Source: Armatimonadota bacterium (GTDB lineage Bacteria; Armatimonadota; Fimbriimonadia; Fimbriimonadales; Fimbriimonadaceae). From it: a stretch of 64,000 nucleotides of DNA. The notes below the pieces were generated by a model that saw only the letters and a list, made by a program, of their open reading frames with translations, was not told the DNA's origin and searched no databases. The DNA lies in assembly GCA_018268355.1 (NCBI GenBank), contig JAFDWR010000001.1, positions 153,961 through 217,960 of the forward strand, given 5' to 3'. This document shows positions 1 to 64,000 of the stretch, piece by piece (the stretch's first letter is position 1; each line of letters opens with the position of its first letter). The position numbers were made by a program, and so were the translations under genes.

Positions 1-723
1 CATGCCGACCGCGCCCTCGACGATGAGCTGACGAGCGGAAACGACCGCGCTCGCCTGCTGGCGGCGAAGCATCGCTCCCGCGATTTCGGGGGCGTAGGCA
101 AGGTGGCTGAGCCGCGCTTCGATGATCTCGACGCCGGCAAGGGCCAGACGCTCACCGAGTTCGTCACGAAGGTGGTCACCGACCTCGGTCGTGTTGCGCC
201 GTAGGCTGATGCTCTCTTCGTCGGCGTCATAGGGGAACATGCTCGCGGTGTGGCGCAGAGCGGTCTCGCTCTGCATCGCGACATACGACTCGTAGTTCTC
301 GACCTCGAAGAGGGCGCGATAGGTGTCCCGGACCTGCCAAACGACAACGGCGGCGATCTCGATCGGGTTGCCCATCGAGTCGTTCACCTTGAGCGGGACG
401 CCGTTGAGCGTTCGTGCCCGGAGCGAAACCGGCTTCTTCGACGTGAACGGGTTCACCCAGTGCATGCCGTCCTTGCGAGCGGTGCCCACGTACTTGCCGA
501 ACAGCGTGAGGACGCGGCTGTTGCCCGGCTCGAGGACAAAGAGCCCGCCCATGAAGATGCTCCATAGGATGAAGCTCACGAAGGCGACGATGGCGAGAGC
601 GACATCACTGATGCCACCGCTTTGGTGCAGACCATACAGCCACTTCCCATAGAAGAAGGGCCCGACCATGAGGATGATAAACAGGGGCCAGCCTGGAATT
701 GAAAATGCAGGACGTTCCTTCAT
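1..723 (-). CDS. SPFH/band-7 domain membrane protein (3' end outside window)
   Basis: Reading from the ATG at 723 gives 241 residues that run off the left edge. Two hydrophobic segments (about residues 12-30 and 40-62) precede the SPFH start, FVLEPGNSRVLTLFGKY. Further on the text reads VEIIEARLSHLAYAPEIA followed by a Q-rich helix, the classical core of prohibitin/flotillin-like proteins. These oligomeric membrane scaffolds are linked to membrane proteases and microdomains; the exact role here is unknown. It is the last gene of a minus-strand group, with its start 3 nt beyond the stop of the preceding unknown gene. Confidence 0.9.
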   Translation of the reverse strand, partial: MKERPAFSIPGWPLFIILMVGPFFYGKWLYGLHQSGGISDVALAIVAFVSFILWSIFMGGLFVLEPGNSRVLTLFGKYVGTARKDGMHWVNPFTSKKPVSLRARTLNGVPLKVNDSMGNPIEIAAVVVWQVRDTYRALFEVENYESYVAMQSETALRHTASMFPYDADEESISLRRNTTEVGDHLRDELGERLALAGVEIIEARLSHLAYAPEIAGAMLRRQQASAVVSARQLIVEGAVGM

Positions 724-726
724 GCC

Positions 727-1557
727 CTAATGTACGTGGGCGTCGATGCTTTGGATGCGGTGAACCGTTGCTTCCCATGCGCCTTTCGTCGACGGCACGA
801 GTCGGACCTCAAACGCGTCGCCGAAGACGGTCACCCGCGTGGAAACGGGGAGTTCGGCCAAGTTCCAAACCGCTTCGATGAACTGGTTCAAAACGGCCTG
901 AATCAGGATCTTCTGGTCGGGTCGGATGGGGGCGGTGCGGACTTCGGGAAGGCCTTGCTTGGCCAGTCCCCGGGTTTCGGCGCGGAGCAGCCCGCTTTGC
1001 ATGCAGAACACCGTTCTGGCGTGGCTTGTCGCGAGCTTGAAGTACCGGTCGGCCTTGATCCTGGCCCCAAGGTCGTCGAGGCTAAGGAGCTCCTCGGAGA
1101 CGGTGTCAAAGATCACGCTGCTACCCGCGGTGCGCGCGATCACGAAGGCCATCGTCGGCATGAGGATCAGCCCCGGCTTCGCCTTGTGAGGAGGGGAAAT
1201 GAATCGGATTCGCGCGATCATCTTCGAGTTCGCGAGCTCGGTGAGTTGCTCGGCGGTGGGGACGATGTGGTCCTCGAAAAGATCAGGGCGGAAGACATGG
1301 GGATTTTCGGCGCGGGCGACCCGGCTGTAGGTGAACCGGATGTCGTGGAGCAGTCCCAGCTCTTCCGCACCGACCGCCTCGGCCTGGGCGAGCTTGGGGA
1401 TGAGAATTTCGATGCTGGGGAGCTCCTCATGGGGAAGGAAAATCCAGAACTCCATGTGGGCATCGCGCTGGCGACAAAGCCGAAGCTTGATGCGTTGGGC
1501 GAGATAGAAACTGCCGATCGCGCCGATCACGAAGCCAGCAAGAAGGGACCAGATCAA
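727..1557 (-). CDS. hypothetical protein with N-terminal membrane anchor
   Basis: I do not recognise the family. I chose the TTG at 1557 because it overlaps the stop of the upstream gene (TTGA coupling) and has GAGGGG 8 nt upstream; an earlier TTG at 1578 would add seven residues. The 276-residue product begins with one transmembrane helix (IWSLLAGFVIGAIGSFYLAQR) and continues as a soluble alpha/beta-like chain with no visible catalytic motif. It sits between a small Cys-rich protein and the SPFH protein on the same strand, so it may act at the membrane with the SPFH scaffold (inference). Confidence 0.7.
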   Translation of the reverse strand: MIWSLLAGFVIGAIGSFYLAQRIKLRLCRQRDAHMEFWIFLPHEELPSIEILIPKLAQAEAVGAEELGLLHDIRFTYSRVARAENPHVFRPDLFEDHIVPTAEQLTELANSKMIARIRFISPPHKAKPGLILMPTMAFVIARTAGSSVIFDTVSEELLSLDDLGARIKADRYFKLATSHARTVFCMQSGLLRAETRGLAKQGLPEVRTAPIRPDQKILIQAVLNQFIEAVWNLAELPVSTRVTVFGDAFEVRLVPSTKGAWEATVHRIQSIDAHVH

Positions 1558-1772
1558 GGCATTCGCCCCTCGAACCAAGCATGAAGCAGCTTCAATTCAT
1601 CGGGACGATCAATCATCGCCGTGCAGGTCATGCAGAGTCCGGCCTCGTTCACGTGCTTGGAACGGCACAGCAGGCATCGGTCAACTTGGCGAGCCAGGCG
1701 GACAAACCGTCCCTGGGTGAGCACATAGGCCAATTCTTCCCTAGGGAAACCCTCCTCATGAAGCCTCGCCAC
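1554..1772 (-). CDS. small CxxC-CxxC zinc-ribbon-like protein
   Basis: A 72-residue product starting at GTG 1772. Residues CLLC and CMTC, eleven residues apart, look like a zinc knuckle, and the rest is charged and helical. The stop overlaps the chosen TTG start of the next gene by 4 nt, so translation is probably coupled. A TACATT hexamer lies 7 nt upstream of the GTG with no Shine-Dalgarno, consistent with a leaderless start. Function unknown; the small size makes it less certain than its neighbours. Confidence 0.55.
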   Translation of the reverse strand: MARLHEEGFPREELAYVLTQGRFVRLARQVDRCLLCRSKHVNEAGLCMTCTAMIDRPDELKLLHAWFEGRMP

Positions 1773-1817
1773 AACGGAGAATGTACCGCGAAATTAGGGT
1801 AAAAGCCGGACGTCATC

Positions 1818-4800
1818 ATGAACGCAATGCTGTCTCTGGCTCTCGCCACCGTTATTGGCCACGCACAGTTGCCCGAACCGAATCCGTCGGCCATTGTTGG
1901 CGCAAGGTCCCTCGCCTTGAGTCCTGATGGTAGCCGGCTCGCCTTTAGCTATCGCGGCGACGTCTGGGTTGTATCAAGCAAGGGTGGACGCGCCGTCCCC
2001 GTCACCAACCACGTCGAAATGGACGACCGCCCGATTTGGTCGCCCGATGGTAAGTGGATCGCCTTCGCCAGCAACCGAGCGGGTGGAAGCAGCATCTTCC
2101 TCGTGCCCGCCGATGGCGGAGAAGTGCGCCGCCTCACCTACGCCCCGTTTTCGGATGCGCCCTCCGATTGGTCCGCCGATGGGAAGGAGATTCTCCTCCG
2201 GACGAACCGCGAGACCCGCGAGAACGGCATCTATGGCATCAACGTGACCACGGGCGCGATCAAGGAATACCTCCTCGACTTTGCTCGCATCGAGAACCCC
2301 AAGTACAGTAGCAACGGCGGCGGACTCGTTTATCAGCGCATGGGCTTCCCGAATGTCCGCCCGCGCTATGAAGGTTCGGCGGCGGCCCAGCTTTGGCGCT
2401 ATGACACCGCGAAGGGCGAGCGCGTGGCCATTGAGAGCAACGGCTTCCAGCACCTTTGGCCAGGCGTCGGAAACGACGGCACCGTCTATGCAGTCACCGT
2501 GCGCGAGAAGACCCCGAGCACGACCGTCGCGGGCAAGACGATCCCCAAGATCAGCCTCTCGGACAACGCCAACCGCACCCCCAACGTCTGGGCCTATGGC
2601 GCAGGCGTACCGAAGCGACTGACCGGCTTTGTCGGTGGTTCGGGCGCACGTTATCTCACTGTGGCGAAGGACGCGAGCATGATCGCCTTTGAGCGCGACG
2701 GCGATGTGTTCGTCATGAAGCCTGGCGGTCAAGCCGAAAAGCTGCGCATCGTTGTCAGCGTCGACGAGAAGACCACCCAGGAAGAGCGGCTCGTGCTCAC
2801 CAATGGCGTGGAGGCGTTCTCGGTCACGCCGAAGAACGACCAGTTAATCTTCAGCGTACGCGGCGAACTTTGGCAGGTCCCGGTGCGAAAGGGCAGGGGC
2901 CCGAACGCCGACGACGCGACCCAGCTCACCGATTGGGCGGGCGTTGATACCCTTCCGCTCGTTACGCCGGACGGAAAGGCGGCTTTCTTCATCTCCGACC
3001 GAAACGGCGCTCTTCGATTATTCCGAATCGACCTCGCCACGAAGGATGTCACCCCGATCACCACGGTTGACGCCGACGTTGCCGAGCTGCGACTCTCCCC
3101 CGACAAGAAGCTCGTCAGCTTCTGGATGCTGGGTAGCCAGGGCGGCATCTACACTGTCCCCGTCGGCGGCGGAACCCCCACTCGCGTGCTCGCCTATCCC
3201 GGCGGCAGCCCGAACATCGACTACGATTGGTCACCGGATCAGCGCTACATTGCGTTCTCCAAGCCGATCGTCGGCAGCGGCTTCTACTACTGGGAGTCGG
3301 CCTCGAGCATCCAGGTTTACGACGTCGCCAAGAAGGAGTCGATCAACGTCACCAACCTAAGCGTTTCGAACAACACCCCGCGATGGTCGCCCGACGGCAA
3401 GTACCTGCTGTTCGGCAGCAATCGCGGCGGCGGCAACGGCATCTACGCCCTTCCGCTGCGCGGCGAGGATTCGCGAACGACCGAGCTTGAGGTTCGCTAC
3501 GAAAAGCCGACCGGCCCGGTCAAGGTGGAGATTGACTTCGACGGCATCGACCGACGAGCGCGACGTCTCATCGCCCAACCGAGCGAAGGCGACGTCCAGT
3601 ACGACGCGGCGACCGGCGAAATCTGGTTCCAGAGCGAAGGCGACCTTTGGAAGGCTAGCTACAGCGGCGAGGACCTTCGACGCGTCACCGCCGGCGGAGG
3701 CGTCGGCCCGTGGGAATTCGCGCAGGACGGCAACACCATCGTCTTCGGGCGGGGTGGACTCGCCAACCTGTTGAACATCCGCGATCCGCGCTTCATGGCG
3801 ATGCCGATCTCGTTCCGCGCCGATTGGACCCGCGACCTTCGCAAGGAGCGACGGGCGGCGTTCGAGCAGTTCTGGCGTGCCTACAACGCGAACTTCTATG
3901 ACCCGAACTTCCACGGCCGCGACTGGCTGGAAATCCGTAAGCGCGTCGAGCCTCTGCTTAGCAGCGTCGGCCACCCCAGCGAGTTCGCCACCATCCTCAA
4001 CCAGATGGTTGGCGAGCTGGAGTCGAGCCACAGCGAAGTCAGCAGCTCGTCGTTCGTCCCTGGACCGTCCAACGCGCACCTTGGTTTCGTCATCGATCCC
4101 AAGTTCGCGGGCCCTGGCCTCCGGATTGCGCAGGTCCCCGAGCGAACGCCGGGAAGCTACGCCAAGACGAAGCTGAACGTCGGTGAGATTGTCACCAAGG
4201 TCAACGGCAAGGAAGTCTCTTTCAACGAGGACCTCTATCGCAACGTGCTGAACAACCAAGTCGGCCGCGACCTGACGCTCACCGTCCAAGGAACAGACGG
4301 TAAGACCCGCGAGGTGAAGTACCGCGCTCTCTCGTCGGGCGAGTTCTCGGGCCTGTTGTTCGAGAACCGACTCGCCGCGCGACGGGCTTACGTCGAGAAG
4401 AAGTCGGGCGGCAAGCTCACCTATGTCCACATCGCGGGCATGAGTCAGGGCGAGCTGGTCCGGTTCAACCAGCAGGTCTGGCAGTTCGCCCATGGCAAGC
4501 AAGGCGTGATCATCGACGTTCGTGACAACGGCGGCGGTAACACTGCCGACCGCATCATCGACGTCCTTGAGCGACAGCCGACGATGATTTATGCCCCGCG
4601 CGACGAGGCGTTCTTCAAGGGTCCGGGCCAGACGCTGAACATGCCGATGGTGGTCATGCACGCGGAATCGAGCTTCTCGAACGCGGAGATGTTCCCCGCG
4701 GCGATGAAGGCGCGCAAGCTCGCCAGCCTCGTTGGGATGCCGACTCCGGGCTACGTCATCTACACCGGCGGTCTTCCGCTTGTGGACGGCACCAACGCTC

Positions 4801-4961
4801 GAATGCCGGGCACCGGCGTCTGGCGCATCGATGGCACGCCGACCGAGAACATGGGTCAGCAGCCGGACTACAAGGTGGACATTTCGCCCGCCGACTACTT
4901 CGCGGGCCGCGATCCTCAGCTCGACAAGGCGATTGAGGTCCTCCTCAAGCAAGCCAAGTAA
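1818..4961 (+). CDS. tricorn protease homolog, exported (S41 tricorn type)
   Basis: 1047 residues, the usual length of tricorn proteases. A signal-like N-terminus (LSLALATVIGHAQ) is followed by two beta-propeller blocks with repeated LSPDG/WSPDGKWIAF blades (about 25-650), a core helical domain, a PDZ domain (about 750-840) and the S41 core. Tetrad-like residues are visible: Ser737-His738 in ESSHSEV, Ser954 in SSFSNAE and Glu1010 in PTENMGQQPD. Tricorn enzymes degrade peptides released by larger proteases. Thermoplasma tricorn is cytosolic; the leader here predicts export. No Shine-Dalgarno is obvious before the ATG. It ends just before a bidirectional terminator. Confidence 0.93.
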   Translation: MNAMLSLALATVIGHAQLPEPNPSAIVGARSLALSPDGSRLAFSYRGDVWVVSSKGGRAVPVTNHVEMDDRPIWSPDGKWIAFASNRAGGSSIFLVPADGGEVRRLTYAPFSDAPSDWSADGKEILLRTNRETRENGIYGINVTTGAIKEYLLDFARIENPKYSSNGGGLVYQRMGFPNVRPRYEGSAAAQLWRYDTAKGERVAIESNGFQHLWPGVGNDGTVYAVTVREKTPSTTVAGKTIPKISLSDNANRTPNVWAYGAGVPKRLTGFVGGSGARYLTVAKDASMIAFERDGDVFVMKPGGQAEKLRIVVSVDEKTTQEERLVLTNGVEAFSVTPKNDQLIFSVRGELWQVPVRKGRGPNADDATQLTDWAGVDTLPLVTPDGKAAFFISDRNGALRLFRIDLATKDVTPITTVDADVAELRLSPDKKLVSFWMLGSQGGIYTVPVGGGTPTRVLAYPGGSPNIDYDWSPDQRYIAFSKPIVGSGFYYWESASSIQVYDVAKKESINVTNLSVSNNTPRWSPDGKYLLFGSNRGGGNGIYALPLRGEDSRTTELEVRYEKPTGPVKVEIDFDGIDRRARRLIAQPSEGDVQYDAATGEIWFQSEGDLWKASYSGEDLRRVTAGGGVGPWEFAQDGNTIVFGRGGLANLLNIRDPRFMAMPISFRADWTRDLRKERRAAFEQFWRAYNANFYDPNFHGRDWLEIRKRVEPLLSSVGHPSEFATILNQMVGELESSHSEVSSSSFVPGPSNAHLGFVIDPKFAGPGLRIAQVPERTPGSYAKTKLNVGEIVTKVNGKEVSFNEDLYRNVLNNQVGRDLTLTVQGTDGKTREVKYRALSSGEFSGLLFENRLAARRAYVEKKSGGKLTYVHIAGMSQGELVRFNQQVWQFAHGKQGVIIDVRDNGGGNTADRIIDVLERQPTMIYAPRDEAFFKGPGQTLNMPMVVMHAESSFSNAEMFPAAMKARKLASLVGMPTPGYVIYTGGLPLVDGTNARMPGTGVWRIDGTPTENMGQQPDYKVDISPADYFAGRDPQLDKAIEVLLKQAK

Positions 4962-4978
4962 GGCGAGTCACAAAAAGA

Positions 4979-5010
4979 GTCGGGGCTCCTGGTTTCCCAG
5001 GGGCCCCGAC
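4979..5010. terminator. bidirectional rho-independent terminator
   Basis: A 14-bp stem (GTCGGGGCTCCTGG pairing with CCAGGGGCCCCGAC, one wobble) with a 4-nt loop lies between the convergent tricorn and lipoprotein genes. AAAAAGA on the left flank gives a U-tract for minus-strand transcripts; the plus-strand tail is only GCGTTTC. Confidence 0.8.
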
Positions 5011-5035
5011 TGCGTTTCAAAGGGTTACGAAGGGC

Positions 5036-5311
5036 TTACTTGCCTTCGCCCTTGTCTTCGCCACCCATCTTGCCGGGCTCGCCGCTGGGAGCGCCCGAAG
5101 GAGCGGTCGAAGGAGCACCCGACGGAGTAGCCGACGGAGTGGCTTCCGGCGATGCGGTCGGCTCCTTGGCCGGTTCGGTCGACTTAGGAGCAGCCGACTG
5201 GGTCGGAGCTGCGCCGCCAGTGTCGCCTTCGCCTTCCTTCTTGCATCCGGTGACGCCAAAAGCGAGGGCTGCGATGGCAGCGAGGATCATAATCGTGTTG
5301 AGTTTCTTCAT
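5036..5311 (-). CDS. small Pro/Ala/Ser-rich lipoprotein
   Basis: 91 residues. The leader MKKLNTIMILAAIAALAFG ends in a lipobox with Cys23 (GVTGCKK), followed by a low-complexity tail of repeated PSGAPS/PSATPS units and an acidic-basic end. This is typical of an exported lipoprotein whose tail extends from the membrane or wall; there is no globular domain to assign. It is transcribed alone on the minus strand and ends at the shared terminator. Confidence 0.75.
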   Translation of the reverse strand: MKKLNTIMILAAIAALAFGVTGCKKEGEGDTGGAAPTQSAAPKSTEPAKEPTASPEATPSATPSGAPSTAPSGAPSGEPGKMGGEDKGEGK

Positions 5312-5486
5312 TTGTTAGCAACCTGTTGGTTAGTTTCAGAACTTCCGCAGAATGAGGTCTCTCGGACCCGAAGGTCCCCGCATATTGCGTTGGTTCCAAA
5401 ACGAAGAACGATTTCGCGTTGCAAAAAGTGCCGAAATCGGGCTTCTTGAAGATGATTGGTCCAATCTGGGGCATAAAATAGGCCTC

Positions 5487-6671
5487 ATGGCCCGTTTTGA
5501 GCCCGACCGCGACTATGGTCTGAACACCCTCATCGCCCATCTCGGCGAAGAGGAAAAGATCAAGGGCGCCGTGGTCCCTCCTATTTTTCAGAATTCGCTG
5601 TTCCTCTTCGAGACCATCGACGACCTGAACGGTCACATCCGTGAGGGGCGGACCGACATGGACGTCTACAGTCGGGTCAGCAACCCGACCACGAGCATCG
5701 CCGAGAAGAAGATCGCGGCGATCGAGGGCACGGAAGAGGCTCGGCTGTTCAACTCGGGGATGGCCGCGATTTCCGCCGCGATCCTCAGCGCGCTCGATGG
5801 CCCCGCCCACGTCGTCGCGGTCGATACCTGCTATGGCCCCACCCGCCAGTTCCTGGACTACATGAGCCGGTATGGGGTGACCACGACCTACATCGAGGGC
5901 ACCGACCCCGACGCGGTGATCGCCGCCATTCGGCCCGGCGAGACCCAGGCGGTCTACCTAGAGTCGCCGAGCAGCGTGCTCTTCCTGCTCCAAGATCTCA
6001 CCACGATTTGCCGCTATTGCCGCGAGCACGGCGTCACCACGATCCTCGACAACAGCTATTCGGCGGGCGTGTTCCAGAAGCCAGCTTCATTTGGCGTGGA
6101 CCTTGTCGTCCACAGTGCGACGAAGTACTTCGGCGGCCATAGCGATGTCGTCGCAGGCGCGATTGCCGGTTCAAAGGAGCGGCTGACGAAGATGACGATG
6201 GAAGAGGTCAGCCTCTTCGGCGCGATCCTGCCGCCCTTCCCCTCGTGGCTCATCCTGCGCGGCCTGCGAACCCTCACCGTGCGACTGAAGCACCATCAGG
6301 AAGCGGCGAACCACATCGCAAAGTGGCTCCAGGGCACCGGCGCGGCGGATGCTGTTCACCATGTTGGGCTCGATTCCTTCCCCCAGGCCGCTCTGCGAGA
6401 TCGGCAGATGACGGGAACGTCGGGTCTTTTCAGCTTTGAACCGAAGGTCCAAGACGGCGAGAAGGTCAAGGCGTTTGCCAATCACCTCGGCCTCTTCGGT
6501 CGCGGCGTGAGTTGGGGCGGATTCGAGAGCCTCGTCGTCGCCTTCCCAACCCATCCAATGCACTACGAATCGTCGCGCTGGATCGTGCGTCTGAACATCG
6601 GGCTTGAAGAGCCCGCCGACCTCATTGCCGACATCCAGCAGGCCCTCCACGCATCCGAACTCCTCCCATGA
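5487..6671 (+). CDS. Cys/Met metabolism PLP-dependent enzyme (cystathionine lyase/synthase family)
   Basis: 394 residues from the ATG at 5487. The reading frame stays open upstream to 5352, but the family N-terminus begins near this ATG, and a TAAAAT hexamer lies 7 nt before it, suggesting a leaderless start. Family signatures are GAVVPPIFQNSLF, VYSRVSNPTT, EGTEEARLFNSGMAAI and the PLP-lysine motif HSATKYFGGHSD (Lys213). Such enzymes catalyse beta/gamma elimination or replacement in Cys and Met metabolism. The exact activity (MetC, MetB or gamma-lyase type) cannot be settled from sequence. The stop overlaps the M61 gene by 4 nt. Confidence 0.9.
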   Translation: MARFEPDRDYGLNTLIAHLGEEEKIKGAVVPPIFQNSLFLFETIDDLNGHIREGRTDMDVYSRVSNPTTSIAEKKIAAIEGTEEARLFNSGMAAISAAILSALDGPAHVVAVDTCYGPTRQFLDYMSRYGVTTTYIEGTDPDAVIAAIRPGETQAVYLESPSSVLFLLQDLTTICRYCREHGVTTILDNSYSAGVFQKPASFGVDLVVHSATKYFGGHSDVVAGAIAGSKERLTKMTMEEVSLFGAILPPFPSWLILRGLRTLTVRLKHHQEAANHIAKWLQGTGAADAVHHVGLDSFPQAALRDRQMTGTSGLFSFEPKVQDGEKVKAFANHLGLFGRGVSWGGFESLVVAFPTHPMHYESSRWIVRLNIGLEEPADLIADIQQALHASELLP

Positions 6672-8128
6672 AACTCATCGCACCCTTCCTCTTTGCCGCC
6701 CTTTCAACCGTCGCCTCGTCGACGATCAAGTACAAGCTCACGCCCGAGCCGGACCGAAAGACCGTCCTTGTCGAGATCACGGTGGAGAAGGCGGGCGAAA
6801 AGCCGGTCTTTCAACTCCCGACGTGGTGCCCTGGCTTCTACTTCCTCATCAAGTACGAGGACAAGGTGTCTGACTTTGCCGCCACCGCGGCCGATGGCTC
6901 GAAGCTGAGCTTCGAGAAAGGGAAGTCGGAATGGACGGTCAAGAACCCCGGCAAGGGCGCAGTGACGGTCAAGTACCGGGTCAAGGGTGACGACGCCGGC
7001 CTCGGTTTCTTCGGAACCAATGTGCGCGATGACAAAGCCTTCGTGAACGGGCCGAGCGCATTCATGTACGTCGCCGGCAGGAAGGAAGAGAAGACCGAAC
7101 TCCAAGTCTCGCTCCCCAAGGGCTGGGATATCGCCACCGGCTCGGAATCGAAGGATGGCGTCTACACTGCAAGTGGCTACGACGAACTCGCCGACCATCC
7201 GATCCAGATGGGCGCGTTTGAACGGCGACAGTTCAAGGTTGAAGGAATTCCATTCGAGGCGATTTGGGTCGCGACGAACAACACGTTCAACCCCGACCTT
7301 GACGCGGAGACCGAGATCCTTCGCAAGGTCTCGATCCCTGCGATCAAGCTCTTCGGCAGTGCGCCGTTCAAGCACTACACCTACATCTTCCATCTCGCGA
7401 TTGGAAACTTCGGCGGCGGCCTTGAGCACCGGGCGAGCACTGTCATCGCGATCCCGAATTCGCGACAACTGGGCCTCGACGACCTCGCCGCACACGAGTA
7501 CTTTCACGCCTGGAACGTGAAGCAGATTCGGCCCGCCAACCTCGGCCCGTTCGACTACATGAACATCACCCGGACCGCGAATCTCTGGTTCTCGGAAGGT
7601 GTGACCGACTACTATGCGAAGATGACGACCTATCGGAGCGGCTGCCAGGAGAAGGCGTGGCTGTTTCGCGAGCTGAGCGGCCAGGTCCAAGAGATTCAGG
7701 GCGCAAGGGGCCGACTCGGCATCACCCTCGCCGACGTCTCGCGCCGCGCGTGGGAGAACGGCGGCTTTGGCGTGAATGGGGTCTCGTACTACACCAAGGG
7801 TCTGCTCGTCGGTTGGATCTTCGACGCCGTCATCCGATCAGAAACGAAAGGGAAGAAGTCGCTCGACGACGTCATGCGCCTGCTCTACAAGAAGTACGCC
7901 CTGCCGAAGCCCGGCTTTGCCGAGGATGGCTTGATGCTCGCGATCAGCGAAGTGGCGGGGAAGGACCTCAGCGCGCTTTACCAGCGGATGGTCAACTCCA
8001 CCCAGGAGCTGCCGTACGACCTTCTCAACTGGATCGGCCTCAACGTGGACGCCAACGGTAACGTCGGTGAGCTTGGCCGTCCGACCGATGAACAGCGAGC
8101 CCGGCTCGCCGAATGGCTCAGCCGATAA
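6668..8128 (+). CDS. M61 (glycyl aminopeptidase-like) metallopeptidase
   Basis: 486 residues with a short signal-like N-terminus. The N-terminal beta domain includes PTWCPGFYFLIKYEDKVSDF, typical of M61. The zinc site is HEYFH (His276, Glu277, His280) with HAWNVKQIRP following and a third-ligand candidate Glu310 in WFSEGVTDYYAK. M61 proteins are commonly about 600 residues with a C-terminal PDZ domain; this one stops shortly after the catalytic helical region, so the PDZ is absent. ATGA overlap with the PLP enzyme upstream implies co-translation. Confidence 0.9.
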   Translation: MKLIAPFLFAALSTVASSTIKYKLTPEPDRKTVLVEITVEKAGEKPVFQLPTWCPGFYFLIKYEDKVSDFAATAADGSKLSFEKGKSEWTVKNPGKGAVTVKYRVKGDDAGLGFFGTNVRDDKAFVNGPSAFMYVAGRKEEKTELQVSLPKGWDIATGSESKDGVYTASGYDELADHPIQMGAFERRQFKVEGIPFEAIWVATNNTFNPDLDAETEILRKVSIPAIKLFGSAPFKHYTYIFHLAIGNFGGGLEHRASTVIAIPNSRQLGLDDLAAHEYFHAWNVKQIRPANLGPFDYMNITRTANLWFSEGVTDYYAKMTTYRSGCQEKAWLFRELSGQVQEIQGARGRLGITLADVSRRAWENGGFGVNGVSYYTKGLLVGWIFDAVIRSETKGKKSLDDVMRLLYKKYALPKPGFAEDGLMLAISEVAGKDLSALYQRMVNSTQELPYDLLNWIGLNVDANGNVGELGRPTDEQRARLAEWLSR

Positions 8129-8139
8129 GGCGCATAAGA

Positions 8140-8177
8140 AAAACAAGCCGGGAAGACTGATCTTCCCGGCTTGTTTT
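8140..8177. terminator. bidirectional rho-independent terminator
   Basis: A perfect 17-bp stem (AAAACAAGCCGGGAAGA with its complement) with loop CTGA separates the convergent M61 and rplI genes. The A-rich and T-rich ends supply U-tracts in both directions. Confidence 0.92.
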
Positions 8178-8195
8178 GTTAATGGGTTGAAAGCC

Positions 8196-8708
8196 TTAGG
8201 CTTCTTCCGTGGTTTCTTCGGCAGCGGCCTCAGCAGCGGGCGCCTCTTCTTCGGTCGCCTGCGGGTCGAAGACGACCACGTTGACCGACGAGTTCACGTC
8301 GCGGTGGAGGTCGAGCTCAACCTGGTGGGTGCCGAGTCGCTTGATCGGCTCGATCAGAGCAACCTGCTTCTTATCGAGGGTCTTGCCAAGCTGGGCAGCG
8401 ATGGCGTCCACGATGTTCTGGCTCGTGATCGCACCGAAGAGCTTGCCGGTCGACTGGCCGACCTGGCCTTCAATTCGGATCGTCTTGCCGTTGAGCTCTG
8501 CACCGAGGGCTTCCATCGAAGCCTTTTCGCCGGCGGTCTTTTCGGCAGCCTTGGAGAGTCGTCGGTTGAGAGCCTCAACCTGCTTCTTCTCGGCGACGGT
8601 GGCGAGGCCACGGGGGAAGAGGTAGTTGCGAGCGAAGCCGTCGGCCACGTTCACGACCGTGCCTTCTTTTCCAACCTTTGGCACGGTTTGCTTGAGAATA
8701 ACTTTCAT
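8196..8708 (-). CDS. rplI: 50S ribosomal protein L9
   Basis: MKVILKQTVPKVGKEGTVV followed by VADGFARNYLFPRGLA is the unmistakable L9 N-terminal rRNA-binding domain. A long connecting helix and the C-terminal domain (IRIEGQVGQSTGKLFGAITS) follow. The protein is 170 residues against the usual about 150, because of an acidic Glu/Ala/Thr tail (residues about 148-170). A good Shine-Dalgarno (GGAG) lies 6 nt before the ATG. It is not next to rpsF/rpsR, its common neighbours. Confidence 0.97.
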   Translation of the reverse strand: MKVILKQTVPKVGKEGTVVNVADGFARNYLFPRGLATVAEKKQVEALNRRLSKAAEKTAGEKASMEALGAELNGKTIRIEGQVGQSTGKLFGAITSQNIVDAIAAQLGKTLDKKQVALIEPIKRLGTHQVELDLHRDVNSSVNVVVFDPQATEEEAPAAEAAAEETTEEA

Positions 8709-8800
8709 GGGTTTCTCCGATTTCGTTCAGAGCGAATGGGCTTGCCCACTCACGCAGAAACGCCCCGCACGTGGCGGGACGTTTCAAGTTATACCCAAAG

Positions 8801-9469
8801 TTAGGCCGCTTCTTCGCCGTTTTGGAACACGCCCCGATAGAGTGCGCCTGCGATCACCGCACCAACCACCGGACCGGCCAGCCAGCTGAGCACCGAAGTC
8901 CACGAACTGCTCGTCACGCTGAGCGAGACGCCCACCGCGGGGTTGATCGCCGCGCCGCTCACCGGACCGATCGCCATGATGCCGGTCGCGAGCATGACGC
9001 CAAGATAGAGGGCGCCGTTCTTGGGGGCGCGCTTGTCGGCGGCGGTCATCAGCACCACGAGGATGAAGAACAGGGTGATGAAGAGCTCGGCGACCATCGC
9101 GTTCGTCTGGGTGATGCCGTTGGCTGGTGCGATCTTGATTGCCGCTCGGACACCCGCTCCGCCATCGCCATAGACTGAACTCGCGGCGAACGAGCCAACA
9201 ATGCCGCCGACGCACTGGGCGAGGATGTAGCCAATTGCATCCGAAGCCTTCATCTTGCCGGCGACGACGAGTCCAATCGTCACCGCGGGGTTGAACTGAC
9301 CACCGCTGATCGGCCCCATCGCGGTTCCCATGCCGACGACGTAAAACGCAACCGCAAGCGCGATCGTGATCGGGGGCCAACCGGTCGGAAGGTTGGTGGC
9401 GCAGCAAACGACAACCAAAACGAGGCCCATCGTGCCGAGGACCTCTGCAAGAAGCGCACGTCCATTCAT
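8801..9469 (-). CDS. aquaporin / MIP family channel
   Basis: 222 residues and six predicted transmembrane helices, with the two MIP half-repeats. The first NPA box is SGGQFNPAVT and the second SGAAINPAVG. In the second box the usual Arg after NPA (aromatic/arginine filter) is Val, which alters pore selectivity in known families such as plant TIP1. It likely conducts water and possibly small neutral solutes such as glycerol, urea or H2O2; substrate not decidable from sequence. No operon partner is evident. Confidence 0.92.
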   Translation of the reverse strand: MNGRALLAEVLGTMGLVLVVVCCATNLPTGWPPITIALAVAFYVVGMGTAMGPISGGQFNPAVTIGLVVAGKMKASDAIGYILAQCVGGIVGSFAASSVYGDGGAGVRAAIKIAPANGITQTNAMVAELFITLFFILVVLMTAADKRAPKNGALYLGVMLATGIMAIGPVSGAAINPAVGVSLSVTSSSWTSVLSWLAGPVVGAVIAGALYRGVFQNGEEAA

Positions 9470-9508
9470 GATTAGCGAAGAGACGTGCGCCTATAGGTTG
9501 GGGATGCG

Positions 9509-9958
9509 TTATCGCTTGAATTTAATCGAAACTGAATTGATGCAATAGCGCAGTCCAGTGGGCATGTGGGGCGCGTCGGGGAAAACGTGACCCAGGTGGC
9601 CGCCGCAGCGCTTGCAGGTCACCTCGACTCGGCGCATGCCGAATGTGTTGTCCTCGTGCTCCTCGATGGCGTCGGGATTCACGCCCTCATAGAAGCTTGG
9701 CCAGCCGCAACCGGAGTCAAACTTGGTGTCGCTCTTGAAGAGCAGCGCGCCACACCCGGCGCAGACGTACTCACCTTCGCCCTTGAAGTCCCAATACTCG
9801 CCGGTGAAGGCTCGCTCGGTCCCCTTCTCTCGGAGAACGTGGTACTGCTCCGGCGTGAGCACGCCCTTCCACTCTTCTTCCGTCTTTGGCATTGGGGAAT
9901 TGTCCATCGGCGTTGTCGTCGTCTCGTCCATGACGTATTCTAAGGCGGGTGGGGCCAT
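9509..9958 (-). CDS. msrB: peptide-methionine (R)-S-oxide reductase MsrB
   Basis: The family core runs from [18 protein letters not shown] to the end. Zinc is bound by two CxxC pairs (CAGC and CKRC), and the catalytic Cys is in RYCINSVS near the C-terminus. It reduces methionine-R-sulfoxide in proteins and is predicted cytosolic because no signal peptide is seen. I use the ATG at 9958, which has AAGGTGG at reasonable spacing; a GTG at 9970 and an ATG at 9931 are alternatives in frame. The gene is divergent from the C39-like peptidase. Confidence 0.95.
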
Positions 9959-9990
9959 CCTCGTTCCCACCTTCGGTTGAGAGGAAGAAA

Positions 9991-11007
9991 ATGATCCTAG
10001 TCGGTGCTTTGCTCATGGCTGCCATCCCGCGAGTTGTCGAAGTCGTTCCGCCCCAACGCTGGTTCCCGGCGGGTTCGTCCGTGGAGCAGGTCATACCGGA
10101 CGTTGACCTTGGTATCGATGCCAAAGAGGTGATCGCCTCCTGGAACGTGCAACCGACGATCGATGCGAAGATCAAAGTCGAAGTGTGTGCCCACGTGCTC
10201 GACCGAAAGACGAGCTGGTACACGATGGCGGACTGGAACCTCCATGAGGCAGCGACACGCACGACGGTGAACGGCCAAAAGGACGACGACGGCAAGGTCT
10301 CGACCGACACGCTCGTGCTCAACCGACCGGCGCGCAAGTTCGACGTCCGCATCACGGTGACCACCGGTGCCGCCGGGGCCGAAGTTTCGCTCCTCACCCT
10401 TGCGGGTTCGAACGGCATCAATCCCGAGCCTGCGCCGAGCCGCGTCGGCCTTGGAAAGGTGATCGAAGTGCCCCAGAAGTGCCAGGGCAACTATCCGAAG
10501 GGCAACGTGATCTGCAGCCCGACCTCCACGACGATGATCCTGAACCACTGGTCGATCATCCTCAACCGAATGGACCTGAATGTCGACGTCCCCGAGACCA
10601 CCGAAGCGGTCTGGGACGCCGCCTACAACGGGGGCGGCAACTGGCCGTTCAACACCGCTTTCGCTGGCTCATTCCAGGGCCTGCGTGCCTACGTGACCCG
10701 GCTCTCGTCGATCAACGACCTTCAGGAATGGACCAGCCGGGGCTTCCCGGTCGCGTGTTCGGTCGCCTCCAGCGTGCTTTATGGCAAGATGCTTGACCCG
10801 AAGGAGCAAGGCCACCTGGTTGTCCTCGTTGGCTTTGCCGAGAACGGCGACCCGATCTTCAACGACCCGGCCTGGAAGTCGGGCGTGCGAAAGACCTTCA
10901 AGCGGGCAGACTTTGACAAGGCGTGGAACCACTCGGACCACACCGTCTATCTCATCTATCCGAAGTCGACTACGCCTCCGCCGACCCAGGGAAGCTGGCT
11001 GCCCTAA
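9991..11007 (+). CDS. exported peptidase C39-like family protein
   Basis: 338 residues from the ATG at 9991 (GAGAGG upstream). A short hydrophobic leader ([13 protein letters not shown]) precedes a beta-rich N-terminal half. The C-terminal half is papain-like C39: Cys175 in [14 protein letters not shown], His275 in GHLVVLVGF and Asp292 in [12 protein letters not shown]39-like proteins cleave peptides or leader sequences; this family of secreted stand-alone proteins is poorly characterised. Its stop overlaps the convergent cmk stop by 4 nt. Confidence 0.85.
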
Positions 11008-11669
11008 GCCGTCACTTTCCGGCAGAGTTCAAGGATTCGCTCGACCACTTGGTCGATCGGCAGGTTCGCGCTGTCGATGACGGCGGCCCCTGGCGCGACG
11101 GTGAGCGGGCTTTCGCTGCGGTTGATGTCGCGGTGGTCGCGGTGCTCAATCTGCTGGCGCACTTCGAGGTACTCCATCTCCTGGCCCAGTTCAATCGCGC
11201 GTCGTCGCGCGCGCTCTTCGAGCGAAGCGGTGAGATAGACCTTCACGTGGGCGTTCGGGGCGACGACGGTGGTCACGTCGCGACCTTCGAGGATGCAGCC
11301 GCCCTTCGCAACCATCGCCTGTTGGCGGCGCACCATCTCCTGGCGAACTTGGGGGAACGTTGAAAGGCTGCTCGCAAGATCGCCGATTTCGAGCGTTCGA
11401 ATGAGGCCGCTCACGTCCTCACCGTTGAGCATGAGGCGGGGCGGCGTTCCCGGGCCAAAGTCCAATTCTAGGTTGTGGAGGATTTCGGCGGCCCGTTCGC
11501 CATCCTGCGGACCAAGGCCAGCCCTTTGGGCGGCCAGCGCGAGCCCGCGATACATCGCCCCAGTGTCAAGGTAGCGGATCCCCAGCGTCTGGGCCAGTTG
11601 TTTGGCCACCGTGCTCTTTCCCGCACCGGCGGGGCCGTCGATGGCGATGACAAGCTCATTCAATTGCAT
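11004..11669 (-). CDS. cmk: cytidylate kinase
   Basis: 221 residues with Walker A IDGPAGAGKSTVAK at the start, then RYLDTGAMYRGLAL and the CMP-binding core EGRDVTTVVAPNAHVKVYLTAS. It phosphorylates CMP and dCMP in pyrimidine salvage and lipid precursor supply. Its start lies 10 nt inside the end of aroA, an arrangement known from other bacteria (aroA-cmk), so both are probably one transcript. Confidence 0.97.
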   Translation of the reverse strand: MQLNELVIAIDGPAGAGKSTVAKQLAQTLGIRYLDTGAMYRGLALAAQRAGLGPQDGERAAEILHNLELDFGPGTPPRLMLNGEDVSGLIRTLEIGDLASSLSTFPQVRQEMVRRQQAMVAKGGCILEGRDVTTVVAPNAHVKVYLTASLEERARRRAIELGQEMEYLEVRQQIEHRDHRDINRSESPLTVAPGAAVIDSANLPIDQVVERILELCRKVTA

Positions 11670-12937
11670 AGGCTGTTCAGGTGGTTCATGAAGTCGGGGT
11701 AGCTGCTGCTGACGGTCTCGACCCCGTCGATTGTGGTCGTCCCTTCGGCGATCAAGCCCGCAATCGCAAAGGTCATTGCGATCCGGTGGTCGAGGTTAGA
11801 TTCGATCGTTGCGCCGACGAGGGGGTTGGGACCCTCGATGATAAGGCCGTCATCCTTGGCTTCGACCTTTGCGCCCATCGCGCCCAGGCCCTTTACCATC
11901 GCGTCGATGCGGTTGCTCTCCTTCACTCGCAGCTCCTGGGCATCGCGAATCTCCGAGACGCCGTCGCATTGGGTCGCGAGCAGGCTTAGAATCGGAATTT
12001 CGTCGATGAGCCGCGGGACAAGGTCGCCGCTGATGACAAACGGGCTGAGGCGTTCGGGAGTGCGGATCGTGAGGTCCGCGCGGGGTTCGCCGAGGCCAAC
12101 CGTCTCGTTGCTTCGCTCGACTTCGACGCCGACCTGGGTGAGGACATCCAAGATGCCGCTTCGAGTGGGGTTGATCCCGACCTCGGTGAGGGTGATCTCG
12201 CTACCCGGCACAAGGCAGGCGGCGACGAGCCAAAAGGCGGCCGACGAGATGTCGCCGGGGACATTGATCTCAAACGGATTGAGCTTGTCGCAGCGCTCGA
12301 CCTCGACGGTGGTCTCGTTGAGGCGTCGAATCGGCGCCCCCATTGCGGCGAGCATTCGCTCGGTGTGGTCGCGGCTGAGGGTCGGCTCGGAGGCCCGCGT
12401 CACGCCCTCGGCGGTGAGGCCCGCGAGAAGAATCGCGCTCTTGACCTGCGCACTCGCGACGGTTGAGGCGTAGTCGATCCCGTGGAGGCTTTGTCCGATG
12501 ATGTGGAGCGGGGCCTGGTCGCCTTCGATGCTTGCACCCATCAGACGTAGCGGCTCGGCAACCCGCTTCATCGGTCGCTTGCGGAGCGAGGCGTCGCCAT
12601 CTAGCGTGGCATCCACCCCGGTTCGACCGGCAATGAGTCCGGCGAGGAGCCGAATGGAGGTCCCGCTGTTCCCGCAATCGAGGTGATGGACCGACGACGT
12701 CCACGGGAAAAAGCTGAGCAAGCGAAGCCGCTGCTCATCAATCCACTCGTGGCGCAGCCCCAGCGCATTCATCGCCCGCAGAGAAGCAAGGCAATCCTCG
12801 CCCATGAGGGGATTCTCGACGATGCATTCGCCCTTGGCGAGGGCGGAAAAGAGGATGCTGCGGTGGGTGAGCGACTTATCGCTCGGTGGCCGGATCGCGC
12901 CTCGCAGGCCCTTCTTTGCCGTCATCTCCCACTGCAT
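11660..12937 (-). CDS. aroA: 3-phosphoshikimate 1-carboxyvinyltransferase (EPSP synthase)
   Basis: 425 residues. Substrate-binding signatures are PPSDKSLTHRSILFSALA, DCGNSGTSIRLLAG, SSAAFWLVAACL and LRVKESNRIDAM. It joins shikimate-3-phosphate and PEP in aromatic amino acid synthesis. No Shine-Dalgarno precedes the ATG; instead TAGACT lies 6 nt upstream, between flhA and aroA, so aroA may be transcribed from its own leaderless promoter and not only by read-through from flhA. Confidence 0.97.
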   Translation of the reverse strand: MQWEMTAKKGLRGAIRPPSDKSLTHRSILFSALAKGECIVENPLMGEDCLASLRAMNALGLRHEWIDEQRLRLLSFFPWTSSVHHLDCGNSGTSIRLLAGLIAGRTGVDATLDGDASLRKRPMKRVAEPLRLMGASIEGDQAPLHIIGQSLHGIDYASTVASAQVKSAILLAGLTAEGVTRASEPTLSRDHTERMLAAMGAPIRRLNETTVEVERCDKLNPFEINVPGDISSAAFWLVAACLVPGSEITLTEVGINPTRSGILDVLTQVGVEVERSNETVGLGEPRADLTIRTPERLSPFVISGDLVPRLIDEIPILSLLATQCDGVSEIRDAQELRVKESNRIDAMVKGLGAMGAKVEAKDDGLIIEGPNPLVGATIESNLDHRIAMTFAIAGLIAEGTTTIDGVETVSSSYPDFMNHLNSLCN

Positions 12938-12943
12938 GGTGGG

Positions 12944-12949
12944 AGTCTA
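12944..12949 (-). promoter_or_regulatory. candidate -10 element for leaderless aroA transcript
   Basis: TAGACT on the minus strand lies 6 nt before the aroA ATG. No convincing -35 was found at 17 bp. The inference rests on the same hexamer recurring before many starts in the window. Confidence 0.45.
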
Positions 12950-12951
12950 CT

Positions 12952-15033
12952 TTAGGCTGCTTGGACTTGGCCGACGAACTCGACTTCTGCTCGCTGAGCG
13001 ACTTCGTTGTAGGCAAGCACAGGGAGCGTCGGCAGCTGCTTGTCGAGCATCCTGCGCATCGGCAATCGAAGCTGGGACGAACACAGCAGGACGGGCTGGA
13101 ACCCGCGCGAAATCGCGTTGTCCATCTCGCGCTGGAGTTGATCAAAAACGCGACGCTGGGCATCCTGGTCAAGGATCAGCTGGGGGCCGAAGTTGGTCGA
13201 CGAAACGTTTTCGACGAGGTTTCGCTCGAGGGCGGGTTCGAGCGTGATGCAGTAGAGACGGTGATCGTGGTCGACGTACTGGCGGGTGATCGTTCGCGAG
13301 ATCGCCGCTCGGACCAGTTCGCCGAGCTGGTCCGGGTCCTTTACGCGCTGACCGAAGTCGGCCATGGTTTCGAGGATCGTCACCATGTCGCGGATCGGCA
13401 CGCGTTCGCGAAGCAGATGTTGGAGCACCTTCTGGATGTCGCCGACGTGGAGCACGTTCGGGACAAGCTCGTCGACCACGGTCTGGTTCGCCTTCTTCGC
13501 ATTGTCGATAAGGCTTTGCACCTCTTGGCGCGTGAGCAGTTCGGCCGCGTAGTTCTTGACGACTTCGGCGAGGTGGGTCGAGATGACTGCGCTCGCCGCG
13601 ATGACGGTGAAGCCCGCGCGTTCGCCGGCTTCGCGAAGCTCGTTGTCGATCCAAAGTGCATCGAGGCCAAAAACGGGATCCTTGGTCGGCGATCCGGGGA
13701 TGACCGAGATCACCGCGCCGCTGTTCACGGCGAGGCTTTGGCCGGGGAAGACTTCGCCACGTGCAACTTCTTCGCCGCGGACCTTGAGCACGTACTCGTG
13801 GGTCATCAGGTGGACCGAGTCGCGAATCCGGACGGTCGGCATGACAAAACCGAGGTCGAGGGCGATTTGGCGACGGGTCGCGGTCACGCGGTCGCTGAGG
13901 TCGCCACCCACGCGGGGGTCAGCGAGCTTGGTGAGGCCATAGCCAATCTCGATTTCAAGCGTGTCCACGCTGAGCAGCGGCATGACCGCTTCGGGACCGG
14001 TGGGAATCGCGGGTTGGCCATCCGCGCCCGGCTGGGCCTGTTTCGGCTTCGGTTCTTCCTTGTCGAAGACCTTCATCGCGGTCGGGTTCTTTTCGAGGAA
14101 TCGGTAAAGGAGGATACAGGCCGCGCCCGCACCAAAGAAGATGATGCTGGGGAAGCCGGGCACAAGGCCAAAACCGCAGAGCGCGACGCCCGCCACGCCG
14201 ATCGCCTTGTGTTGGGCCATGAACTGCTTGGCTACCTGGCCGCCCATGTTCGTGTCTTGGCCCGCACGGGTGACCAAAAGACCGCTCGCGACCGAGATGA
14301 GCAGCGCAGGCATCTGGGAAACGAGGCCTTCACCCACCGAGAGGAGGGCATAGGTCTTCAGGATCGTCATCGGGTCGCTTTGACCCTTGAAGATTCCCAC
14401 TGCGAAGCCGCCGAGGATGTTGATCGCGATGATCATCACGCTCGCAATCGCGTCGCCCTTGACGAACTTGGACGCACCGTCCATCGCGCCGTAGAAGTCG
14501 GCTTCTTGCTTGACTGCCTTTCGTCGTTCGCGCGCCTGATCCTCGTCGATGAGACCCGCGGCAAGGTCGGCGTCGATCGCCATCTGCTTACCGGGCATTG
14601 CGTCCAAGGTGAACCTGGCGACGACTTCGGAAACGCGGCCTGCACCGTTCGTGATGACGACGAAGTTCACGATGATGAGGATCAAGAACGCGACAAAGCC
14701 GACGACAAAGTCGCCACCCATGACGAAGGTGCCGAAGGTCTGGATGACTTGGCCGGCTTGGCCCGAACCCAGGATGAGTTTGGTTGCCGCGATGCTCAGC
14801 GCAAGTCGAAAGAGCGTGGTCACCAGCAGCAAAGAAGGGAAGGTGCTGAACTGGAGCGGGTCGCTCACGTTGGTCGCCATGAGCAGGATCATCACCGAGG
14901 TGGCGATCGCAACGACGAGCCCGGCATCAAGGATGAAGTGGGGCAGTGGCAAGATCAACATCGCCACCACGATCAGCAACGCAAGACCGAGGAGCAGGTC
15001 CGTGTGCTTTAAAACCTTCGTAAATCCATTCAT
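12952..15033 (-). CDS. flhA: flagellar biosynthesis protein FlhA
   Basis: 693 residues from the ATG at 15033 (a TTG at 15039 is also in frame). The N-terminal half has about eight membrane helices and the FHIPEP-family signatures FSTFPSLLLVTTLFRLALS and GDFVVGFVAFLILIIVNFVVITNGAGRVSEV. The C-terminal half is the cytosolic export-gate domain (EVVKNYAAELLTRQEVQSL and the RREMDNAISRG-type helices). It is the central export gate of the flagellar type III system. It stands apart from the fliK-flgE cluster 23 kb away, and the usual flhB/flhF neighbours are absent here. Confidence 0.97.
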   Translation of the reverse strand: MNGFTKVLKHTDLLLGLALLIVVAMLILPLPHFILDAGLVVAIATSVMILLMATNVSDPLQFSTFPSLLLVTTLFRLALSIAATKLILGSGQAGQVIQTFGTFVMGGDFVVGFVAFLILIIVNFVVITNGAGRVSEVVARFTLDAMPGKQMAIDADLAAGLIDEDQARERRKAVKQEADFYGAMDGASKFVKGDAIASVMIIAINILGGFAVGIFKGQSDPMTILKTYALLSVGEGLVSQMPALLISVASGLLVTRAGQDTNMGGQVAKQFMAQHKAIGVAGVALCGFGLVPGFPSIIFFGAGAACILLYRFLEKNPTAMKVFDKEEPKPKQAQPGADGQPAIPTGPEAVMPLLSVDTLEIEIGYGLTKLADPRVGGDLSDRVTATRRQIALDLGFVMPTVRIRDSVHLMTHEYVLKVRGEEVARGEVFPGQSLAVNSGAVISVIPGSPTKDPVFGLDALWIDNELREAGERAGFTVIAASAVISTHLAEVVKNYAAELLTRQEVQSLIDNAKKANQTVVDELVPNVLHVGDIQKVLQHLLRERVPIRDMVTILETMADFGQRVKDPDQLGELVRAAISRTITRQYVDHDHRLYCITLEPALERNLVENVSSTNFGPQLILDQDAQRRVFDQLQREMDNAISRGFQPVLLCSSQLRLPMRRMLDKQLPTLPVLAYNEVAQRAEVEFVGQVQAA

Positions 15034-15034
15034 G

Positions 15035-15072
15035 CGCAAAGTGCCCGTATTGGTACGGTCGGCACTTTTGCG
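15035..15072 (-). repeat. inverted repeat directly upstream of flhA
   Basis: CGCAAAGTGCC and GGCACTTTTGCG flank a 15-nt loop, with one bulged base. It could be a weak terminator for the upstream gene or a hairpin in the flhA leader; there is no clear U-tract. Confidence 0.4.
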
Positions 15073-15091
15073 GGTTTCTGGAGGGCCGTGA

Positions 15092-15874
15092 CTAGTTCAA
15101 CGGCATCTTCTTGAAGGATTCTGTGGCCTTGGCCATGCTCTCTTGTTGGAACGACATGAACTTCGTGGCCGCTGCGTTCAGCTTTTCCGCACCCTTCTCG
15201 TGGGCCGAATTCAGCGCGTTGTACTTTTCCAAGTCCGGCCCGCCAAAGGACAGACTGCCACTGACGAGTCTGGGCTTGGCCTTGTCGCAGTGGTCGACGA
15301 TGCCGGACGCCGAGTTTAGGAACTCATAGAACGACGAGAACATCGCATCGAGCAGCACCCGGCCCTCGCTCAGGCGTGAAGGAGCGGCCTGGCCCGACGT
15401 CGTGCGGATATTGGAGAGGAAGCCTTGGATGCGTTCCACGTTCCCTTTGGTTCCGGTCTCGTACTCCTTCAGGGCGGTGGTGAATCGATTGAGGTCCTTG
15501 TGGGTAGTCGCTCGACCGCCATCGCTGGCCAGTTTTTCCGCCGAAAGCATGTTGGTCACGTCGATACCTTCCGTGTCCTTGGCAAACTTGTCCTCCACCG
15601 TCTTCGTGAGGAGCATCATCGCCTTGAAGTCGGTCGAGAGCTCTGTGGTGGTTGGGGTTTTGATCTCGCCGATCTCAAGAGTCTCCTGACTCAGAGCAGT
15701 CGTGAGCTCCTTGATCTCGGTCATCGCCTTCTTGGCTTCATCCACCGAGAGGGTGCGCCCCTTGTAGACGAGGTCGGTGGTGCTGTTCCGATTGCGGACG
15801 AAGGTGAATCCGACGAAGAACATCACCGCGAAAACGATGACACCGAGAATCTTGGAGGCGGGGGACTGGTTCAT
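15092..15874 (-). CDS. hypothetical membrane-anchored protein
   Basis: 260 residues from the ATG at 15874, chosen because a near-consensus promoter ends 7 nt before it. One N-terminal transmembrane helix (ILGVIVFAVMFFVGFTFV) is followed by a long, mostly helical extracytoplasmic region with many Lys/Glu/Thr residues and no recognisable catalytic motif. I do not recognise the family. It lies between tRNA-fMet and flhA on the same strand. Confidence 0.65.
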   Translation of the reverse strand: MNQSPASKILGVIVFAVMFFVGFTFVRNRNSTTDLVYKGRTLSVDEAKKAMTEIKELTTALSQETLEIGEIKTPTTTELSTDFKAMMLLTKTVEDKFAKDTEGIDVTNMLSAEKLASDGGRATTHKDLNRFTTALKEYETGTKGNVERIQGFLSNIRTTSGQAAPSRLSEGRVLLDAMFSSFYEFLNSASGIVDHCDKAKPRLVSGSLSFGGPDLEKYNALNSAHEKGAEKLNAAATKFMSFQQESMAKATESFKKMPLN

Positions 15875-15881
15875 GGTGTTG

Positions 15882-15910
15882 AGTCTAACGCAACGCGGTA
15901 CGAACGTCAA
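15882..15910 (-). promoter_or_regulatory. sigma-70-type promoter with leaderless spacing
   Basis: On the minus strand TTGACG (15910-15905), a 17-bp spacer and TAGACT (15887-15882) precede the ATG at 15874 by 7 nt. This is the best promoter match in the window and starts immediately after the tRNA-fMet terminator tail. Confidence 0.75.
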
Positions 15911-15921
15911 TGGGAAAACAA

Positions 15922-15946
15922 AAAGGTCGCCGAACTGGCGACCTTT
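15922..15946 (-). terminator. terminator of tRNA-fMet transcript
   Basis: A 10-bp stem (AAAGGTCGCC pairing with GGCGACCTTT) with a 5-nt loop is followed on the minus strand by TTTTGTTTTCC. It lies 7 nt downstream of the tRNA CCA end. Confidence 0.8.
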
Positions 15947-15953
15947 GAAAGTT

Positions 15954-16030
<77 letters not shown>

Positions 16031-16179
16031 TCGTAGGAGGAAAAGTATCCCGATCTCGGGCCGTCCTGTCAAGTAGAAGCCCAAATTTGAGATTTCTCTG
16101 CGCATCTTGCCAAAAGTGGCCAAGCCGAGGGTATCCTTTGCGGTCTGAGTCACCCGCGTGTGACTAGGTCTGTAGATTT

Positions 16180-16788
16180 ATGGCCACGTATCGAGGAAGA
16201 AAGAACGACATCTGCCGAACCGTCGGATTTGACATTTGGGGACGACCGAACAAGTCGGTCTCGAAGCGACCGTATCCGCCCGGACAGCACGGTCCGAACC
16301 TGAAGGAGCGACGACAGTCGGAGTACGGCGAACAGCTGCTTGCAAAGCAGGTCATTCGACGCTATTACAACCTCCTCGAAAAGCAGTTCAGCAATACCTT
16401 CAAGAAGGCGCAGCGAATGAGCGGCAACACCAGCCTCAACTTCCTCCGACTCCTTGAGCTCCGCCTGAGCACAGCCGTTTGGCGACTTGGATATGCCCGC
16501 AGCATCTTCCAGGCTCGACAGATGGTCAGCCACGGCCACATCACGGTCAACGGCCGACTGGTCGACATCTCGAGCTTCCAGCTCCGCGTCGGCGATGTCA
16601 TCGGTGTCCGCGATCGCGATGCCAGCAAGAAGATTGCCCGAGCCAACCACTACGAAGGCGCGGCGATCCCGGCTTACATGGAATCCGACGTCCAGAACAT
16701 GACCGGCAAGATCGTTGCTCTTCCCGAGCGAGAGGACTTCCCGAAGTTCTTCCAAGAGCAGCAGGTCGTCGAATTCTACGCCCGCTAA
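16180..16788 (+). CDS. rpsD: 30S ribosomal protein S4
   Basis: 202 residues. KRPYPPGQHGPN and the S4 RNA-binding domain (RLSTAVWRLGYARSIFQARQ then VSHGHITVNGRLVDI) are diagnostic. The N-terminus lacks the four zinc cysteines of C+ paralogs; only Cys12 is present. The gene is free-standing and not in an rpsM-rpsK-rpsD-rpoA operon. The 150-bp region between the tRNA and rpsD contains a small inverted repeat (AGTCAC...GTGACT, about 16148-16165) that might belong to an autoregulatory leader, which is speculative. Confidence 0.97.
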   Translation: MATYRGRKNDICRTVGFDIWGRPNKSVSKRPYPPGQHGPNLKERRQSEYGEQLLAKQVIRRYYNLLEKQFSNTFKKAQRMSGNTSLNFLRLLELRLSTAVWRLGYARSIFQARQMVSHGHITVNGRLVDISSFQLRVGDVIGVRDRDASKKIARANHYEGAAIPAYMESDVQNMTGKIVALPEREDFPKFFQEQQVVEFYAR

Positions 16789-16799
16789 GGCGGCGCACC

Positions 16800-16838
16800 A
16801 AAGCCCTGTCTCTTCGAAGGAAGAGGCAGGGCTTTTTT
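16800..16838 (+). terminator. rpsD terminator
   Basis: A 16-bp stem (AAAGCCCTGTCTCTTC with complement, one wobble), a 4-nt loop and a TTTTTT run directly follow the rpsD stop. Confidence 0.92.
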
Positions 16839-16864
16839 CGTTCGCTTTGGGTACAACCTTGAAC

Positions 16865-17044
16865 ATGAAGGGCCCACTTGCATTCCTCCTCGGCGTCGTT
16901 GCCGGGATTGGAGCAACGGTTGCCTTCCAAAAGGTTCGCCAGCATGTTGAATCAGCCGAAGATGCGAACCTGGAAGAAGCGATCGAAGCTCAGCTCGATG
17001 TCCTCGCGAGTCGAGTCACGCCGGACAAAGTCTCTCAGAACTAA
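16865..17044 (+). CDS. small single-pass membrane protein
   Basis: 59 residues from the ATG at 16865. One N-terminal hydrophobic helix (GPLAFLLGVVAGIGATVAF) is followed by an acidic helical tail. TACAAC lies 7 nt upstream with no Shine-Dalgarno, suggesting a leaderless start just after the rpsD terminator. It ends 8 nt before the CrtI-like gene, so the two are likely cotranscribed. Function unknown. Confidence 0.6.
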   Translation: MKGPLAFLLGVVAGIGATVAFQKVRQHVESAEDANLEEAIEAQLDVLASRVTPDKVSQN

Positions 17045-17052
17045 GCAGGACT

Positions 17053-18507
17053 TTGAATAAGTCCATCGTCATCATTGGAGCGGGCATGGGTGGGCTGAGC
17101 GCCGCCATCCATGCCCGTCTTCTTGGTGCCGATGTCGTCGTCATCGAATCGGCCGAGGGTCCCGGCGGCAAGGCCCGCGCGATCAACCAAGACGGCTATC
17201 GATTCGATCCCGGGCCGTCCATCGTCATCCTCACCCGCATCTATGATGAGGTGTTCCGGCTCGCCGGTCGGCGACGAGAGGACTATCTCCAGTTCGAGCG
17301 GCTCGACCCGTTCACCCGGGTGTACTTCGAGGGCCAAGGCCCCATCGACCTTCCCGCCAATCGTGAAGCCTGCCTTCAGACCCTGGTCCAAGTCGCCCCC
17401 GAAGACCAGCGCGCGGTCGAAGAGCTCCTCCGCAAGATGCAACGCGCGATCCCGCTGATCGACCAAACCATCTTCCGCAAGCCCTACCACCGCATGATTC
17501 AGCTCATGGACCCGAAGCTCATGCGTGCGGTGATCGGGTTCGACGTCCGCAAAACCTACAAGCAAATGGTCGACGACATGTTCAAGTCGTCCCTGCTGCG
17601 GGCCTTTTTCTATGGCTTCCCGAGCTACGGCGGCCAGAGCTACCACGCAAAGTCGTTCGGTGGCCTCATGATCCCCGCGTTGATGATTGAGGAAGGTGTT
17701 TGGTGGCCAGTGGGCGGCATCGGAGCCATTCCTGCCGCGCTCGCCAGGTTAGCGGTCGAACTCGGCGTCGAATTCCGAAATGGCACCCGGGTCGATGGAC
17801 TTGTCCAAGAGGGTGATCGCATCAAGGGGGTTCGGCTCGAAGATGGCAGCAAGGTCGAGGCGGATATCGTCATCTCGAATCGCGACCGCGGCACCGTCCA
17901 AGAATGGCTGGGCAAGCCGCAAACCGTCGAACCCAGCTTCAGCTACTTCACCGTGCAATGGGGGCTCAAAAAGCGAAAGCCCGGCATCTCCCACCACACG
18001 CTGCTCATCCCCAACGGATTTGAAAAAGGGTTCGCCGAACTCTACGACGAGAAGAAGTTTCCCACCCGGCCCATCGTCTACCTGAACGAAGTCGCCGAAT
18101 CGGACCCCACCGCCGCGCCGGAAGGCGGCGGAAACCTCTTCGCCGTCATCACCACCCCCGCGATCGAAGACCACCTCAACTGGGAGCGCGACGCGCAGGA
18201 GTACCGCCAGCGGGTCCTCAACGAACTGGACGTCCACGGCCTGGGGATCCATCCCGACGAGGTCGTCGTCGAGCGAGTCCAGACACCGCGAACCTTCGAG
18301 CAGCGCGACGGAAGCTACCGCGGCTCGCTTTACGGTCCCGACGAAAAGCACCGCCTGTGGGGCCTTTTCCCCGCGCGGGTCCAAGACGAGAAGATCAAAA
18401 ACCTCTTCTATGTCGGCGGGGCGGTCCAACCGGGAGCGGGCCTACCGATGACGACGCTCAGCGGAAGGTTTGCCGCCGAACTTGCCCTCGGGCGACGGCT
18501 GGCGTAG
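17053..18507 (+). CDS. CrtI-like FAD-dependent phytoene desaturase/dehydrosqualene-type oxidoreductase
   Basis: 484 residues from a TTG at 17053, which is the only plausible start before the dinucleotide fold IVIIGAGMGGLSAAIHARLLGA. Further family marks are EGPGGKARAINQDGYRFDPGP near the N-terminus and GGAVQPGAGLPMTTLSGRFA at the C-terminus. CrtI relatives desaturate or isomerise carotenoids and related isoprenoids; no phytoene synthase gene is nearby, so the substrate is unassigned. The TAG stop lies inside the -10 hexamer of the following GH31 gene. Confidence 0.88.
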   Translation: MNKSIVIIGAGMGGLSAAIHARLLGADVVVIESAEGPGGKARAINQDGYRFDPGPSIVILTRIYDEVFRLAGRRREDYLQFERLDPFTRVYFEGQGPIDLPANREACLQTLVQVAPEDQRAVEELLRKMQRAIPLIDQTIFRKPYHRMIQLMDPKLMRAVIGFDVRKTYKQMVDDMFKSSLLRAFFYGFPSYGGQSYHAKSFGGLMIPALMIEEGVWWPVGGIGAIPAALARLAVELGVEFRNGTRVDGLVQEGDRIKGVRLEDGSKVEADIVISNRDRGTVQEWLGKPQTVEPSFSYFTVQWGLKKRKPGISHHTLLIPNGFEKGFAELYDEKKFPTRPIVYLNEVAESDPTAAPEGGGNLFAVITTPAIEDHLNWERDAQEYRQRVLNELDVHGLGIHPDEVVVERVQTPRTFEQRDGSYRGSLYGPDEKHRLWGLFPARVQDEKIKNLFYVGGAVQPGAGLPMTTLSGRFAAELALGRRLA

Positions 18508-18510
18508 ACT
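18482..18510 (+). promoter_or_regulatory. promoter for GH31 gene inside the crtI-like 3' end
   Basis: TTGCCC, a 17-bp spacer and TAGACT end 6 nt before the GH31 ATG. The TAG of the -10 is also the stop codon of the preceding gene. Confidence 0.6.
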
Positions 18511-18516
18511 GTCGGC

Positions 18517-21072
18517 ATGCTTCTGACAGCGGGCCTTGCCCAATGGTCCTTCATCGTTGATGATCTTCGCATCCAATTCCTCTCGAAGACGGTGGTCCGC
18601 GTCGAGCAAAAGGGCCCCAAAGGCTTCGAAGACCGCCTCACCTTCACGGTTCGCGAGCGAAAGTGGCCCACCCTCACCGCGACGATGCACGTTGAAGAGG
18701 ACCGGGTTGAGCTCCGCTCGACCACCTGCACCGTCGTCATCCCCAAGAGCCACCAGGGCGTGAACGGAGTCCGAATTCTCAGCGACAACGGCCAAGAGGT
18801 CGTCACCCTCGCCCCCGAAAAGGACCGCAAGTTCCTCCCAGGCCCACGTTCGGGCACCAGCTACTACACGGTGCGCGACACACCACGCATGGTGCCCCCG
18901 AAGGGCGGCTACGGCGCGGCAAACGACTACGATGGCAACGTTGAGACTTCGGGCTACGACGTCTCGAACAATGCGGACGACATCTATCTCATCCTCACCC
19001 CCGACTATCGCCAGCGGGTCCAAGACTTCCTGAAACTCACCGGCAAGATCCCGCTCATGCCACGCTATGCGTTCGGCTTTTGGGATAGTCGCTGGTTCCC
19101 CTACCACGACTACGAGGCGATCGCCGACATCGAGACCTACGCCGACCGCAAGCTCCCGCTTGACGTCTTTGTCATCGATACCGACTGGCGCATCGGCGGA
19201 TCAAAGGGCTACACGCCCGAGGCCAAGTACTTCCCAGACATGCCGCAGTTCCTGCGCCGAGCCCACCAGCGCGGCGTCCGGATCATGGCGAACGACCACC
19301 CCGAGCCACAGTTCGACACCGCCCTCGACCCGCGTGAAACCGCCTACCGCGTGACCGGACTCAAAGGCATGCTCGACATGGGGCTGGACATCTGGTGGTT
19401 TGACCGCAATTGGAGCACGCGCTACCACGAGCCGATGCCCGGCATCGCCCCTGAGGTTTGGGGCTCGCACATCGCCCACGACGTCACCCTCAACGTCCGG
19501 CCGAACCAACGCCCGATGATCATGGCGAACGTCCAGGGCATCGATAACGGCATCCGCAACTACGCGCCCCATCCCGCCTTCCACCGCTATCCGATCTATT
19601 GGACCGGCGACACGAGCGGGCGATGGAACTACCTCGAATACGGCGTGCGCAACGCGGTTGATGGCGGCGTGGAGTCGCTCCTGCCCTATATGAGCGAGGA
19701 TGTCGGCGGACACATGGGCCAGGTGAGCGCGGAATACTACGCGCGGTTTATTCAGTTCGGCGCCCTTTCGCCGATTGCCCGCATCCACTGCACGGCGGGG
19801 ATCAACCGCCGAATCTGGAACTACGGACCCGAGGCGGAAGGGATCATGCGCGACGCGCTTCAGTTCCGCTACCGCCTCATTCCCACGCTCTACACGGCGG
19901 CGCGGCAGGCCTATGACGACGGTACCCCGATCCTTCGCCGGCTCGACCTCGAGTTTCCCGCCTATGCTGAAGCGAGCGACCCCACCCAGTACCTGCTCGG
20001 CCCCGATCTCCTCGTCGCACCGATCATCGCGGGTACCGAGTCGGACTTCAAGGTCCTCGATGGACTGATGACGACGCCCGACGGACAACCCGGACTCAAG
20101 GGCGAGTATTGGGACAACATCGACCTCAAGGGCGAGCCAAAACTCACCCGAATCGACCCCAAGGTCGACATGCAATGGTCAGGCGGCGGCCCCGGTGGCC
20201 CGATCCCGAACGACAATTTCAGCGCGCGCTGGACGGGAAAGATCGGCCCGATGCCGCGCACCATGAAGTACCGCTTTGGCACCCTCACCGACGACGGCGC
20301 TCGGCTCTGGATCGACGGAAAGCAGCTTGTCAACTCGTGGATTCCCCAAGACCACATCCTCGTTTCCGGCGAAATTGAGCTTGGAGAAGGGAAGACCTAT
20401 GACATGCGGATCGAGTTCTATGAAGGCGGCGGCCAGGCGTGGTGCCAGTTCGGATGGTGGGGCGCAGAGCCGGCGAAGGAGACCGTCAGCCGGTCGGTTT
20501 GGATTCCACCCGGCACCTGGGTTGACCTTTGGTCGGGAGCCGCGATTCAAGGCCCCACCAAGGTCCAAGTGAGTGCGCCGCTCCACAAGATCCCGCTCTT
20601 CGTTCGGTCGGGCGCGGCAATCTTCCTCGGCGCCGACGTCATGCGCTCCGACGAACAACTGATGCTGCCGCTCACCGCCTGCGTCTACATGCCCGCCCCG
20701 GGGACGACGCTGGAGCGCGAGATCTATGAAGATGACGGCCTTTCGAACGACTACCAGAAGTCGAAGGGCTTTCGGCGCAAGCTCTCCGTGGATGCAAGCG
20801 GCGTCGTCCGACTCGAAAAAGGCGTGGGCTCGGCGAAGGGACTTCCGAAGACGCGCACCTGGACGATCCGGGTTCAGGCTGCTCCCGGCTACATGATTGA
20901 CCCGAAGAGTCTGCCTAAGGACGCTACCGTCACCGCGCCCGTGGCCGAGCCAACCTCGGTCCTGAGCGTGTTCCAGACCGGTGGCGTGTGGGTCGAGGTG
21001 ATCTTTAAGGATGTGCCGAACGGCGAGGGTCGCGAACTGCGGCTTAAGCAGGTGAAGGCGACTCAGCCGTAA
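18517..21072 (+). CDS. glycoside hydrolase family 31 with PA14 domain
   Basis: 851 residues. The N-terminal beta-sandwich is followed by the TIM barrel with LPLDVFVIDTDWRIGG, nucleophile candidate Asp296 in LDIWWFDRNWS and acid/base Asp365 in YWTGDTSGRWNY. A PA14 carbohydrate-binding domain (about residues 525-655, including SARWTGKI, DDGARLWIDGKQLV and GGGQAWCQFGWWG) sits between the barrel and the C-terminal sheet. GH31 includes alpha-glucosidases and alpha-xylosidases; the specificity is open. A weak signal-like start (MLLTAGLAQ) makes export possible. Its 3' end overlaps the convergent kinase gene by 29 nt. Confidence 0.93.
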   Translation: MLLTAGLAQWSFIVDDLRIQFLSKTVVRVEQKGPKGFEDRLTFTVRERKWPTLTATMHVEEDRVELRSTTCTVVIPKSHQGVNGVRILSDNGQEVVTLAPEKDRKFLPGPRSGTSYYTVRDTPRMVPPKGGYGAANDYDGNVETSGYDVSNNADDIYLILTPDYRQRVQDFLKLTGKIPLMPRYAFGFWDSRWFPYHDYEAIADIETYADRKLPLDVFVIDTDWRIGGSKGYTPEAKYFPDMPQFLRRAHQRGVRIMANDHPEPQFDTALDPRETAYRVTGLKGMLDMGLDIWWFDRNWSTRYHEPMPGIAPEVWGSHIAHDVTLNVRPNQRPMIMANVQGIDNGIRNYAPHPAFHRYPIYWTGDTSGRWNYLEYGVRNAVDGGVESLLPYMSEDVGGHMGQVSAEYYARFIQFGALSPIARIHCTAGINRRIWNYGPEAEGIMRDALQFRYRLIPTLYTAARQAYDDGTPILRRLDLEFPAYAEASDPTQYLLGPDLLVAPIIAGTESDFKVLDGLMTTPDGQPGLKGEYWDNIDLKGEPKLTRIDPKVDMQWSGGGPGGPIPNDNFSARWTGKIGPMPRTMKYRFGTLTDDGARLWIDGKQLVNSWIPQDHILVSGEIELGEGKTYDMRIEFYEGGGQAWCQFGWWGAEPAKETVSRSVWIPPGTWVDLWSGAAIQGPTKVQVSAPLHKIPLFVRSGAAIFLGADVMRSDEQLMLPLTACVYMPAPGTTLEREIYEDDGLSNDYQKSKGFRRKLSVDASGVVRLEKGVGSAKGLPKTRTWTIRVQAAPGYMIDPKSLPKDATVTAPVAEPTSVLSVFQTGGVWVEVIFKDVPNGEGRELRLKQVKATQP

Positions 21073-22036
21073 TCAAGGTGTCGAACCGACCGTGGGCGAG
21101 GAAGTGGTTGAGCCTCGCCTCGGTGTTCGCCATGTACCGGTCGCGTATCGCGATCAGGTCGGCGTTGTTGGTGTTGATCAGCTCGGAAGCGAGCAGGAGC
21201 GCGCGACCCGCGATGAGGGCTTCAATGTCGGCGGCGGTGACGCCATAGGTTTCAGGCGTCGCCCCTAGCCCCTGCCAGAACCGCTGCTCCTTCCGCACGG
21301 CATCCTTCACCCGCCGCAGGTAGAAGAGGCTTTGGGCGACGTCGAACCCGCGCCAGCCGATGAAGCTGTCGTCGAAGTCGAAGATCGCGAGGCCTTTGGC
21401 GGTGCGCTTGATGTTGCCGAAATGAACGTCGCCGTGGACCGGGCGCGGGGGCTCGCGGGCGATGATCCTCTCAAAGGCGGCGTTCGCGAGGTCTACCGTA
21501 GCCGAAAAGGGCGCGCGGTCAGGCGTCCGGATCGGGATGCCGTCCATGAAGTTGACCAACTGGTGTCGCTCCGAGCCGCTGGGGAAGGTGAGGCCATCCG
21601 CGCCGTCGTGGAGCTTGCGCATGAGCTGGCCGACCTCGAAGAGGTCCTTGCCCGTCGCCCCTTCGTGGAGATGCTTGCCGTCGAGCCAGGAATAGACGAC
21701 CACCGGGAGCGGATTGGGGAAGTCGGGGTGGGCGACGCTCTGGACGTGCTCGCCGCTCCTCACCCGTCGCGGGATGGGCAGGATGAGGTCGGTGCGCTCC
21801 TGGAGGGCGCGGATGAACTCAATCTCGCCCCTAATTTCGCCCTCGGTCCGCCGCGAGTTGACGTTGATCCGCATCGCGAAGTCGCCCTCGGGGGTGGTGA
21901 ACCGGAAGGTTGTGTTGAACCCGTGGAAGACGAGCCTGGGGGTGCCCTGGAGTCCGAATTCCGCCGCCGCCGCGAGGGCGGTTTTGCGGAGGGACTCGAC
22001 TTGGGCGCGCTTGGATCGCTCGGCGAAGGGTTTCAC
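21044..22036 (-). CDS. aminoglycoside phosphotransferase-fold kinase (SrkA/homoserine kinase-like)
   Basis: 330 residues from a GTG at 22036. The APH/ChoK catalytic loop is PRPVHGDVHFGNI and the metal motif is LAIFDFDDSFIGWRGFD. A nucleotide-binding lobe lies in the first 110 residues (FAMRINVNSR). Such kinases phosphorylate small molecules or proteins, and this variant resembles stress-kinase SrkA/RdoA relatives. TAGACT lies 9 nt before the start with CTGACG 17 bp further upstream. Confidence 0.85.
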   Translation of the reverse strand: MKPFAERSKRAQVESLRKTALAAAAEFGLQGTPRLVFHGFNTTFRFTTPEGDFAMRINVNSRRTEGEIRGEIEFIRALQERTDLILPIPRRVRSGEHVQSVAHPDFPNPLPVVVYSWLDGKHLHEGATGKDLFEVGQLMRKLHDGADGLTFPSGSERHQLVNFMDGIPIRTPDRAPFSATVDLANAAFERIIAREPPRPVHGDVHFGNIKRTAKGLAIFDFDDSFIGWRGFDVAQSLFYLRRVKDAVRKEQRFWQGLGATPETYGVTAADIEALIAGRALLLASELINTNNADLIAIRDRYMANTEARLNHFLAHGRFDTLITAESPSPA

Positions 22037-22140
22037 GACTTGGAGAGTCTAGCCGACGAAGGTGCGCCCGTCAGGTTGGTTTATTGAGAGTCCTGGGTAC
22101 ATAGTCGCCTTTTTGGCCCGCGGGGTGTAGTCTGAGTCTC

Positions 22141-23085
22141 ATGTCAAGCATTTTCTGCGCGAGCGTAGGCTTTTTGGCCGTCGCCACGCTGGGCCACCAA
22201 GCTCCGCCGGAATGGGCCACACGTCCTTGGCCCAGATTCATCGAGTATCGCGATGTTTATCTGGATGGACCCATGGACCTGCGCATTGGTCATATCGACT
22301 CCCCGAGGCCGCGCTTTTCCCAGGCGGTTGCTCGATTTAAGCAGAATCGAACGGAAGCGGGGCTTGATTGGATTGCAAGCTTAGCGTTTGAAGAGTGGCG
22401 AATATCAGAGATTCTCGTCGCGGATGCTCTTTGGAAGATGGGCCGGCAAAGGTCGCTCATGAAGGAGGCATTGGCAGCAGCAAAAAAGAGGGGCGGGGCC
22501 GCCGAGGCGAAGGCCGTTTGCGCTACCTACTTAACCCATGCAGTTAACACCCCCTTATGGCTCGGTTTCTCGTTCAATTCTGGGGCTTCTGAGTACAGTG
22601 CAAGACCAGAGACACTGGGAATAGGCGCGGTGAAGCTGTGTCCACACTGGGTTGCTGCGGCCTATCTGCTGGCCACGAGAGGCATGCCGGGTGTCAATGG
22701 GTCTCGCCGCAGCGTTGCGGAGTGGTTCGCTCTACGTAGACCGAAGGACGCAAGGGCACATGCAATCTATGCCTATGCCTTGACGACTTGGGCTGGTTCG
22801 GAACGCGACCCGATACCCAAGACAAGTCTCAGTGAATCCGCTCGTAGCAGTAAGTTGGCGACTGAACACTACGAACTCGCCTACCGACTCGATCCTACCT
22901 ATGACATTGCTGTTTACAACGTAGGGTGTCAAATGTTGCGCAAGGGCAAGGAAACAAAGGATGATGTTCTCCGGGACAAGGGCCTTGACCTGATTGCGAA
23001 GGCGCGGGTCTCCTTTTCAAACCGTTTGGGGGCCGAGGGTTGGGCAGAGGTGGCGCAAGAGATTTTGCGAGAAAACGGGCGATGA
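22141..23085 (+). CDS. hypothetical protein, TPR-like C-terminus, lower GC
   Basis: 314 residues. The N-terminus is signal-like (FCASVGFLAVATLGHQAPP). The body is helical, with a TPR-like pair near the end (ATEHYELAYRLDPTYDIAVYNVG). No family recognised. Base composition and codon use are clearly less GC-biased than in flanking genes (more AGA, TTA and CTT-type codons), a hint of recent acquisition. TAGTCT lies 7 nt before the ATG. A strong hairpin follows the stop. Confidence 0.7.
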   Translation: MSSIFCASVGFLAVATLGHQAPPEWATRPWPRFIEYRDVYLDGPMDLRIGHIDSPRPRFSQAVARFKQNRTEAGLDWIASLAFEEWRISEILVADALWKMGRQRSLMKEALAAAKKRGGAAEAKAVCATYLTHAVNTPLWLGFSFNSGASEYSARPETLGIGAVKLCPHWVAAAYLLATRGMPGVNGSRRSVAEWFALRRPKDARAHAIYAYALTTWAGSERDPIPKTSLSESARSSKLATEHYELAYRLDPTYDIAVYNVGCQMLRKGKETKDDVLRDKGLDLIAKARVSFSNRLGAEGWAEVAQEILRENGR

Positions 23086-23089
23086 GTGT

Positions 23090-23128
23090 TCGCTTATGAA
23101 TCTGAGAGATCCTCGGATTCATAAGCGA
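23090..23128. terminator. long hairpin between convergent genes
   Basis: A 17-bp inverted repeat (TCGCTTATGAATCTGAG with its complement, one wobble) around a 5-nt loop, 5 nt after the stop of the low-GC gene. No U-tract follows in either direction, so a terminator role is likely but not certain. Confidence 0.55.
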
Positions 23129-23139
23129 CAGATCAGCAA

Positions 23140-24213
23140 CTAGCCGATGACCTCCCTCACCTCGGTCGCGCCCTGCTTATTCACCCGCCAGATGTAGGCG
23201 TCCAGCACGTAGTGCGTCAGCTGGGGCATCGTCAGCAGGGGCACCAGCACCATCAACGCAAGCGGCGCGAGCGAGAGCGTCCCCGGCCCGAACAGGCTCA
23301 CCTGGGACTTCCAAACCGCTTTATCCCAGAGGCCTTCCTCAAAGAACGCGAGTGCGAACAGCGCGAGGAGATACAGCGGAATGTACTTCGCTTGGAAGAA
23401 GCGCAGGAACCGGTTGCCCTCGTGGGCGGGGCGGCCCTTCTTTCGGTACTGATAGATCCAGACGAGCGCCATGTAGGGCACGCCGTGGCTCACGATGTTG
23501 ATGAGGGTGAAGGTGAGGTCGCCGTTGAAGAGCAGAATCCCCGTCCCCCACGCGGCGGCGGTGGCATAGAGCAGGAGCACCTTGCCAAGGTTCAGCTTGC
23601 CGGTCGAGCGCCATTGGAACAGCTCCTTCAGCAGGAAGCCGACCAAGACCGCGACATAGATCACCCTGCCGATCAGCTCGGGCCAAACCGACGGGATGCG
23701 CACGACCTCGAAGTTGTCGAACCACTGAAAGTCGCGGCCATAGGTGTGCCAATAAAGCAGCGGGTAGAGCGTGGCGGCATAGATCGCGACCTGGTCGAGG
23801 CGGTATTGCCAGGTCCCGGTTGGCTCGCCCCGACGGTAGAGCATCAGGAAGCCGTACTGCTGGCGGACAAAGTGGTAGATCGCGAGGTAGGCGACGGTGG
23901 ACCAGAAGAAGGTCGCCCCAAGGGTCGCATAAAGCACGATCCCGCCCAGCCAGCAAACGGCGGGGACGACCAGATAGAGCGTCCGGCGCTTTTGGAACTC
24001 CTCGGGGTCAAAGTAGGTTCGAAAGAGGCTGCTGTAGACGTGGGAGACGTCGATCCCAAGCACGAGGACCACCCAGAGCCAGGTCGGTATGGTGGGGAGC
24101 GCGTTGAGCTGATTGCCCATCGCAAGCACGACCGCGGTGACGACCACCGGAGGGCCGATGATCGCCGCGAGGTCGAACTTTGGGGAATAGATCCAGGGCG
24201 TCGCGACGCGCAT
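23140..24213 (-). CDS. uncharacterised polytopic membrane protein with conserved-looking His motifs
   Basis: 357 residues with about eight to nine predicted membrane helices. Polar motifs sit at helix ends: GIDVSHVYSSLFRTYFD, IYHFVRQQYGF, INIVSHGVPYMALVW and LTHYVLDAYIWR. The pattern of membrane-embedded His/Asp pairs resembles integral membrane metalloenzymes in general, but I cannot assign a family. It starts 3 nt after the stop of the GyrI-like gene and ends before the long hairpin. Confidence 0.8.
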   Translation of the reverse strand: MRVATPWIYSPKFDLAAIIGPPVVVTAVVLAMGNQLNALPTIPTWLWVVLVLGIDVSHVYSSLFRTYFDPEEFQKRRTLYLVVPAVCWLGGIVLYATLGATFFWSTVAYLAIYHFVRQQYGFLMLYRRGEPTGTWQYRLDQVAIYAATLYPLLYWHTYGRDFQWFDNFEVVRIPSVWPELIGRVIYVAVLVGFLLKELFQWRSTGKLNLGKVLLLYATAAAWGTGILLFNGDLTFTLINIVSHGVPYMALVWIYQYRKKGRPAHEGNRFLRFFQAKYIPLYLLALFALAFFEEGLWDKAVWKSQVSLFGPGTLSLAPLALMVLVPLLTMPQLTHYVLDAYIWRVNKQGATEVREVIG

Positions 24214-24216
24214 TTC

Positions 24217-24690
24217 CTAGACGAGGGGCATGTAGAGTTCTGTGATGAGGTTCTGGGGCGGGGTGTCGCTCGCGTCGTTCACATAGACCTCATAGGCGGG
24301 GATGCTGCCGCTGATCTGGCGGCCGAGCGGACCCTCGATCTGGGCGGTGAACTCGGTCCACACCTTGTCGAGGCCTTCGTAGGGGCCGACGTAGCGACAG
24401 GTCGCAAACGGTCCGGCGGGAATCTGCTCAAGCGTGATCGGCGCGCCGATGGAAGGTGGGATCTGGTAGTTGTTCGGCACCTCAACGCAGGCCGCCGACC
24501 GAAGCTGGTTGGCCGGGGTCTCGTCGGGGTTGTCCCAATAGATGCCGATCCAGCGGATGGCCTGAACGTTGTTCTGATCCACCCAGCCCGAGAGCATGTC
24601 GAAGACCTGGCTAAGCTCATCGTAGGGGCCGACGTGGCGCATCATCGCGACGGGGACCGCAGGACAGTTGACGATGTTGACTTGAAGCAT
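24217..24690 (-). CDS. GyrI-like / AraC-type effector-binding domain protein
   Basis: 157 residues forming a stand-alone SHS2-type GyrI-like domain: PVAMMRHVGPYDELSQVF, WIGIYWDNPDETP, GPFATCRYVGPYEGLDKVW and ELYMPLV at the end. These domains bind small hydrophobic or cationic molecules; some hydrolyse electrophiles and some inhibit gyrase. TAACAT lies 9 nt before the ATG. It probably shares a transcript with the membrane protein downstream. Confidence 0.85.
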   Translation of the reverse strand: MLQVNIVNCPAVPVAMMRHVGPYDELSQVFDMLSGWVDQNNVQAIRWIGIYWDNPDETPANQLRSAACVEVPNNYQIPPSIGAPITLEQIPAGPFATCRYVGPYEGLDKVWTEFTAQIEGPLGRQISGSIPAYEVYVNDASDTPPQNLITELYMPLV

Positions 24691-24731
24691 GGTGACTTCA
24701 TGTTACAGGGTTTGGCCGATCTCGGTTGCAG

Positions 24732-27700
24732 TTAGCCGACGAGGAAGTCGGCGACCTTGAGCGGCAGCTCCTGACCCGGCTGCAGCGAGTCGCGCAGCAC
24801 CGGGCGATAAGGATAAACCCGCTCGGCGAGGAACGCGGGGTGGCCGTCGCGGTCCTGGACCACGCCCATCACGGTGGAATAGGGCGAACACACAATCGCT
24901 GCGCCATACCGCTGATAAGTCTCATCAAAGCAGGTCACGTTCAGCAGTCCGGTCTCATCCTCCAGGTCAAAAAAGACCACGCGCTTGCCCGTTCGCGTCG
25001 GTGGGAATCGAAGGCGAATCGGGTTGCCGACCACAAAGGCGCGCTGTCCCGGGGGAAGACGCTTCACCTGGTCGGCGGTGAGCCCGCCCCGCGAGAGCAC
25101 CCGTGCCCGCTCGAAGGCGACGAGGTGGTGCTCGATGTCCAGGCCGAGGAACTTGCGGTCATAGATCGCCCGCTCCTTTTGGGTGAAGTCGGCGACCGAA
25201 TCCATGAGGGCAGGGGCAGGGAATTCGAGGGGCAAGGTCCCCTCGTTCAGCCCCGCGAGGGTGTTCGCATAGTCGTCGGCGCGGTTGAGGTTCCAAAGCA
25301 GTGCGCGCCGGTTCGGAAAGAGCGAATCGAACCCGCCGCACAGGATGAGCGCCTCCAGCTCGTCGCGTGCGGGCCGGACCCGCGCCACAAAGTCGAAAAA
25401 CGACGTGAACGGCTGCTCGCGCACGATCCGCTGTTGGGTCGCTACGGAAAGGCCCGAAACCTGGGCGAGCCCAACCCGGATCCCCGCGTTGGGGAGGACG
25501 ACCTGGGGATCGGATTCCGCGCGGACATCCTCCACCGAGAACTTGACCTCGCTACGGCTCACGTCCACCCCGAGCACCTTCACCCCGCGCAGCCGTGCCT
25601 CGTTCGCAATCGTCGCGGGGCCATAGTAGCCGGCGGGTTGGGCGTTCAGCAGCGAGGCAAAGTACTCGGCGGGAAAGTGCTGCTGCAGCCAGATGCAGCG
25701 CAGTGAGATTTCGGCAAACGCGAGCGCGTGCCCTTGGGCAAAGCCGTAGCCGTTGAACCCCGCGACGAGGTCATAGACCTGCTCGGCAACCCCTTGGGCA
25801 AAGCCGTTGTCAACGATCTTCCGGACAACCTGGGTCTTGATCTGGGCGGCAAAGTCCTCGCGACGCTTCTTATAGATCGACTCACGGATGTCCTCCGATT
25901 CGCCCGAGGTGTAGCCGCCAAACCGCTGGAGAAGGAGGTCGACCTGCTCCTGAAAAACGACGATGCCATAGGTCTCGCCGAGGATGTCGCGCAGGGCAGG
26001 ATGGTCGAAGGTGAAGGGCTTACCACGCCGACGCGCGATCAGCTCGTTGATCTTCACCGCGCCGCCAACGCCGGGACGGATGCCCGCCTGGACCAGGCTC
26101 GCGTCGCGCAGGTTTTCGGTCTTGATGCGGATGTGGGCCTGGCGCATGGCGGGCGAGGCCGACTGGGGGATGCCGATCAGCTCGCCCGACCGCATTGCGG
26201 CATAGGTTTCGGGGACGTCCCAGGGTGCGGTTTCTACGCAGAAGTCCAGCTCCTGACGCCGGATCGCCTCCTCGGTCCCCGAGAGCACATCCTGACCGCG
26301 CAGGCAAAGGATGTCGAACTTGTCGAAGCACCGCTTCGCGCTCCGCTTGTCCCACTGCATGATCTTCACCGCCTCGATCGCGGAGTGGGTGACGGGAACA
26401 AAGTCGCAGACCGGCTCCCGCGAAACGACGACGCCGGAAGGGTGGGATCGCAGGTTGCGGGGGATGTCCATCATGCGCTCGGCGAGGCGGAACACCCAGC
26501 GGTACCGTTCGGGGTCGATGTTGCTCTGCCGTAGTTCGGGGCGGCTTTCGAGCGCGCGTTCGAGCCGGTCGGGCGAAACCCCGCCGTGGATTCGCTTGGC
26601 GAGGAACTTGATCTGCTCCTCGGGGATTCCGAGCACCTTTCCAACCTCGCGGATGATGCCCCGCGAGCAGTACGCGCCAACCGCGCCAACGGTGGCGACG
26701 TGGTCGTTGCCGTACTTCGTAACGAGATACTGGCGGACGTCCTCGCGGCGACCCGCCTCAAAGTCGATGTCGATGTCCGGCCTTTTGCTGCCGTCGGCGG
26801 GAAGAAATCGGTCGAAGTGGAGCCGGTGTTCGTGGGCGTCAATGCGCGAGAAGCCGAGCAGAAAGGAGACGACGGAATCGACAACCGACCCGCGCGCGCT
26901 GAAGTGAATCCCTTGCTCGCGGGCCTCGCGGCACATGTCCCAGGCAACGAGGAAGTGGCGCGAGAAGCCAAGCTTTTGAATTCGCAGCAGCTCGTGGTTC
27001 ATGCGGCGTCGAAAGGCGGCATCGGCGAGGGGGCGCAGGCGGCGCATTCCGGCGTAGACCTGCTCTCGCAGGAGGTCATCTTCGTCGGCGGCAAAGGGCG
27101 GAAGCTCGGACCGGGGCGGGAGGACGCTGTCGTCAACAAGATCGGCCACGCGCATCGTGGCGGCAACCCAGTCGGGCTGGTCGGCATAGACCTCGGCGAG
27201 CTGGGGATAGGTGCGGAAGGTCCTCTCGGCGTTGAGTGCGCGGCGGGGAAGGGCAAAGCCTTCGGGCTGGCCCTCGGCACGGCTCGGCTTTCGAGGTTCA
27301 AAGTCGTCAATCTCGATGAGGTGGTGAATGCAGGTCAGCACGTCTTGGACCGGGAAGTGCGCGTGCTCGGCGTGGGTGATCGGTCCGCCCGCGATGAGCT
27401 GAACTCCGGTGCGTTCGGCGAGCTCGATGAGGCCCGCTTCGACCGCCCTACGACCGGGGAGAAAGGTGCGCTCGACTTGGAGGAAGGTGTGGTCGCGGCC
27501 ATAGAGGTGGATCAGTCGGTCGAGCGTTTCCTTCGCGTGGTCGTGCTTTCGGCGCGCGAGGGCATGGTCGATGGGCGATCCCGCCCCGCCGCTGAGGCAG
27601 ATGAGGTCGTCGGTGTGGTGGGCGAGGCGTTCCCAGGTGGCGAGGGGGAAGAGGCGCGGCTCGCTGAGGTGGCATTCGGTGATGAGCCGGCTGAGGCTTC

Positions 27701-28247
27701 TCCAGCCCTTTTGGGTGCGCGCGACGAGGACGATTTCGCCCCCTTCGTCGAGTTCGAAGGTCGCTCCGAGGAGCGGTTTGACGCTCAGGCTGCGGGCGAT
27801 CTGGTCGAATTCGGCGGCACCGCTGAGCGAGAAGGGATCGGCGATGAGGGCCGCACTCGCGCCCGACCGCGCGGCATAGGCGGCGGCTTCTTCGGCGAGC
27901 ATGGCCCCGCGACCATAGGCATAGCCGCTCAGGATGTGGAGGGCGGCGAATCGGCGAGTCTGTGGGGTCTTGTAACCGGCGAGGCGTGGCTCGTGGACGT
28001 AGCCACAGGCGCGGGCGACCTTCTCATCGCGCAGCTTAGTGAGGCGGTCGGTCTTCTCGGCCTTGGGGTCCTCGGGATAGAGGACGGAAGTGCCGTGGGC
28101 GATCGCCTCGCCCAGCGAGGGCATTTCGTGGACCGCCGGCTTCTTGATGCCTGGTCGTCGCCGGAGCTCGCGGTAGGGCTCGAACTCCCACCACTTTCCG
28201 GCGATGCGGATTCGCTCTTCAGAGTCCAAGGGCGGCTTCCCACTCAC
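24732..28247 (-). CDS. dnaE2: error-prone DNA polymerase III alpha subunit DnaE2/ImuC
   Basis: 1171 residues. Polymerase catalytic Asp residues lie in PDIDIDFEAGRRED (Asp493, Asp495) and KRCFDKFDILCLRG. GYGFAQGHALAFAEISLRC and the OB fold near the C-terminus (VVFFDLEDETGLLNVTCFD) fit the DnaE2 branch. About 100 residues precede the PHP domain and contain RIRIAGKWWEFEPYRELRR, resembling the small WW-EPYRE-type proteins found in ImuB/ImuC loci. The PHP domain is degenerate (HILS at 104-107 and IADP at 135-138 replace the usual HxHS and TDH), so proofreading metal sites are missing. It performs mutagenic translesion synthesis with ImuB and starts 29 nt inside imuB. Confidence 0.95.
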   Translation of the reverse strand: MSGKPPLDSEERIRIAGKWWEFEPYRELRRRPGIKKPAVHEMPSLGEAIAHGTSVLYPEDPKAEKTDRLTKLRDEKVARACGYVHEPRLAGYKTPQTRRFAALHILSGYAYGRGAMLAEEAAAYAARSGASAALIADPFSLSGAAEFDQIARSLSVKPLLGATFELDEGGEIVLVARTQKGWRSLSRLITECHLSEPRLFPLATWERLAHHTDDLICLSGGAGSPIDHALARRKHDHAKETLDRLIHLYGRDHTFLQVERTFLPGRRAVEAGLIELAERTGVQLIAGGPITHAEHAHFPVQDVLTCIHHLIEIDDFEPRKPSRAEGQPEGFALPRRALNAERTFRTYPQLAEVYADQPDWVAATMRVADLVDDSVLPPRSELPPFAADEDDLLREQVYAGMRRLRPLADAAFRRRMNHELLRIQKLGFSRHFLVAWDMCREAREQGIHFSARGSVVDSVVSFLLGFSRIDAHEHRLHFDRFLPADGSKRPDIDIDFEAGRREDVRQYLVTKYGNDHVATVGAVGAYCSRGIIREVGKVLGIPEEQIKFLAKRIHGGVSPDRLERALESRPELRQSNIDPERYRWVFRLAERMMDIPRNLRSHPSGVVVSREPVCDFVPVTHSAIEAVKIMQWDKRSAKRCFDKFDILCLRGQDVLSGTEEAIRRQELDFCVETAPWDVPETYAAMRSGELIGIPQSASPAMRQAHIRIKTENLRDASLVQAGIRPGVGGAVKINELIARRRGKPFTFDHPALRDILGETYGIVVFQEQVDLLLQRFGGYTSGESEDIRESIYKKRREDFAAQIKTQVVRKIVDNGFAQGVAEQVYDLVAGFNGYGFAQGHALAFAEISLRCIWLQQHFPAEYFASLLNAQPAGYYGPATIANEARLRGVKVLGVDVSRSEVKFSVEDVRAESDPQVVLPNAGIRVGLAQVSGLSVATQQRIVREQPFTSFFDFVARVRPARDELEALILCGGFDSLFPNRRALLWNLNRADDYANTLAGLNEGTLPLEFPAPALMDSVADFTQKERAIYDRKFLGLDIEHHLVAFERARVLSRGGLTADQVKRLPPGQRAFVVGNPIRLRFPPTRTGKRVVFFDLEDETGLLNVTCFDETYQRYGAAIVCSPYSTVMGVVQDRDGHPAFLAERVYPYRPVLRDSLQPGQELPLKVADFLVG

Positions 28248-29385
28248 GCAGGGCTCTTTGTTCGCGCGGGATTTCGATCTGGGAGGCGACCCGGAGGGCG
28301 GTCTCGCCGAAGTTCCTTTGCACCGCGTTGACCGCCTCGCCGAAGCGGGTTTGTTTGGCCTCGTTGTCGAGCGATTGGTCGAGGTTGCGCTGGGTGGGTT
28401 CGACCTTCTGGAGGTCGCCTAGCCAGAGCCGCACTTCGGTGACGGGGTTGGGACCGGGGTCAAAGACGACGCTGCGCAGCGCGGCCAGGCATCCAAAGAC
28501 GGTGCTGATCGGCTTTTGGAGGGGCTTTTCGATGCGCTGGACCCCTTCGTCGGTCTCGATGAAGAGTGTCATCGCGCGGGCTTGCCGCTCTTGGGTGGTG
28601 AGCGCGTTCCCGGCGCGGTTGGCGAGGGTGCGCAGGGCGTCTTGGACCGCGAGCCCTTCGGTGGTGCCGCCCTCAAATCGGACGGAGAAGCCAAGGGAGC
28701 GTTCGGGATAGAGGGGGCGGATCGGCTCGTAGTGTTCGCCGCGGGCAAGGGTTGTCATGAGGAGGGCTGATTTTCCGAATTGGGCGTAGAGGATGTCGTC
28801 GGGGATGAGCGAGAGGTCGCCAACGGTGGGATAGCCGAGGAAGGCGAGCCTTTGGGTGTGTTCGGGGTCGAGATAAGGGAGGGCGCGAACCGAAAGCGGG
28901 TTGAGGAAGCCGTGGGGGTCTCGCCAGGGGCGGGTTCGGGCATCGTAGGCGGCGCCGAGCCTTGCGAGCCACTTACTCTCCGCGAGCCCCCAGCGGACGC
29001 GGGGCGGGTTCGCCCCGATGAAGCTCATCTGGAGCCTTTGGACAACGGTGAGGGCGATCGCGACGGGGTCGGGGTGGAGCGACAGGTCGAGGAAGGCGAC
29101 GTGTTGGTCTTCGGGCTCGATCGTGTTGGAGTAGCGGGGCAGGAGGTCGAGCCACCGACGCTGGTGGGTGCGAAAGGCGTCTTCGCGCCAGGCTTCGTGT
29201 TCGAGGCCCTCAACGAGGGCGCGGGCCTGCTTGAAGTCCATGCCGAGCTGGACACCGCGCGAGCGGGCGAGCGGGTTGGCGTCGAGGACTTGCTTTTGCC
29301 GGGTGATGACCCAGGGTCGATCGTCGGGACTGGGTGCGGCCCAAGAATAGAATCCGTCCAACGCTACGGCAAGCAAAGTCTGCAT
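28219..29385 (-). CDS. imuB: ImuB-like inactive Y-family polymerase
   Basis: 388 residues with a Y-family fold but lost catalytic acids. The N-terminal motif reads ALDGFYS in place of DMDAFF, and the SIDE motif is replaced by QHVAFLD (His95, Val96 at the Asp-Glu positions). VRWGLAESKWLARLGAAYDA and LPYLDPEHTQRLAFLGYPTVGDL correspond to palm/thumb segments. ImuB acts as a clamp-associated adaptor for ImuC in SOS mutagenesis. No imuA is seen upstream. A palindromic operator candidate lies 30-58 nt before the ATG. Confidence 0.9.
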   Translation of the reverse strand: MQTLLAVALDGFYSWAAPSPDDRPWVITRQKQVLDANPLARSRGVQLGMDFKQARALVEGLEHEAWREDAFRTHQRRWLDLLPRYSNTIEPEDQHVAFLDLSLHPDPVAIALTVVQRLQMSFIGANPPRVRWGLAESKWLARLGAAYDARTRPWRDPHGFLNPLSVRALPYLDPEHTQRLAFLGYPTVGDLSLIPDDILYAQFGKSALLMTTLARGEHYEPIRPLYPERSLGFSVRFEGGTTEGLAVQDALRTLANRAGNALTTQERQARAMTLFIETDEGVQRIEKPLQKPISTVFGCLAALRSVVFDPGPNPVTEVRLWLGDLQKVEPTQRNLDQSLDNEAKQTRFGEAVNAVQRNFGETALRVASQIEIPREQRALREWEAALGL

Positions 29386-29415
29386 GTCAGGCTTTATTAT
29401 CCGCGAAGTCGACGA

Positions 29416-29443
29416 AAAATAGTAGACAAGATTCTACTTTTTG
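29416..29443 (-). promoter_or_regulatory. palindromic operator candidate upstream of imuB (possible LexA box)
   Basis: A perfect inverted repeat AGTAGA-N6-TCTACT (29421-29438), extended by A4/T4 flanks with one mismatch. It overlaps a TACTAT hexamer that could be a -10. Position and partner genes suggest control by LexA or a similar SOS repressor, but the motif is not one of the well-known LexA boxes. Confidence 0.55.
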
Positions 29444-29833
29444 GTTGAGATTTTGGTGACGCCGCCCTGCCCGCGCTGTCCCCGAGTTGGTCAGTGGTGC
29501 AAAGCGTGCTTTGGGGCAGGAGGTTGTGGCGCCGCCCGCGCCCGAGCCTTGCCCTCGTCGCCCTTCGGCTCCTCCGCCCACGGGCGGCGGACAAGCGGGC
29601 AGCAAAGACCTCCGGCATGTTCACTCACCATTGGCCGTTCCCCACCTGGCGAGGCAGGACGCAGAGCCACATTCTGGGATCGCCGCCCCAAATGTCTTCT
29701 TTGCCTAGCAGCCCAGTCTACGAAAACTCTGGCGAGGCAGGACGCCGAGCCGCATTCGGGGGTGAGCGGCCCGGATGGCCGCTCGGGTGGGCGGGAAAGC
29801 GCCGCAGGCAACGCAGCGCTCTCGCCCGCGAAC
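29444..29833. other. 390-bp gap without convincing gene
   Basis: GC-rich interval between the imuB operator and the pnuC 3' end. Open frames cross it but show low-complexity Pro/Arg/Ala composition and no domain. It contains a degenerate direct repeat (annotated separately). No tRNA-like or terminator-like structure is clear. Confidence 0.5.
29646..29757. repeat. pair of 29-bp direct repeats, 83 bp apart
   Basis: Copies at 29646-29674 and 29729-29757 share CTGGCGAGGCAGGACGC and the following 12 bases with two mismatches overall. The order and spacing suggest an imperfect duplication or two members of a dispersed repeat. Confidence 0.7.
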
Positions 29834-30700
29834 TCACGCCGCCGACGCGTCGACCGCAGCATCCGACCGCATCAGCCGGATCCAGTTCACCAGCCCCATC
29901 ACCGCGAGCACCAAGAAGATCGCATACAGCACCGCAGTCGACTCCAAATTCCGGTGCCAATACAGCCCGATGTACATGATGTCCACCAGGATCCAAATCA
30001 CCCAGTTTTCGACCCGCTTCCCGTTCAAAAGGAACTGGGCGGCAATGCTCGAAACCGTGAGCAGCGAATCCAGCTCGGGGACATCGCCCTTGAAGTGCCG
30101 GATGATCGGAATGTAAAGCAGCGTCCCAAGCGCGATCGCCGCGACGACCGCAACGCGTGACAACCAGCTCAAGGATGTGATCTGAAGAGAGTCCGAGGAG
30201 GTGCGTCGTGCCCAGATCCACCAGCCAAGCGTCCAAAGTGCGAGCAGAGCCATCGGACCGACCACATCGGTGAACAACTTCGTGCCGAAGAATTCAGGGA
30301 ACTTCAGCATGCGGACCCCAGGCACAAAGATCACTAGGCCCGCGATCATCGCGAGCAGGATTCCCACCCAGTAGGGCCAGCTCAACTTAGGAAGCTTGGG
30401 TTTATTCTTCGACCACTGCCACCAGCCCATCACGCCCTGAAGGAAGAAGAAGACCTGGAGCGACATGTCCGCAAAGAGCCGCGTGCTGAAGAACACATAG
30501 CCGTAGAGCGTGACATTCACAAGGCCGACAGGGAAGTTCCAGATGTGCTCCACCGCAACCAGGTAAACGCCGATCACGCCAGTCACGAAGCCGAAGAACT
30601 CAAACCAGTCGCTTTTGTAGTGCCACCGGAAGAACATCGCGACCAAGAAGGCGAGCGCGGTCACGATGCCGAGGTTTGCCCTGTCCAGCTTCCGATCCAT
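29834..30700 (-). CDS. pnuC: PnuC-family vitamin transporter
   Basis: 288 residues and seven to eight membrane helices. PnuC-type motifs are WNFPVGLVNVTLYGYVFF, ADMSLQVFFFLQGVMGWWQW and the later repeat with LLTVSSIAAQFLLNGKRVENWVIWI. PnuC proteins facilitate uptake of nicotinamide riboside, thiamine or riboflavin. I see no recognisable TPP, FMN or NAD riboswitch in the 100 bp upstream, so the substrate stays open. TAATCT plus a GGAG site precede the ATG. Divergent from the AraC regulator. Confidence 0.85.
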   Translation of the reverse strand: MDRKLDRANLGIVTALAFLVAMFFRWHYKSDWFEFFGFVTGVIGVYLVAVEHIWNFPVGLVNVTLYGYVFFSTRLFADMSLQVFFFLQGVMGWWQWSKNKPKLPKLSWPYWVGILLAMIAGLVIFVPGVRMLKFPEFFGTKLFTDVVGPMALLALWTLGWWIWARRTSSDSLQITSLSWLSRVAVVAAIALGTLLYIPIIRHFKGDVPELDSLLTVSSIAAQFLLNGKRVENWVIWILVDIMYIGLYWHRNLESTAVLYAIFLVLAVMGLVNWIRLMRSDAAVDASAA

Positions 30701-30800
30701 CTTCTCCAGAGATTACCGACCCCAGCGGGCAAAGGTCGGTAGGACAATCGACTCACCACCCAGAAATCGTTCGTCAAGATAAGAGAGCGACTGCCGACCC

Positions 30801-31532
30801 ATGACCCCAAGCCTGACCATCCTCCGCGAACACGACTCCGAACTTGGCCGGGTCAGCCTGGTTCGAGGGGTGCGCGGGCACGAATTCAATCGCACCTCCT
30901 GCCCCCACCGGCAGTTCTGGCTCATGCTCGGCGGCGAGTGGTCGGAGACGACGGGCGGGCGTTTTCGCCGGATCCGGCGGGGCCAGGCGGTGCACTACGT
31001 CGGACGTCAGCCCAGCCGCCGCGTCGCCGAAACCGACTTCATGGCCGTCTCGGTCCTTGCCCATCCCGCCTCGCCGCGAGGCGCCAAACCTGAGCTACAA
31101 CAAAGCCAAATCCGGGCACTCTGGCGCGCCGCCCAAGCCGTCCAAACCCATCCCGAGGCTCTTCCCGCCGCCCTCGCCGAACTCATCTCGACCGACCAGC
31201 CGGGCAAAGCGGAGGTCCAAGATTGGCTCGAGCACGCCCTCCATCTGCTCGACCAGCGTGACGGACCCGCGATGACCCTCATCGAGCTCGCGGATGCAAT
31301 CGGCATCTCGCCCAACCACCTCTCGATCGAGTTCACCCGCCGGGTGGGCGTCAACCTAAAAACCTACCAGCGGCGGCAACGCCTCCTGCGATCCCTGCGG
31401 ACCGAGCTACCCCTCGGCCGGGCGTGGCCGGTGGGCGGGTTCTATGACAGCAGCCACTTTTACCGCGTGGTGAAGGCGGAAACCGGGTTGTCCCCGCGCG
31501 AACTGGAATCCCTGCTTGCGGCGGTTCCCTAA
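30801..31532 (+). CDS. AraC-family transcriptional regulator
   Basis: 243 residues. The C-terminal HTH pair is clear: LIELADAIGISPNHLSIEFTRRVGV, a linker with LKTYQRRQRLLRSL, and GGFYDSSHFYRVVKAETGLSPRE. The N-terminal 130 residues form a cupin-like effector or sensing region (HRQFWLMLGGEWSETTGGRFRRI). The ligand is unknown. It is divergent from pnuC and 44 nt upstream of an NTF2-like gene, either of which could be a target. Confidence 0.9.
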   Translation: MTPSLTILREHDSELGRVSLVRGVRGHEFNRTSCPHRQFWLMLGGEWSETTGGRFRRIRRGQAVHYVGRQPSRRVAETDFMAVSVLAHPASPRGAKPELQQSQIRALWRAAQAVQTHPEALPAALAELISTDQPGKAEVQDWLEHALHLLDQRDGPAMTLIELADAIGISPNHLSIEFTRRVGVNLKTYQRRQRLLRSLRTELPLGRAWPVGGFYDSSHFYRVVKAETGLSPRELESLLAAVP

Positions 31533-31576
31533 GTTCGTACCGCGTGAATGGCCGGCCCCAGGGGTGAAATAGAGCC

Positions 31577-32020
31577 ATGTTAGCTCCGGTCTGGCTCTCC
31601 GCTGTCCTTCTTCTTGGTCAATCCAACGCCGAGATCGAATCCGTCATCAAGCAATACGCCCAAGCGGCGATCGACTACGATGCGGTCACGATTGAGCGTC
31701 TCTTCCTGCCCGAATACACCGAGATCTCACCGCTCGGCGAGGTCGATTCGCGCGAAAAGACGATTGGCTACTACCGCGTGCCCGCCGACAAGCGCCCCAA
31801 GATTAAGATCACCTTCGAGATCAAGGAGATGAACATCCGCTATCCAGCGAAGAACCTCGCGGTGGTGATCTTCCGCCAGGAGGTCACCCTCCACACGGGG
31901 GAGAAGCCGACGACGCTGCCGTTCCGGCAGACGTCGGTGGTGCGTCGGGAGCGCGATGGGTGGAAGTTCTTCTCGAACCACGTGACGGGGATTCGCGAGC
32001 GCAAAGCTATGGGCGGTTGA
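31577..32020 (+). CDS. exported NTF2-like (DUF4440/SnoaL-type) protein
   Basis: 147 residues. A hydrophobic leader (MLAPVWLSAVLLLGQSNA) precedes an NTF2-like cone: SVIKQYAQAAIDYDAVTIERLFLPEYTEI and the closing strands GWKFFSNHVTGIR. These domains bind small ligands or act as enzymes with few conserved residues; no catalytic pair is evident. Same strand as the AraC regulator upstream, and immediately followed by the palindrome/tandem-repeat region. Confidence 0.75.
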   Translation: MLAPVWLSAVLLLGQSNAEIESVIKQYAQAAIDYDAVTIERLFLPEYTEISPLGEVDSREKTIGYYRVPADKRPKIKITFEIKEMNIRYPAKNLAVVIFRQEVTLHTGEKPTTLPFRQTSVVRRERDGWKFFSNHVTGIRERKAMGG

Positions 32021-32089
32021 GGATGAGTGGGCCGAGGTTTTCACCCCATGTCTCTGCCCGCCAGTCCCCCGGAGTTGGTCGCGGCCTCA

Positions 32090-32149
32090 CCCCATGTCTC
32101 TGGGCGAAGGAGCGAAGCGACGAGGGCGAGGACGGGCAGAGACATGGGG
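32090..32149. repeat. 60-bp palindromic repeat element, copy A
   Basis: Terminal inverted repeats CCCCATGTCTCTG and CAGAGACATGGGG bracket a 34-bp core. The core recurs in inverted orientation at 33950-34011 with one or two differences. A further half copy of the left end lies at 32044-32060. Confidence 0.85.
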
Positions 32150-32264
32150 TGATGACCGGCAGAGACATGGGGTGATGACCGGCAGAGACATGGGGTGATG
32201 ACCGGCAGAGACATGGGGTGATGACCGGCAGAGACATGGGGTGATGACCGGCAGAGACATGAGG
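32150..32264. repeat. five 23-bp tandem repeat units
   Basis: Units start at 32150, 32173, 32196, 32219 and 32242. Each is TGATGACCGG plus CAGAGACATGGGG, the right terminal repeat of copy A; the last has one mismatch. It looks like slippage expansion from the end of the palindromic element. No unique spacers, so not a CRISPR. Confidence 0.92.
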
Positions 32265-32322
32265 TAGTGGGGGCAAAGCCCACTCGGTTCTCTCTCGCAG
32301 AGAGGGGACAAACAACCTCCAG

Positions 32323-33804
32323 TTACAGGCCTTTCCAGCGCTTCCGCCGCTGCTTCAACGCCGCCTCGCACCGTGAATCCGATTTCAGAACGTCCGACGC
32401 CTGCTTGATCCAGTCCAAGTTGGGATCAAGAGCAACATCGGGCTCGATGCCGGTCGCCTCGAACTGCCGCTGCACGCGATAACGCGTCTTCGTGCTGCTC
32501 AGGCTGAACTTGAACGCCGGCGTTTGGACGTCATCGACCTCGCCGTAGCCGACATAGCCGCCGGAATTCTCGCCCATGATGATCGCTTTGTCGCTTTGCT
32601 TGGCCCAGAAAAGCAGGGCCTCGCAGGCGCTGGCACAGTAGCGGTTGGTCAGAATCGCCACCCGCTTTGGCGTTTCCAGCACCCGGCCATAAGGAAGGAC
32701 ATCGCCCCCACCGCGAAGGATGAACGACTGAAGCGGGGCGGCCTTCATCGCGCTCAGTTCGGACTCCACCGCCTTGATGTAGCCTTTCGAGTAGTTCACA
32801 GGGTCCTTCTTGTAGAGAGCGACACGTTCTTCGAAGGCCTGGATGTTCGCCTTCGTCACGTAGAGCTCGACATAGTCCATCTTCACCGGACGCGTGTAGA
32901 TGTAGCCGAGGAGGGGGGCGGCGTTGCCGTCGCTGCCGCCACCGTTGTTGCGGACGTCGATGATGAGGAACGGGTGGCTTCGGATCGCCCGCTCGTGCTC
33001 GCGATAGAACTTGTTGAGAACGTCGGTTTGGCTGCCCGAGAAGGTGGGGATACGGACGTAGCACGTTGAGGCATCGAGTTCGCGAAACTCCAAGCCTGCG
33101 GGGGCGTTGGTTCGCTCGTTCTTTCGGGTTTTGATCGACGTTTTGAACCAGCGGTCGGCCAAGATACCGTTGGAGAGGTCGGCCCGGTGAACGAGCTCGC
33201 GGCCATGGCCACGGTCGTAGAGAAAGGCATCGAACGTGGACTTGCCGGTCGGATTAAGCTCAAACTTGACCTGCCCCGGCTTCCAGAGCGGCGTTTTTGA
33301 CTCCACGATGACTCCGACGTACTTTCGCATCAGCCCCGCCTTGGGGATTACCGCGATCTTGTAGGTGCCGTCGGCGTTCTCATAGAGCCCGCGAACGTCG
33401 GCCACGGGATACTGCTTTAGGGCCTCCGGGCGGAGCTCAATCTGCTCGCAAGTGCGGAAGGCCTCCGCCTGTTGGAAGGCGAGCACGTCCGCGGGCTTGG
33501 ACTCATCGACGCGCGAGCCATAAACCCTCAGGGTGGAATGGTTGTCGTGGAAGAACTCGACGTACGAGGCGATCAACTTGTAGGCGTCGCCCCGGCTTTG
33601 GACCTGCGGCGCGAGCTTTCGAACCCGGTCCTTCATCCGCTCGTAGCTCGGGCGCGTTTTTGGGGTGACGTCATCCTGGAAGCAGGGAAGGTTGGCCTCG
33701 CAGTAGGAAATCACCCAGTTGAGCTCGTCGAGGGTCGCCGGGCCGATGGGGGCTTGCACCGGCTGCCGGAGTGTGAGGGCGAAGAGGCTGATCGTGAGCA
33801 ACAT
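32323..33804 (-). CDS. S41-family serine peptidase, exported
   Basis: 493 residues with a signal-like start (LLTISLFALTLRQPVQA). S41 marks are the SYVEFFHDNHSTLRVYG region with a His, SFLIIDVRNNGGGSDGN-like strand-loop, and Ser392 in LTNRYCASACEALLFWAKQ. The Lys of classical C-terminal processing proteases is not apparent: the matching loop reads ENSGGYVGYGE. A Glu in ATGIEPDVAL suggests a tricorn-like S/H/E arrangement instead. No PDZ domain. The gene is bracketed by inverted copies of the palindromic repeat. Confidence 0.85.
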   Translation of the reverse strand: MLLTISLFALTLRQPVQAPIGPATLDELNWVISYCEANLPCFQDDVTPKTRPSYERMKDRVRKLAPQVQSRGDAYKLIASYVEFFHDNHSTLRVYGSRVDESKPADVLAFQQAEAFRTCEQIELRPEALKQYPVADVRGLYENADGTYKIAVIPKAGLMRKYVGVIVESKTPLWKPGQVKFELNPTGKSTFDAFLYDRGHGRELVHRADLSNGILADRWFKTSIKTRKNERTNAPAGLEFRELDASTCYVRIPTFSGSQTDVLNKFYREHERAIRSHPFLIIDVRNNGGGSDGNAAPLLGYIYTRPVKMDYVELYVTKANIQAFEERVALYKKDPVNYSKGYIKAVESELSAMKAAPLQSFILRGGGDVLPYGRVLETPKRVAILTNRYCASACEALLFWAKQSDKAIIMGENSGGYVGYGEVDDVQTPAFKFSLSSTKTRYRVQRQFEATGIEPDVALDPNLDWIKQASDVLKSDSRCEAALKQRRKRWKGL

Positions 33805-33949
33805 GAGAGGTCGGGACCCAATCGTGGTTTACCCCTGCTCCGGCGTCGTGGGTTCCAACGGGCCCAGGAATGGCCGGATCTGTCGGGTGATCAAAGAGCC
33901 TCGGGGACTCATCGGCAGAGGCCTGGACGAGGATGTCGTGGCTTGACTT

Positions 33950-34011
33950 CCCCCATGTCTCTGCCCGTCCTCGCCCTCGCCGCTTCGCTCCTTCGCCCAG
34001 TGACATGGGGG
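33950..34011. repeat. 62-bp palindromic repeat element, copy B (inverted relative to copy A)
   Basis: Arms CCCCCATGTCTCTG and CAGTGACATGGGGG with a core that is the reverse complement of the copy A core apart from one or two bases. It lies between the S41 gene start and the end of era. Confidence 0.85.
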
Positions 34012-34017
34012 ACTCTT

Positions 34018-34044
34018 AGCCGCAACCCCTCAAGGGTTGCGGCT
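34018..34044. terminator. hairpin downstream of era
   Basis: A perfect 11-bp stem (AGCCGCAACCC with complement) and 5-nt loop, 12 nt after the era stop. The minus-strand tail lacks a U-run, so termination efficiency is uncertain. Confidence 0.5.
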
Positions 34045-34056
34045 CAAGGTGAGCAA

Positions 34057-34947
34057 CTAGCTCTCGCTATCGTATTCCAGCTCGTGGATGACCCGGGGGT
34101 TCATCCGCCAGCCTTCCTGAACCTTCACGTGGAGCTCGAGGTAGACCGGGCGGTCGACAAGCTCCTCAATCTCCGGGCGCGCTTCGCTCCCAATCTTCTT
34201 CAGGAACTGTCCGCCCTTTCCGATCAAGATGCCGCGCTGACTCGGCTTCTCGACGAGAATCTCGGCAAGGATGATCGTCCGCTCAGGGCCGTCTTCCCAT
34301 TCAAGAATCCTAACCGCGACCGCGTGGGGCACCTCTTGGCGGGTGGCGAGGAGGATCTTCTCGCGCACAAACTCGGCGGTCATGAACCGGCTCGATTGGT
34401 CCGTGAATTCGTCCTCGCCAAAGAGCGGCTCGCCCTCCGGAATTCGGCTGAGGATCATCTCCTGCAGCTTGTCGAGGTTGATGCCGCGCGTGGCGGTCGT
34501 CATCATAACCTCCACCGGGTTGCACAACTTGGAGTAGGCCTCGACGGTTTCGATGACATTCTCGGCCTTCAGGTGGTCCATCTTGTTGATCACCAGCAGG
34601 CACGGCTGGCCTGCGGCGAGGACCTGCTTGCCGATCGACTTGTCTATGTCGTCGGGGAGGCCACCGCCATCCACAACGAAGACGAGAAGGTCGATATCGC
34701 CCATCGCGCTTCGCGCTTGGTTGACCATCGCCCTGCCAAGGCGCGTGTGCGGTTCGTGGATGCCCGGCGTGTCAATGAAGGCGATCTGATAATCGTCGCC
34801 CTGGGCGATGCCAAGCACGCGTCGCCGCGTGGTTTGCGGCTTCGGGCTGACAATCGAGACCTTTTGACCGACGAGGGCATTCACCAACGTGCTTTTGCCC
34901 ACGTTGGGCTTCCCGATCATCGCGACGGTTCCGAATCGAAAAGCCAT
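34057..34947 (-). CDS. era: GTPase Era
   Basis: 296 residues. G1 GKPNVGKSTLVNALVG, G2/effector PQTTRRRVLG, G3 DTPGIHEP, G4 NKMD and the C-terminal KH domain (SQRGILIGKGGQFLKKIGSEAR) are all present. Era binds the 3' end of 16S rRNA and checks 30S maturation. It starts 3 nt after the stop of the large glycosidase-like gene upstream, so both likely share a transcript. Confidence 0.97.
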   Translation of the reverse strand: MAFRFGTVAMIGKPNVGKSTLVNALVGQKVSIVSPKPQTTRRRVLGIAQGDDYQIAFIDTPGIHEPHTRLGRAMVNQARSAMGDIDLLVFVVDGGGLPDDIDKSIGKQVLAAGQPCLLVINKMDHLKAENVIETVEAYSKLCNPVEVMMTTATRGINLDKLQEMILSRIPEGEPLFGEDEFTDQSSRFMTAEFVREKILLATRQEVPHAVAVRILEWEDGPERTIILAEILVEKPSQRGILIGKGGQFLKKIGSEARPEIEELVDRPVYLELHVKVQEGWRMNPRVIHELEYDSES

Positions 34948-34950
34948 CGC

Positions 34951-37900
34951 TTAGTCTCGCCGCCGGAAGAGGACGCTCATGCCGTCCGAAGAGCTGGGCG
35001 GGGAATTGTCGCGCTCGCCACCCGATCGTCGTCGGCGTCGGCGTCGTCGTCCCACGCGGCTTTCATCGCTATCGCTGGATTCTCGAGGTTCGCTCGCCAT
35101 CGTCTCTGCAATCGCGTGGGGCCGGAGGAACCACTCGTCGGCGATCTCGTCGGTGTCGCCACCTTCCAGGATCTCGTCGAGCCGCATGACGGGTACGTCG
35201 AACATGCCGACATCCTCGCGGTCGTTCCGGTCGCGGACAGGAAGGGTGTCCATCCGAAGGAGGTCTTCGGGGCGGGTGGAAATCAGTTGCTCGATGTCCT
35301 CGCGCGGGCCGATCAAGAACAAGTGGGTCGAACCATCGGCGGCATGGAACCGCAAGTTGGTCGAATCCATGCCCACAAAGCCGCCCTGGAGCAGGTTGTA
35401 GGCCGTCCACTTCGTCGGCAAGGTGATCGTCCGGGGACCGCCACCCGCCGCGTGGAGGGTGAGGAACGGCGGCCGAACGTGGACCACATCCTCGTGGAAG
35501 TCGTAGACGTGGGCACCCGCCATCTGGGCGAGCGCTCGGACGAGGGCCGGGTTTACGTGGGGTTCGCCAAGGAAGACCGAAGTCCACGCACCGCCATCCT
35601 CTTCGCCCTTGCCGTCGAACTGCTTGACGACAAAGCTTGGGAGGCCGGTCTGCGAATACTCGCCGATGACCAGGCTGTCCTCGGGGATCGCAAAGTAGCT
35701 CGGCTCCAACTGCTGGATGCCGGTGATCTGGTTGGTCGGGAAGGCCTCCGCAACCGCGTGGCGGCGGTGGAGGATCGTCGTGCCCGACTTCGAGTGGAAC
35801 GGCTGAGGTCGAAGGGCAATGCCGGTGACCTCGCGGGCTCGCTCTAGCGAATCGCGACCGCCGTCGAACTGACCGGCGGCATAAAGCCAGAACAGGACCT
35901 TGTTATCGCGCTGAAGGCGCGACTTGATCGCCGCGCGAAGCTCAGAGCGGATGTCCCAGGCGTTCAGGAAGATGTACAGCTTGGCGTCCGGGAAGTGCTG
36001 TCGGTGAGCAAGGTCAGACAGCAGGTAGAAGCCTGCGTTGACACCGGCGCGAAGCACTGCCTCGCGGGTCTCGCGAACAAGGAGGCGGAATGCCTGGTCG
36101 TCGGATTGATAAGCAAGGGCGCGCTCGTCGATGAAGACGCACACATCGCGCGGAGCGGAGTCGCTCGCCATGCGCAAAACCATCGAGTTTTGGACTCGAC
36201 CGGCGCGCTCCCAGATCGTTGAGGTCTTCAGCCAACCCGAACCGTGACGGTCAGTCCAGCTGAGGCCACCTTCGTGGGCCAGGGCCGCACCCGCGCCTCG
36301 CCACTGCACGCTTTCGAGAGCCTGGGGCGTCTTGATCGTCGGATTGGCGGCGTCGGGCTCGGGGATGCCGGAGAGCGACGTCTTAAAGTCTTCGAGCGAG
36401 AGGAACAGCTTGCCGTTGAGCGCGAGCGAGTCGATCGGCACCGGGAACGGCGCGGTGTCGCCCGGATTCCGTTCGCGGTACGAGGTCGGACCGGCAAGGA
36501 AGTCGATGTCGGGGTTTCGCAGGAGCTTGCCAAGCGAAAGCTGACCCGAGGCGGGGTGGTCACACTCGAAGGTGTAGCCATAGTCCACGCCGCAGAGGAA
36601 CTCACCACCGGAAGCGTCGCGCACCGTGTAGGCGAGGTCGCCGATGCGCTGAACGGCGGCATCCGAGATGAAGAGGTGAAGGTCAACGTAGCGTCGCTCC
36701 TTCCGGCTCGCACGGACAAATCGGTCACCGGCGGCGGCTTGCTTCCCGAACTCAGGAATCGCGGCGGAATCGAAGTTCACGCGGCCATCGAACCAGTTGG
36801 CGCGGAGCGCGACCACGTCATTCGAGTAGCGGTGGCGCAGCCAAGCCTGGAAGTGGGTCACCGCGCTCGACGAATTGTCGTACTGGGTCAGCGGCGGCTG
36901 CCATCGGTCCCAATTCAGGTGGATTCCGAGCAGGTTCGGGGCGAGGTCGGTCGCCTGGATGCCTTGGATGAAGGTCCGAAGGCTATTCTCGGCGTCCTCC
37001 CAGAACTCGTCGTCGCAAACGCTCGGCTCTTGGCGACCGGGAGACTGCGACCCCTTGTACTTGGAGCGCCAGTCGCCAGGGGCTTGGATATCGAGCCTGA
37101 AAAGAACCTGGGCGTGGGGATCGACCTTGGTGACCTCGCGCACGGCGGTCTCGGCGGCCTTGATCGCGGTCGCTGCGCCGTCCGCCTCGACTTCGAGCTC
37201 GAGGCTGAGCGAGAAGAGGTGGATTCCGGCCTCACTTGCCATGCGGATTTGCTCGAGGACGTTGCCCTTTCGGAGGCTGTCCTGGATCCCACCGGCGGCA
37301 AAGAGGATCGGCGGGTAGACCCGCTTGTTGCGGACCAGGGTCGGGAGCTCGTTGCGCAGAACGATCTGCGGGGCGTGCTCTGGAATCTGGACAATCGGGC
37401 GAACCTTAGAGATCGGCGCGGGCGGTTCAGGCTCAACGACCGGGGTGACCTCGACTTCGGCTTCGACGTCTTGGGCGGCAGGCTTTCGGTCGCGTCCGCC
37501 GCGCTCGCGTCGCTCCTTGTTCTGCCGCGGTGCGGCAGGAGCTTCGTCCGACTTGGTGCGGAAGCTGAGCGAGAACGAGATTTCGTCGTCCTCGATTTCC
37601 ATCGTTTCGAGCACGGCAGCAGGTTCGGCAGCGACCTTTTCGGCCCTGGGTGCCTCTTGCTTCTTCTGCCTTGGCTCGCGGGGTTCGCGGGGTTCTCGCG
37701 GCTCGCGCTGCTGGCGTGGGGGCTTCTCGCCGGTCGAGGCGCGGAAGACCGCTACCGGGAGGTCGTCGTCCTCACCACCGAAGGTCTCACCCACGAGAGG
37801 AGCCGATTCGGCGACGACGGCAGGCTCAGCCGCGGCTGCTGGCTTTCGACGGCGTGACCTGCGCTCAACGGCGGGCAGGTCATCAGCGACCGCAGGGGCT

Positions 37901-38082
37901 GCATCTGGCTCGCTCGCGCGGGAGCGGAAGACGGCAACGGGAAGATCGTCCTCAACCTCAACGGCGGGTGCCGGAGCGGGCTTGGACGTTCGTCGCTTCT
38001 TAGGCTCGGTCGCGGATGGCGCGGAGCTTGGAGTCGTAGGGTCGAGAATTTCGGAGTCTGAAACTGATTTGCGTCGGGGCAT
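34951..38082 (-). CDS. large protein: disordered charged N-terminus plus GH42-like body
   Basis: 1043 residues. Residues 1-235 are low-complexity Ala/Pro/Glu/Arg and contain repeated short motifs: DDLPVAVFRSR (45-55), DDLPAVERRSR (67-77), DDLPVAVFRAS (107-117), a PREPREPREPR stretch and DDEISFSLSFR (165-175). From about 255 the chain looks like a TIM-barrel glycosidase related to GH42: LLGIHLNWDRWQ, FQAWLRHRYSNDVVALRANW, then a trimerisation-like domain (FIDERALAYQSDDQAFRLLVRETREAVL). The Asn-Glu acid/base pair expected in GH42 reads Asn-Trp. The C-terminus is a poly-Arg stretch ending MSVLFRRRD. No signal peptide, so cytosolic. Function unknown; upstream of era. Confidence 0.8.
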   Translation of the reverse strand: MPRRKSVSDSEILDPTTPSSAPSATEPKKRRTSKPAPAPAVEVEDDLPVAVFRSRASEPDAAPAVADDLPAVERRSRRRKPAAAAEPAVVAESAPLVGETFGGEDDDLPVAVFRASTGEKPPRQQREPREPREPREPRQKKQEAPRAEKVAAEPAAVLETMEIEDDEISFSLSFRTKSDEAPAAPRQNKERRERGGRDRKPAAQDVEAEVEVTPVVEPEPPAPISKVRPIVQIPEHAPQIVLRNELPTLVRNKRVYPPILFAAGGIQDSLRKGNVLEQIRMASEAGIHLFSLSLELEVEADGAATAIKAAETAVREVTKVDPHAQVLFRLDIQAPGDWRSKYKGSQSPGRQEPSVCDDEFWEDAENSLRTFIQGIQATDLAPNLLGIHLNWDRWQPPLTQYDNSSSAVTHFQAWLRHRYSNDVVALRANWFDGRVNFDSAAIPEFGKQAAAGDRFVRASRKERRYVDLHLFISDAAVQRIGDLAYTVRDASGGEFLCGVDYGYTFECDHPASGQLSLGKLLRNPDIDFLAGPTSYRERNPGDTAPFPVPIDSLALNGKLFLSLEDFKTSLSGIPEPDAANPTIKTPQALESVQWRGAGAALAHEGGLSWTDRHGSGWLKTSTIWERAGRVQNSMVLRMASDSAPRDVCVFIDERALAYQSDDQAFRLLVRETREAVLRAGVNAGFYLLSDLAHRQHFPDAKLYIFLNAWDIRSELRAAIKSRLQRDNKVLFWLYAAGQFDGGRDSLERAREVTGIALRPQPFHSKSGTTILHRRHAVAEAFPTNQITGIQQLEPSYFAIPEDSLVIGEYSQTGLPSFVVKQFDGKGEEDGGAWTSVFLGEPHVNPALVRALAQMAGAHVYDFHEDVVHVRPPFLTLHAAGGGPRTITLPTKWTAYNLLQGGFVGMDSTNLRFHAADGSTHLFLIGPREDIEQLISTRPEDLLRMDTLPVRDRNDREDVGMFDVPVMRLDEILEGGDTDEIADEWFLRPHAIAETMASEPRESSDSDESRVGRRRRRRRRSGGERDNSPPSSSDGMSVLFRRRD

Positions 38083-38311
38083 GAGGAAGTGCTAGGCCTT
38101 TCCGAGTTGGAGGGAAGGATGGACGCGGCTGGGCCAAAAGAGTTGAAAGTGGCCACTCGCTGCGCCAAAAAGCGGTCGAGAAAGAGGGGTGCAGGGGTGA
38201 ACGACGTCGGTCGCGGTCAAAAGGGCGAACTCGAAGGTTGCGATCCATCGCTGCTATTGGCCTTCATTATGCCTGAAAATGATGAACCGGTGCATTTTGT
38301 TTGCTAGCCGG

Positions 38312-38339
38312 TAAAGAGACGAGGGTTTCCTGCCGAACA
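38312..38339 (+). promoter_or_regulatory. sigma-28 (FliA)-type promoter before fliK
   Basis: TAAAG, exactly 15 bp, then GCCGAACA, against the FliA consensus TAAA(G)-N15-GCCGATAA. It ends 14 nt before the fliK ATG. The rest of the 270-bp region to the previous divergent gene shows no other clear signal. Confidence 0.75.
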
Positions 38340-38353
38340 TCAACAGCGGAAAC

Positions 38354-40195
38354 ATGGACATCTTCTCGGTACCCATCGGGACGGTCGGGCCTCACGTTGA
38401 GCCCGCCCCTCACCCGAAACCGGTGGAGGGGTTCTCGGAAAAGCTGGACGAAGTCACCACTTCCAAGGCACCACCCGGGGATCCACCACCTAGTCAGGTG
38501 AAAAAGACTCAGGAGGTCGCGAGCAACCAGCCGATTGCTGACTCGCAGAAGCCGGACCAAGAGTCAACCACCGAAGAAAGCGCAAGCGAATCGACGCCTG
38601 TCGATCCGGTGGTCGCGACGGACCCGTCCGTCGTGGCGATGATCATCGCTTCGCAGTCCACGAGTGCCTTCCAGTCGGTGACCGTCCCGAGCACGCCTGC
38701 CGGTGCCCCCGTTGCCGAGGTCGTGGTGACCCCGAAAGTGACCGAGGCCGCCGAAGCACCGACGACGCCGAGCGCCTCCATTACCGCGCCGATTGACGTG
38801 CCGACGCCGGCCCCCGTGAGCGTGACTCCCAAGGAGACGCCGGTGAAGGCCGAGCAGCAGCCGGTGGTGAACGCCAGGGCTGAGACCGCGAGGTCGGTTG
38901 AACCTGCGGCCCAGACTGCGCCGACCGAAAAGAAGGCCACGACCGCCGCGCCTGCCACCAAGTCGGAGACGCCGGCAGTGCCTGTTGCGACGACCAAGGC
39001 CGAAGCGCCGAAGTCGAGTGAGCCCAAGGTGGCCGTCCAGACCAATATTGAATCAGGACCAAAGGCAGTCAAGCCCGAGGTTAAGCCCGAAGTACAGGAA
39101 GCCCTCCAGACCGCGACGAAGGTCGAGGTGAAGGTTGCCCCCACGACGGTGAGTCAGGTCCCGACCGTGAAGACTCCGGTCGAGACGGCTCCGAAGGCAG
39201 AAACGCCCCGCGTTGACCTTCCCAAGGCTGCGAATCCCGCGACGACCGAAGTCCAAGCACCGGTAGTGACCAATCAGCCGGAAGTGAAGCCCGTTGCGAA
39301 CGCCGTTCAGCAGGCTCCTCAGGCACCGGCGACGACCACGAACCAGCCCGCCGAAACGGCGGAGCAAGCGGTGGCCCAGGCATCGGTCCAAGCAAGCACC
39401 CCGGTCACCCAGCCGGAAGCAAAGCCGGCGAAGACGACCGAGACCCAGGCCAAGAAGCCGGTGGGCGAAACCGCTCCCAAGACGGAGACCACATCCCTGC
39501 CGACGACCGACTTGAAGCCGACGACGACCCCCGTCCAGCCCAAGGCCGAGCAGAGCTTTGAGGGCAAGGGTGACGAGAAGTCTGGCCTCGCCGAAAAGGC
39601 GGTTGTCTCGCTCCCGACGACCGAGTCGGAGACTGAGATCCCCACTCCGCAGGTAATCGCTCAACCCAAGGCCCAGGTTCAAGAGACCGTCCTCGCCGCC
39701 CCGACCAAGGTCGAAGCGACGAAGCCCCAGGTGGCCCAGCCCCAACAGCTGGTCAACCAGGTGGCCGAACGGCTCGACTTCCTCGCCGCGACGCGACCGA
39801 AGAACGAAGTCACCGTCCACCTGAATCCGCCCGATCTCGGTCAGATCAGCGTGACGATCAAGACGGTCGGCGCGACGCTGGAAGCAAGCATCGCCGCGAA
39901 CCGTGAAGAGGTGCGAAACACCTTGGACCAGAACCGCGGTCAACTCGTTGCCCATCTCGCCCAGCGCGGCTACCAGATGGAGACCCTGACGATCTCGTCG
40001 ACGCCGATGAAGCAAGACGGCCTTGGCGAAAGCGCAGCTCGACAATTTGGCGAGAATGCCCAGCGACACCAGCAGGATCAAGCTCGCAACTCGACTTCGA
40101 CCTCGACGTCACGCCAAGCGCCTGACATTGAGCCGACTGATGAACCAACTCGACGCACGATCCCTAGCGGTCGCGCACTGGAGATCTGGATCTAA
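38354..40195 (+). CDS. fliK: flagellar hook-length control protein FliK
   Basis: 613 residues. Residues about 20-450 are low-complexity Pro/Thr/Ala/Val/Lys-rich, as expected for the secreted ruler part but unusually long. The conserved Flg_hook C-terminal domain is LDFLAATRPKNEVTVHLNPP, DLGQISVTIKTVGATLEASI and LVAHLAQRGYQMETLTI (about 470-560). It sets hook length and switches export specificity at FlhB. First gene of a four-gene flagellar operon; flgD follows after 2 nt. Confidence 0.92.
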   Translation: MDIFSVPIGTVGPHVEPAPHPKPVEGFSEKLDEVTTSKAPPGDPPPSQVKKTQEVASNQPIADSQKPDQESTTEESASESTPVDPVVATDPSVVAMIIASQSTSAFQSVTVPSTPAGAPVAEVVVTPKVTEAAEAPTTPSASITAPIDVPTPAPVSVTPKETPVKAEQQPVVNARAETARSVEPAAQTAPTEKKATTAAPATKSETPAVPVATTKAEAPKSSEPKVAVQTNIESGPKAVKPEVKPEVQEALQTATKVEVKVAPTTVSQVPTVKTPVETAPKAETPRVDLPKAANPATTEVQAPVVTNQPEVKPVANAVQQAPQAPATTTNQPAETAEQAVAQASVQASTPVTQPEAKPAKTTETQAKKPVGETAPKTETTSLPTTDLKPTTTPVQPKAEQSFEGKGDEKSGLAEKAVVSLPTTESETEIPTPQVIAQPKAQVQETVLAAPTKVEATKPQVAQPQQLVNQVAERLDFLAATRPKNEVTVHLNPPDLGQISVTIKTVGATLEASIAANREEVRNTLDQNRGQLVAHLAQRGYQMETLTISSTPMKQDGLGESAARQFGENAQRHQQDQARNSTSTSTSRQAPDIEPTDEPTRRTIPSGRALEIWI

Positions 40196-40197
40196 TC

Positions 40198-40845
40198 ATG
40201 CCAATCACAAATCCCACCAACACCACGAAGATCGGTTCAAACCCGTACTTCGGCGACGTCGCGGTTGAGAAGAAGAAGGACCTTTCGATGGAGAACTTTA
40301 TGCGTCTCCTCACGGTTCAGCTTTCGACTCAAAACCCCCTGGAGCCGATGAACGACCGAGACTTCTTCGCCCAGATGGCCCAGCTTGGCCAGGTTCAGGG
40401 CATGGACACGCTCAACAAGTCGATGGAAGTCCAAAAGGCTCAATCGCTGATGGGTAAGACCGTGACCGCGACCCGGCCGTTCACTCAGGGGTCGTTCAAC
40501 GATCCGCTGGTGACGGGCACGGTGACCAAGTTGACCTATAAGGACGGCAACTACAAGCTCGGCATCCGCGAAGCCAACGGCGGCATTGTCGAAGTCGCGA
40601 TGGATGCGCTCCAGAGCGTCCAGCCCGACTCGGACCTGCTTAACCAGCAAAGCCTGATCGGTAAGAAGGTCAGCGGACTGGTGAGCGTCATCGAAAACGG
40701 CGCACCGACCCAGAACTTCGTCGAAGGCCAGGTCACGCGGATCTTTAACGAGAACAACGTGAACTTCGCCCGAGTGAAGGTAGCGGACGGAAAGGAATTC
40801 GACATGCGGATCAGTGAGATTCGGAGCGTCGCACCGGGCAGCTAA
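40198..40845 (+). CDS. flgD: flagellar hook assembly (capping) protein FlgD
   Basis: 215 residues. The N-terminal signature SMENFMRLLTVQLSTQNPLEPMNDRDFFAQMAQ is diagnostic of FlgD, and a beta-rich C-terminal domain follows. FlgD caps the growing hook so that FlgE subunits polymerise. Located between fliK and the small flagellar operon protein in the same transcript. Confidence 0.96.
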   Translation: MPITNPTNTTKIGSNPYFGDVAVEKKKDLSMENFMRLLTVQLSTQNPLEPMNDRDFFAQMAQLGQVQGMDTLNKSMEVQKAQSLMGKTVTATRPFTQGSFNDPLVTGTVTKLTYKDGNYKLGIREANGGIVEVAMDALQSVQPDSDLLNQQSLIGKKVSGLVSVIENGAPTQNFVEGQVTRIFNENNVNFARVKVADGKEFDMRISEIRSVAPGS

Positions 40846-40866
40846 CACGTCCGGACTAGAGCAACG

Positions 40867-41226
40867 ATGAACATTCAGAACACCAAGATTCAGGAACTCG
40901 CCCAGGGGCAGATCGCACCGCAGATCCAGCCGAAGCAAGTTCAAGGGCCGGACTTCGCGAGCGTCCTTCAGGATCAGCTTAAGGTTTCCGGGCACGCCCA
41001 GACCCGGCTACAGAGTCGAAACATCGACCTGGATGCCGCGCAGTGGAACCGGGTGTTGGATGGTGTCAACCGAGCCGCCGCGAAAGGCGCCAAGGAGTCC
41101 CTTGTGATGGTGGACGACGCGGCCCTCGTGGTGAGCGTGAAGAACCGAACGGTGATTACGGCGGTGGACAAGGCGGGTCTCAAAGAGAACGTCTTCACCA
41201 ACATCGACTCAGCGGTCATTGTTTGA
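40867..41226 (+). CDS. flagellar operon protein (TIGR02530 type)
   Basis: 119 residues. The core VSGHAQTRLQSRNIDLDAAQWNRV plus the end VSVKNRTVITAVDKAGLKENVFTNIDSAVIV match the small protein usually found between flgD and flgE in many phyla. Its biochemical role is not established; the position argues for hook assembly. Confidence 0.9.
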   Translation: MNIQNTKIQELAQGQIAPQIQPKQVQGPDFASVLQDQLKVSGHAQTRLQSRNIDLDAAQWNRVLDGVNRAAAKGAKESLVMVDDAALVVSVKNRTVITAVDKAGLKENVFTNIDSAVIV

Positions 41227-41301
41227 CCCCGACAAGAGAGGATAGGGACCAAACAGAACTCGACAACAAGCGAAAGACGACAAGAGCAACCATCGCTGGA
41301 T

Positions 41302-41322
41302 CGAAAGGGTTAACCCCTTTCG
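41302..41322. repeat. small palindrome in the leader region of flgE
   Basis: CGAAAGGG and CCCTTTCG around TTAAC in the 186-bp gap before flgE. It could form a short RNA hairpin or be a protein-binding site; no consensus recognised. Confidence 0.4.
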
Positions 41323-41412
41323 AAAGTGATCGCCTCACCCCGATTGTGGTGAGGGCAGGGACCCCTTGTCTTTCTTTCCCGACCAAGTACGAACAGGAAA
41401 AGGGAAAAGACT

Positions 41413-42678
41413 ATGCTTCAAGCACTCCTCGCTGGCGTTGCCAGCATCAAGGCGCAGCAAACGCGCATGAACGTGATCGGTAACAACTTGGCTAACGTCA
41501 ACACGACCGCCTATAAGGGCAGCCGCGTCACGTTCCAAGACATGATCGCGCAGACGATTCGTGGTGCAACCCGACCGACGGCAAACCTCGGCGGTACCAA
41601 CGCGATTCAATTCGGCTTGGGTGTGTTGGTCGCCGGCACGGACGTCAACAACGAGCAGGGATCGCTCAACGCGACCAACCGCCCAACCGACATGGCCATC
41701 CAGGGCAACGGCTTCTTCATCACGTCGAACTCCGACCGAATGGCTTACACCCGAGATGGTGCTTGCGACCTTGACGCCGATGGCGTTCTTGTTCACCGCG
41801 CAACTGGTGAGCGCATCGTCGGTTGGTCGGCTGACCCTGCGACGGGTCAAATCGATACCAACAAGACGATTGGAGCGAAGGATAGCCTCCAGATTCCGAT
41901 CGGCTCGCGAACGGCCGTCCAGGTGACCACGATGTCGACCTGGGCCGGAAACCTCGACTCGCGAGAGGTCGTCACGGGCGCTGCTGCGGTCCCGCCGACC
42001 CCGCCGAGCTATCGAACCGCAAACATCCGAGTTTATGACCGACAGGGCGCGCAGCATGACGTCACCCTCCGACTCTACAAGTCGGCTCCGAGCACCTGGA
42101 GCTGGGACGTTGTCGGCACCAACGGCGATACCCTGACCGGTTCCGGCACTCTCGTGTTCGACGCCAACGGTCGACTGCAGACCGGTACGCCGGGAACGAT
42201 CACGGTGACTCCGCCGGCTGGCGCAGCCCCCGCCTTCCCGCTCGATCTCGACTTCAGTGCGATCAGCCAGCTGGCTGCCGAGAGCCAGGTCCAGGCTTCG
42301 AGCCAGAACGGCTTCCCGCCCGGATCGCTCCAGAGCTTCTCGGTGGGCACCGACGGCGTCGTGACGGGCCTCTTCACCAATGGTCTCACCCGTCCCCTCG
42401 GTCAGATTGCCACCGCGATCTTCCCGAACGCGAACGGCCTTGAGCGAATGGGTAACAACATCTGGCGCAACACGGATAACTCAGGTGTGCCCGTCGTGGG
42501 TACTCCCCGAGCCGGTGGTCGCGGTGCGATCAACTCGGGATTCCTTGAGCAGTCGAACGTGGACATCTCGAACGAGTTCACGGACCTGATTGTCACCCAG
42601 CGTGGCTTCCAGGCCAACACCCGCGTCGTCACCACGGTTGATGAGATGCTCCAAGAGCTCCTCAACATGAAGCGATAA
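41413..42678 (+). CDS. flgE: flagellar hook protein FlgE
   Basis: 421 residues. The N-terminal flagellar rod/hook motif is MNVIGNNLANVNTTAYKGSRVTFQDM and the C-terminal one is NVDISNEFTDLIVTQRGFQANTRVVTTVDEMLQELLNMKR. The middle domains with QGNGFFITSNSDRMAYTRDG match FlgE. Subunit of the universal joint. Last gene of the operon; a strong terminator follows. Confidence 0.95.
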   Translation: MLQALLAGVASIKAQQTRMNVIGNNLANVNTTAYKGSRVTFQDMIAQTIRGATRPTANLGGTNAIQFGLGVLVAGTDVNNEQGSLNATNRPTDMAIQGNGFFITSNSDRMAYTRDGACDLDADGVLVHRATGERIVGWSADPATGQIDTNKTIGAKDSLQIPIGSRTAVQVTTMSTWAGNLDSREVVTGAAAVPPTPPSYRTANIRVYDRQGAQHDVTLRLYKSAPSTWSWDVVGTNGDTLTGSGTLVFDANGRLQTGTPGTITVTPPAGAAPAFPLDLDFSAISQLAAESQVQASSQNGFPPGSLQSFSVGTDGVVTGLFTNGLTRPLGQIATAIFPNANGLERMGNNIWRNTDNSGVPVVGTPRAGGRGAINSGFLEQSNVDISNEFTDLIVTQRGFQANTRVVTTVDEMLQELLNMKR

Positions 42679-42702
42679 GCCTAACCTGATCCCTTGAAGC
42701 AC

Positions 42703-42735
42703 GGCCCGCCCGGAACCTCTCCCGGCGGGCCTTTT
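42703..42735 (+). terminator. terminator after flgE
   Basis: GGCCCGCC and GGCGGGCC stem with a 13-nt internal region (partly paired) followed by TTTT. It sits between the convergent flgE and ispDF genes. Confidence 0.85.
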
Positions 42736-42742
42736 GCTGCGT

Positions 42743-43819
42743 TTAGGGCCTTCGGAAGCGGCTCAGGGTGGCGGTGGCAAAGGCGGCGATGCCTTCGCCG
42801 CGTCCAATCGCACCGAGGCCTTCTTGGGTGGTCGCTTTGATGCTGACGTCGTCTTCTTCGAGACCGGTGGCCTCGGCGATGACCGCGCGGATCTCCTCGG
42901 CGCGAGGCATGATGCGCGGGTGCTCCGCTTGCACCGCGATGTCGAGGTGGCGAACCCGCCAGCCCTTCTCGCCCGCGATCCGCACCGCTTCTTTGACGAA
43001 GAGGCTCGACCGCTGTCCCTTCCACTTCGGGTCGGAAGGAGGGAAGTGGACGCCGATGTCGCCCGCCGAAGCACCCCCGAGGATGGCGTCGGTCACCGCG
43101 TGGAGGATGACGTCGGCATCGGAGTGGCCTTCGAGTCCCGGCTTGTGGTCGAAGAGCACGCCGCCTAGCCAAAGCTCGCGCCCGGGGTCAGTGCTGAACC
43201 GGTGGACGTCATAGCCGAGCCCGGTCCTGAATTCGGGTGAAAGGAGGAGGGATTCGGCGCGCTGGAGATCGTCGGGATAAGTCAATTTGAAGTTCCTTGG
43301 GTCGCCGAGAACGACCTCGAAGGGGTGGCCGGCAGCCCGCAGGTATGCGAGGTCGTCGGTGAAGTCGGCGGTGGTCGCATAGGCCTCGCGGAGCCAATCG
43401 ACGCGGCCGCCTTGAGGGGTTTGCATCATGAAGACGCCGTCGCGGGGGAGGATGTCGCCGCCTTCGTTGCGGAGGGTATCCACCGCCGGGATCGCCGCTC
43501 CTGCCGCGCCAACCCGCTCGATCGCTTCGATCACGCGGCTGATGACGTCGTGGCTGAGGCCAGGCCGCGCGCCGTCGTGAAGCAAGAGGATTTCGGCATC
43601 GGTGTGCGCGAGGGCAGCTCGCACCGAATCGGGCCTTGTTTCGCCCCCGGGGACGGTACCGTCGGGACCGACCAGGCAGACCTCATCGACGCGCGGATGG
43701 GAGGCGAGGGCATCGAACGACCAACGCCAAACGGGGATGCCGCCAAGGGTGAGCCGAACCTTATCTGCCCCGAACCGTCGGCCCGAGCCTGCAGCAAGGA
43801 CGGCGGCCGCGATCTTCAT
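42743..43819 (-). CDS. ispDF: bifunctional IspD/IspF (MEP isoprenoid pathway)
   Basis: 358 residues. The IspD cytidylyltransferase half (1-190) has AAVLAAGSGRRFGADK and LLHDGARPGLSHDVI. The IspF half (195-358) has metal ligands in GLGYDVHRF and GHSDADVILHAVTDAILGG, then KATTQEGLGAIGRGEGIAA. It makes CDP-ME and then cyclises CDP-ME2P to MEcPP; the intermediate kinase IspE is not in the window. ATGA overlap with the PIN-TRAM gene implies coupled translation. Confidence 0.96.
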   Translation of the reverse strand: MKIAAAVLAAGSGRRFGADKVRLTLGGIPVWRWSFDALASHPRVDEVCLVGPDGTVPGGETRPDSVRAALAHTDAEILLLHDGARPGLSHDVISRVIEAIERVGAAGAAIPAVDTLRNEGGDILPRDGVFMMQTPQGGRVDWLREAYATTADFTDDLAYLRAAGHPFEVVLGDPRNFKLTYPDDLQRAESLLLSPEFRTGLGYDVHRFSTDPGRELWLGGVLFDHKPGLEGHSDADVILHAVTDAILGGASAGDIGVHFPPSDPKWKGQRSSLFVKEAVRIAGEKGWRVRHLDIAVQAEHPRIMPRAEEIRAVIAEATGLEEDDVSIKATTQEGLGAIGRGEGIAAFATATLSRFRRP

Positions 43820-44991
43820 GGCTTCTTCGAGCGCTTGCGGGATTCGGCGTCATCCACCTCGACCTCGTCCTCGATTTCGCCAAAGATGAGCTTGCCGCGC
43901 TCGGTTTGGATGACCTGGGTGACCTCGACGTTCACCTCTTGATTCATGCGGTACTTGCCACCTTCGATGACGACCATCGTGCCGTCGTCCAGATAGCCGA
44001 TGCCTTGTCCGGCTTGGTTGCCCTCGCGAATGATCGTGACCTTGAGATGCTCGGTCGGGAGAACGTTTGGCCGAAGCGAGAGGGCGAGGTCGTTAATGTT
44101 GAGGACGCGAACGTCTTGGAGCCGCGCGACCTGGTTGAGGTTGTGGTCGTTGGTCACGAGGTCCGCGCCAAGGAGCACCGCGAGCTGGACGAGGCGAGAA
44201 TCCACCGGTTCCTTGCTGCCGCGGAGCAGGCGGTCGTGGACCTTCACCTCAAGCTGAAAATCTTGTTGAAGGTGGCGCAGGACGTCGAGCCCGCGCTTGC
44301 CTCGCTGACGGCGAAGCCCATCCGCGCTGTCGGCGATGAACTGGAGCTCGTCGAGGACAAACCCTGGGACATACAGCTGGCCTTCGAGAAATCCACTGCG
44401 CACGACGTCGTAGATCCGGCCGTCGATGATCACGTTCGTATCGAGAATCTTGATTCCCGAACGGCGAGCGCGTCCGCGCGACTTGCTCCATGGCAGGAAC
44501 TCGTCAATCGAGTTCAGCGCATAGACCATGATCGCGGCGAGGCCGACCATCAGGACGATCAAGATGAAACCAATCGTGGCAATCGGAATGCCGAGCGCCT
44601 GGAAGAACACCACGAACGGCAGCGAGAGCAGAACGCCCAGGACGATGCCCGCGATGGTGGTGGCCTTTTGGCCGCCGTCGAACTTGTCCCAGCGCGCAAC
44701 AAGCTTCTCGGCGAGGTTGATGAGCATCGCGCCCACCAAGGCGCCGACCGCCGCACCGAGGACGACATAGACGGTGAGAACCGCGAAACCGGGGGTTGGC
44801 TTCTGCTCGGTCGGCGAAAGCGGCCCACGGATCAGTTCAAACAGCCAAATGTAAGTTGACGACGCGTAAGGCAGGAAGAGAAAGCCGCCGACCACCGCAA
44901 AGCCCAGCAGGAAGATCATGCGGAAGACGCCCCTCTCGCGGATATCCGCAAGGAGGCTCTTCTTTCCAAACTGAGCGAAGAACTTCACCAT
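43816..44991 (-). CDS. membrane PIN-TRAM domain protein (YacL type)
   Basis: 391 residues. Four membrane helices (about 22-160) precede a PIN ribonuclease-like domain with acidic residues in IKILDTNVIIDGRIYD, PVDSRLVQLAVLLGADLVTNDHNLNQVA, and a TRAM RNA-binding domain (about 300-370). AAGG lies 7 nt before the ATG. Widespread in Firmicutes and relatives, often next to ispD/ispF as here; the substrate RNA is unknown. Confidence 0.93.
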   Translation of the reverse strand: MVKFFAQFGKKSLLADIRERGVFRMIFLLGFAVVGGFLFLPYASSTYIWLFELIRGPLSPTEQKPTPGFAVLTVYVVLGAAVGALVGAMLINLAEKLVARWDKFDGGQKATTIAGIVLGVLLSLPFVVFFQALGIPIATIGFILIVLMVGLAAIMVYALNSIDEFLPWSKSRGRARRSGIKILDTNVIIDGRIYDVVRSGFLEGQLYVPGFVLDELQFIADSADGLRRQRGKRGLDVLRHLQQDFQLEVKVHDRLLRGSKEPVDSRLVQLAVLLGADLVTNDHNLNQVARLQDVRVLNINDLALSLRPNVLPTEHLKVTIIREGNQAGQGIGYLDDGTMVVIEGGKYRMNQEVNVEVTQVIQTERGKLIFGEIEDEVEVDDAESRKRSKKP

Positions 44992-45000
44992 GGCTGCGCC

Positions 45001-46404
45001 TTACTTTTGGCTGATCACTTTCACCTGGACCTTTCCCAAGAAGGGGAACGTGAAGGCCTCTTCCACGTTTCCGTGGGCGAGCTTCACATGGGCAGCACTG
45101 ACCTGAAGATCGGGCGACGTCGAGTCAATAGGGTACCAGTTCGCGCCGTCATAGACTTCCACCCACGCATGGTAGTAGAAGCTGCCGTCCCACGAGACGA
45201 GGCCGCTGCAAACCCGGGTGGGAATCCCCGCTGCGCGCATGAGGGTGCCGGTGAGGATCGCGTAATCGCGGCAAACGCCTTCTTTGCTTCGATAGACCTC
45301 AACCGCATCGCGCAGGATGCCAATCCCCGCGTTTGGCTTCATCCGCTGGAAGACGTATTGGTGGATGCGCCGGACCACCGTCTTGAAGTCTTTGGCCCCG
45401 TCGGTTGCAGCCTTGACGATCGGCTTCCAGCGCGGGTGGTTGCTGTCGATGTGCAGACTGGGCTTGAGGTAGCGCGTGTTGAGGGACCGCAGGGCCGAGA
45501 CCGGCGGATTCTTCATGTCGGTCGCGCGGGGCGGGTGGATCGTGATCGCCGCGCCATTCTCGATGACCTTGACCGTCTGAAACTTGTCGCTCGGGACTGC
45601 ACTGAGGTCGCGTCCCGTGATCTCGATGGCGAGTTCGCGCAGCTTGGCGGGATTCTTCAGCGGCGGGGTCGGCACGATCTTGGTGCTCTCAGCGAGGTCC
45701 ACCGGGCCGCCCTTGCCTTCATCTTTGCCCAGCGCGACCTCTTTGGTCACGGGGAGCATCTCGATCCCCATCGGCGCCTCCGCCTTCACGAACTCGCCGG
45801 AATCGGAGACGAAGACCGTGGTGTCGGCGCGCGGGTCCTTCAGCAAGACCTTGTTTGCCGTGACCTCTTTGCCATTCACGGTGACGGTAGTCGGCCCCAC
45901 CCATTCCACGCCATTCTTAATGAAGCTGGCGGTGGTGGGGTCGAGGACATAAAAGCTCTTGGATGCGCCCTTCTTGTTCGGCATCGCGAGGAACGCACCG
46001 AGGGCGTCGTCCACCACGGGTAAATCGGTGGGGACGTCGATGGTGCGCTTGGTGACTTCGCCGGAGTTGTTGAGCGTCAGGTCCACTTTCTTGCCGTTGA
46101 ACCTCGCGAGGGTGTTCTGGGTGCGGCCTGCGCTGTCTGATTTGGCCTCAATCGCAAGGAGCTTGCCACCCGCGGACCACGTCCGCGTGAGAATGTTCAG
46201 CTTCATCGGCGTGCCGAGCATCCCAAGGTCCATCGCGGTGAGCGACTCGGTCAACTTCGCGGGTTTGCCTTCAAATGTGGAGTTCGACTCGCTGTAGCGG
46301 GCATAGCCGACCTTTGTCCCATTGATGAAGATTCCAATCCATTCTTCCGCCGCGCCGAGGCAAGCAAGCGCGAAGCAAAGGACAATTCCCGCGAGTTTTC
46401 GCAT
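45001..46404 (-). CDS. exported transglutaminase-like protein
   Basis: 467 residues from the ATG at 46404, which starts a clear signal peptide (MRKLAGIVLCFALACLGAAEEW) and has TACACT 7 nt upstream. A beta-rich N-terminal region is followed by a transglutaminase core with Cys378 (KEGVCRDYAILTGTLMRAAG), His412 (YYHAWVEVYDG) and Asp427 (WYPIDST). Such bacterial proteins are thought to act as peptidases or amidases in the envelope. First gene of a probable operon with PIN-TRAM and ispDF. Confidence 0.9.
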   Translation of the reverse strand: MRKLAGIVLCFALACLGAAEEWIGIFINGTKVGYARYSESNSTFEGKPAKLTESLTAMDLGMLGTPMKLNILTRTWSAGGKLLAIEAKSDSAGRTQNTLARFNGKKVDLTLNNSGEVTKRTIDVPTDLPVVDDALGAFLAMPNKKGASKSFYVLDPTTASFIKNGVEWVGPTTVTVNGKEVTANKVLLKDPRADTTVFVSDSGEFVKAEAPMGIEMLPVTKEVALGKDEGKGGPVDLAESTKIVPTPPLKNPAKLRELAIEITGRDLSAVPSDKFQTVKVIENGAAITIHPPRATDMKNPPVSALRSLNTRYLKPSLHIDSNHPRWKPIVKAATDGAKDFKTVVRRIHQYVFQRMKPNAGIGILRDAVEVYRSKEGVCRDYAILTGTLMRAAGIPTRVCSGLVSWDGSFYYHAWVEVYDGANWYPIDSTSPDLQVSAAHVKLAHGNVEEAFTFPFLGKVQVKVISQK

Positions 46405-46565
46405 GTCGATAAGTGTAACGAAGCAGGCATCGCTCTCGTTCGCCAAGAGGTCGAAACTCGTCGAAAGTCGAGGAAATGGGGAACGAATCGCCTCTGGGAG
46501 TCGCAGAATGCATCGACACCCCTTGCAACGAGCCCGTTGCTTGCGCGGTAGGATTCTAACGCCCC

Positions 46566-49307
46566 ATGGCCACCAAACTTGTCATTGTCGAATCGCCTGC
46601 CAAGGCGAAAACCATCGGAAGCTATCTCGGCTCCGACTACGAGGTGGTGGCAAGCGTTGGCCATATCCGTGACCTTCCGACCAACGCGAAGGGACTTCCG
46701 CCCGAACTCAAGAAGAAGTGGTGGGCCGATTACGCCGTCGATGTGGATAACGGTTTCGAGCCCATCTACGAGGTATCCCCCGCCAAACAGGCCCAGGTCA
46801 GCAAGCTTCGGCAGGCGATGAAAGGGAAGACCGAGCTCGTGCTCGCAACGGACGAAGACCGCGAAGGCGAATCCATCTCTTGGCATCTCCTGAGCGTCCT
46901 GAACCCGAGCAAGTCGACCACGATCAAGCGAATCGCTTTCCATGAGATCACGAAGGAAGCGATCCTCAACGCTCTGAAGAACCCGCGTCAGATCGATGAG
47001 GACCTCGTCGAGGCCCAGGAAACGCGCCGCATCCTTGACCGGCTTTATGGCTACACGCTTTCGCCCGTGCTTTGGTCGCTGGTGACCAAGAACCTGAGCG
47101 CAGGCCGCGTCCAGAGTCCGGCGGTCCGATTGATCGTCGAACGCGAGATGGACCGGCGTCGATTCCGCAGTTCGACCTACTGGGACCTTCGGGCGCACCT
47201 GGAGGATAAGGGCATCAAGTTCACTGCCGACCTCCAGTCGGTCGATGGCAAGTCGGTGGCGTCGGGCTCGGACTTTGACCCTCTCACCGGTCAGCTGAAG
47301 AGCGGCTCGAAGGCGTTTTGGCTGGATGAGGCAGCGGCTTCGACCCTGGCCACCGCCCTCGAAGGCGTCACCCCCTACGCGGTCCACTCGGTCGAAGCGA
47401 AGGACAAGAAGGAATACCCCGCGCCGCCGTTCATGACGACGACGCTCCAGCAAGAGGCGAACCGCAAGTTTGGCTTTGCCGCCGACCGCACGATGCGCAT
47501 CGCCCAGACCCTCTATGAAGGCGTCCAGCTTGGCGGTGAGCAGATCGGTCTCATCACCTACATGCGAACCGACTCGCTGACCCTCAGCGGCGACGCGGTC
47601 AACCGCATCCGCGAGCACATCGGCAAGCAGTATTCCGACTGCCTCCCCGCGAAGCCAAACGTCTACACGAGCAAGGTTCGCAACGCTCAAGAAGCGCACG
47701 AGGCGATCCGCCCCACCGACATTCGTCGTCGCCCCGCTGACCTTGCCAACGTCCTCAATCAGGACCAACTGAAGATCTACGATCTGATCTGGAAGCGCAC
47801 CGTTGCCTGCCAGATGAAGCCTGCCGACGTTCGCCTCACCGAGGTCATTCTCGACGCGACGCCGCGAGCCAACCCGGTCGGAAAGTCGCTCAAGTTCCGG
47901 TCTTCGGGCAAGCAGATCCTCTTCGACGGCTTCCGTCGCGTGTATTTTGAGGACTCCGACGACCCCGAGGCCGAGATGGAGAACGCCGAGCGCCGACTCC
48001 CGATCCTGGCGCAGGGCCAAAGCGTGGCCTGCCAGTCGCTCGGTGCGCTCAGCCACACCACCCAGCCGCCCGCCCGCTACACCGACGCGAGCCTCATCAA
48101 GAAGCTTGAGGAAATGGGCATCGGTCGACCGTCGACCTACGCCTCGATCATCAGCGTGATCACCGAGCGCGGCTACGTTCGCAAGCAGGGCCGACAACTC
48201 ATCCCGACCTTCCTCGCCGTGATGACGATGGAGGTGCTCCAGAACCACTTTGGTGAGTTCGTCGAGTACGACTTCACCCGTGAGCTCGACGAATCCCTCG
48301 ATGACATCGCGAACGGCAAGTCGAACCGAATCGCCTATCTAGAAGCCTTCTTCCTCGGCCATGGCGACCAGCCCGGACTGAAGGCCGCGGTCGAAAGCCG
48401 GAAGCGGGAAATCCCTTATCCAAACTTCCATGTCGGCGATCACCCCGAATCGGGCAAGCCGATTATCGTTCGGCTGGGCAAGGGCGGCGACCCGTTCCTC
48501 CAGCTCGGCGATGCGGAAGAAAAGACCTTTGCGAGCGTCCCCGAAGACCTCGCCCCTGGCGATCTGACCTTGGAACACGCCCTGGAGCTCTTTGACAAGA
48601 AGCCGCGCCAGGCGGAGTCGATCGGCGTCCACCCGGCGAGTGGTCGAAACCTCCTGCTGAAGCAGCGGCAGGGCTACTACCTCGAGGTCGAACGCACGCC
48701 CGAGGAGATTGAGGCGAAGGTGAAGCCGACCTGGGTTAGCCTGCCTCAAAACGTCGATCCGCGCACGCTGACGCAGGATGACCTCGACTACCTTTGCGGC
48801 CTTCCCAAGGAGATTGGCAAGCACACCGATTCCGGCGCGCCGATCACCTTCCACCTGGGCAAGTTTGGGCCCTACATCCAGTGCGAGAAGGAGATCCGCA
48901 ACGTCCCCGACTGGCGGGGTGGCCTGACCCTCGCGGTCGGCGAAGCAGTCGCGATCCTGGCCGCACCGAAGACGCGGGGGGCACGGGCGGCGACGGGGCC
49001 GCTCCAAGATTTCGGCGAGCTCGAAGGCGCGGCGGGTGCGGTTCGCGTTCTCGCAGGACGATTTGGCCCCTACGTCACCGATGGCGAAGTCAACGCAACC
49101 CTTCCGCGTGGCACCGATCCGCTCACTCTCACCGCGGAGCGCGCGCTAGAGCTTCTGGCCGCCAAGCGAGCGGCAGGACCTTCGACGAAGCCCGCCAAGC
49201 GCGGCGCACGGGGTCGAACGACCGCGGCAAGGCCAGCCGCCGCCAAGAAGGCACCCGCGAAGAAGCCAGGAGCGAAGAAATCCACGACCAAGAAGCCGAA
49301 GAAGTAG
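46566..49307 (+). CDS. topA: DNA topoisomerase I
   Basis: 913 residues. Toprim: KLVIVESPAKAKTIGSYL and LVLATDEDREGESISWHLL. Catalytic Tyr332 in QIGLITYMRTDSLTLS. The C-terminus carries TopA repeat modules (GVHPASGRNLLLKQRQGYYL; APITFHLGKFGPYIQCEKE; VRVLAGRFGPYVTDGEVNA) without zinc fingers and ends in a Lys/Ala-rich, histone-H1-like tail (about 875-913). It relaxes negative supercoils. Confidence 0.97.
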   Translation: MATKLVIVESPAKAKTIGSYLGSDYEVVASVGHIRDLPTNAKGLPPELKKKWWADYAVDVDNGFEPIYEVSPAKQAQVSKLRQAMKGKTELVLATDEDREGESISWHLLSVLNPSKSTTIKRIAFHEITKEAILNALKNPRQIDEDLVEAQETRRILDRLYGYTLSPVLWSLVTKNLSAGRVQSPAVRLIVEREMDRRRFRSSTYWDLRAHLEDKGIKFTADLQSVDGKSVASGSDFDPLTGQLKSGSKAFWLDEAAASTLATALEGVTPYAVHSVEAKDKKEYPAPPFMTTTLQQEANRKFGFAADRTMRIAQTLYEGVQLGGEQIGLITYMRTDSLTLSGDAVNRIREHIGKQYSDCLPAKPNVYTSKVRNAQEAHEAIRPTDIRRRPADLANVLNQDQLKIYDLIWKRTVACQMKPADVRLTEVILDATPRANPVGKSLKFRSSGKQILFDGFRRVYFEDSDDPEAEMENAERRLPILAQGQSVACQSLGALSHTTQPPARYTDASLIKKLEEMGIGRPSTYASIISVITERGYVRKQGRQLIPTFLAVMTMEVLQNHFGEFVEYDFTRELDESLDDIANGKSNRIAYLEAFFLGHGDQPGLKAAVESRKREIPYPNFHVGDHPESGKPIIVRLGKGGDPFLQLGDAEEKTFASVPEDLAPGDLTLEHALELFDKKPRQAESIGVHPASGRNLLLKQRQGYYLEVERTPEEIEAKVKPTWVSLPQNVDPRTLTQDDLDYLCGLPKEIGKHTDSGAPITFHLGKFGPYIQCEKEIRNVPDWRGGLTLAVGEAVAILAAPKTRGARAATGPLQDFGELEGAAGAVRVLAGRFGPYVTDGEVNATLPRGTDPLTLTAERALELLAAKRAAGPSTKPAKRGARGRTTAARPAAAKKAPAKKPGAKKSTTKKPKK

Positions 49308-49309
49308 CC

Positions 49310-49741
49310 TTGCAGGTTCGCCAAGTCCCGTTTGAGGACTTGGCGCGCCTCGGGCTGATCGAGTTGCGCCACCAGGTGCTCCGCGCGCCGCTGGGGCTCG
49401 ATTTCACCGCCGAAGAGCTCGCCGCCGAACACGACCAGGTCCACTTTGGAGCATTCGAGGGCGAACGCCTCGTGGGTGTGCTTGTCATGGTGCCGGCGGG
49501 CACAATGGCAAAGATGCGCCAGGTCGCGGTGAACCCAGACGACCAAGGTCGCGGCATCGCCCGACTGATGATCCAAGCGAGCGAAGCCTGGGCGGTTCAG
49601 GCTGGGTTCGCGGTGATCGTGCTCCATGCCCGCGCGAACGTCGTCCCGATGTACGAAAAGCTCGGCTACGAGGTCTTCGGCGAACCGTTCGAAGAGGTCA
49701 CGATTCCGCACTGCAAGATGCGGAAATCGCTTACATCCTGA
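49310..49741 (+). CDS. GNAT-family N-acetyltransferase
   Basis: 143 residues from a TTG at 49310, just 2 nt after topA. The acetyl-CoA motif is [20 protein letters not shown], and [23 protein letters not shown] is the typical motif B end. No ATG is available before the fold begins. The substrate is unknown; likely cotranscribed with topA. Its end overlaps the convergent carboxyltransferase by 11 nt. Confidence 0.85.
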
Positions 49742-51335
49742 ACATGCTGAATCCGGCGGGCTTGTCGGGCGCGTTCATCGCTGCCTCGATGCCAAGGGCT
49801 AGGACGCGCCGCGTGTCAACCGGGTCGATCACGCCATCATCCCAAAGCCGCGCGGTCGAGAAGTAGGCGCTGGATTCCGCGGCGTACTTCTCGAGCGTCG
49901 GAGCCTTGAACGCCTCTTGCTCTTCCGGGGTCATCGTCTCGCCCTTCGCGGCAAGCTGGTCCATCTTGACGGTCAGGAGCACGTTGGCCGCCTGTTCACC
50001 GCCCATCACCGAGATACGCGCGTTTGGCCACATCCAGAGCTGGCGAGGACCGTAGGCCCGGCCGCACATGCCGTAGTTGCCCGCGCCGTAGCTGCCGCCG
50101 ATCACGACGGTGAACTTGGGGACGTTGGCGGTGGAAACCGCCGTCACGAGCTTCGCGCCGTTCTTCGCGATCCCCTCGTTCTCATACTTCCGGCCAACCA
50201 TGAAGCCGGTGATGTTCTGCAGGAAGACAAGCGGGATGCCGCGTTGACAGCAAAGCTCGATGAAGTGCGCGCCCTTGAGTGCGCTCTCGGAAAAGAGGAT
50301 GCCGTCGTTGGCGAGGATGCCGACCTGATGGCCGTGAATCCGGGCGAAGCCGCAGATCAGAGTGGTGCCATAGCGGGCCTTGAACTCCTGGAACTTCGAG
50401 CCGTCGAGGAGCCTTGCAAGGACCTCGCGCATGTTCAGCGGGACCTTCGGGTTCGCGGGAAGCAGGGAATAGAGGTCTTCGGCGGGATAAAGCGGGTCTT
50501 CGACCGGGAAGGCGTGGCGAATGTCGCGCTTGGGGCCGAAGTTCTCGATGATGTTGCGCACGATCTGGAGCGCGTGCTCATCGTCGTCGGCGAGGTGGTC
50601 GGCCACACCGGAAAGGCGCGTGTGGACGTCGCCGCCGCCGAGGTCCTCGGAGCTGACTTCCTCGCCCGTCGCCGCCTTCACGAGGGGCGGTCCGCCGAGA
50701 AAGATCGTGCCCTGGCCCTTGACGATGACGGTCTCGTCGCTCATCGCGGGGACATAGGCGCCGCCCGCCGTGCACGAGCCCATCACCGCCGCAATCTGGG
50801 GGATGCCGCGGGCGCTGAGGTTGGCCTGGTTATAGAAAATGCGCCCGAAGTGGTCTTTGTCGGGGAAGACCTCGCTCTGGAGCGGCAGAAACGCGCCGCC
50901 GCTGTCGACGAGGTAGATGCAGGGCAGGTCGTTCTCGAGGGCGATCTCTTGGGCCCGGAGGTGCTTTTTGACCGTGATCGGATAGTAGGTTCCGCCCTTC
51001 ACGGTGGCGTCGTTCGCCACGATGACGACCTCGTGGCCATGCACGCGGCCGATGCCGGTCACAACGCCGGCGGAGGGGGCGTCACCGCCATACATGCCGT
51101 CGGCGGCCAGCGAGCTGAATTCGAGGAAGGGAGAGCCCTCATCCACGAGGGTGGTGATGCGTTCCCGGGCAAGGAGTTTGCCGCGCTTTTTGTGCTTGGC
51201 GACCGCTTCTTCGCCGCCGCCCTTGAGCGCGACGCGCATCTTTTCGCGGAACTCGTCGAGGATCGGATCCATCGCCGCGCGATTGGCTCGGTGCTCTTCG
51301 TCGAGCAGGTTCACTTGGCTAGCCAACACTTCCAT
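49731..51335 (-). CDS. acyl-CoA carboxylase carboxyltransferase subunit (methylcrotonyl/propionyl-CoA type)
   Basis: 534 residues from the ATG at 51335; an upstream in-frame extension to 51452 lacks family similarity. Marks are [77 protein letters not shown] and [22 protein letters not shown]. The long spacing and [12 protein letters not shown] favour methylcrotonyl-CoA carboxylase beta over propionyl-CoA. The biotin-carboxylase partner is not in the window. Confidence 0.9.
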
Positions 51336-51396
51336 CGTCGGAAGAATGATAGCTTTACTGGGATGGCCCGCGCCGAAGGTTCCGACAATTCGGACC

Positions 51397-51597
51397 ATGC
51401 GAGAACGAATTTGGTTCGTCATCCAAGGTTGGAACACCTCGCGCAAGCACAAGGATGGAGTGCTTACGATTTCTGGGCTGTTGGTGGCGGGTGTGGTGAC
51501 GTTTGGCTGGCTCGGCGGCCTTTATGGGGCGAAGACGTCGGCAGGGATTGACCTCTTGCCGAACGCGCACCTCAGCAACGTGATCGGCACGCGGTAG
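51397..51597 (+). CDS. possible small membrane protein
   Basis: 66 residues from the ATG at 51397, with one hydrophobic helix ([23 protein letters not shown]). It lies divergent from the carboxyltransferase start and convergent to rho. There is no Shine-Dalgarno and no homology I recognise, so it may be a chance frame. Confidence 0.4.
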
Positions 51598-51637
51598 GAA
51601 TCCGCCTTAGGCGTCCCGGTGGGGAAAAGGGGTGAAT

Positions 51638-51664
51638 CCCCCTCAGGCCCCGCGCCTGAGGGGG
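51638..51664 (-). terminator. rho-gene terminator
   Basis: A perfect 11-bp stem (CCCCCTCAGGC with complement) and 5-nt loop, 10 nt after the rho stop; the minus-strand tail is ATTCACCCCTTTTCC. Confidence 0.7.
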
Positions 51665-51674
51665 AAGAGGGGCG

Positions 51675-53054
51675 TTAGCCGGCCGCGCGGGTGCGCTGGA
51701 CGACTTCGCTGAGGAACACCGCGTTGTTCGGCGTTCGCTTGATGAGCTTGATGAGCGATTCGGTCGCCGAAATGCTGTCTTGCTCCTTGGCCATGAGTCG
51801 GCGAAGCTGAACCACGCCGTCGTAGACCTCCTTCGGGAAGAGATACTCTTCGTGGCGCGTCGACGATCGTCGAACGTCGATCGCAGGCCAGATTCGTCGC
51901 TCCGCAAGGTCGCGATCGAGCACGATTTCCATGTTGCCCGTACCCTTGAGCTCTTCAAAGATCGAATCGTCCATCTTCGAGCCGGTATCGACGAGCACCG
52001 AGGCGATGATCGTGAGCGATCCGCCTTCTTCGATGTTTCGCGCGGCACCAAAGAAGCGTCGCGGTCGATAGAGGGCACTCGGGTCGAGACCACCGGTGAG
52101 GGTGCGTCCGCTCGGGTTGATCGTGAGGTTCGAAGCGCGCGAAAGTCGGGTGATCGAGTCGAGCAGGATCGCCACGTCTCGGCCCGATTCCACCAGTCGC
52201 TTGGCTTGCTCAAGGCAGAGCTCGGCGACTCGCATGTGGTTCTCCGGTGGCTCGTCAAAGGTCGAGCTGATCACCTGACCGCGAACGGATCGGCGCATGT
52301 CGGTGACCTCTTCCGGTCGTTCGTCCACAAGGAGGACCATGAGATAGACCTCGGGGTGATTGGCGGTGATCGCGTTGGCAATCGCCTTCATCATCGTGGT
52401 CTTTCCGGCCTTGGGAGGCGAAACGACGAGGCCGCGCTGGCCTTTACCGATTGGCGAAATCAGGTCGACGATTCGGTTCGGGATCGCGTCAGGAACGGTT
52501 TCGACATTGATGCGCTCGTTCGGATAGAGCGGCGTGAGGTCGTCGAAGTTCTTTCTTCGCATCATCTCGGGCGACTTCGCGCCGAACTGGTTGATGCTTT
52601 CGACGCGGAGCATCGCCTTGTACTTCTCGCCTTCACGCGGGAGTCGAACCAGGCCGAAGACGGTGTCTCCGCCGCGCAGGCCGAACTTCTTCACCTGGGA
52701 CTGGCTGACATAGACGTCGTCGTTGGACGGCTGGTAGTTGTCCCGTCGCAGGAATCCCCATCCGTCGTTGAGGATCTCAAGGACGCCACGGGCGTAAACG
52801 AGTTCCTCCGAGCTGTTCTTGAGCGCAAGGAGCTGCTCGATCAGCTCGTGGCGCAAAAGGGTCTGGGGGTTGAGCTTGGCTGCCTTGGCTTCCTTCAGGA
52901 GCGTGGCAGGCGTGGACTCGTCGAAGTGTTGGTAATCAAGTTCCGGCAGATTCTCGAGATCGGTCGGATTTTCGGCCTTTGGCAAGCCGCCTTCACGCTT
53001 TGGACGTCGGCGACTGTGCCCGCCTTCTTTGCGGGGTCTGAATTGATGGCTCAT
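51675..53054 (-). CDS. rho: transcription termination factor Rho
   Basis: 459 residues. A basic, His/Arg/Gly-rich N-terminus precedes the RNA-binding domain ([28 protein letters not shown]) and the ATPase: Walker [17 protein letters not shown], Walker [15 protein letters not shown], and the secondary RNA site near [22 protein letters not shown]. Length is slightly above E. coli Rho because of the N-terminal extension. It follows hpt by 15 nt on the same strand. Confidence 0.97.
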
Positions 53055-53069
53055 AGAGCAAGGTGTGGG

Positions 53070-53591
53070 TTAAGGTTCTCGATAGATGCCGATGAACGGC
53101 AAGTTTCGGAATCGTTCTTCGTAGTCCAACCCGTATCCGACAACGAATTCCTTTGGAATGTCAAACCCGACGTAGTCAACGTCCAAGGGGGTTTGAAGGG
53201 CCTCCGGCTTCCGCAGGAGACTGGCAATCCGAATCGTTTTCGGGCGGCGGGTCTTCAGGAGTTCGAGGAGGTGGCTGAGCGTGAGCCCGGTGTCCACGAT
53301 GTCCTCAATGATTAAGACGTTTCGGCCCTCAATGAGGACGTCAAGGTCTTTGATTATTTGTACCACACCTGTGGTCGATTTCCCACCCTTATAGCTGCTG
53401 ACCTGAACAAAATCGATCTGAACGTCGCCCGTCAGCCTCTTCGCGAGGTCGGCGAGGAACAGATAAGACCCCTTGAGGACGCCGACCAGCAAGAGCGTTT
53501 CCCCTTCGTAGTCCTGGTTGATCTGGGTGGCCATCTCCTGAATTCGATCTTGGATGGCATCGGCAGAAAGGAGGACGTCAACGGTCGGCAT
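53070..53591 (-). CDS. hpt: hypoxanthine phosphoribosyltransferase
   Basis: 173 residues. [18 protein letters not shown] and the PRPP loop [19 protein letters not shown] are diagnostic, with [18 protein letters not shown] near the end. It salvages hypoxanthine/guanine. TATTCT lies 10 nt before the ATG without a Shine-Dalgarno. Divergent from rph with 41 bp between the starts. Confidence 0.96.
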
Positions 53592-53601
53592 GGAGAGCGA
53601 G

Positions 53602-53624
53602 AGAATACCTGCCAGCGGTAAAGT
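53602..53624. promoter_or_regulatory. divergent hpt/rph -10 elements
   Basis: TATTCT on the minus strand (53607-53602) and TAAAGT on the plus strand (53619-53624) lie 10 and 8 nt before the respective ATGs. Both genes appear to be leaderless or nearly so. Confidence 0.45.
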
Positions 53625-53632
53625 TCACACCG

Positions 53633-54343
53633 ATGCGACCCGACGGCCGAAACCCTGATCAGCTCCGACCCCTCCACCTCGAGCGTGGATTTGCCAAGTT
53701 TGCCGAGGGCTCGTGCCTGATCCAACTCGGGGACACCCACATGATGGTCACCGCGACGGTCGAGGACCGCGTTCCGCCGTTCCTCAAGGGCAAGGGCCAG
53801 GGCTGGGTCACCGCCGAGTATTCGATGCTCCCTCGGTCGGGCCGCCAGCGCAATAACCGCGACCTGATGAAGCCGAATGGCCGGTCGATGGAGATCCAGC
53901 GGCTGATCGGACGGTCCCTGCGCTCCGTGATCGACATGGAGAAGCTCGGCGAGCGCACGATCACGGTGGACTGCGACGCCATCCGCGCCGATGGTGGCAC
54001 GCGGTGCGCAGCGATCACGGGTGCGTATGTCGCGGTCTACGACGCGATGCGATGGATGATCGAGCAGCGCATGCTCAAGCAGATTGCCCTTCGCGAGCCG
54101 ATTGCCGCGATCTCGGTCGGCATCTACCGCGGGATTGAGGTGCTGGACCTCAACTACGACGAGGACAGCCAGGCGGAAACCGACATGAACGTCATCATGA
54201 CCGGCTCGGGCAAGTTCGTCGAAATCCAGGGCACCGCCGAGCGTGACCCGTTTGGTGCCGACACCCTTGGTCGGCTGCTGAAGCTCGCCGACAAGGGCGT
54301 CAAAGAGCTCGTTGAGGCACAGAAAAAGGTCCTCGCCGAATAG
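53633..54343 (+). CDS. rph: ribonuclease PH
   Basis: 236 residues, full length. [41 protein letters not shown] and [24 protein letters not shown] are family hallmarks. A phosphorolytic exonuclease that trims tRNA and other RNA 3' ends. Its last codons overlap the terminator of the convergent hpd gene. Confidence 0.97.
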
Positions 54344-54355
54344 TCGGCAAGGACC
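54323..54355 (-). terminator. terminator for hpd, overlapping the rph 3' end
   Basis: A 12-bp stem (GGTCCTCGCCGA pairing with TCGGCAAGGACC, one mismatch), loop ATAG. AAAAA on the left gives a U-tract for the minus strand; on the plus strand it may serve rph. Confidence 0.75.
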
Positions 54356-54370
54356 CTTCCTGTTTCGCCG

Positions 54371-55456
54371 TTAGAGCGTGCCGCGGACGGCTTGCTCGCG
54401 CTCAATCGACTCGAAGAGAGCCTTGAAGTTGCCCTTGCCAAAGCTCTTCGCACCCTTGCGGTGGATGATCTCATAGAACAAGGTCGGTCGGTCCGTGGTC
54501 GGCTTCGTGAAGATCTGGAGCAGGTAGCCCTCGTCGTCGCGGTCCACGAGAATGCCGAGGTCGGCGAGGACATCGATGTCCTCGTCGATCTCACCCACTC
54601 GGTCGGTGAGCATTTCGTAGTACGTCTTCGGCACCGAGAGGAACTGGACGCCGCGGGCGCGGAGTCGCGAAACCGTGTAGACGATGTCCTCGGTGAGAAG
54701 CGCGACGTGCTGAACGCCTGCGCCGCCGTGGAACTCGAGGTACTCGTCGATCTGCGACTTCTTCTTGCCGGGAGCGGGCTCGTTGATCGGGAACTTGACC
54801 CGGCCATTGCCGCTCGCCATCACCTTCGACATCAGCGAGGTGTAGTCGGTGGAGATGTCCTTATCGTCGAAGCTGATGAGGTTCTTGAAGCCAAGGACGT
54901 CCTCGTACCACTTCACCCACTCGTTCATCTTGCCGAGCTCGACGTTGCCGACGCAGTGGTCGACATCCTTAATGCCGATGCTGTCGCCGGGCTGGTTTTC
55001 GGGTCGGAAGTTCGGGAGGAAGTGGCCCTTGTAACCATCGCGGTTGAGAAGGGTGTGGACGACGTCGCCGTAGGTGTGAATCGCAGCCATGCGAACGCGG
55101 CCATGCTCATCTTCGACCCAGTGCGGTTCCGCAGCCGACTTTGCGCCCCGCGCGACGGCGGTGGCATGCGCCCAATCGACGTCATCGACCTCAAAAGCGA
55201 TGTCCTGGACGAAGTCGCCGTGGTAGGCGATCTTCTCGGCCATCGGGTGGCCGGGGCGGAGCGGCGCGGAGAAGACAACGCGAAGGTTGTTTTGTTCGAG
55301 GAGGTAGCCCGCCTCGTCCTTGACGCCGGTCTCAAGGCCATAGAAGCCCGTGATGTCAAAACCGAACGTGTGTTGGTAGTAAAAAGCAGACGAACGAGCG
55401 TTGTTCACGAAGTGGCGAATGTGGTCAACGCGGCGGATAGGGAACAGGTCTTCCAT
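54371..55456 (-). CDS. hpd: 4-hydroxyphenylpyruvate dioxygenase
   Basis: 361 residues. The non-heme iron ligands are in IKDVDHCVGNVEL (His), GAGVQHVALLTEDI (His) and TLFYEIIHRKG (Glu); GYLLQIFTKP and EYLEFHGG fit too. It converts 4-hydroxyphenylpyruvate to homogentisate with O2, the entry to tyrosine catabolism or tocopherol/plastoquinone-type synthesis, and implies aerobic growth. GAGAGG lies upstream of the ATG and TAGAAT serves as a -10 candidate. Confidence 0.96.
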   Translation of the reverse strand: MEDLFPIRRVDHIRHFVNNARSSAFYYQHTFGFDITGFYGLETGVKDEAGYLLEQNNLRVVFSAPLRPGHPMAEKIAYHGDFVQDIAFEVDDVDWAHATAVARGAKSAAEPHWVEDEHGRVRMAAIHTYGDVVHTLLNRDGYKGHFLPNFRPENQPGDSIGIKDVDHCVGNVELGKMNEWVKWYEDVLGFKNLISFDDKDISTDYTSLMSKVMASGNGRVKFPINEPAPGKKKSQIDEYLEFHGGAGVQHVALLTEDIVYTVSRLRARGVQFLSVPKTYYEMLTDRVGEIDEDIDVLADLGILVDRDDEGYLLQIFTKPTTDRPTLFYEIIHRKGAKSFGKGNFKALFESIEREQAVRGTL

Positions 55457-55559
55457 AGGATTCCTCTCTCTTCATTCTATCCACCAAATGACCGGAAAAC
55501 TAGGTGGGTAAACGTACTGATGGAAGGCGTACATTTTGGTCATCTTGGCGGAAGACGAC

Positions 55560-58241
55560 TTAGGCAGCTTTCGAATCGTCGATCTTGTTGTTGCAGAGGA
55601 TGGTTTCCACCGCTTCTGCGCTGATCGGCCGGCCCAGTAGGTAGCCCTGGCCCTTGTCGCATCCCATCGCGCTCAGTCGCATCATTTGCTCTTCGGTTTC
55701 GATTCCCTCACCGGTTACCGTGAGGTTCAGCGCGCGGCAGAGCGTCAGGATGGCTGAGATGACCGCGGTCGGGGCCTTTTCGTGGCCAAGAACGTGGACA
55801 AACGAGCGATCGATCTTCACGTTGTCGATCGGCAATCGCTGGAGGTTCGAAAGCGAAGAGAAGCCCGTTCCGAAGTCGTCAATCGCGATCTTCACGCCGA
55901 GGTCGCGAAGCTCTTGGAGCATACGGATGGCGAGACTCACGTCGGCGACGGCAAGGCTCTCGGTGATCTCGAGGGTCAGGAGTTGGGGCTTGAGGCCGGT
56001 CTCCTTGAGCGTTTCCTCGACGACCTTGGCGAAGCCACCCGTTTGGATTTGACGCTGGCTGAGGTTGACCTGTACGCCAATCGGAGTTCGGCTGAGCTGG
56101 TTCCACTCGGCGGCCTTCTGACACGCGGTCTTGAGCGCAAACTTTCCGAGGGAGAGGATCAAGCCGGTCTCTTCCGCAATCGGGATGAACTTATCCGGCG
56201 GGATCAGGCCGAGCTCGGGGTGCTTCCAGCGGATCAGGGCCTCTACGCCGCTAAAGCTTCGTGATCCAAGCTCCATGATGGGCTGGTAGACGAGGAAGAT
56301 CTCCTCGCGCTCGAGGGCCACGCGCAGACCGGTTTCCAGTTCCATGCGCTCGACCACGCGGTCGTTCATCGACTGGTCAAAGATCGCATAGTCGGCCTTT
56401 CCGTTCTGCTTGGCCTGGTACATCGCGATGTCGGCATCGCGCAGAAGGCTTTCGGCGTCGGAATCCTCGCGTCGGACCGCGAGGCCAACCGAACACGTGG
56501 CGTACAGTTCGCGCCCTTCAGCTCGAATGGGCTCCTTCACGGCTTCGACCACCTCTCGCGCCAGCTGATCCACAACTTCCATGTCGGGGTTCTGGAAGAT
56601 CAGGATGAACTCGTCGCCGCCGAGGCGCGCGACAAAACCGTTCTGCCCGGCGAGCCGGCTCAGTCGAAGGGCGATCTCGTTGAGCAGAGAATCGCCGACG
56701 CTATGCCCCAGCGAGTCATTGAAGTACTTGAAGTTGTCGAGGTCGACAAATGCGAGGCCGACGTTCACGCCGTCGTCCATCAGGTTCTGAAGATGATTCA
56801 GGAACTTACGGCGGTTCGGGAGTCCGGTAAGGTCGTCATGCTCGGCCTGGTGCTCGACCGTTCGCAGGAGGGCGTCGCGCTCGGTGACATCCTGCAGGAA
56901 GACGTGGACCGAGATCACATCGCCAGCGGTGTCTCGCTCAGGAATGAGCACCGCGTCAAAGCTGCGGCCGGTCTTTGAGGTCAGGTTCAGCTCGACGCGA
57001 TCCTTTCGGTAAAGGCTCGCGTAGCCGTAGGACATCGCTTCGCGGCTCTGCTCATCGAGGTTGGTACAGATTCTGTCGCCAATCGTCAGCGGATCGAGCA
57101 GCCGACCTGCCACTTGGTTCATCGAGACGATCTCGCCACGGTCAGAGGTGTGGATGATGCCGTCAAGAGCGTTCGCAAGAACCGAGTTGAGTTGCAACAG
57201 CGATTCGGTTCGGCGATGGACCTCAAACTCAAGGTGTTCCTTCTGAACTTCAAGCTCGGTCGAGTAGTCGTGGAGCTTGGTGAACATCTCGTTCACGCGG
57301 CCAGTGAGCGAGGAGATCTCGTCCTTGCCGTCGTCGTCGAGCTCGGCGTAGAACTCGCCGGGCTGCACCGACGAAACTCGCTTTTCGAGCCGACGAAGGC
57401 GGTCGACGACGTAGTGGCGGGCAAGGTAAGCCAGGATCAGCGTCGTGAGCAGCAACAGCGCGATAAACGTCCAAAGAAGGACATGGGATGCCTGTTCGCC
57501 GCGTAGGATCGTGGTTCTGGGGACGGTGACAACCAGCGTTCCCGCCGGCTTGCCGTCAAGACCAAGGACCGCTTGACTGATCGAGAGTGACGTCGGGTTC
57601 GTGCGCCCGATCACTGGAATCAGCGAATGCTCACTTGAGCCAACGACCCACTCGGTCGTCGAGTTTGTGCGCTGACTAAGCTCGGTCGAGGTCGTGTGAG
57701 TGATCTTGCGCCCCATGACGAGCCAGCCACGTGAGGGTGCCGAACCTCCCGACTTGTGGATCTGACTCACGGCGACGAAGTAGGCCTGACCACCCGAAGC
57801 AAGGAATCCGGTGTTTCGCAGCGAAACGTCCTTGTGGAGGGGCCAAGGGAAGGCCATGTCTTGGGCGATCTTCTGAAGTGCTAAAGGTTCAACGCTGAAC
57901 AGGTGAACCGGCTTGCCGTCGTTGCCGATGAAGAGGATGAAGTCGACCCTTGCCGACTTGAATGACTCTGGGTTGAGGTTGGACTCGATGAACGACTTGT
58001 TGCGGTCCTTCATGAACTCGTAACAGTCATCCCAAAGGGCCCAGTCGGCGGTTCGGTCGCCAAGGTTGCGGCTGATGTCGCGGTAGGTTTCAAGCGCGAC
58101 GGCGGACGCCTTTTTGGCATCCTGGGTCTCGAGGTCGGCGTAGGTGGGCGCGATGATAGCGTTAATCGCCATCCAAATGCCCAGGGTCGACACGAGAAGT
58201 GCCACCAGCATCCCTACCATCAGCTTGCCGTGAAGTCGCAT
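55560..58241 (-). CDS. CHASE4-HAMP-PAS-GGDEF-EAL cyclic-di-GMP enzyme
   Basis: 893 residues from the ATG at 58241; an open extension to 58346 lacks the family start. Two membrane helices (about 8-28 and 265-290) bracket a CHASE4-like sensor (DWALWDDCYEFMKD). HAMP, a coiled coil and a PAS domain (ALDGIIHTSDRGEIVSMNQVAG) follow. GGDEF is intact at 541-545, but no RxxD inhibitory site precedes it. EAL at 667-669 (GVEALIRWKHPE) with EITES, DDFGTGFSS and KIDRSFV is intact. It may make, degrade or switch c-di-GMP, plausibly tuning motility given the flagellar genes. Confidence 0.93.
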   Translation of the reverse strand: MRLHGKLMVGMLVALLVSTLGIWMAINAIIAPTYADLETQDAKKASAVALETYRDISRNLGDRTADWALWDDCYEFMKDRNKSFIESNLNPESFKSARVDFILFIGNDGKPVHLFSVEPLALQKIAQDMAFPWPLHKDVSLRNTGFLASGGQAYFVAVSQIHKSGGSAPSRGWLVMGRKITHTTSTELSQRTNSTTEWVVGSSEHSLIPVIGRTNPTSLSISQAVLGLDGKPAGTLVVTVPRTTILRGEQASHVLLWTFIALLLLTTLILAYLARHYVVDRLRRLEKRVSSVQPGEFYAELDDDGKDEISSLTGRVNEMFTKLHDYSTELEVQKEHLEFEVHRRTESLLQLNSVLANALDGIIHTSDRGEIVSMNQVAGRLLDPLTIGDRICTNLDEQSREAMSYGYASLYRKDRVELNLTSKTGRSFDAVLIPERDTAGDVISVHVFLQDVTERDALLRTVEHQAEHDDLTGLPNRRKFLNHLQNLMDDGVNVGLAFVDLDNFKYFNDSLGHSVGDSLLNEIALRLSRLAGQNGFVARLGGDEFILIFQNPDMEVVDQLAREVVEAVKEPIRAEGRELYATCSVGLAVRREDSDAESLLRDADIAMYQAKQNGKADYAIFDQSMNDRVVERMELETGLRVALEREEIFLVYQPIMELGSRSFSGVEALIRWKHPELGLIPPDKFIPIAEETGLILSLGKFALKTACQKAAEWNQLSRTPIGVQVNLSQRQIQTGGFAKVVEETLKETGLKPQLLTLEITESLAVADVSLAIRMLQELRDLGVKIAIDDFGTGFSSLSNLQRLPIDNVKIDRSFVHVLGHEKAPTAVISAILTLCRALNLTVTGEGIETEEQMMRLSAMGCDKGQGYLLGRPISAEAVETILCNNKIDDSKAA

Positions 58242-58410
58242 CCTGCAAGGAAATCTTCGGCCTGCGAGGGGGCGAGAACTTAGGCATCGGGCAGGGTTTG
58301 GACGGGAAACTGGTAGTTTTGTTGAAGCATCAAGCATCCCCTGCAACCCAACTGCGCGAAGAGGGGGATTGATTGTGATGCGGACGACCGATCATAATCT
58401 TGCCGACATT

Positions 58411-58485
58411 GCCGATGTAGCTCAGTGGTAGAGCAGCTGTTTCGTAAACAGCAGGTCACCGGTTCGAATCCGGTCATCGGCTCCA
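58411..58485 (+). tRNA. tRNA-Thr(CGT)
   Basis: 75-nt cloverleaf with encoded CCA. Acceptor GCCGATG/CATCGGC, D-arm GCTC/GAGC, anticodon stem GCTGT/ACAGC with loop TTCGTAA (anticodon CGT), T-arm ACCGG-TTCGAAT-CCGGT. Confidence 0.97.
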
Positions 58486-58498
58486 GAATTCCTCTTTC

Positions 58499-58527
58499 GA
58501 GGCGACACAGGTCGCCTCTTATTTGCT
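58499..58527 (+). terminator. terminator of tRNA-Thr
   Basis: GAGGCGAC and GTCGCCTC stem with loop ACAG, then TTATTTGCTTTT. Confidence 0.8.
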
Positions 58528-58637
58528 TTTGGTCCCCGTGAATTTTCACGCTCACCCGATTTGCCCTGCGTAACCTCAATGGGCGAGGGGAGATCGAGGG
58601 CCTGCTTCGGCGGGCCCACCGACTTCGCGGTACACCC

Positions 58638-60779
58638 ATGAAACGAATCTGCGCACGGGCCATTCGGTCGGCCATACAAGTGTTGACCATCGTCATGCTC
58701 TTCGTTGGAGGAGCCAGCTGTGGTGGCGGAGGCGCCGCTGAACTTCCGCTGCCACCCTTCGTGCCCGGCAGCGTCACTGCTCTGGAGTATCAGGAGGTCT
58801 TTGACGGGGCAGGGGACTACCTCAAGTCCGTTCTCTATGACGCGGATGCCGCCCAGAAGATGGTCTTGAAGATGAAGACCTACTCTCAGGTCGTTTTCGC
58901 TGAGGTCACCCCGACGGGCGACGTGATTGCCTTTTTCAAGGATGGACGGCACGTCAGCGTCCTCTTGAACGAGAAGCCACCGCGCCCCGGTACACGTCCC
59001 CAGCCGCAATCGGTGGCGAAGGCTCCATCAGGTGGCCCCAAGAACCTGGTGACGGGCAAGAAGGCATACATGTTCAATTGCATGGATCCCGGGTGGACGG
59101 ATGCGACGCCGCAGCTCGCGACCATGATGCGCGACAAGGGCTATGACGTCACCGAGGGCGCGGGAACGGTTGAGGACTTCAGAAACATCCGCGACGCCGC
59201 CTTCGTTTTCGTCCACGCCCACGGCCGAATCTCGCGCGACCGAAACAGCAAGAAAACGTTTTGGTACCTGACCTCGTCGGACGCGAGTGGGATGGCCAAC
59301 GACCCCTACACGAGCTACTGGCAAGAGGGATCGATCGGGGTCGCCTTGGTTCCCGTCTATGGTGCGCCGACCACTGCAAAGCCGGTCTTGAAGTACGAAG
59401 TCAGCACCAAGTTCTTTTCATCTTCCGGCGTCACGTTCGTTCCGGGCGCCTTCTGGCTTTCCCAGTCGTGCTCGTCGTTCGACGATTCGGCGGTCAACGC
59501 CTTCACCGCGTTGCCGAACCTGTCGATCTATGGAGGGTGGACGCTGCCGTGTGACGCCGACGAGACGACGCCGACGATGCTCTTCATGTTCGACCGGCTC
59601 CTGGGTAAGAACGAGGCTGCGCCAGTACCTGCCGAACCCCAGCCGCCCACCACGTTTGGCGAGTTGCCCTCGCTTCTGGCGACGACGATCCGGCCCGGCG
59701 GCACCCTGCCTCACGACTCGTCCATCACACCCGATGGCAGGTCCTATCTAAGGTTCAAAACCGGAACCGGACCTGCGATCAAGACGATCATCCCTTCGAT
59801 CGAATCGGCCACCGTTGACGTCGAGAAGAACCAGCTCAAGATCACCGGCAACTTCGGGACCGAACTCGGCGCGGTAACGCTCAACGGCTCCAACCTCAAC
59901 GTGATCTCGCACACCGAAAGCCTGATCATCTGCGACAAGCCGTCGCAGGATGAAGGCACGCTGTTCCTTCGCTCCATGGGCGCACCGGGGGCGAGCGGTC
60001 TGCTGTTCAGCAACTCCTACGCCTACAAGGCGTTTGGACTGGAACTCACGCCCAAGACCGCCGACGTTGACCCGAATCAGACGCGCAGCTTCACGGTTGC
60101 GGTCACCCAAGGCACGCTGCCGAGCGGTGCGAAGTATGAGTGGACCGTCCTCGGCGATGGCAAAGTGAACAACCAAACAACGGTGACGACCACCACGACA
60201 ACCGTCACTTATCGGGCACCGAATACCGACGCGAGCGACACCCTGCGGGTCCGCGCGGTGACCTCGACGGGAACGGTGTTAGCAGAAACGACCGCGCTCA
60301 TCTCTGTGGGCAACACACCGCGGATTCAGTTCACCCTCTCGGGCAACTGGGACCCCGCCAAGACTCCGGCGAACGGTACTTACACCTACACCGATGGCGG
60401 CGGAAATCGCATGTTCCCCGAACCGGGCACTGAGGTGCTGTTCTTCAGCCACAACATTGGTGCAACTGATCAGACCATTGGTGCTCTGGTGACCGTCGTG
60501 CTCACACCGGGCCAGGTCGTGGTGCCGGCAACCTACTCGAAGTTTGTCCCTGGACAAGCTCCCGCGCCAGGCCAGTTTCAGTTCACGCTCGCCACGAACC
60601 AATCCAACCCCGACGACTCCGAGTCAAGGCAGTTTGCGGTGGGAACGACAGGCTCGCTGACGATCACATCGGTGACGAGCCTCTCGGGTAACCGAAAGCG
60701 CGCCAAGTACACGTTCACGATCTCCAATGGCATCGGCGGCACGTGTACGGGCTCGGGAACCCAAATCTGGCAGGAATAG
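58638..60779 (+). CDS. lipoprotein with caspase/gingipain-like (clan CD) His-Cys pair and Ig-like repeats
   Basis: 713 residues. The leader ends in a lipobox with Cys28 (GGASCGGGG). A predicted Rossmann-like core (about 135-320) holds two hydrophobic strands ending in the clan CD signature residues: FVFVHAHG (His195-Gly196) and FWLSQSCSS (Cys278), followed by NLSIYGGWTLP. C-terminal of it, about 400-465 resembles an IPT/TIG domain (ESATVDVEKNQLKITGNFG), and two beta-sandwich Ig-like modules follow. Clan CD covers caspases, gingipains, legumains and clostripain. I infer a surface-anchored cysteine peptidase or a pseudo-peptidase; homology is not proven. Confidence 0.7.
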   Translation: MKRICARAIRSAIQVLTIVMLFVGGASCGGGGAAELPLPPFVPGSVTALEYQEVFDGAGDYLKSVLYDADAAQKMVLKMKTYSQVVFAEVTPTGDVIAFFKDGRHVSVLLNEKPPRPGTRPQPQSVAKAPSGGPKNLVTGKKAYMFNCMDPGWTDATPQLATMMRDKGYDVTEGAGTVEDFRNIRDAAFVFVHAHGRISRDRNSKKTFWYLTSSDASGMANDPYTSYWQEGSIGVALVPVYGAPTTAKPVLKYEVSTKFFSSSGVTFVPGAFWLSQSCSSFDDSAVNAFTALPNLSIYGGWTLPCDADETTPTMLFMFDRLLGKNEAAPVPAEPQPPTTFGELPSLLATTIRPGGTLPHDSSITPDGRSYLRFKTGTGPAIKTIIPSIESATVDVEKNQLKITGNFGTELGAVTLNGSNLNVISHTESLIICDKPSQDEGTLFLRSMGAPGASGLLFSNSYAYKAFGLELTPKTADVDPNQTRSFTVAVTQGTLPSGAKYEWTVLGDGKVNNQTTVTTTTTTVTYRAPNTDASDTLRVRAVTSTGTVLAETTALISVGNTPRIQFTLSGNWDPAKTPANGTYTYTDGGGNRMFPEPGTEVLFFSHNIGATDQTIGALVTVVLTPGQVVVPATYSKFVPGQAPAPGQFQFTLATNQSNPDDSESRQFAVGTTGSLTITSVTSLSGNRKRAKYTFTISNGIGGTCTGSGTQIWQE

Positions 60780-60793
60780 CCTGCCGAACGACG

Positions 60794-60832
60794 ATTGGGC
60801 CAGCAATTTTGCGAAGAACTTGTTGGCCCAAT
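60794..60832 (+). terminator. hairpin after the clan-CD-like lipoprotein gene
   Basis: ATTGGGCCA and TGGCCCAAT, 9 bp, enclose a 21-nt loop with an inner inverted repeat (GCAATTTTGC). The tail TCTCCCTTAA is only weakly T-rich. Confidence 0.45.
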
Positions 60833-60905
60833 TCTCCCTTAACGACAATTTGTGATAGATTGCAACCGGAGGTTGTCCTCCACTTGCTTGAGGAAGGATT
60901 TTGCT

Positions 60906-62183
60906 ATGCGTTTATACTTGCGCACCTTTGCCGCGCTCGCGGTGCTCTCGACGTTTGCTACTGTTCAGGCCCAAATTCCCGCGCTTTCGAGTCGATCGGG
61001 CGCAGCCTACACGCTGTACTTGAACTTCGGTGGCTTTAGCTACACGGGTAACTGGAGCAGCGGTACCCCTGGCGTCACGCCGGCTTATTCCGGCACGACG
61101 GCCCAGATTCGCGAAGCGTGGGCACGCGTCGCGGAGAAGTACGTTTCGCTCAACGTGAACGTGACCACCGTAGACCCCGCCGTGGCGGCGGGTCAAGCGG
61201 CCACGGACGCCCAGCGGCAATCCTATTACGACAGCCAAGCGCGCATGATGCACACGGTCATCGGCGGTACCGGTGGCTGGTCCGGCGGCGGCGGCGTCTC
61301 GTTCTTGAACGTCATTAGCACGGCCCAAACCAACGGACGACATACCAACTGGGTGTTCGCGAACCAAGCTCCCGGAGCTCTCCAATTCGTCGCCGATGCG
61401 ACCTCGCACGAGAATGGACACGCCTTTGGTCTCAACCACCAGGGTGACTGGAACGTTGCGGGTCAGTCTAACGCCGAGTACAGCAGCAACTTTGATAGTG
61501 CGGCGATGGCACCGATCATGGGCGTCACCTATAACTCGCCGACCGACCCCCGACGAGGCCTCTGGCGACGCGGTCGAATCAACTCGAGCAACACGGTCCA
61601 GAACGACTTCTCGGTCTTCCTCGGAAATTCGGGCGTTCAGCTCGTGGATTCGGGCATCGGCCACACGTTTGCAACCGCGACCCAGCTCGGCCTGATCGGC
61701 ACCACGGTGGACCCCAACCTCGCAAAGGGCTGGCTCAACCCCGCGAGTGCAACGACGCCGAACCCCACCGGTGAGGCCAACTACACCAAGGACTACTTCA
61801 AGTTCACGGTCGGCCAAGCGGGCACGACCACGCTGACGCTCAACTCGGGCGGCCAGTGGCTTGCAACGGGACAATCGGCTCCTGGTCGCACGTTCCGCGG
61901 CAAGTTCAACATCCTGAACTCGAGCCAAGCCATCGTCGGTACCTCGACCGAAGCGAGCGACACCCTTTCGGCGTCGTTCACGGGTTCGCTCGGCCTCGGC
62001 AACTACGTCATCGAAGTGCTCAACTTTGGTGGCATGACCTCTACGATCGACACCAGCGCCGAGTACTACACCTCGGGTAGCTACTTCTTCACCGGCGTGG
62101 TTCCGGTTCCGGAGCCCGCGAGTATGGTTGCGCTCGGTCTTGGCGCGATCGCCCTCGTTCGCCGCCGACGAAAGCAAAGCTAA
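60906..62183 (+). CDS. PEP-CTERM-anchored metzincin-type metalloprotease
   Basis: 425 residues from the ATG at 60906 (GAGGAAGG upstream). Signal peptide MRLYLRTFAALAVLSTFATVQAQ. The zinc motif SHENGHAFGLNHQGD gives His168, Glu169, His172 and His178 (HExxHxxGxxH), and a Met-turn candidate Met205 lies in APIMGV: metzincin type. A beta-rich pre-peptidase-C-like domain (about 255-395; TKDYFKFTVGQAGTTTLTLN) follows, and a PEP-CTERM tail (PVPEPASMVALGLGAIAL plus RRRR) anchors it for an exosortase, which is not in this window. Confidence 0.9.
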   Translation: MRLYLRTFAALAVLSTFATVQAQIPALSSRSGAAYTLYLNFGGFSYTGNWSSGTPGVTPAYSGTTAQIREAWARVAEKYVSLNVNVTTVDPAVAAGQAATDAQRQSYYDSQARMMHTVIGGTGGWSGGGGVSFLNVISTAQTNGRHTNWVFANQAPGALQFVADATSHENGHAFGLNHQGDWNVAGQSNAEYSSNFDSAAMAPIMGVTYNSPTDPRRGLWRRGRINSSNTVQNDFSVFLGNSGVQLVDSGIGHTFATATQLGLIGTTVDPNLAKGWLNPASATTPNPTGEANYTKDYFKFTVGQAGTTTLTLNSGGQWLATGQSAPGRTFRGKFNILNSSQAIVGTSTEASDTLSASFTGSLGLGNYVIEVLNFGGMTSTIDTSAEYYTSGSYFFTGVVPVPEPASMVALGLGAIALVRRRRKQS

Positions 62184-62205
62184 GGCTCGCCGTTACGCAA
62201 ACTAG

Positions 62206-62243
62206 AATCGCCTGCCGCACATTGCGGCGGGCGATTTGCTTTT
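62206..62243 (+). terminator. terminator of the PEP-CTERM gene
   Basis: A 13-bp stem (AATCGCCTGCCGC with complement, one wobble), 5-nt loop, tail TGCTTTT. Confidence 0.85.
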
Positions 62244-62274
62244 CAGAACGGTGGCGGTCTGATAGGATAGGCGC

Positions 62275-63096
62275 ATGTCTGAGAGTGCCCCCGAGTCGGC
62301 CCCGATTGCTCCCACCCCTCCCGAGAAGGTCCATGGTGCCGGCCTCGGCTATCTACTCGGTGGGATTCTCGCTCTTGTGCTGCTTTATGCGCTCTATGCG
62401 TTTTGGAGCCAGACCGGCCCGTTTGCGTGGCTCGCGGGAGTGCAGGACTCGCTGCTCGGCGGCGTCGCCGCGAAGCTGACCTTCATCTTCTACTTGATCA
62501 TCGTGATGATTCCGGTTGGGCTGATCGGCGGGCTGATCAACCGCTGCGAAGGGAAGGGGATGTTGGTGGCGATTGCTCCGGTCGCCTTGGTGGTCGGCTT
62601 CCACTTGCTTCTCACATTGTTCCTGCTCATCAAGGGCGGATCCCCGGGCGCGCCGCAGGGCCTCGCCGAACACCTCAAGCAGGTTTCTTTCATCTCCCAC
62701 GAGGCCACCTTCAACACCGCCGACCTCGTTAAGCTCGACCTCGCGAACGCGGCGACAATCTCGTCCGGACGGGTGGGAAGCTCCACCACCTCAACCGGCG
62801 ACGTGTATGTCCTGTTCGACCGCTCGGCTTGGCCCGATCCAGGAACTCCGGTGTATGTGAAGACGACGAAGAGCGAACTGGAGAGCATCGTCGACCAGCC
62901 GACCTTCCCAGGCACGATCTCGAAGGGGCCGATTCCGTTTCTCGCCCGAAAGAACCTGAACGATTTGCCCAGCCCGATTGGCGTCGTGATTGAGCCGAAG
63001 GCGACGGTCCGCGGCACGATGATGGCCCCTGGATTCGTCTACGGTGCGCTGGTGATCTTCGCGCTGTACCTGATGTTCAAGGGAGCAAAGAATTGA
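62275..63096 (+). CDS. hypothetical membrane protein
   Basis: 273 residues. A Pro/Glu-rich start is followed by three helices (about 22-45, 65-88, 97-118), a soluble beta-rich segment (GDVYVLFDRSAWPDPGTPVYV) and a C-terminal helix. No family recognised. TAGGAT lies 6 nt before the ATG with no Shine-Dalgarno. Placed between the PEP-CTERM protease and the triple zinc-ribbon protein. Confidence 0.7.
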   Translation: MSESAPESAPIAPTPPEKVHGAGLGYLLGGILALVLLYALYAFWSQTGPFAWLAGVQDSLLGGVAAKLTFIFYLIIVMIPVGLIGGLINRCEGKGMLVAIAPVALVVGFHLLLTLFLLIKGGSPGAPQGLAEHLKQVSFISHEATFNTADLVKLDLANAATISSGRVGSSTTSTGDVYVLFDRSAWPDPGTPVYVKTTKSELESIVDQPTFPGTISKGPIPFLARKNLNDLPSPIGVVIEPKATVRGTMMAPGFVYGALVIFALYLMFKGAKN

Positions 63097-63102
63097 GTTC
63101 GA

Positions 63103-63137
63103 CACGACTTCGCCCCGCAGTGCGGGGCGAAGTCGTG
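63103..63137. terminator. strong hairpin between convergent genes
   Basis: A perfect 16-bp stem (CACGACTTCGCCCCGC with complement) and 3-nt loop. There is no U-tract on either side, but the position between converging genes suggests termination. Confidence 0.6.
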
Positions 63138-63187
63138 GTCTCAGGCGAGCGGAGATAGGTCCCCGTCGCCGATAACGCAGGGCAGGC

Positions 63188-63616
63188 TTAGCCCACCTTC
63201 ATCTTCATTTCCGTGCGCTTCATGCCGCACTTCGGGCACTTGCCGCCCTTCGTGGCGGTGGTTTTGCACTTCTCGCAGGCGTAGTAGGTCGCCATCTTTT
63301 GGCAGTCCATGCCGCACTTCGAGCACTTGCCGGGTTCCTTCATGGAGGTCTTGCAGTGGTCGCATTCGTAGGTGATGCGGGCCTTCTGAGCCTTTAGGTC
63401 CATCTGGCAGGTCGGGCACTTGCCCTTCTTGTCCATCGCCATCTTGCAATGCTCGCAGACGTAAACCTTGGTCGACTTGCTCGCCTTGCCGGCGGCCTTG
63501 TTTTCATTGCCAGACTTCGGCGGCTTGGGTTTGCTGGTTTGGGCGTGGCTGATCGGCGCGAAAACGGCGGTCACCATGAGGACAAGAACCAAGAGGATGG
63601 TTTGTTTCAGTTTCAT
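63188..63616 (-). CDS. exported protein with three HMBD-like zinc ribbons
   Basis: 142 residues. Signal peptide LLVLVLMVTAVFAPISHAQ, a Lys/Pro-rich linker, then three tandem CxxC...CxxC modules: YVCEHCKMAMDKKGKCPTCQ, YECDHCKTSMKEPGKCSKCG and YACEKCKTTATKGGKCPKCG. The pattern and the trailing GM resemble the heavy-metal-binding domain found in CusB/CopA-type metal efflux proteins, but here it is a stand-alone, tripled, exported protein. It may bind Zn, Cu or other soft metals in the periplasm (inference). Confidence 0.8.
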   Translation of the reverse strand: MKLKQTILLVLVLMVTAVFAPISHAQTSKPKPPKSGNENKAAGKASKSTKVYVCEHCKMAMDKKGKCPTCQMDLKAQKARITYECDHCKTSMKEPGKCSKCGMDCQKMATYYACEKCKTTATKGGKCPKCGMKRTEMKMKVG

Positions 63617-63737
63617 GAGTTAGCTCCAGTGAGTGGCAACCAAAATCGGTTACCCATCGGCCAGAACGAGGAATCAGTCGTAAAGTTCCTTAATTTCTCG
63701 AAACAAGACGGAACGTGTTGGCGTACGCTAGGCAAGC

Positions 63738-64000
63738 ATGAATTCTTCGCGCGCCACAGAGTCTCGGAATCAGATGGAAGGCCTCATCCAAGCCGTCCTC
63801 GACCTCCCCAAGGAGAAGCAAAATCAACCGCCGAACGCGAAGTGCTTTTCGCCGAGCGGCGTGCTTGAGCACATGGCCCTCGTGGAAGTGATCTATCCGC
63901 CGATGGTCAGCAGCACGGGGAGCTGGCGCCGGGCAGGGTTCATCTATGGACGAGTTCTCGAGCGGATGCGATCAGCGAAGAAGATCGGCACCATGGGTTC
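63738..64000 (+). CDS. DinB/DUF1569-like protein (3' end outside window)
   Basis: 87 residues visible. LIQAVLDLPKEKQNQPPN and FSPSGVLEHMALVEVIYPP recall the first helices of DinB-fold proteins, where the His in EHMALVE would be a metal ligand. TACGCT lies 8 nt before the ATG. Assignment is tentative because only the N-terminus is seen. Confidence 0.55.
   Translation, partial: MNSSRATESRNQMEGLIQAVLDLPKEKQNQPPNAKCFSPSGVLEHMALVEVIYPPMVSSTGSWRRAGFIYGRVLERMRSAKKIGTMG

Follow-up and report, generated by a model that had tools for sequence, protein, structure and literature searches.

Does the perfect palindrome ahead of imuB in this stretch of DNA (64,000 nucleotides, analysed whole and hereafter called the window) serve as a LexA operator, although it resembles none of the familiar SOS boxes? 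A sequence-only reading of the window had proposed so, pointing to AGTAGA-N6-TCTACT upstream of a mutasome-type polymerase gene. LexA is the classic case of a repressor whose regulon stays while the word it reads in DNA changes. We conclude that the palindrome is very probably the LexA operator that governs imuB-dnaE2, a translesion operon, in an Armatimonadota bacterium resembling the Fimbriimonadia. Because an isolated palindrome proves little, this reading is carried by comparison with relatives.

The palindrome and the imuB-dnaE2 operon

The palindrome, AGTAGACAAGATTCTACT, was found as proposed, with A/T flanks and 35 nt before the imuB start codon at position 29385 (Table 1). ImuB matches Y-family polymerase domains (Pfam and NCBIfam), and DnaE2 is a DnaE-type polymerase to which the error-prone subfamily is nearest (Pfam and NCBIfam). 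The two genes are adjacent on the minus strand, as in an ImuB-DnaE2 cassette; imuA could not be recognised next to imuB in those window reading frames that were inspected.

Table 1. Features of the imuB-dnaE2 region, in window coordinates
Feature	Position	Strand	Basis and remarks
LexA operator (SOS box), predicted, AGTAGAC-AAGA-TTCTACT	29421..29438	.	Sequence, relatives, matrix; AGTAGAATCTTGTCTACT when read towards imuB
Possible -10 element GATAAT of the imuB promoter	29396..29401	-	By eye; 10 nt before ATG; promoter scan reported none
imuB (Y-family polymerase homologue), leading gene of the operon	28219..29385	-	Pfam, NCBIfam
dnaE2, error-prone DnaE polymerase	24732..28247	-	Pfam, NCBIfam; 29-base overlap with imuB

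Palindromicity alone is not significant, since simple arithmetic predicts about 16 perfect 6-N6-6 palindromes of any kind per 64 kb. The home genome (2.7 Mb) contains the exact word AGTAGA-N6-TCTACT only once, at the window site. With up to two mismatches, the window holds 2 matches against 0.51 expected, and the home genome 55, fewer than the 224 of the reversed control; we therefore rejected the two-mismatch word as a regulon predictor without context. A chance palindrome would fit both the abundance of such palindromes and the lack of enrichment of the relaxed word in the genome, yet it is contradicted by the conservation of the site before imuB in relatives with about 30% protein identity, and by the list of target genes described below; we consider it negligible. 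A scoring matrix trained on sites of imuB, recA, dinB and a sigma-like gene, the home imuB and dinB sites included, gives the window site 24.5 and the best non-overlapping window position 9.5.

An overlap of the palindrome with a possible -10 had also been suggested, and this part was not supported: a sigma-70 scan reported no promoter at the home imuB. By eye, GATAAT is the better -10 candidate and would place the operator over the -35 region. At the imuB of many relatives, where the sequence is TATAATAGTAGACATATATG or similar, the -10, the operator and the start codon run together. These transcripts, and those of dinB, whose start lies in or beside the operator, are probably near-leaderless.

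This arrangement raises the alternative that the site is functional for something other than LexA repression, for example as part of the promoter itself or in the service of a gene lying opposite imuB. In many relatives GTAGAC directly continues a TATAAT-like -10, and the silent promoter scan at the home imuB would suit such a role. In lexA promoters, however, GTAGAC precedes the -10 and lies behind the -35, and at recA, dinB and the gene of a sigma-like protein it is seen in either orientation and also as a dyad, unlike a promoter element. Beyond the window site, away from imuB, the listed frames overlap pnuC antisense, and none of the window frames starting there is a gene with family support. 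We regard this alternative as very improbable, and retain the operator reading.

Elsewhere in the window (32007-32315), tandem repeats with the unit SLPVITPCLCR/SSPHVSAGHHPM were observed in two minus-strand frames.

Conservation of the probable operator among relatives

The home genome was compared with 60 relatives, using 30 loci each for imuB, lexA, recA and dinB (matches present in 40, 58, 59 and 42 genomes, respectively). Half-sites, GTAGAC or GTCTAC, were counted from -150 to +60 of the gene start, with the expectation taken from the other parts of these loci. They were present in 28/30 lexA loci (42 occurrences versus 1.4 expected), 25/30 imuB loci (33 versus 1.8), 25/30 dinB loci (29 versus 2.25) and 16/30 recA loci (19 versus 1.7), 14 recA loci having none; all these counts are inflated by the recent common descent of the loci.

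The half-sites often form a dyad. With GTAGA held fixed, the exact inverted partner TCTAC stood at N6 for 10 of 28 occurrences at recA and 4 of 27 at imuB, where a second peak of 4 was seen at N18, and the full GTAGA-N6-TCTAC was present in 14/30 dinB regions. This N6 spacing is that of the window site. Two recA promoters carry direct GTAGAC repeats; inverted repeats dominate overall. Sites at the sigma-like gene (GTAGACATATGTATAC and similar) gave a fuller consensus, AGTAGAC-N4-GTMTACT, and from the compared sequences we propose AGTAGAC-N4-GTCTACT as the refined consensus. When a matrix was trained with each gene left out in turn, the background 99th percentile was exceeded at 28/30 dinB, 24/30 sigma-like, 23/30 recA, 17/30 imuB, 12/30 mraZ and 9/30 lexA loci, with the reservation that training on GTAGAC-containing sites favours that word.

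Exact sites were then tallied over whole genomes. GTAGAC-N5-TCTAC occurs at 90 places, spread over 42 of the 61 genomes. This raw count does not exceed the 97 places of the reversed pattern and was rejected as an enrichment signal; the positions, however, differ. Tallied genes account for 51/90 exact sites (recA 17, dinB 16, sigma-like gene 8, imuB 7, mraZ 3) and for 0/97 reversed ones. Restricted to imuB, lexA and recA, which were fixed in advance, the figure is 24/90 (recA 17, imuB 7, lexA 0), dinB, the sigma-like gene and mraZ having entered the tally after being noticed. The other 39 exact sites fall outside the tallied families, some of them inside long reading frames or by genes without a clear link to repair. 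Pfam matches among them include UvrA (twice), UvrD, two types of ribonucleotide reductase, ThyX, RmuC, a LigD phosphoesterase, a radical-SAM protein and DinB-family proteins. The sites are thus found at translesion polymerases and repair genes.

The home genome has two exact places, at imuB and at the start of a dinB-type polymerase. At the latter (L006:1501-1518), the GTG start codon lies inside the operator, AATAGTAGACGTGAATCTACC. The dinB loci L216-L245 likewise include polymerases with a GTG or ATG start in or beside the operator, which then also encodes the first residues.

The proposal had named absence of the palindrome from the lexA and recA promoters as a refutation, and here the outcome was mixed. 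Neither promoter of the home genome has the exact palindrome, but the half-site AGTAGAC is present at both, at recA as AGTAGACACACATTCACG with a weak partner. Among the 61 genomes, an exact GTAGAC-N5-TCTAC lies at most 120 bp upstream of recA in 15, and at 253 and 299 bp in two more. lexA has none of the 90 exact sites. GTAGAC-N4-GTCT-type sites do occur there in another two Armatimonadota families.

lexA is the misfit in this pattern. The home promoter carries AGTAGAC as CAGTAGACAAAAAGAGTCTATACT, plus GTAGAGAACGAGCGTCTAC, forming two GTAGA-N9-TCTA(C/T) pairs. In the Fimbriimonadaceae, lexA promoters show GTAGAC half-sites in place of the N6 dyad, with GTAGAC just behind the -35 and, in six promoters, GTCTAC following 24 nt later. 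The lexA promoters of families f10 and f21 have GTAGAC-N4-GTCTNN. A single dyad spacing for all targets was rejected, because lexA of the Fimbriimonadaceae does not fit N6. The LexA of this family may tolerate two spacings, or it may use single strong half-sites at lexA.

LexA recognition helix and box co-variation

The home genome encodes one canonical LexA, the homologue that the operator proposal required, with DNA-binding and self-cleavage domains. A second LexA that might own the palindrome was not found, the other PF01726 and S24 matches being weak or partial. The home LexA shares 64% identity with the LexA of a Fimbriimonadaceae bacterium and 63% with the one of Chthonomonas sp. UBA2362; the placement of the home genome is drawn from these matches, the Fimbriimonadaceae being a family of the Armatimonadota. 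The home LexA aligns with E. coli LexA across the cleavage region, including the catalytic Ser and Lys, and keeps the Ala-Gly site. In the same alignment, the recognition helix reads SSLRGVTVHL, versus RSPNAAEEHL in E. coli.

We read 70 lexA loci, 30 from the order and 40 picked from other Armatimonadota families. GTAGAC or GTCTAC is present in the own promoter of 45 of 50 LexAs with an SLRG-type helix, SLRG(V/A)T, versus none of 20 with other helix types (Fisher p = 3e-13, which is overstated because the loci are related). Families f10 and f21 each contain both helix types, and the promoters are as expected from the helix. The word GTTTGC or GCAAAC is present in the own promoter of all 11 LexAs whose helix contains a Cys, of 3/9 with the S-STV type and of 5/50 with the SLRG type. 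Of the five SLRG exceptions to GTAGAC, one carries a perfect CCAGAC-AAAC-GTCTGG and one GCAGAC.

The misfit at lexA nourishes another reading, in which this is a damage operator read by a regulator other than LexA, LexA itself having another box. The Fimbriimonadaceae lexA promoters indeed lack the dyad spacing of imuB, recA and dinB, and LexA-independent damage regulators are reported from other bacteria. This reading is opposed by the phylum-wide agreement between box and LexA helix, mixed families included, by the GTAGAC-N4-GTCTNN of the f10 and f21 lexA promoters, and by the presence of the half-site in nearly all sampled lexA promoters. We consider it unlikely. The identification of the site as a LexA operator is supported by its conservation, its target genes and its co-variation with the helix, all of them features of sequence.

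Several observations concern LexA elsewhere in the phylum. A second box type, GTTTGC/GCAAAC, was noted in other families with Cys-helix LexAs, SSCTV and similar (L266-L271, L273, L275, L280, L281, L283), and by eye several of the Cys-helix lexA promoters read RAAC-N4-GTTTGC. The exception with the perfect palindrome (L274, family f27) has an SLRG-type LexA, SSLRGVTDHL; its promoter lacks GTAGAC and reads ACCAGAC-AAAC-GTCTGGT, possibly an intermediate box. One genome of 1.5 Mb (G028, 97% complete; L336, L337) lacks a LexA match, the exact operator and any GTAGAC ahead of dinB or recA, and perhaps represents a natural loss of the LexA system. The absence of its operator is weak evidence, because another genome without a LexA match (G020, 92% complete) keeps the operator at dinB.

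A possible wider regulon and comparison with known systems

Two candidate targets lie outside repair. The gene mraZ is the first of a division and cell-wall cluster. In the home genome, a LexA-like operator, AGTAGACAAAAGCCTACT, was observed about 430 bp upstream of it, with more half-sites behind (L003:1501-1960, from C1:136455), and in most mraZ loci of the same family (L317-L335) the best site lies about 256-303 bp upstream. By eye, the leader between operator and mraZ looks structured, with repeated GGGCGGGG and GC-rich arms; six loci were compared with Rfam, and no family was found between the two. We also considered that the operator might serve a divergent gene: in an unsystematic look no divergent family was recognised, and the gene preceding mraZ is, in several relatives, oriented towards it.

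The second is the sigma-like protein, of about 150 aa, with a helix-turn-helix resembling sigma-70 region 4. It is present in 43 of the 61 genomes and was not detected in the home genome at E <= 0.001. Its loci (L186-L215) have a GTAGAC half-site by the start in 23/30 cases; in L150, for instance, the frame starts 36 nt after the operator. A family name could not be assigned, the matches to sigma region 4 being sub-threshold.

LexA binding, repression and damage induction are expected here from what the LexA family does elsewhere. A LexA dimer would bind AGTAGAC-N4-GTCTACT-type sites through its unusual recognition helix, and the bound sites, overlapping the promoter or start of lexA, recA, imuB-dnaE2 and dinB, would block transcription. 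Further targets in single relatives would include uvrA, uvrD, ribonucleotide reductase and others. Upon DNA damage, RecA filaments would trigger self-cleavage of LexA, and the imuB-dnaE2 operon would be induced.

A broader picture can be drawn tentatively. In a large part of the Armatimonadota, the SOS regulon may have been rewired to AGTAGAC-N4-GTCTACT via a new SLRGVT helix, with sister LexAs using RAAC-N4-GTTTGC-type boxes; the regulon may reach beyond repair, through mraZ operators some 260-430 bp upstream and a sigma-like protein that might pass the damage response on in a second wave; and several operators may sit on near-leaderless starts. Taken jointly, we hold these propositions to be somewhat short of an even chance.

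The operator is a candidate for a further LexA word, and several helix types with at least two box types are found within one phylum. This diversity makes repressor rewiring testable by exchanging few helix residues, and the operator offers a way to predict SOS genes in the Armatimonadota.

The Bacillus-type LexA box is GAAC-N4-GTTC. Both it and the present operator are inverted repeats with a 4-base centre, and their consensus sequences share only the inner AC-N4-GT. The Bacillus-type system likewise has an autoregulated LexA with recA and translesion polymerase targets. It differs in its (C)GAAC half-site, versus GTAGAC here; the helix here is SLRGVT, versus the S-STV type of sister lineages.

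By 2021, 17 LexA motifs had been reported (PMC8565304, seen in part); the letters GTAG and the name Armatimonad are absent from the accessible portion of that article. In open-access full texts, in part among the top-ranked matches listed, we found no SOS study in Armatimonadota and no study of the GTAGAC box. The GTAGAC-type LexA box is probably new, short of proof.

The ImuA'/ImuB/DnaE2 mutasome cassette is under SOS control (as stated in the accessible part of PMC10421592). Here, too, imuB and dnaE2 adjoin under a damage-type operator; the operator differs, and imuA was not recognised beside imuB. The alphaproteobacterial LexA box is given as GTTC-N7-GTTC (same portion of PMC8565304), a direct repeat which shows that the geometry of LexA boxes varies; here inverted repeats dominate, with direct GTAGAC at the two recA promoters mentioned above. 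The E. coli box is given there as CTGT-N8-ACAG. As the sequence-only reading had recognised, the site belongs to neither the E. coli nor the Bacillus type, lacking both CTGT/ACAG and GAAC/GTTC half-sites. With E. coli, the present system shares a dyad of about 16 bp and a LexA homologue with a conserved cleavage region, whereas the half-site differs and the recognition helix reads RSPNAAEEHL there and SSLRGVTVHL here.

Follow-up and report, generated by a model that had tools for sequence, protein, structure and literature searches.

A predicted surface lipoprotein of Armatimonadota is probably the founding member of an undescribed family of clan CD cysteine peptidases

Enzymes of clan CD underlie cell death, virulence, and the segregation of chromosomes, and what is known of the bacterial ones comes mostly from a few Pfam families. 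Among them, the gingipains (family C25) work outside the cell and carry Ig-like domains at their C-terminus, and the clan also includes the legumain and GPI8 ligases as well as the C25-type sortase PorU. The strands of the clan CD sheet have the order 2-1-3-4-5-6. In clan CD, the catalytic His ends strand 3 and the catalytic Cys ends strand 4 of the central sheet; further hallmarks are a Gly that adjoins the catalytic His and an aromatic residue on loop L5, which follows strand 5, and caspases also have a small beta section that lies between strand 3 and the helix after it (PMC4357240).

In the current study, we analyzed a window of 64,000 nucleotides from an Armatimonadota bacterium, in which a gene on the plus strand (58638..60779) encodes a predicted lipoprotein of 713 aa that belongs to an unnamed clan CD-like family and to no Pfam or NCBIfam family. 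The gene starts with ATG, the ends of the ORF match positions 58638 and 60779 exactly, and the opposite strand, read in register, contains internal stops; the genome carrying it is 2.7 Mb in size. The protein begins with a type II signal peptide that ends in the lipidation residue Cys28 (residues 1-28, 58638..58721, plus strand), and a glycine run follows this Cys. Its lipobox, GAS-C, is slightly atypical in having Gly at position -3, and the Cys28 column holds a Cys in 38 of 41 homologues, mostly within classical L/V-A-G-C boxes. With a signal peptide and a lipobox Cys, the protein is by sequence a lipoprotein with predicted lipidation, as a preliminary description of the ORF had stated, and we anticipate that it is probably located at the cell surface.

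That description had recognized no known family, and this holds for Pfam, NCBIfam, and the PDB sequences. More specifically, the best that Pfam returned for the 713-aa protein was PKD_5 (E 0.33), NCBIfam gave no match, and searches of the PDB sequences with the single sequence and with a profile found no peptidase. When 35 homologues were scanned singly against Pfam, a clan CD family was never matched, and the catalytic region of the homologues from outside the phylum was likewise without a match in Pfam and NCBIfam. A literature search returned no paper on clan CD in Armatimonadota or on the classification of prokaryotic clan CD members.

Relatives of the protein are nonetheless numerous. A first search with the 713-aa protein among relatives gave 13 other matches, and a 14-row alignment, run against 291 Armatimonadota genomes, matched over the catalytic region in ~38 genomes, with 1-4 copies in each. 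Across Armatimonadota, we found ~40 homologues; the number of copies per genome ranges from 0 to 4, and many members are present in a single copy. Using a 10-row alignment as the query, we also scanned 84,980 named species and found relatives in Bacteroidota (Parachryseolinea silvisoli and Xanthocytophaga flavus), Ignavibacteria, and Chloroflexota (Thermoflexales). The His and Cys dyad is present in the homologues from all three of these groups, and the Ignavibacteria homologue, a frame-shifted record, still has the HG, C, and GW blocks. Since the scan of named species reaches fairly similar members only, the true spread of the family may be wider. Homologues in two genomes, G176 (L060:7900-10035) and G023 (L039, G023:C119), are split by a stop or a change of frame and are possibly decaying genes or assembly errors.

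The clan CD-like catalytic domain spans residues 141-350 (59058..59687, plus strand) according to an AlphaFold2 model (pLDDT 90) and Foldseek, and a further strand at residues 367-375 may belong to it. The preliminary description had singled out the motifs HAHG (His195) and SQSC (Cys278) as the ends of hydrophobic strands, and both can be seen in the sequence and in the strands of the model: His195 lies within VFVHAHG, Cys278 lies within FWLSQSC, and each terminates a hydrophobic strand (residues 187-193 and 267-276, respectively). It had also named conservation of the two residues in orthologues as a check. In an alignment of 14 sequences, Cys28, P114, His195, Cys278, Gly300, Trp301, and P334 are invariant, and in a set of 41 sequences, 39 retain His195 and 39 retain Cys278. 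In an alignment of 44 sequences that includes other phyla and whose members are often only ~20% identical, Cys278 and His195 are the top two conserved columns of residues 41-385 (42 of 44 each). Given that the two residues had been named from a single sequence before any alignment, their conservation represents a blind test that was passed, and the sequences indicate that the HAHG/SQSC motif is not a chance match.

These residues, and those around them, map to the plus strand as follows. His195-Gly196, the predicted catalytic His with its adjoining Gly at the end of strand 3, is encoded at 59220..59225, and Gly196 is found in 40 of the 44 sequences, the exceptions carrying Ala or Ser. The predicted nucleophile, Cys278, ends strand 4 (59469..59471). 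Gly300-Trp301 (59535..59540), each residue of which is kept in 40 of the 44 sequences, ends the predicted strand 295-301 and supplies the predicted aromatic residue of the substrate-binding loop L5; the residues downstream of Trp301 are not conserved.

Only two of the 44 sequences lack the dyad (L062:6737-8863 and L063:6326-8515). They have lost both residues together, with Leu in place of His (HG changed to LG) and Met in place of Cys, and their genomes also hold an intact paralogue (L066 and L067). The two are sister genes that form one short-branched clade on the tree, which is consistent with a single loss of the dyad, and judging by their sequences, they are natural pseudoenzymes of the family. 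If the dyad is functional, one would expect just this: the His and Cys disappear jointly, and an intact paralogue is kept. Natural dyad-less paralogues of this kind recall the pseudo-orthocaspases, which carry Tyr and Ser at the two dyad sites (PMC6426788), as opposed to the Leu and Met observed here.

The AlphaFold2 model of residues 41-352, which was built from 35 sequences, had a mean pLDDT of 90 and a pTM of 0.88. It consists of an N-terminal helix-helix-beta unit and a disordered linker, followed by strand 1 (142-147), a helix, strand 2 (170-174), a helix, and strand 3 (187-193), which leads to His195; next come hairpin strands (196-215), an insertion hairpin (233-256), a helix, and strand 4 (267-276), which leads to Cys278; and finally, a helix (283-290), strand 5 (295-301) with Trp301, and a helix (307-321). 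A full-length model has nearly the same strand and helix numbers, with residues 120-136 disordered. The predicted placement of His195 after strand 3 and of Cys278 after strand 4 is the clan CD order of secondary structure, and with the predicted strand ends of the His and Cys, Gly196, and Trp301 as the L5 aromatic, the lipoprotein displays these three hallmarks of the clan. In addition, the model has a small beta section after strand 3 and ahead of the helix that follows, as in caspases. What is characteristic of the family is the beta-hairpin inserted between strands 3 and 4 (residues 233-256, 59334..59405, plus strand), which is apparent in the models and accounts for the long spacing between the His and Cys: 72-103 residues (median 83.5), compared with medians of 47 in CHAT, 33 in C25, and 53 in C14.

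For CHAT, C25, C14, C11, and flavodoxin, we prepared profiles from sequences of this phylum and compared them with the family using hhalign. None of the comparisons was significant, with probabilities of about 0.5-5% (C14, 4.7%; CHAT, 2.3%; C25, 1.4%). Low scores are also obtained when the known clan CD families are compared among themselves (0.3-9%, except for 45% between CHAT and C25), and the one informative feature of the comparison is the register in which the catalytic blocks align. Within these weakly scoring alignments, HG falls on HG and Cys on Cys for CHAT, C25, and C14, and the GA..GW stretch also falls on the GA stretch of CHAT and C25, while the C11 and flavodoxin profiles show no register of the catalytic blocks.

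The known families compare with the lipoprotein as follows. CHAT (PF12770, including Csx29/TPR-CHAT and separase C50) resembles it in the His-Gly after strand 3, the Cys after strand 4, the GA..(x)..W stretch in register after strand 5, and the Foldseek matches 8gu6_D and 5mz6; however, PF12770 is unmatched in 35 members at E <= 1, the median spacing is 47 rather than 83.5, and CHAT proteins are cytosolic TPR proteins, whereas this one is a predicted exported lipoprotein with Ig modules. The gingipains (C25, PF01364) share the extracellular location predicted here, the Ig-like C-terminal domains, and the register of the HG, C, and GA blocks, but PF01364 is unmatched, the spacing is 30-42 in C25 versus 72-103 here, and the gingipains take the T9SS route, in contrast to the predicted lipid anchor of our protein. 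The caspases and orthocaspases (C14, PF00656) have the HG and C blocks in register, but PF00656 is unmatched, the median spacing is again shorter (53), and although strand 5 ends in Trp here, the loop that follows is not conserved as the caspase SWR. Three C14 genes occur in the same genome, and the two types therefore coexist. The clostripains (C11, PF03415) are secreted bacterial clan CD peptidases, one gene for which is found in this genome, but PF03415 is unmatched and the catalytic blocks have no correspondence in the profile alignment. The sequence evidence therefore suggests a family that is clan CD-like, yet none of CHAT, C25, C14, and C11. The preliminary description had called the core caspase/gingipain-like; by our data, clan CD in general describes it better than caspase or gingipain in particular.

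Based on the sequences and the models, the 713-aa lipoprotein is probably the first known member of a family of clan CD cysteine peptidases not described before. We infer, and consider reasonably likely, that residues 141-350 of this exported lipoprotein constitute an active clan CD cysteine endopeptidase. In such an enzyme, His195 at the end of strand 3 would activate the thiol of Cys278 at the end of strand 4, which would then attack the peptide bond of the substrate. Stabilization of the intermediate would fall to Gly196 together with the main chain around Cys278, and Trp301, where loop 5 begins, would steer the substrate into S1. Through the lipid on Cys28, the protein would be tethered to the cell envelope, and its Ig-like modules may act as a spacer or binder at the surface. 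What would be new here is the family, the kind of enzyme (clan CD) being already known. If so, a further clan CD family would exist outside Pfam and NCBIfam among the surface lipoproteins of poorly studied phyla and of named Bacteroidota species, and bacteria may have an added route for placing caspase-type proteolysis outside the cell. For the source genome, a "hypothetical lipoprotein" becomes a testable candidate enzyme, whose residues are predicted with the precision that mutagenesis requires.

Rather than being a general endopeptidase, the protein, with the same fold and an operative His-Cys dyad, may instead transfer or ligate as a surface transpeptidase or a sortase-like enzyme, or it may mature other envelope proteins as a processing enzyme with a single target. 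Legumain, GPI8, and PorU are clan CD precedents for such an activity, and the single copy per genome of many members fits a dedicated task better than nutrition. A further precedent is Csx29, which cuts one partner once (PMC10028731). Moreover, in both Bacteroidota members, the gene directly after the homologue encodes another lipoprotein, which has a CarboxypepD_reg-like domain and is a possible conserved partner there. Beside the Armatimonadota members, however, neither a conserved partner nor a recognizable sorting signal was found, and the copy number varies among genomes, so that we regard this explanation as unlikely.

The preliminary description had also proposed a clan CD fold; the predicted order of secondary structure agrees with it, and clan CD proteins are among the Foldseek matches, although a flavodoxin ranks first. 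Against the PDB, Foldseek returned no match below E 0.001 (best E, 5.4e-3), and the TM-scores normalized by the query were ~0.3. The clan CD matches were 8gu6_D, from the Cas7-11-Csx29 complex with the CHAT protease Csx29 (prob 0.97); 7x8a_D, which displays the same pattern (prob 0.97) and which we take to be the same Csx29 system; separase 5mz6; metacaspase 7qp1; and the RTX cysteine protease domain 3eeb. Since a parallel core is common to flavodoxin and caspase sheets, the Foldseek list alone cannot decide between the two. The top PDB sequence-profile matches are also flavodoxins, and Ig-rich lipoproteins are often adhesins; both points would suit a surface adhesin in which this region is a structural module of flavodoxin-like or Rossmann-like type with no enzymatic function, its His and Cys being structural or binding metal. 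It is the conserved residues that decide against flavodoxin, because the sequence-profile match (E 0.11) spans strand 1 to strand 3 only and misses them. In addition, the His and Cys head the conservation ranking and are lost together, and HG, C, and the L5 aromatic jointly fit clan CD. We therefore hold the adhesin module to be very improbable.

Outside the catalytic core, all further parts are likewise encoded on the plus strand. Residues 45-112 (58770..58973) form a family-specific helix-helix-beta domain in the AlphaFold2 model, with D102 and G103 conserved, which is a candidate prodomain. It is joined to the catalytic domain by a Pro-rich flexible linker (residues 113-140, 58974..59057), in which residues 120-136 have a pLDDT below 50. 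The second half of the protein is rich in Ser/Thr and in beta strands. It comprises a predicted IPT/TIG-like Ig domain (residues 386-463, 59793..60026), in which the P386 column is invariant; a second Ig/PKD-like beta-sandwich (residues 465-558, 60030..60311), to which the weak PKD_5 match, the model, and Foldseek point; and a C-terminal all-beta region (residues 565-713, 60330..60776) seen in the full-length model. With E <= 1 as the limit, 11 of the 35 homologues matched Pfam TIG/IPT (PF01833), the best at 2.6e-5, and the Pfam scan did not match it in the window protein itself. A Foldseek search with the full-length model matched the tandem Ig-fold proteins SbsB, NCAM, and cadherins, with Ig modules dominating the list, in agreement with the Ig-like modules proposed at the outset.

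Given that clan CD enzymes are often zymogens or allosterically controlled, as exemplified by Csx29 (PMC10028731), the N-terminal domain and flexible linker are a natural candidate for control. In the endopeptidase proposed here, they would be a likely control element, and a cut in the disordered linker would separate the catalytic and Ig portion from both the anchor and the N-terminal domain. The N-terminal domain also occurs alone, without the catalytic part, as a separate 119-aa lipoprotein encoded at another place in this genome (E 2.2e-22). A more specific proposal is that these proteins are surface clan CD peptidases of several phyla with an inhibitory N-terminal prodomain, autocleavage in the linker, and a stand-alone copy that inhibits in trans, which we view as quite unlikely. 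If this proposal were true, linker autocleavage would release the catalytic and Ig part, and the N-terminal domain would stay lipid-anchored. The stand-alone lipoprotein gene lies outside the window, on the minus strand (L087:4301-4666, i.e., G000:C1 at about 266300-266665), and its product is possibly an inhibitor in trans or a remnant. The gene downstream of it has a weak PA-domain match.

Another possibility is a caspase homologue for regulation or signal relay. Such a protein would stay inactive until a ligand, bound by the Ig or N-terminal domain, rearranges the active site, and it would function mainly in stress or cell-death-like responses. Zymogens and allosteric enzymes are common among clan CD proteases (Csx29, PMC10028731), the N-terminal domain is conserved and stands alone in the same genome, and a divergently transcribed Trans_reg_C-type regulator adjoins the homologue in three relatives. 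However, the window locus and most relatives lack this regulator, no sensory domain was recognized, and the possibility seems extremely doubtful to us. The three regulator genes are L049:10231-11658, L050:3879-5300, and L051:11440-12861, and a relative of this regulator is convergent in L048.

The gene that follows the lipoprotein gene in our window is one for a metzincin-like metalloprotease with a PEP-CTERM tail (60906..62183, plus strand). It encodes HENGHAFGLNH, an HExxHxxGxxH motif of the metzincin type, and its PEP-CTERM tail scores above the Pfam cut-off (30.2 vs 20.7 bits), which confirms the PEP-CTERM metzincin reported next to the lipoprotein; an exosortase gene is present in the genome. 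Reprolysin_3 falls just below its Pfam cut-off in this protein (22.1 vs 22.4 bits), and the start is probably ATG 60906, not GTG 60852. The two had also been presented as a pair of surface proteases, but the pairing is an adjacency at this locus only; the metzincin was absent beside the homologues within the flanking regions read. Full-length relatives of the metzincin occur in 4 of 60 other genomes, and the two of these four that also carry the lipoprotein family (G006 and G034) have the two genes on different contigs. With so few relatives, none of which was seen beside a lipoprotein homologue, a conserved two-protease cassette was dropped from consideration. The other window neighbours do not recur beside homologues in the regions read, except for one distant match of the small gene at 63188-63616. 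Among the Bacteroidota members, the two CarboxypepD_reg-like lipoproteins (L236:7971-8744 and L237:8047-9111) are ~27% identical to each other.
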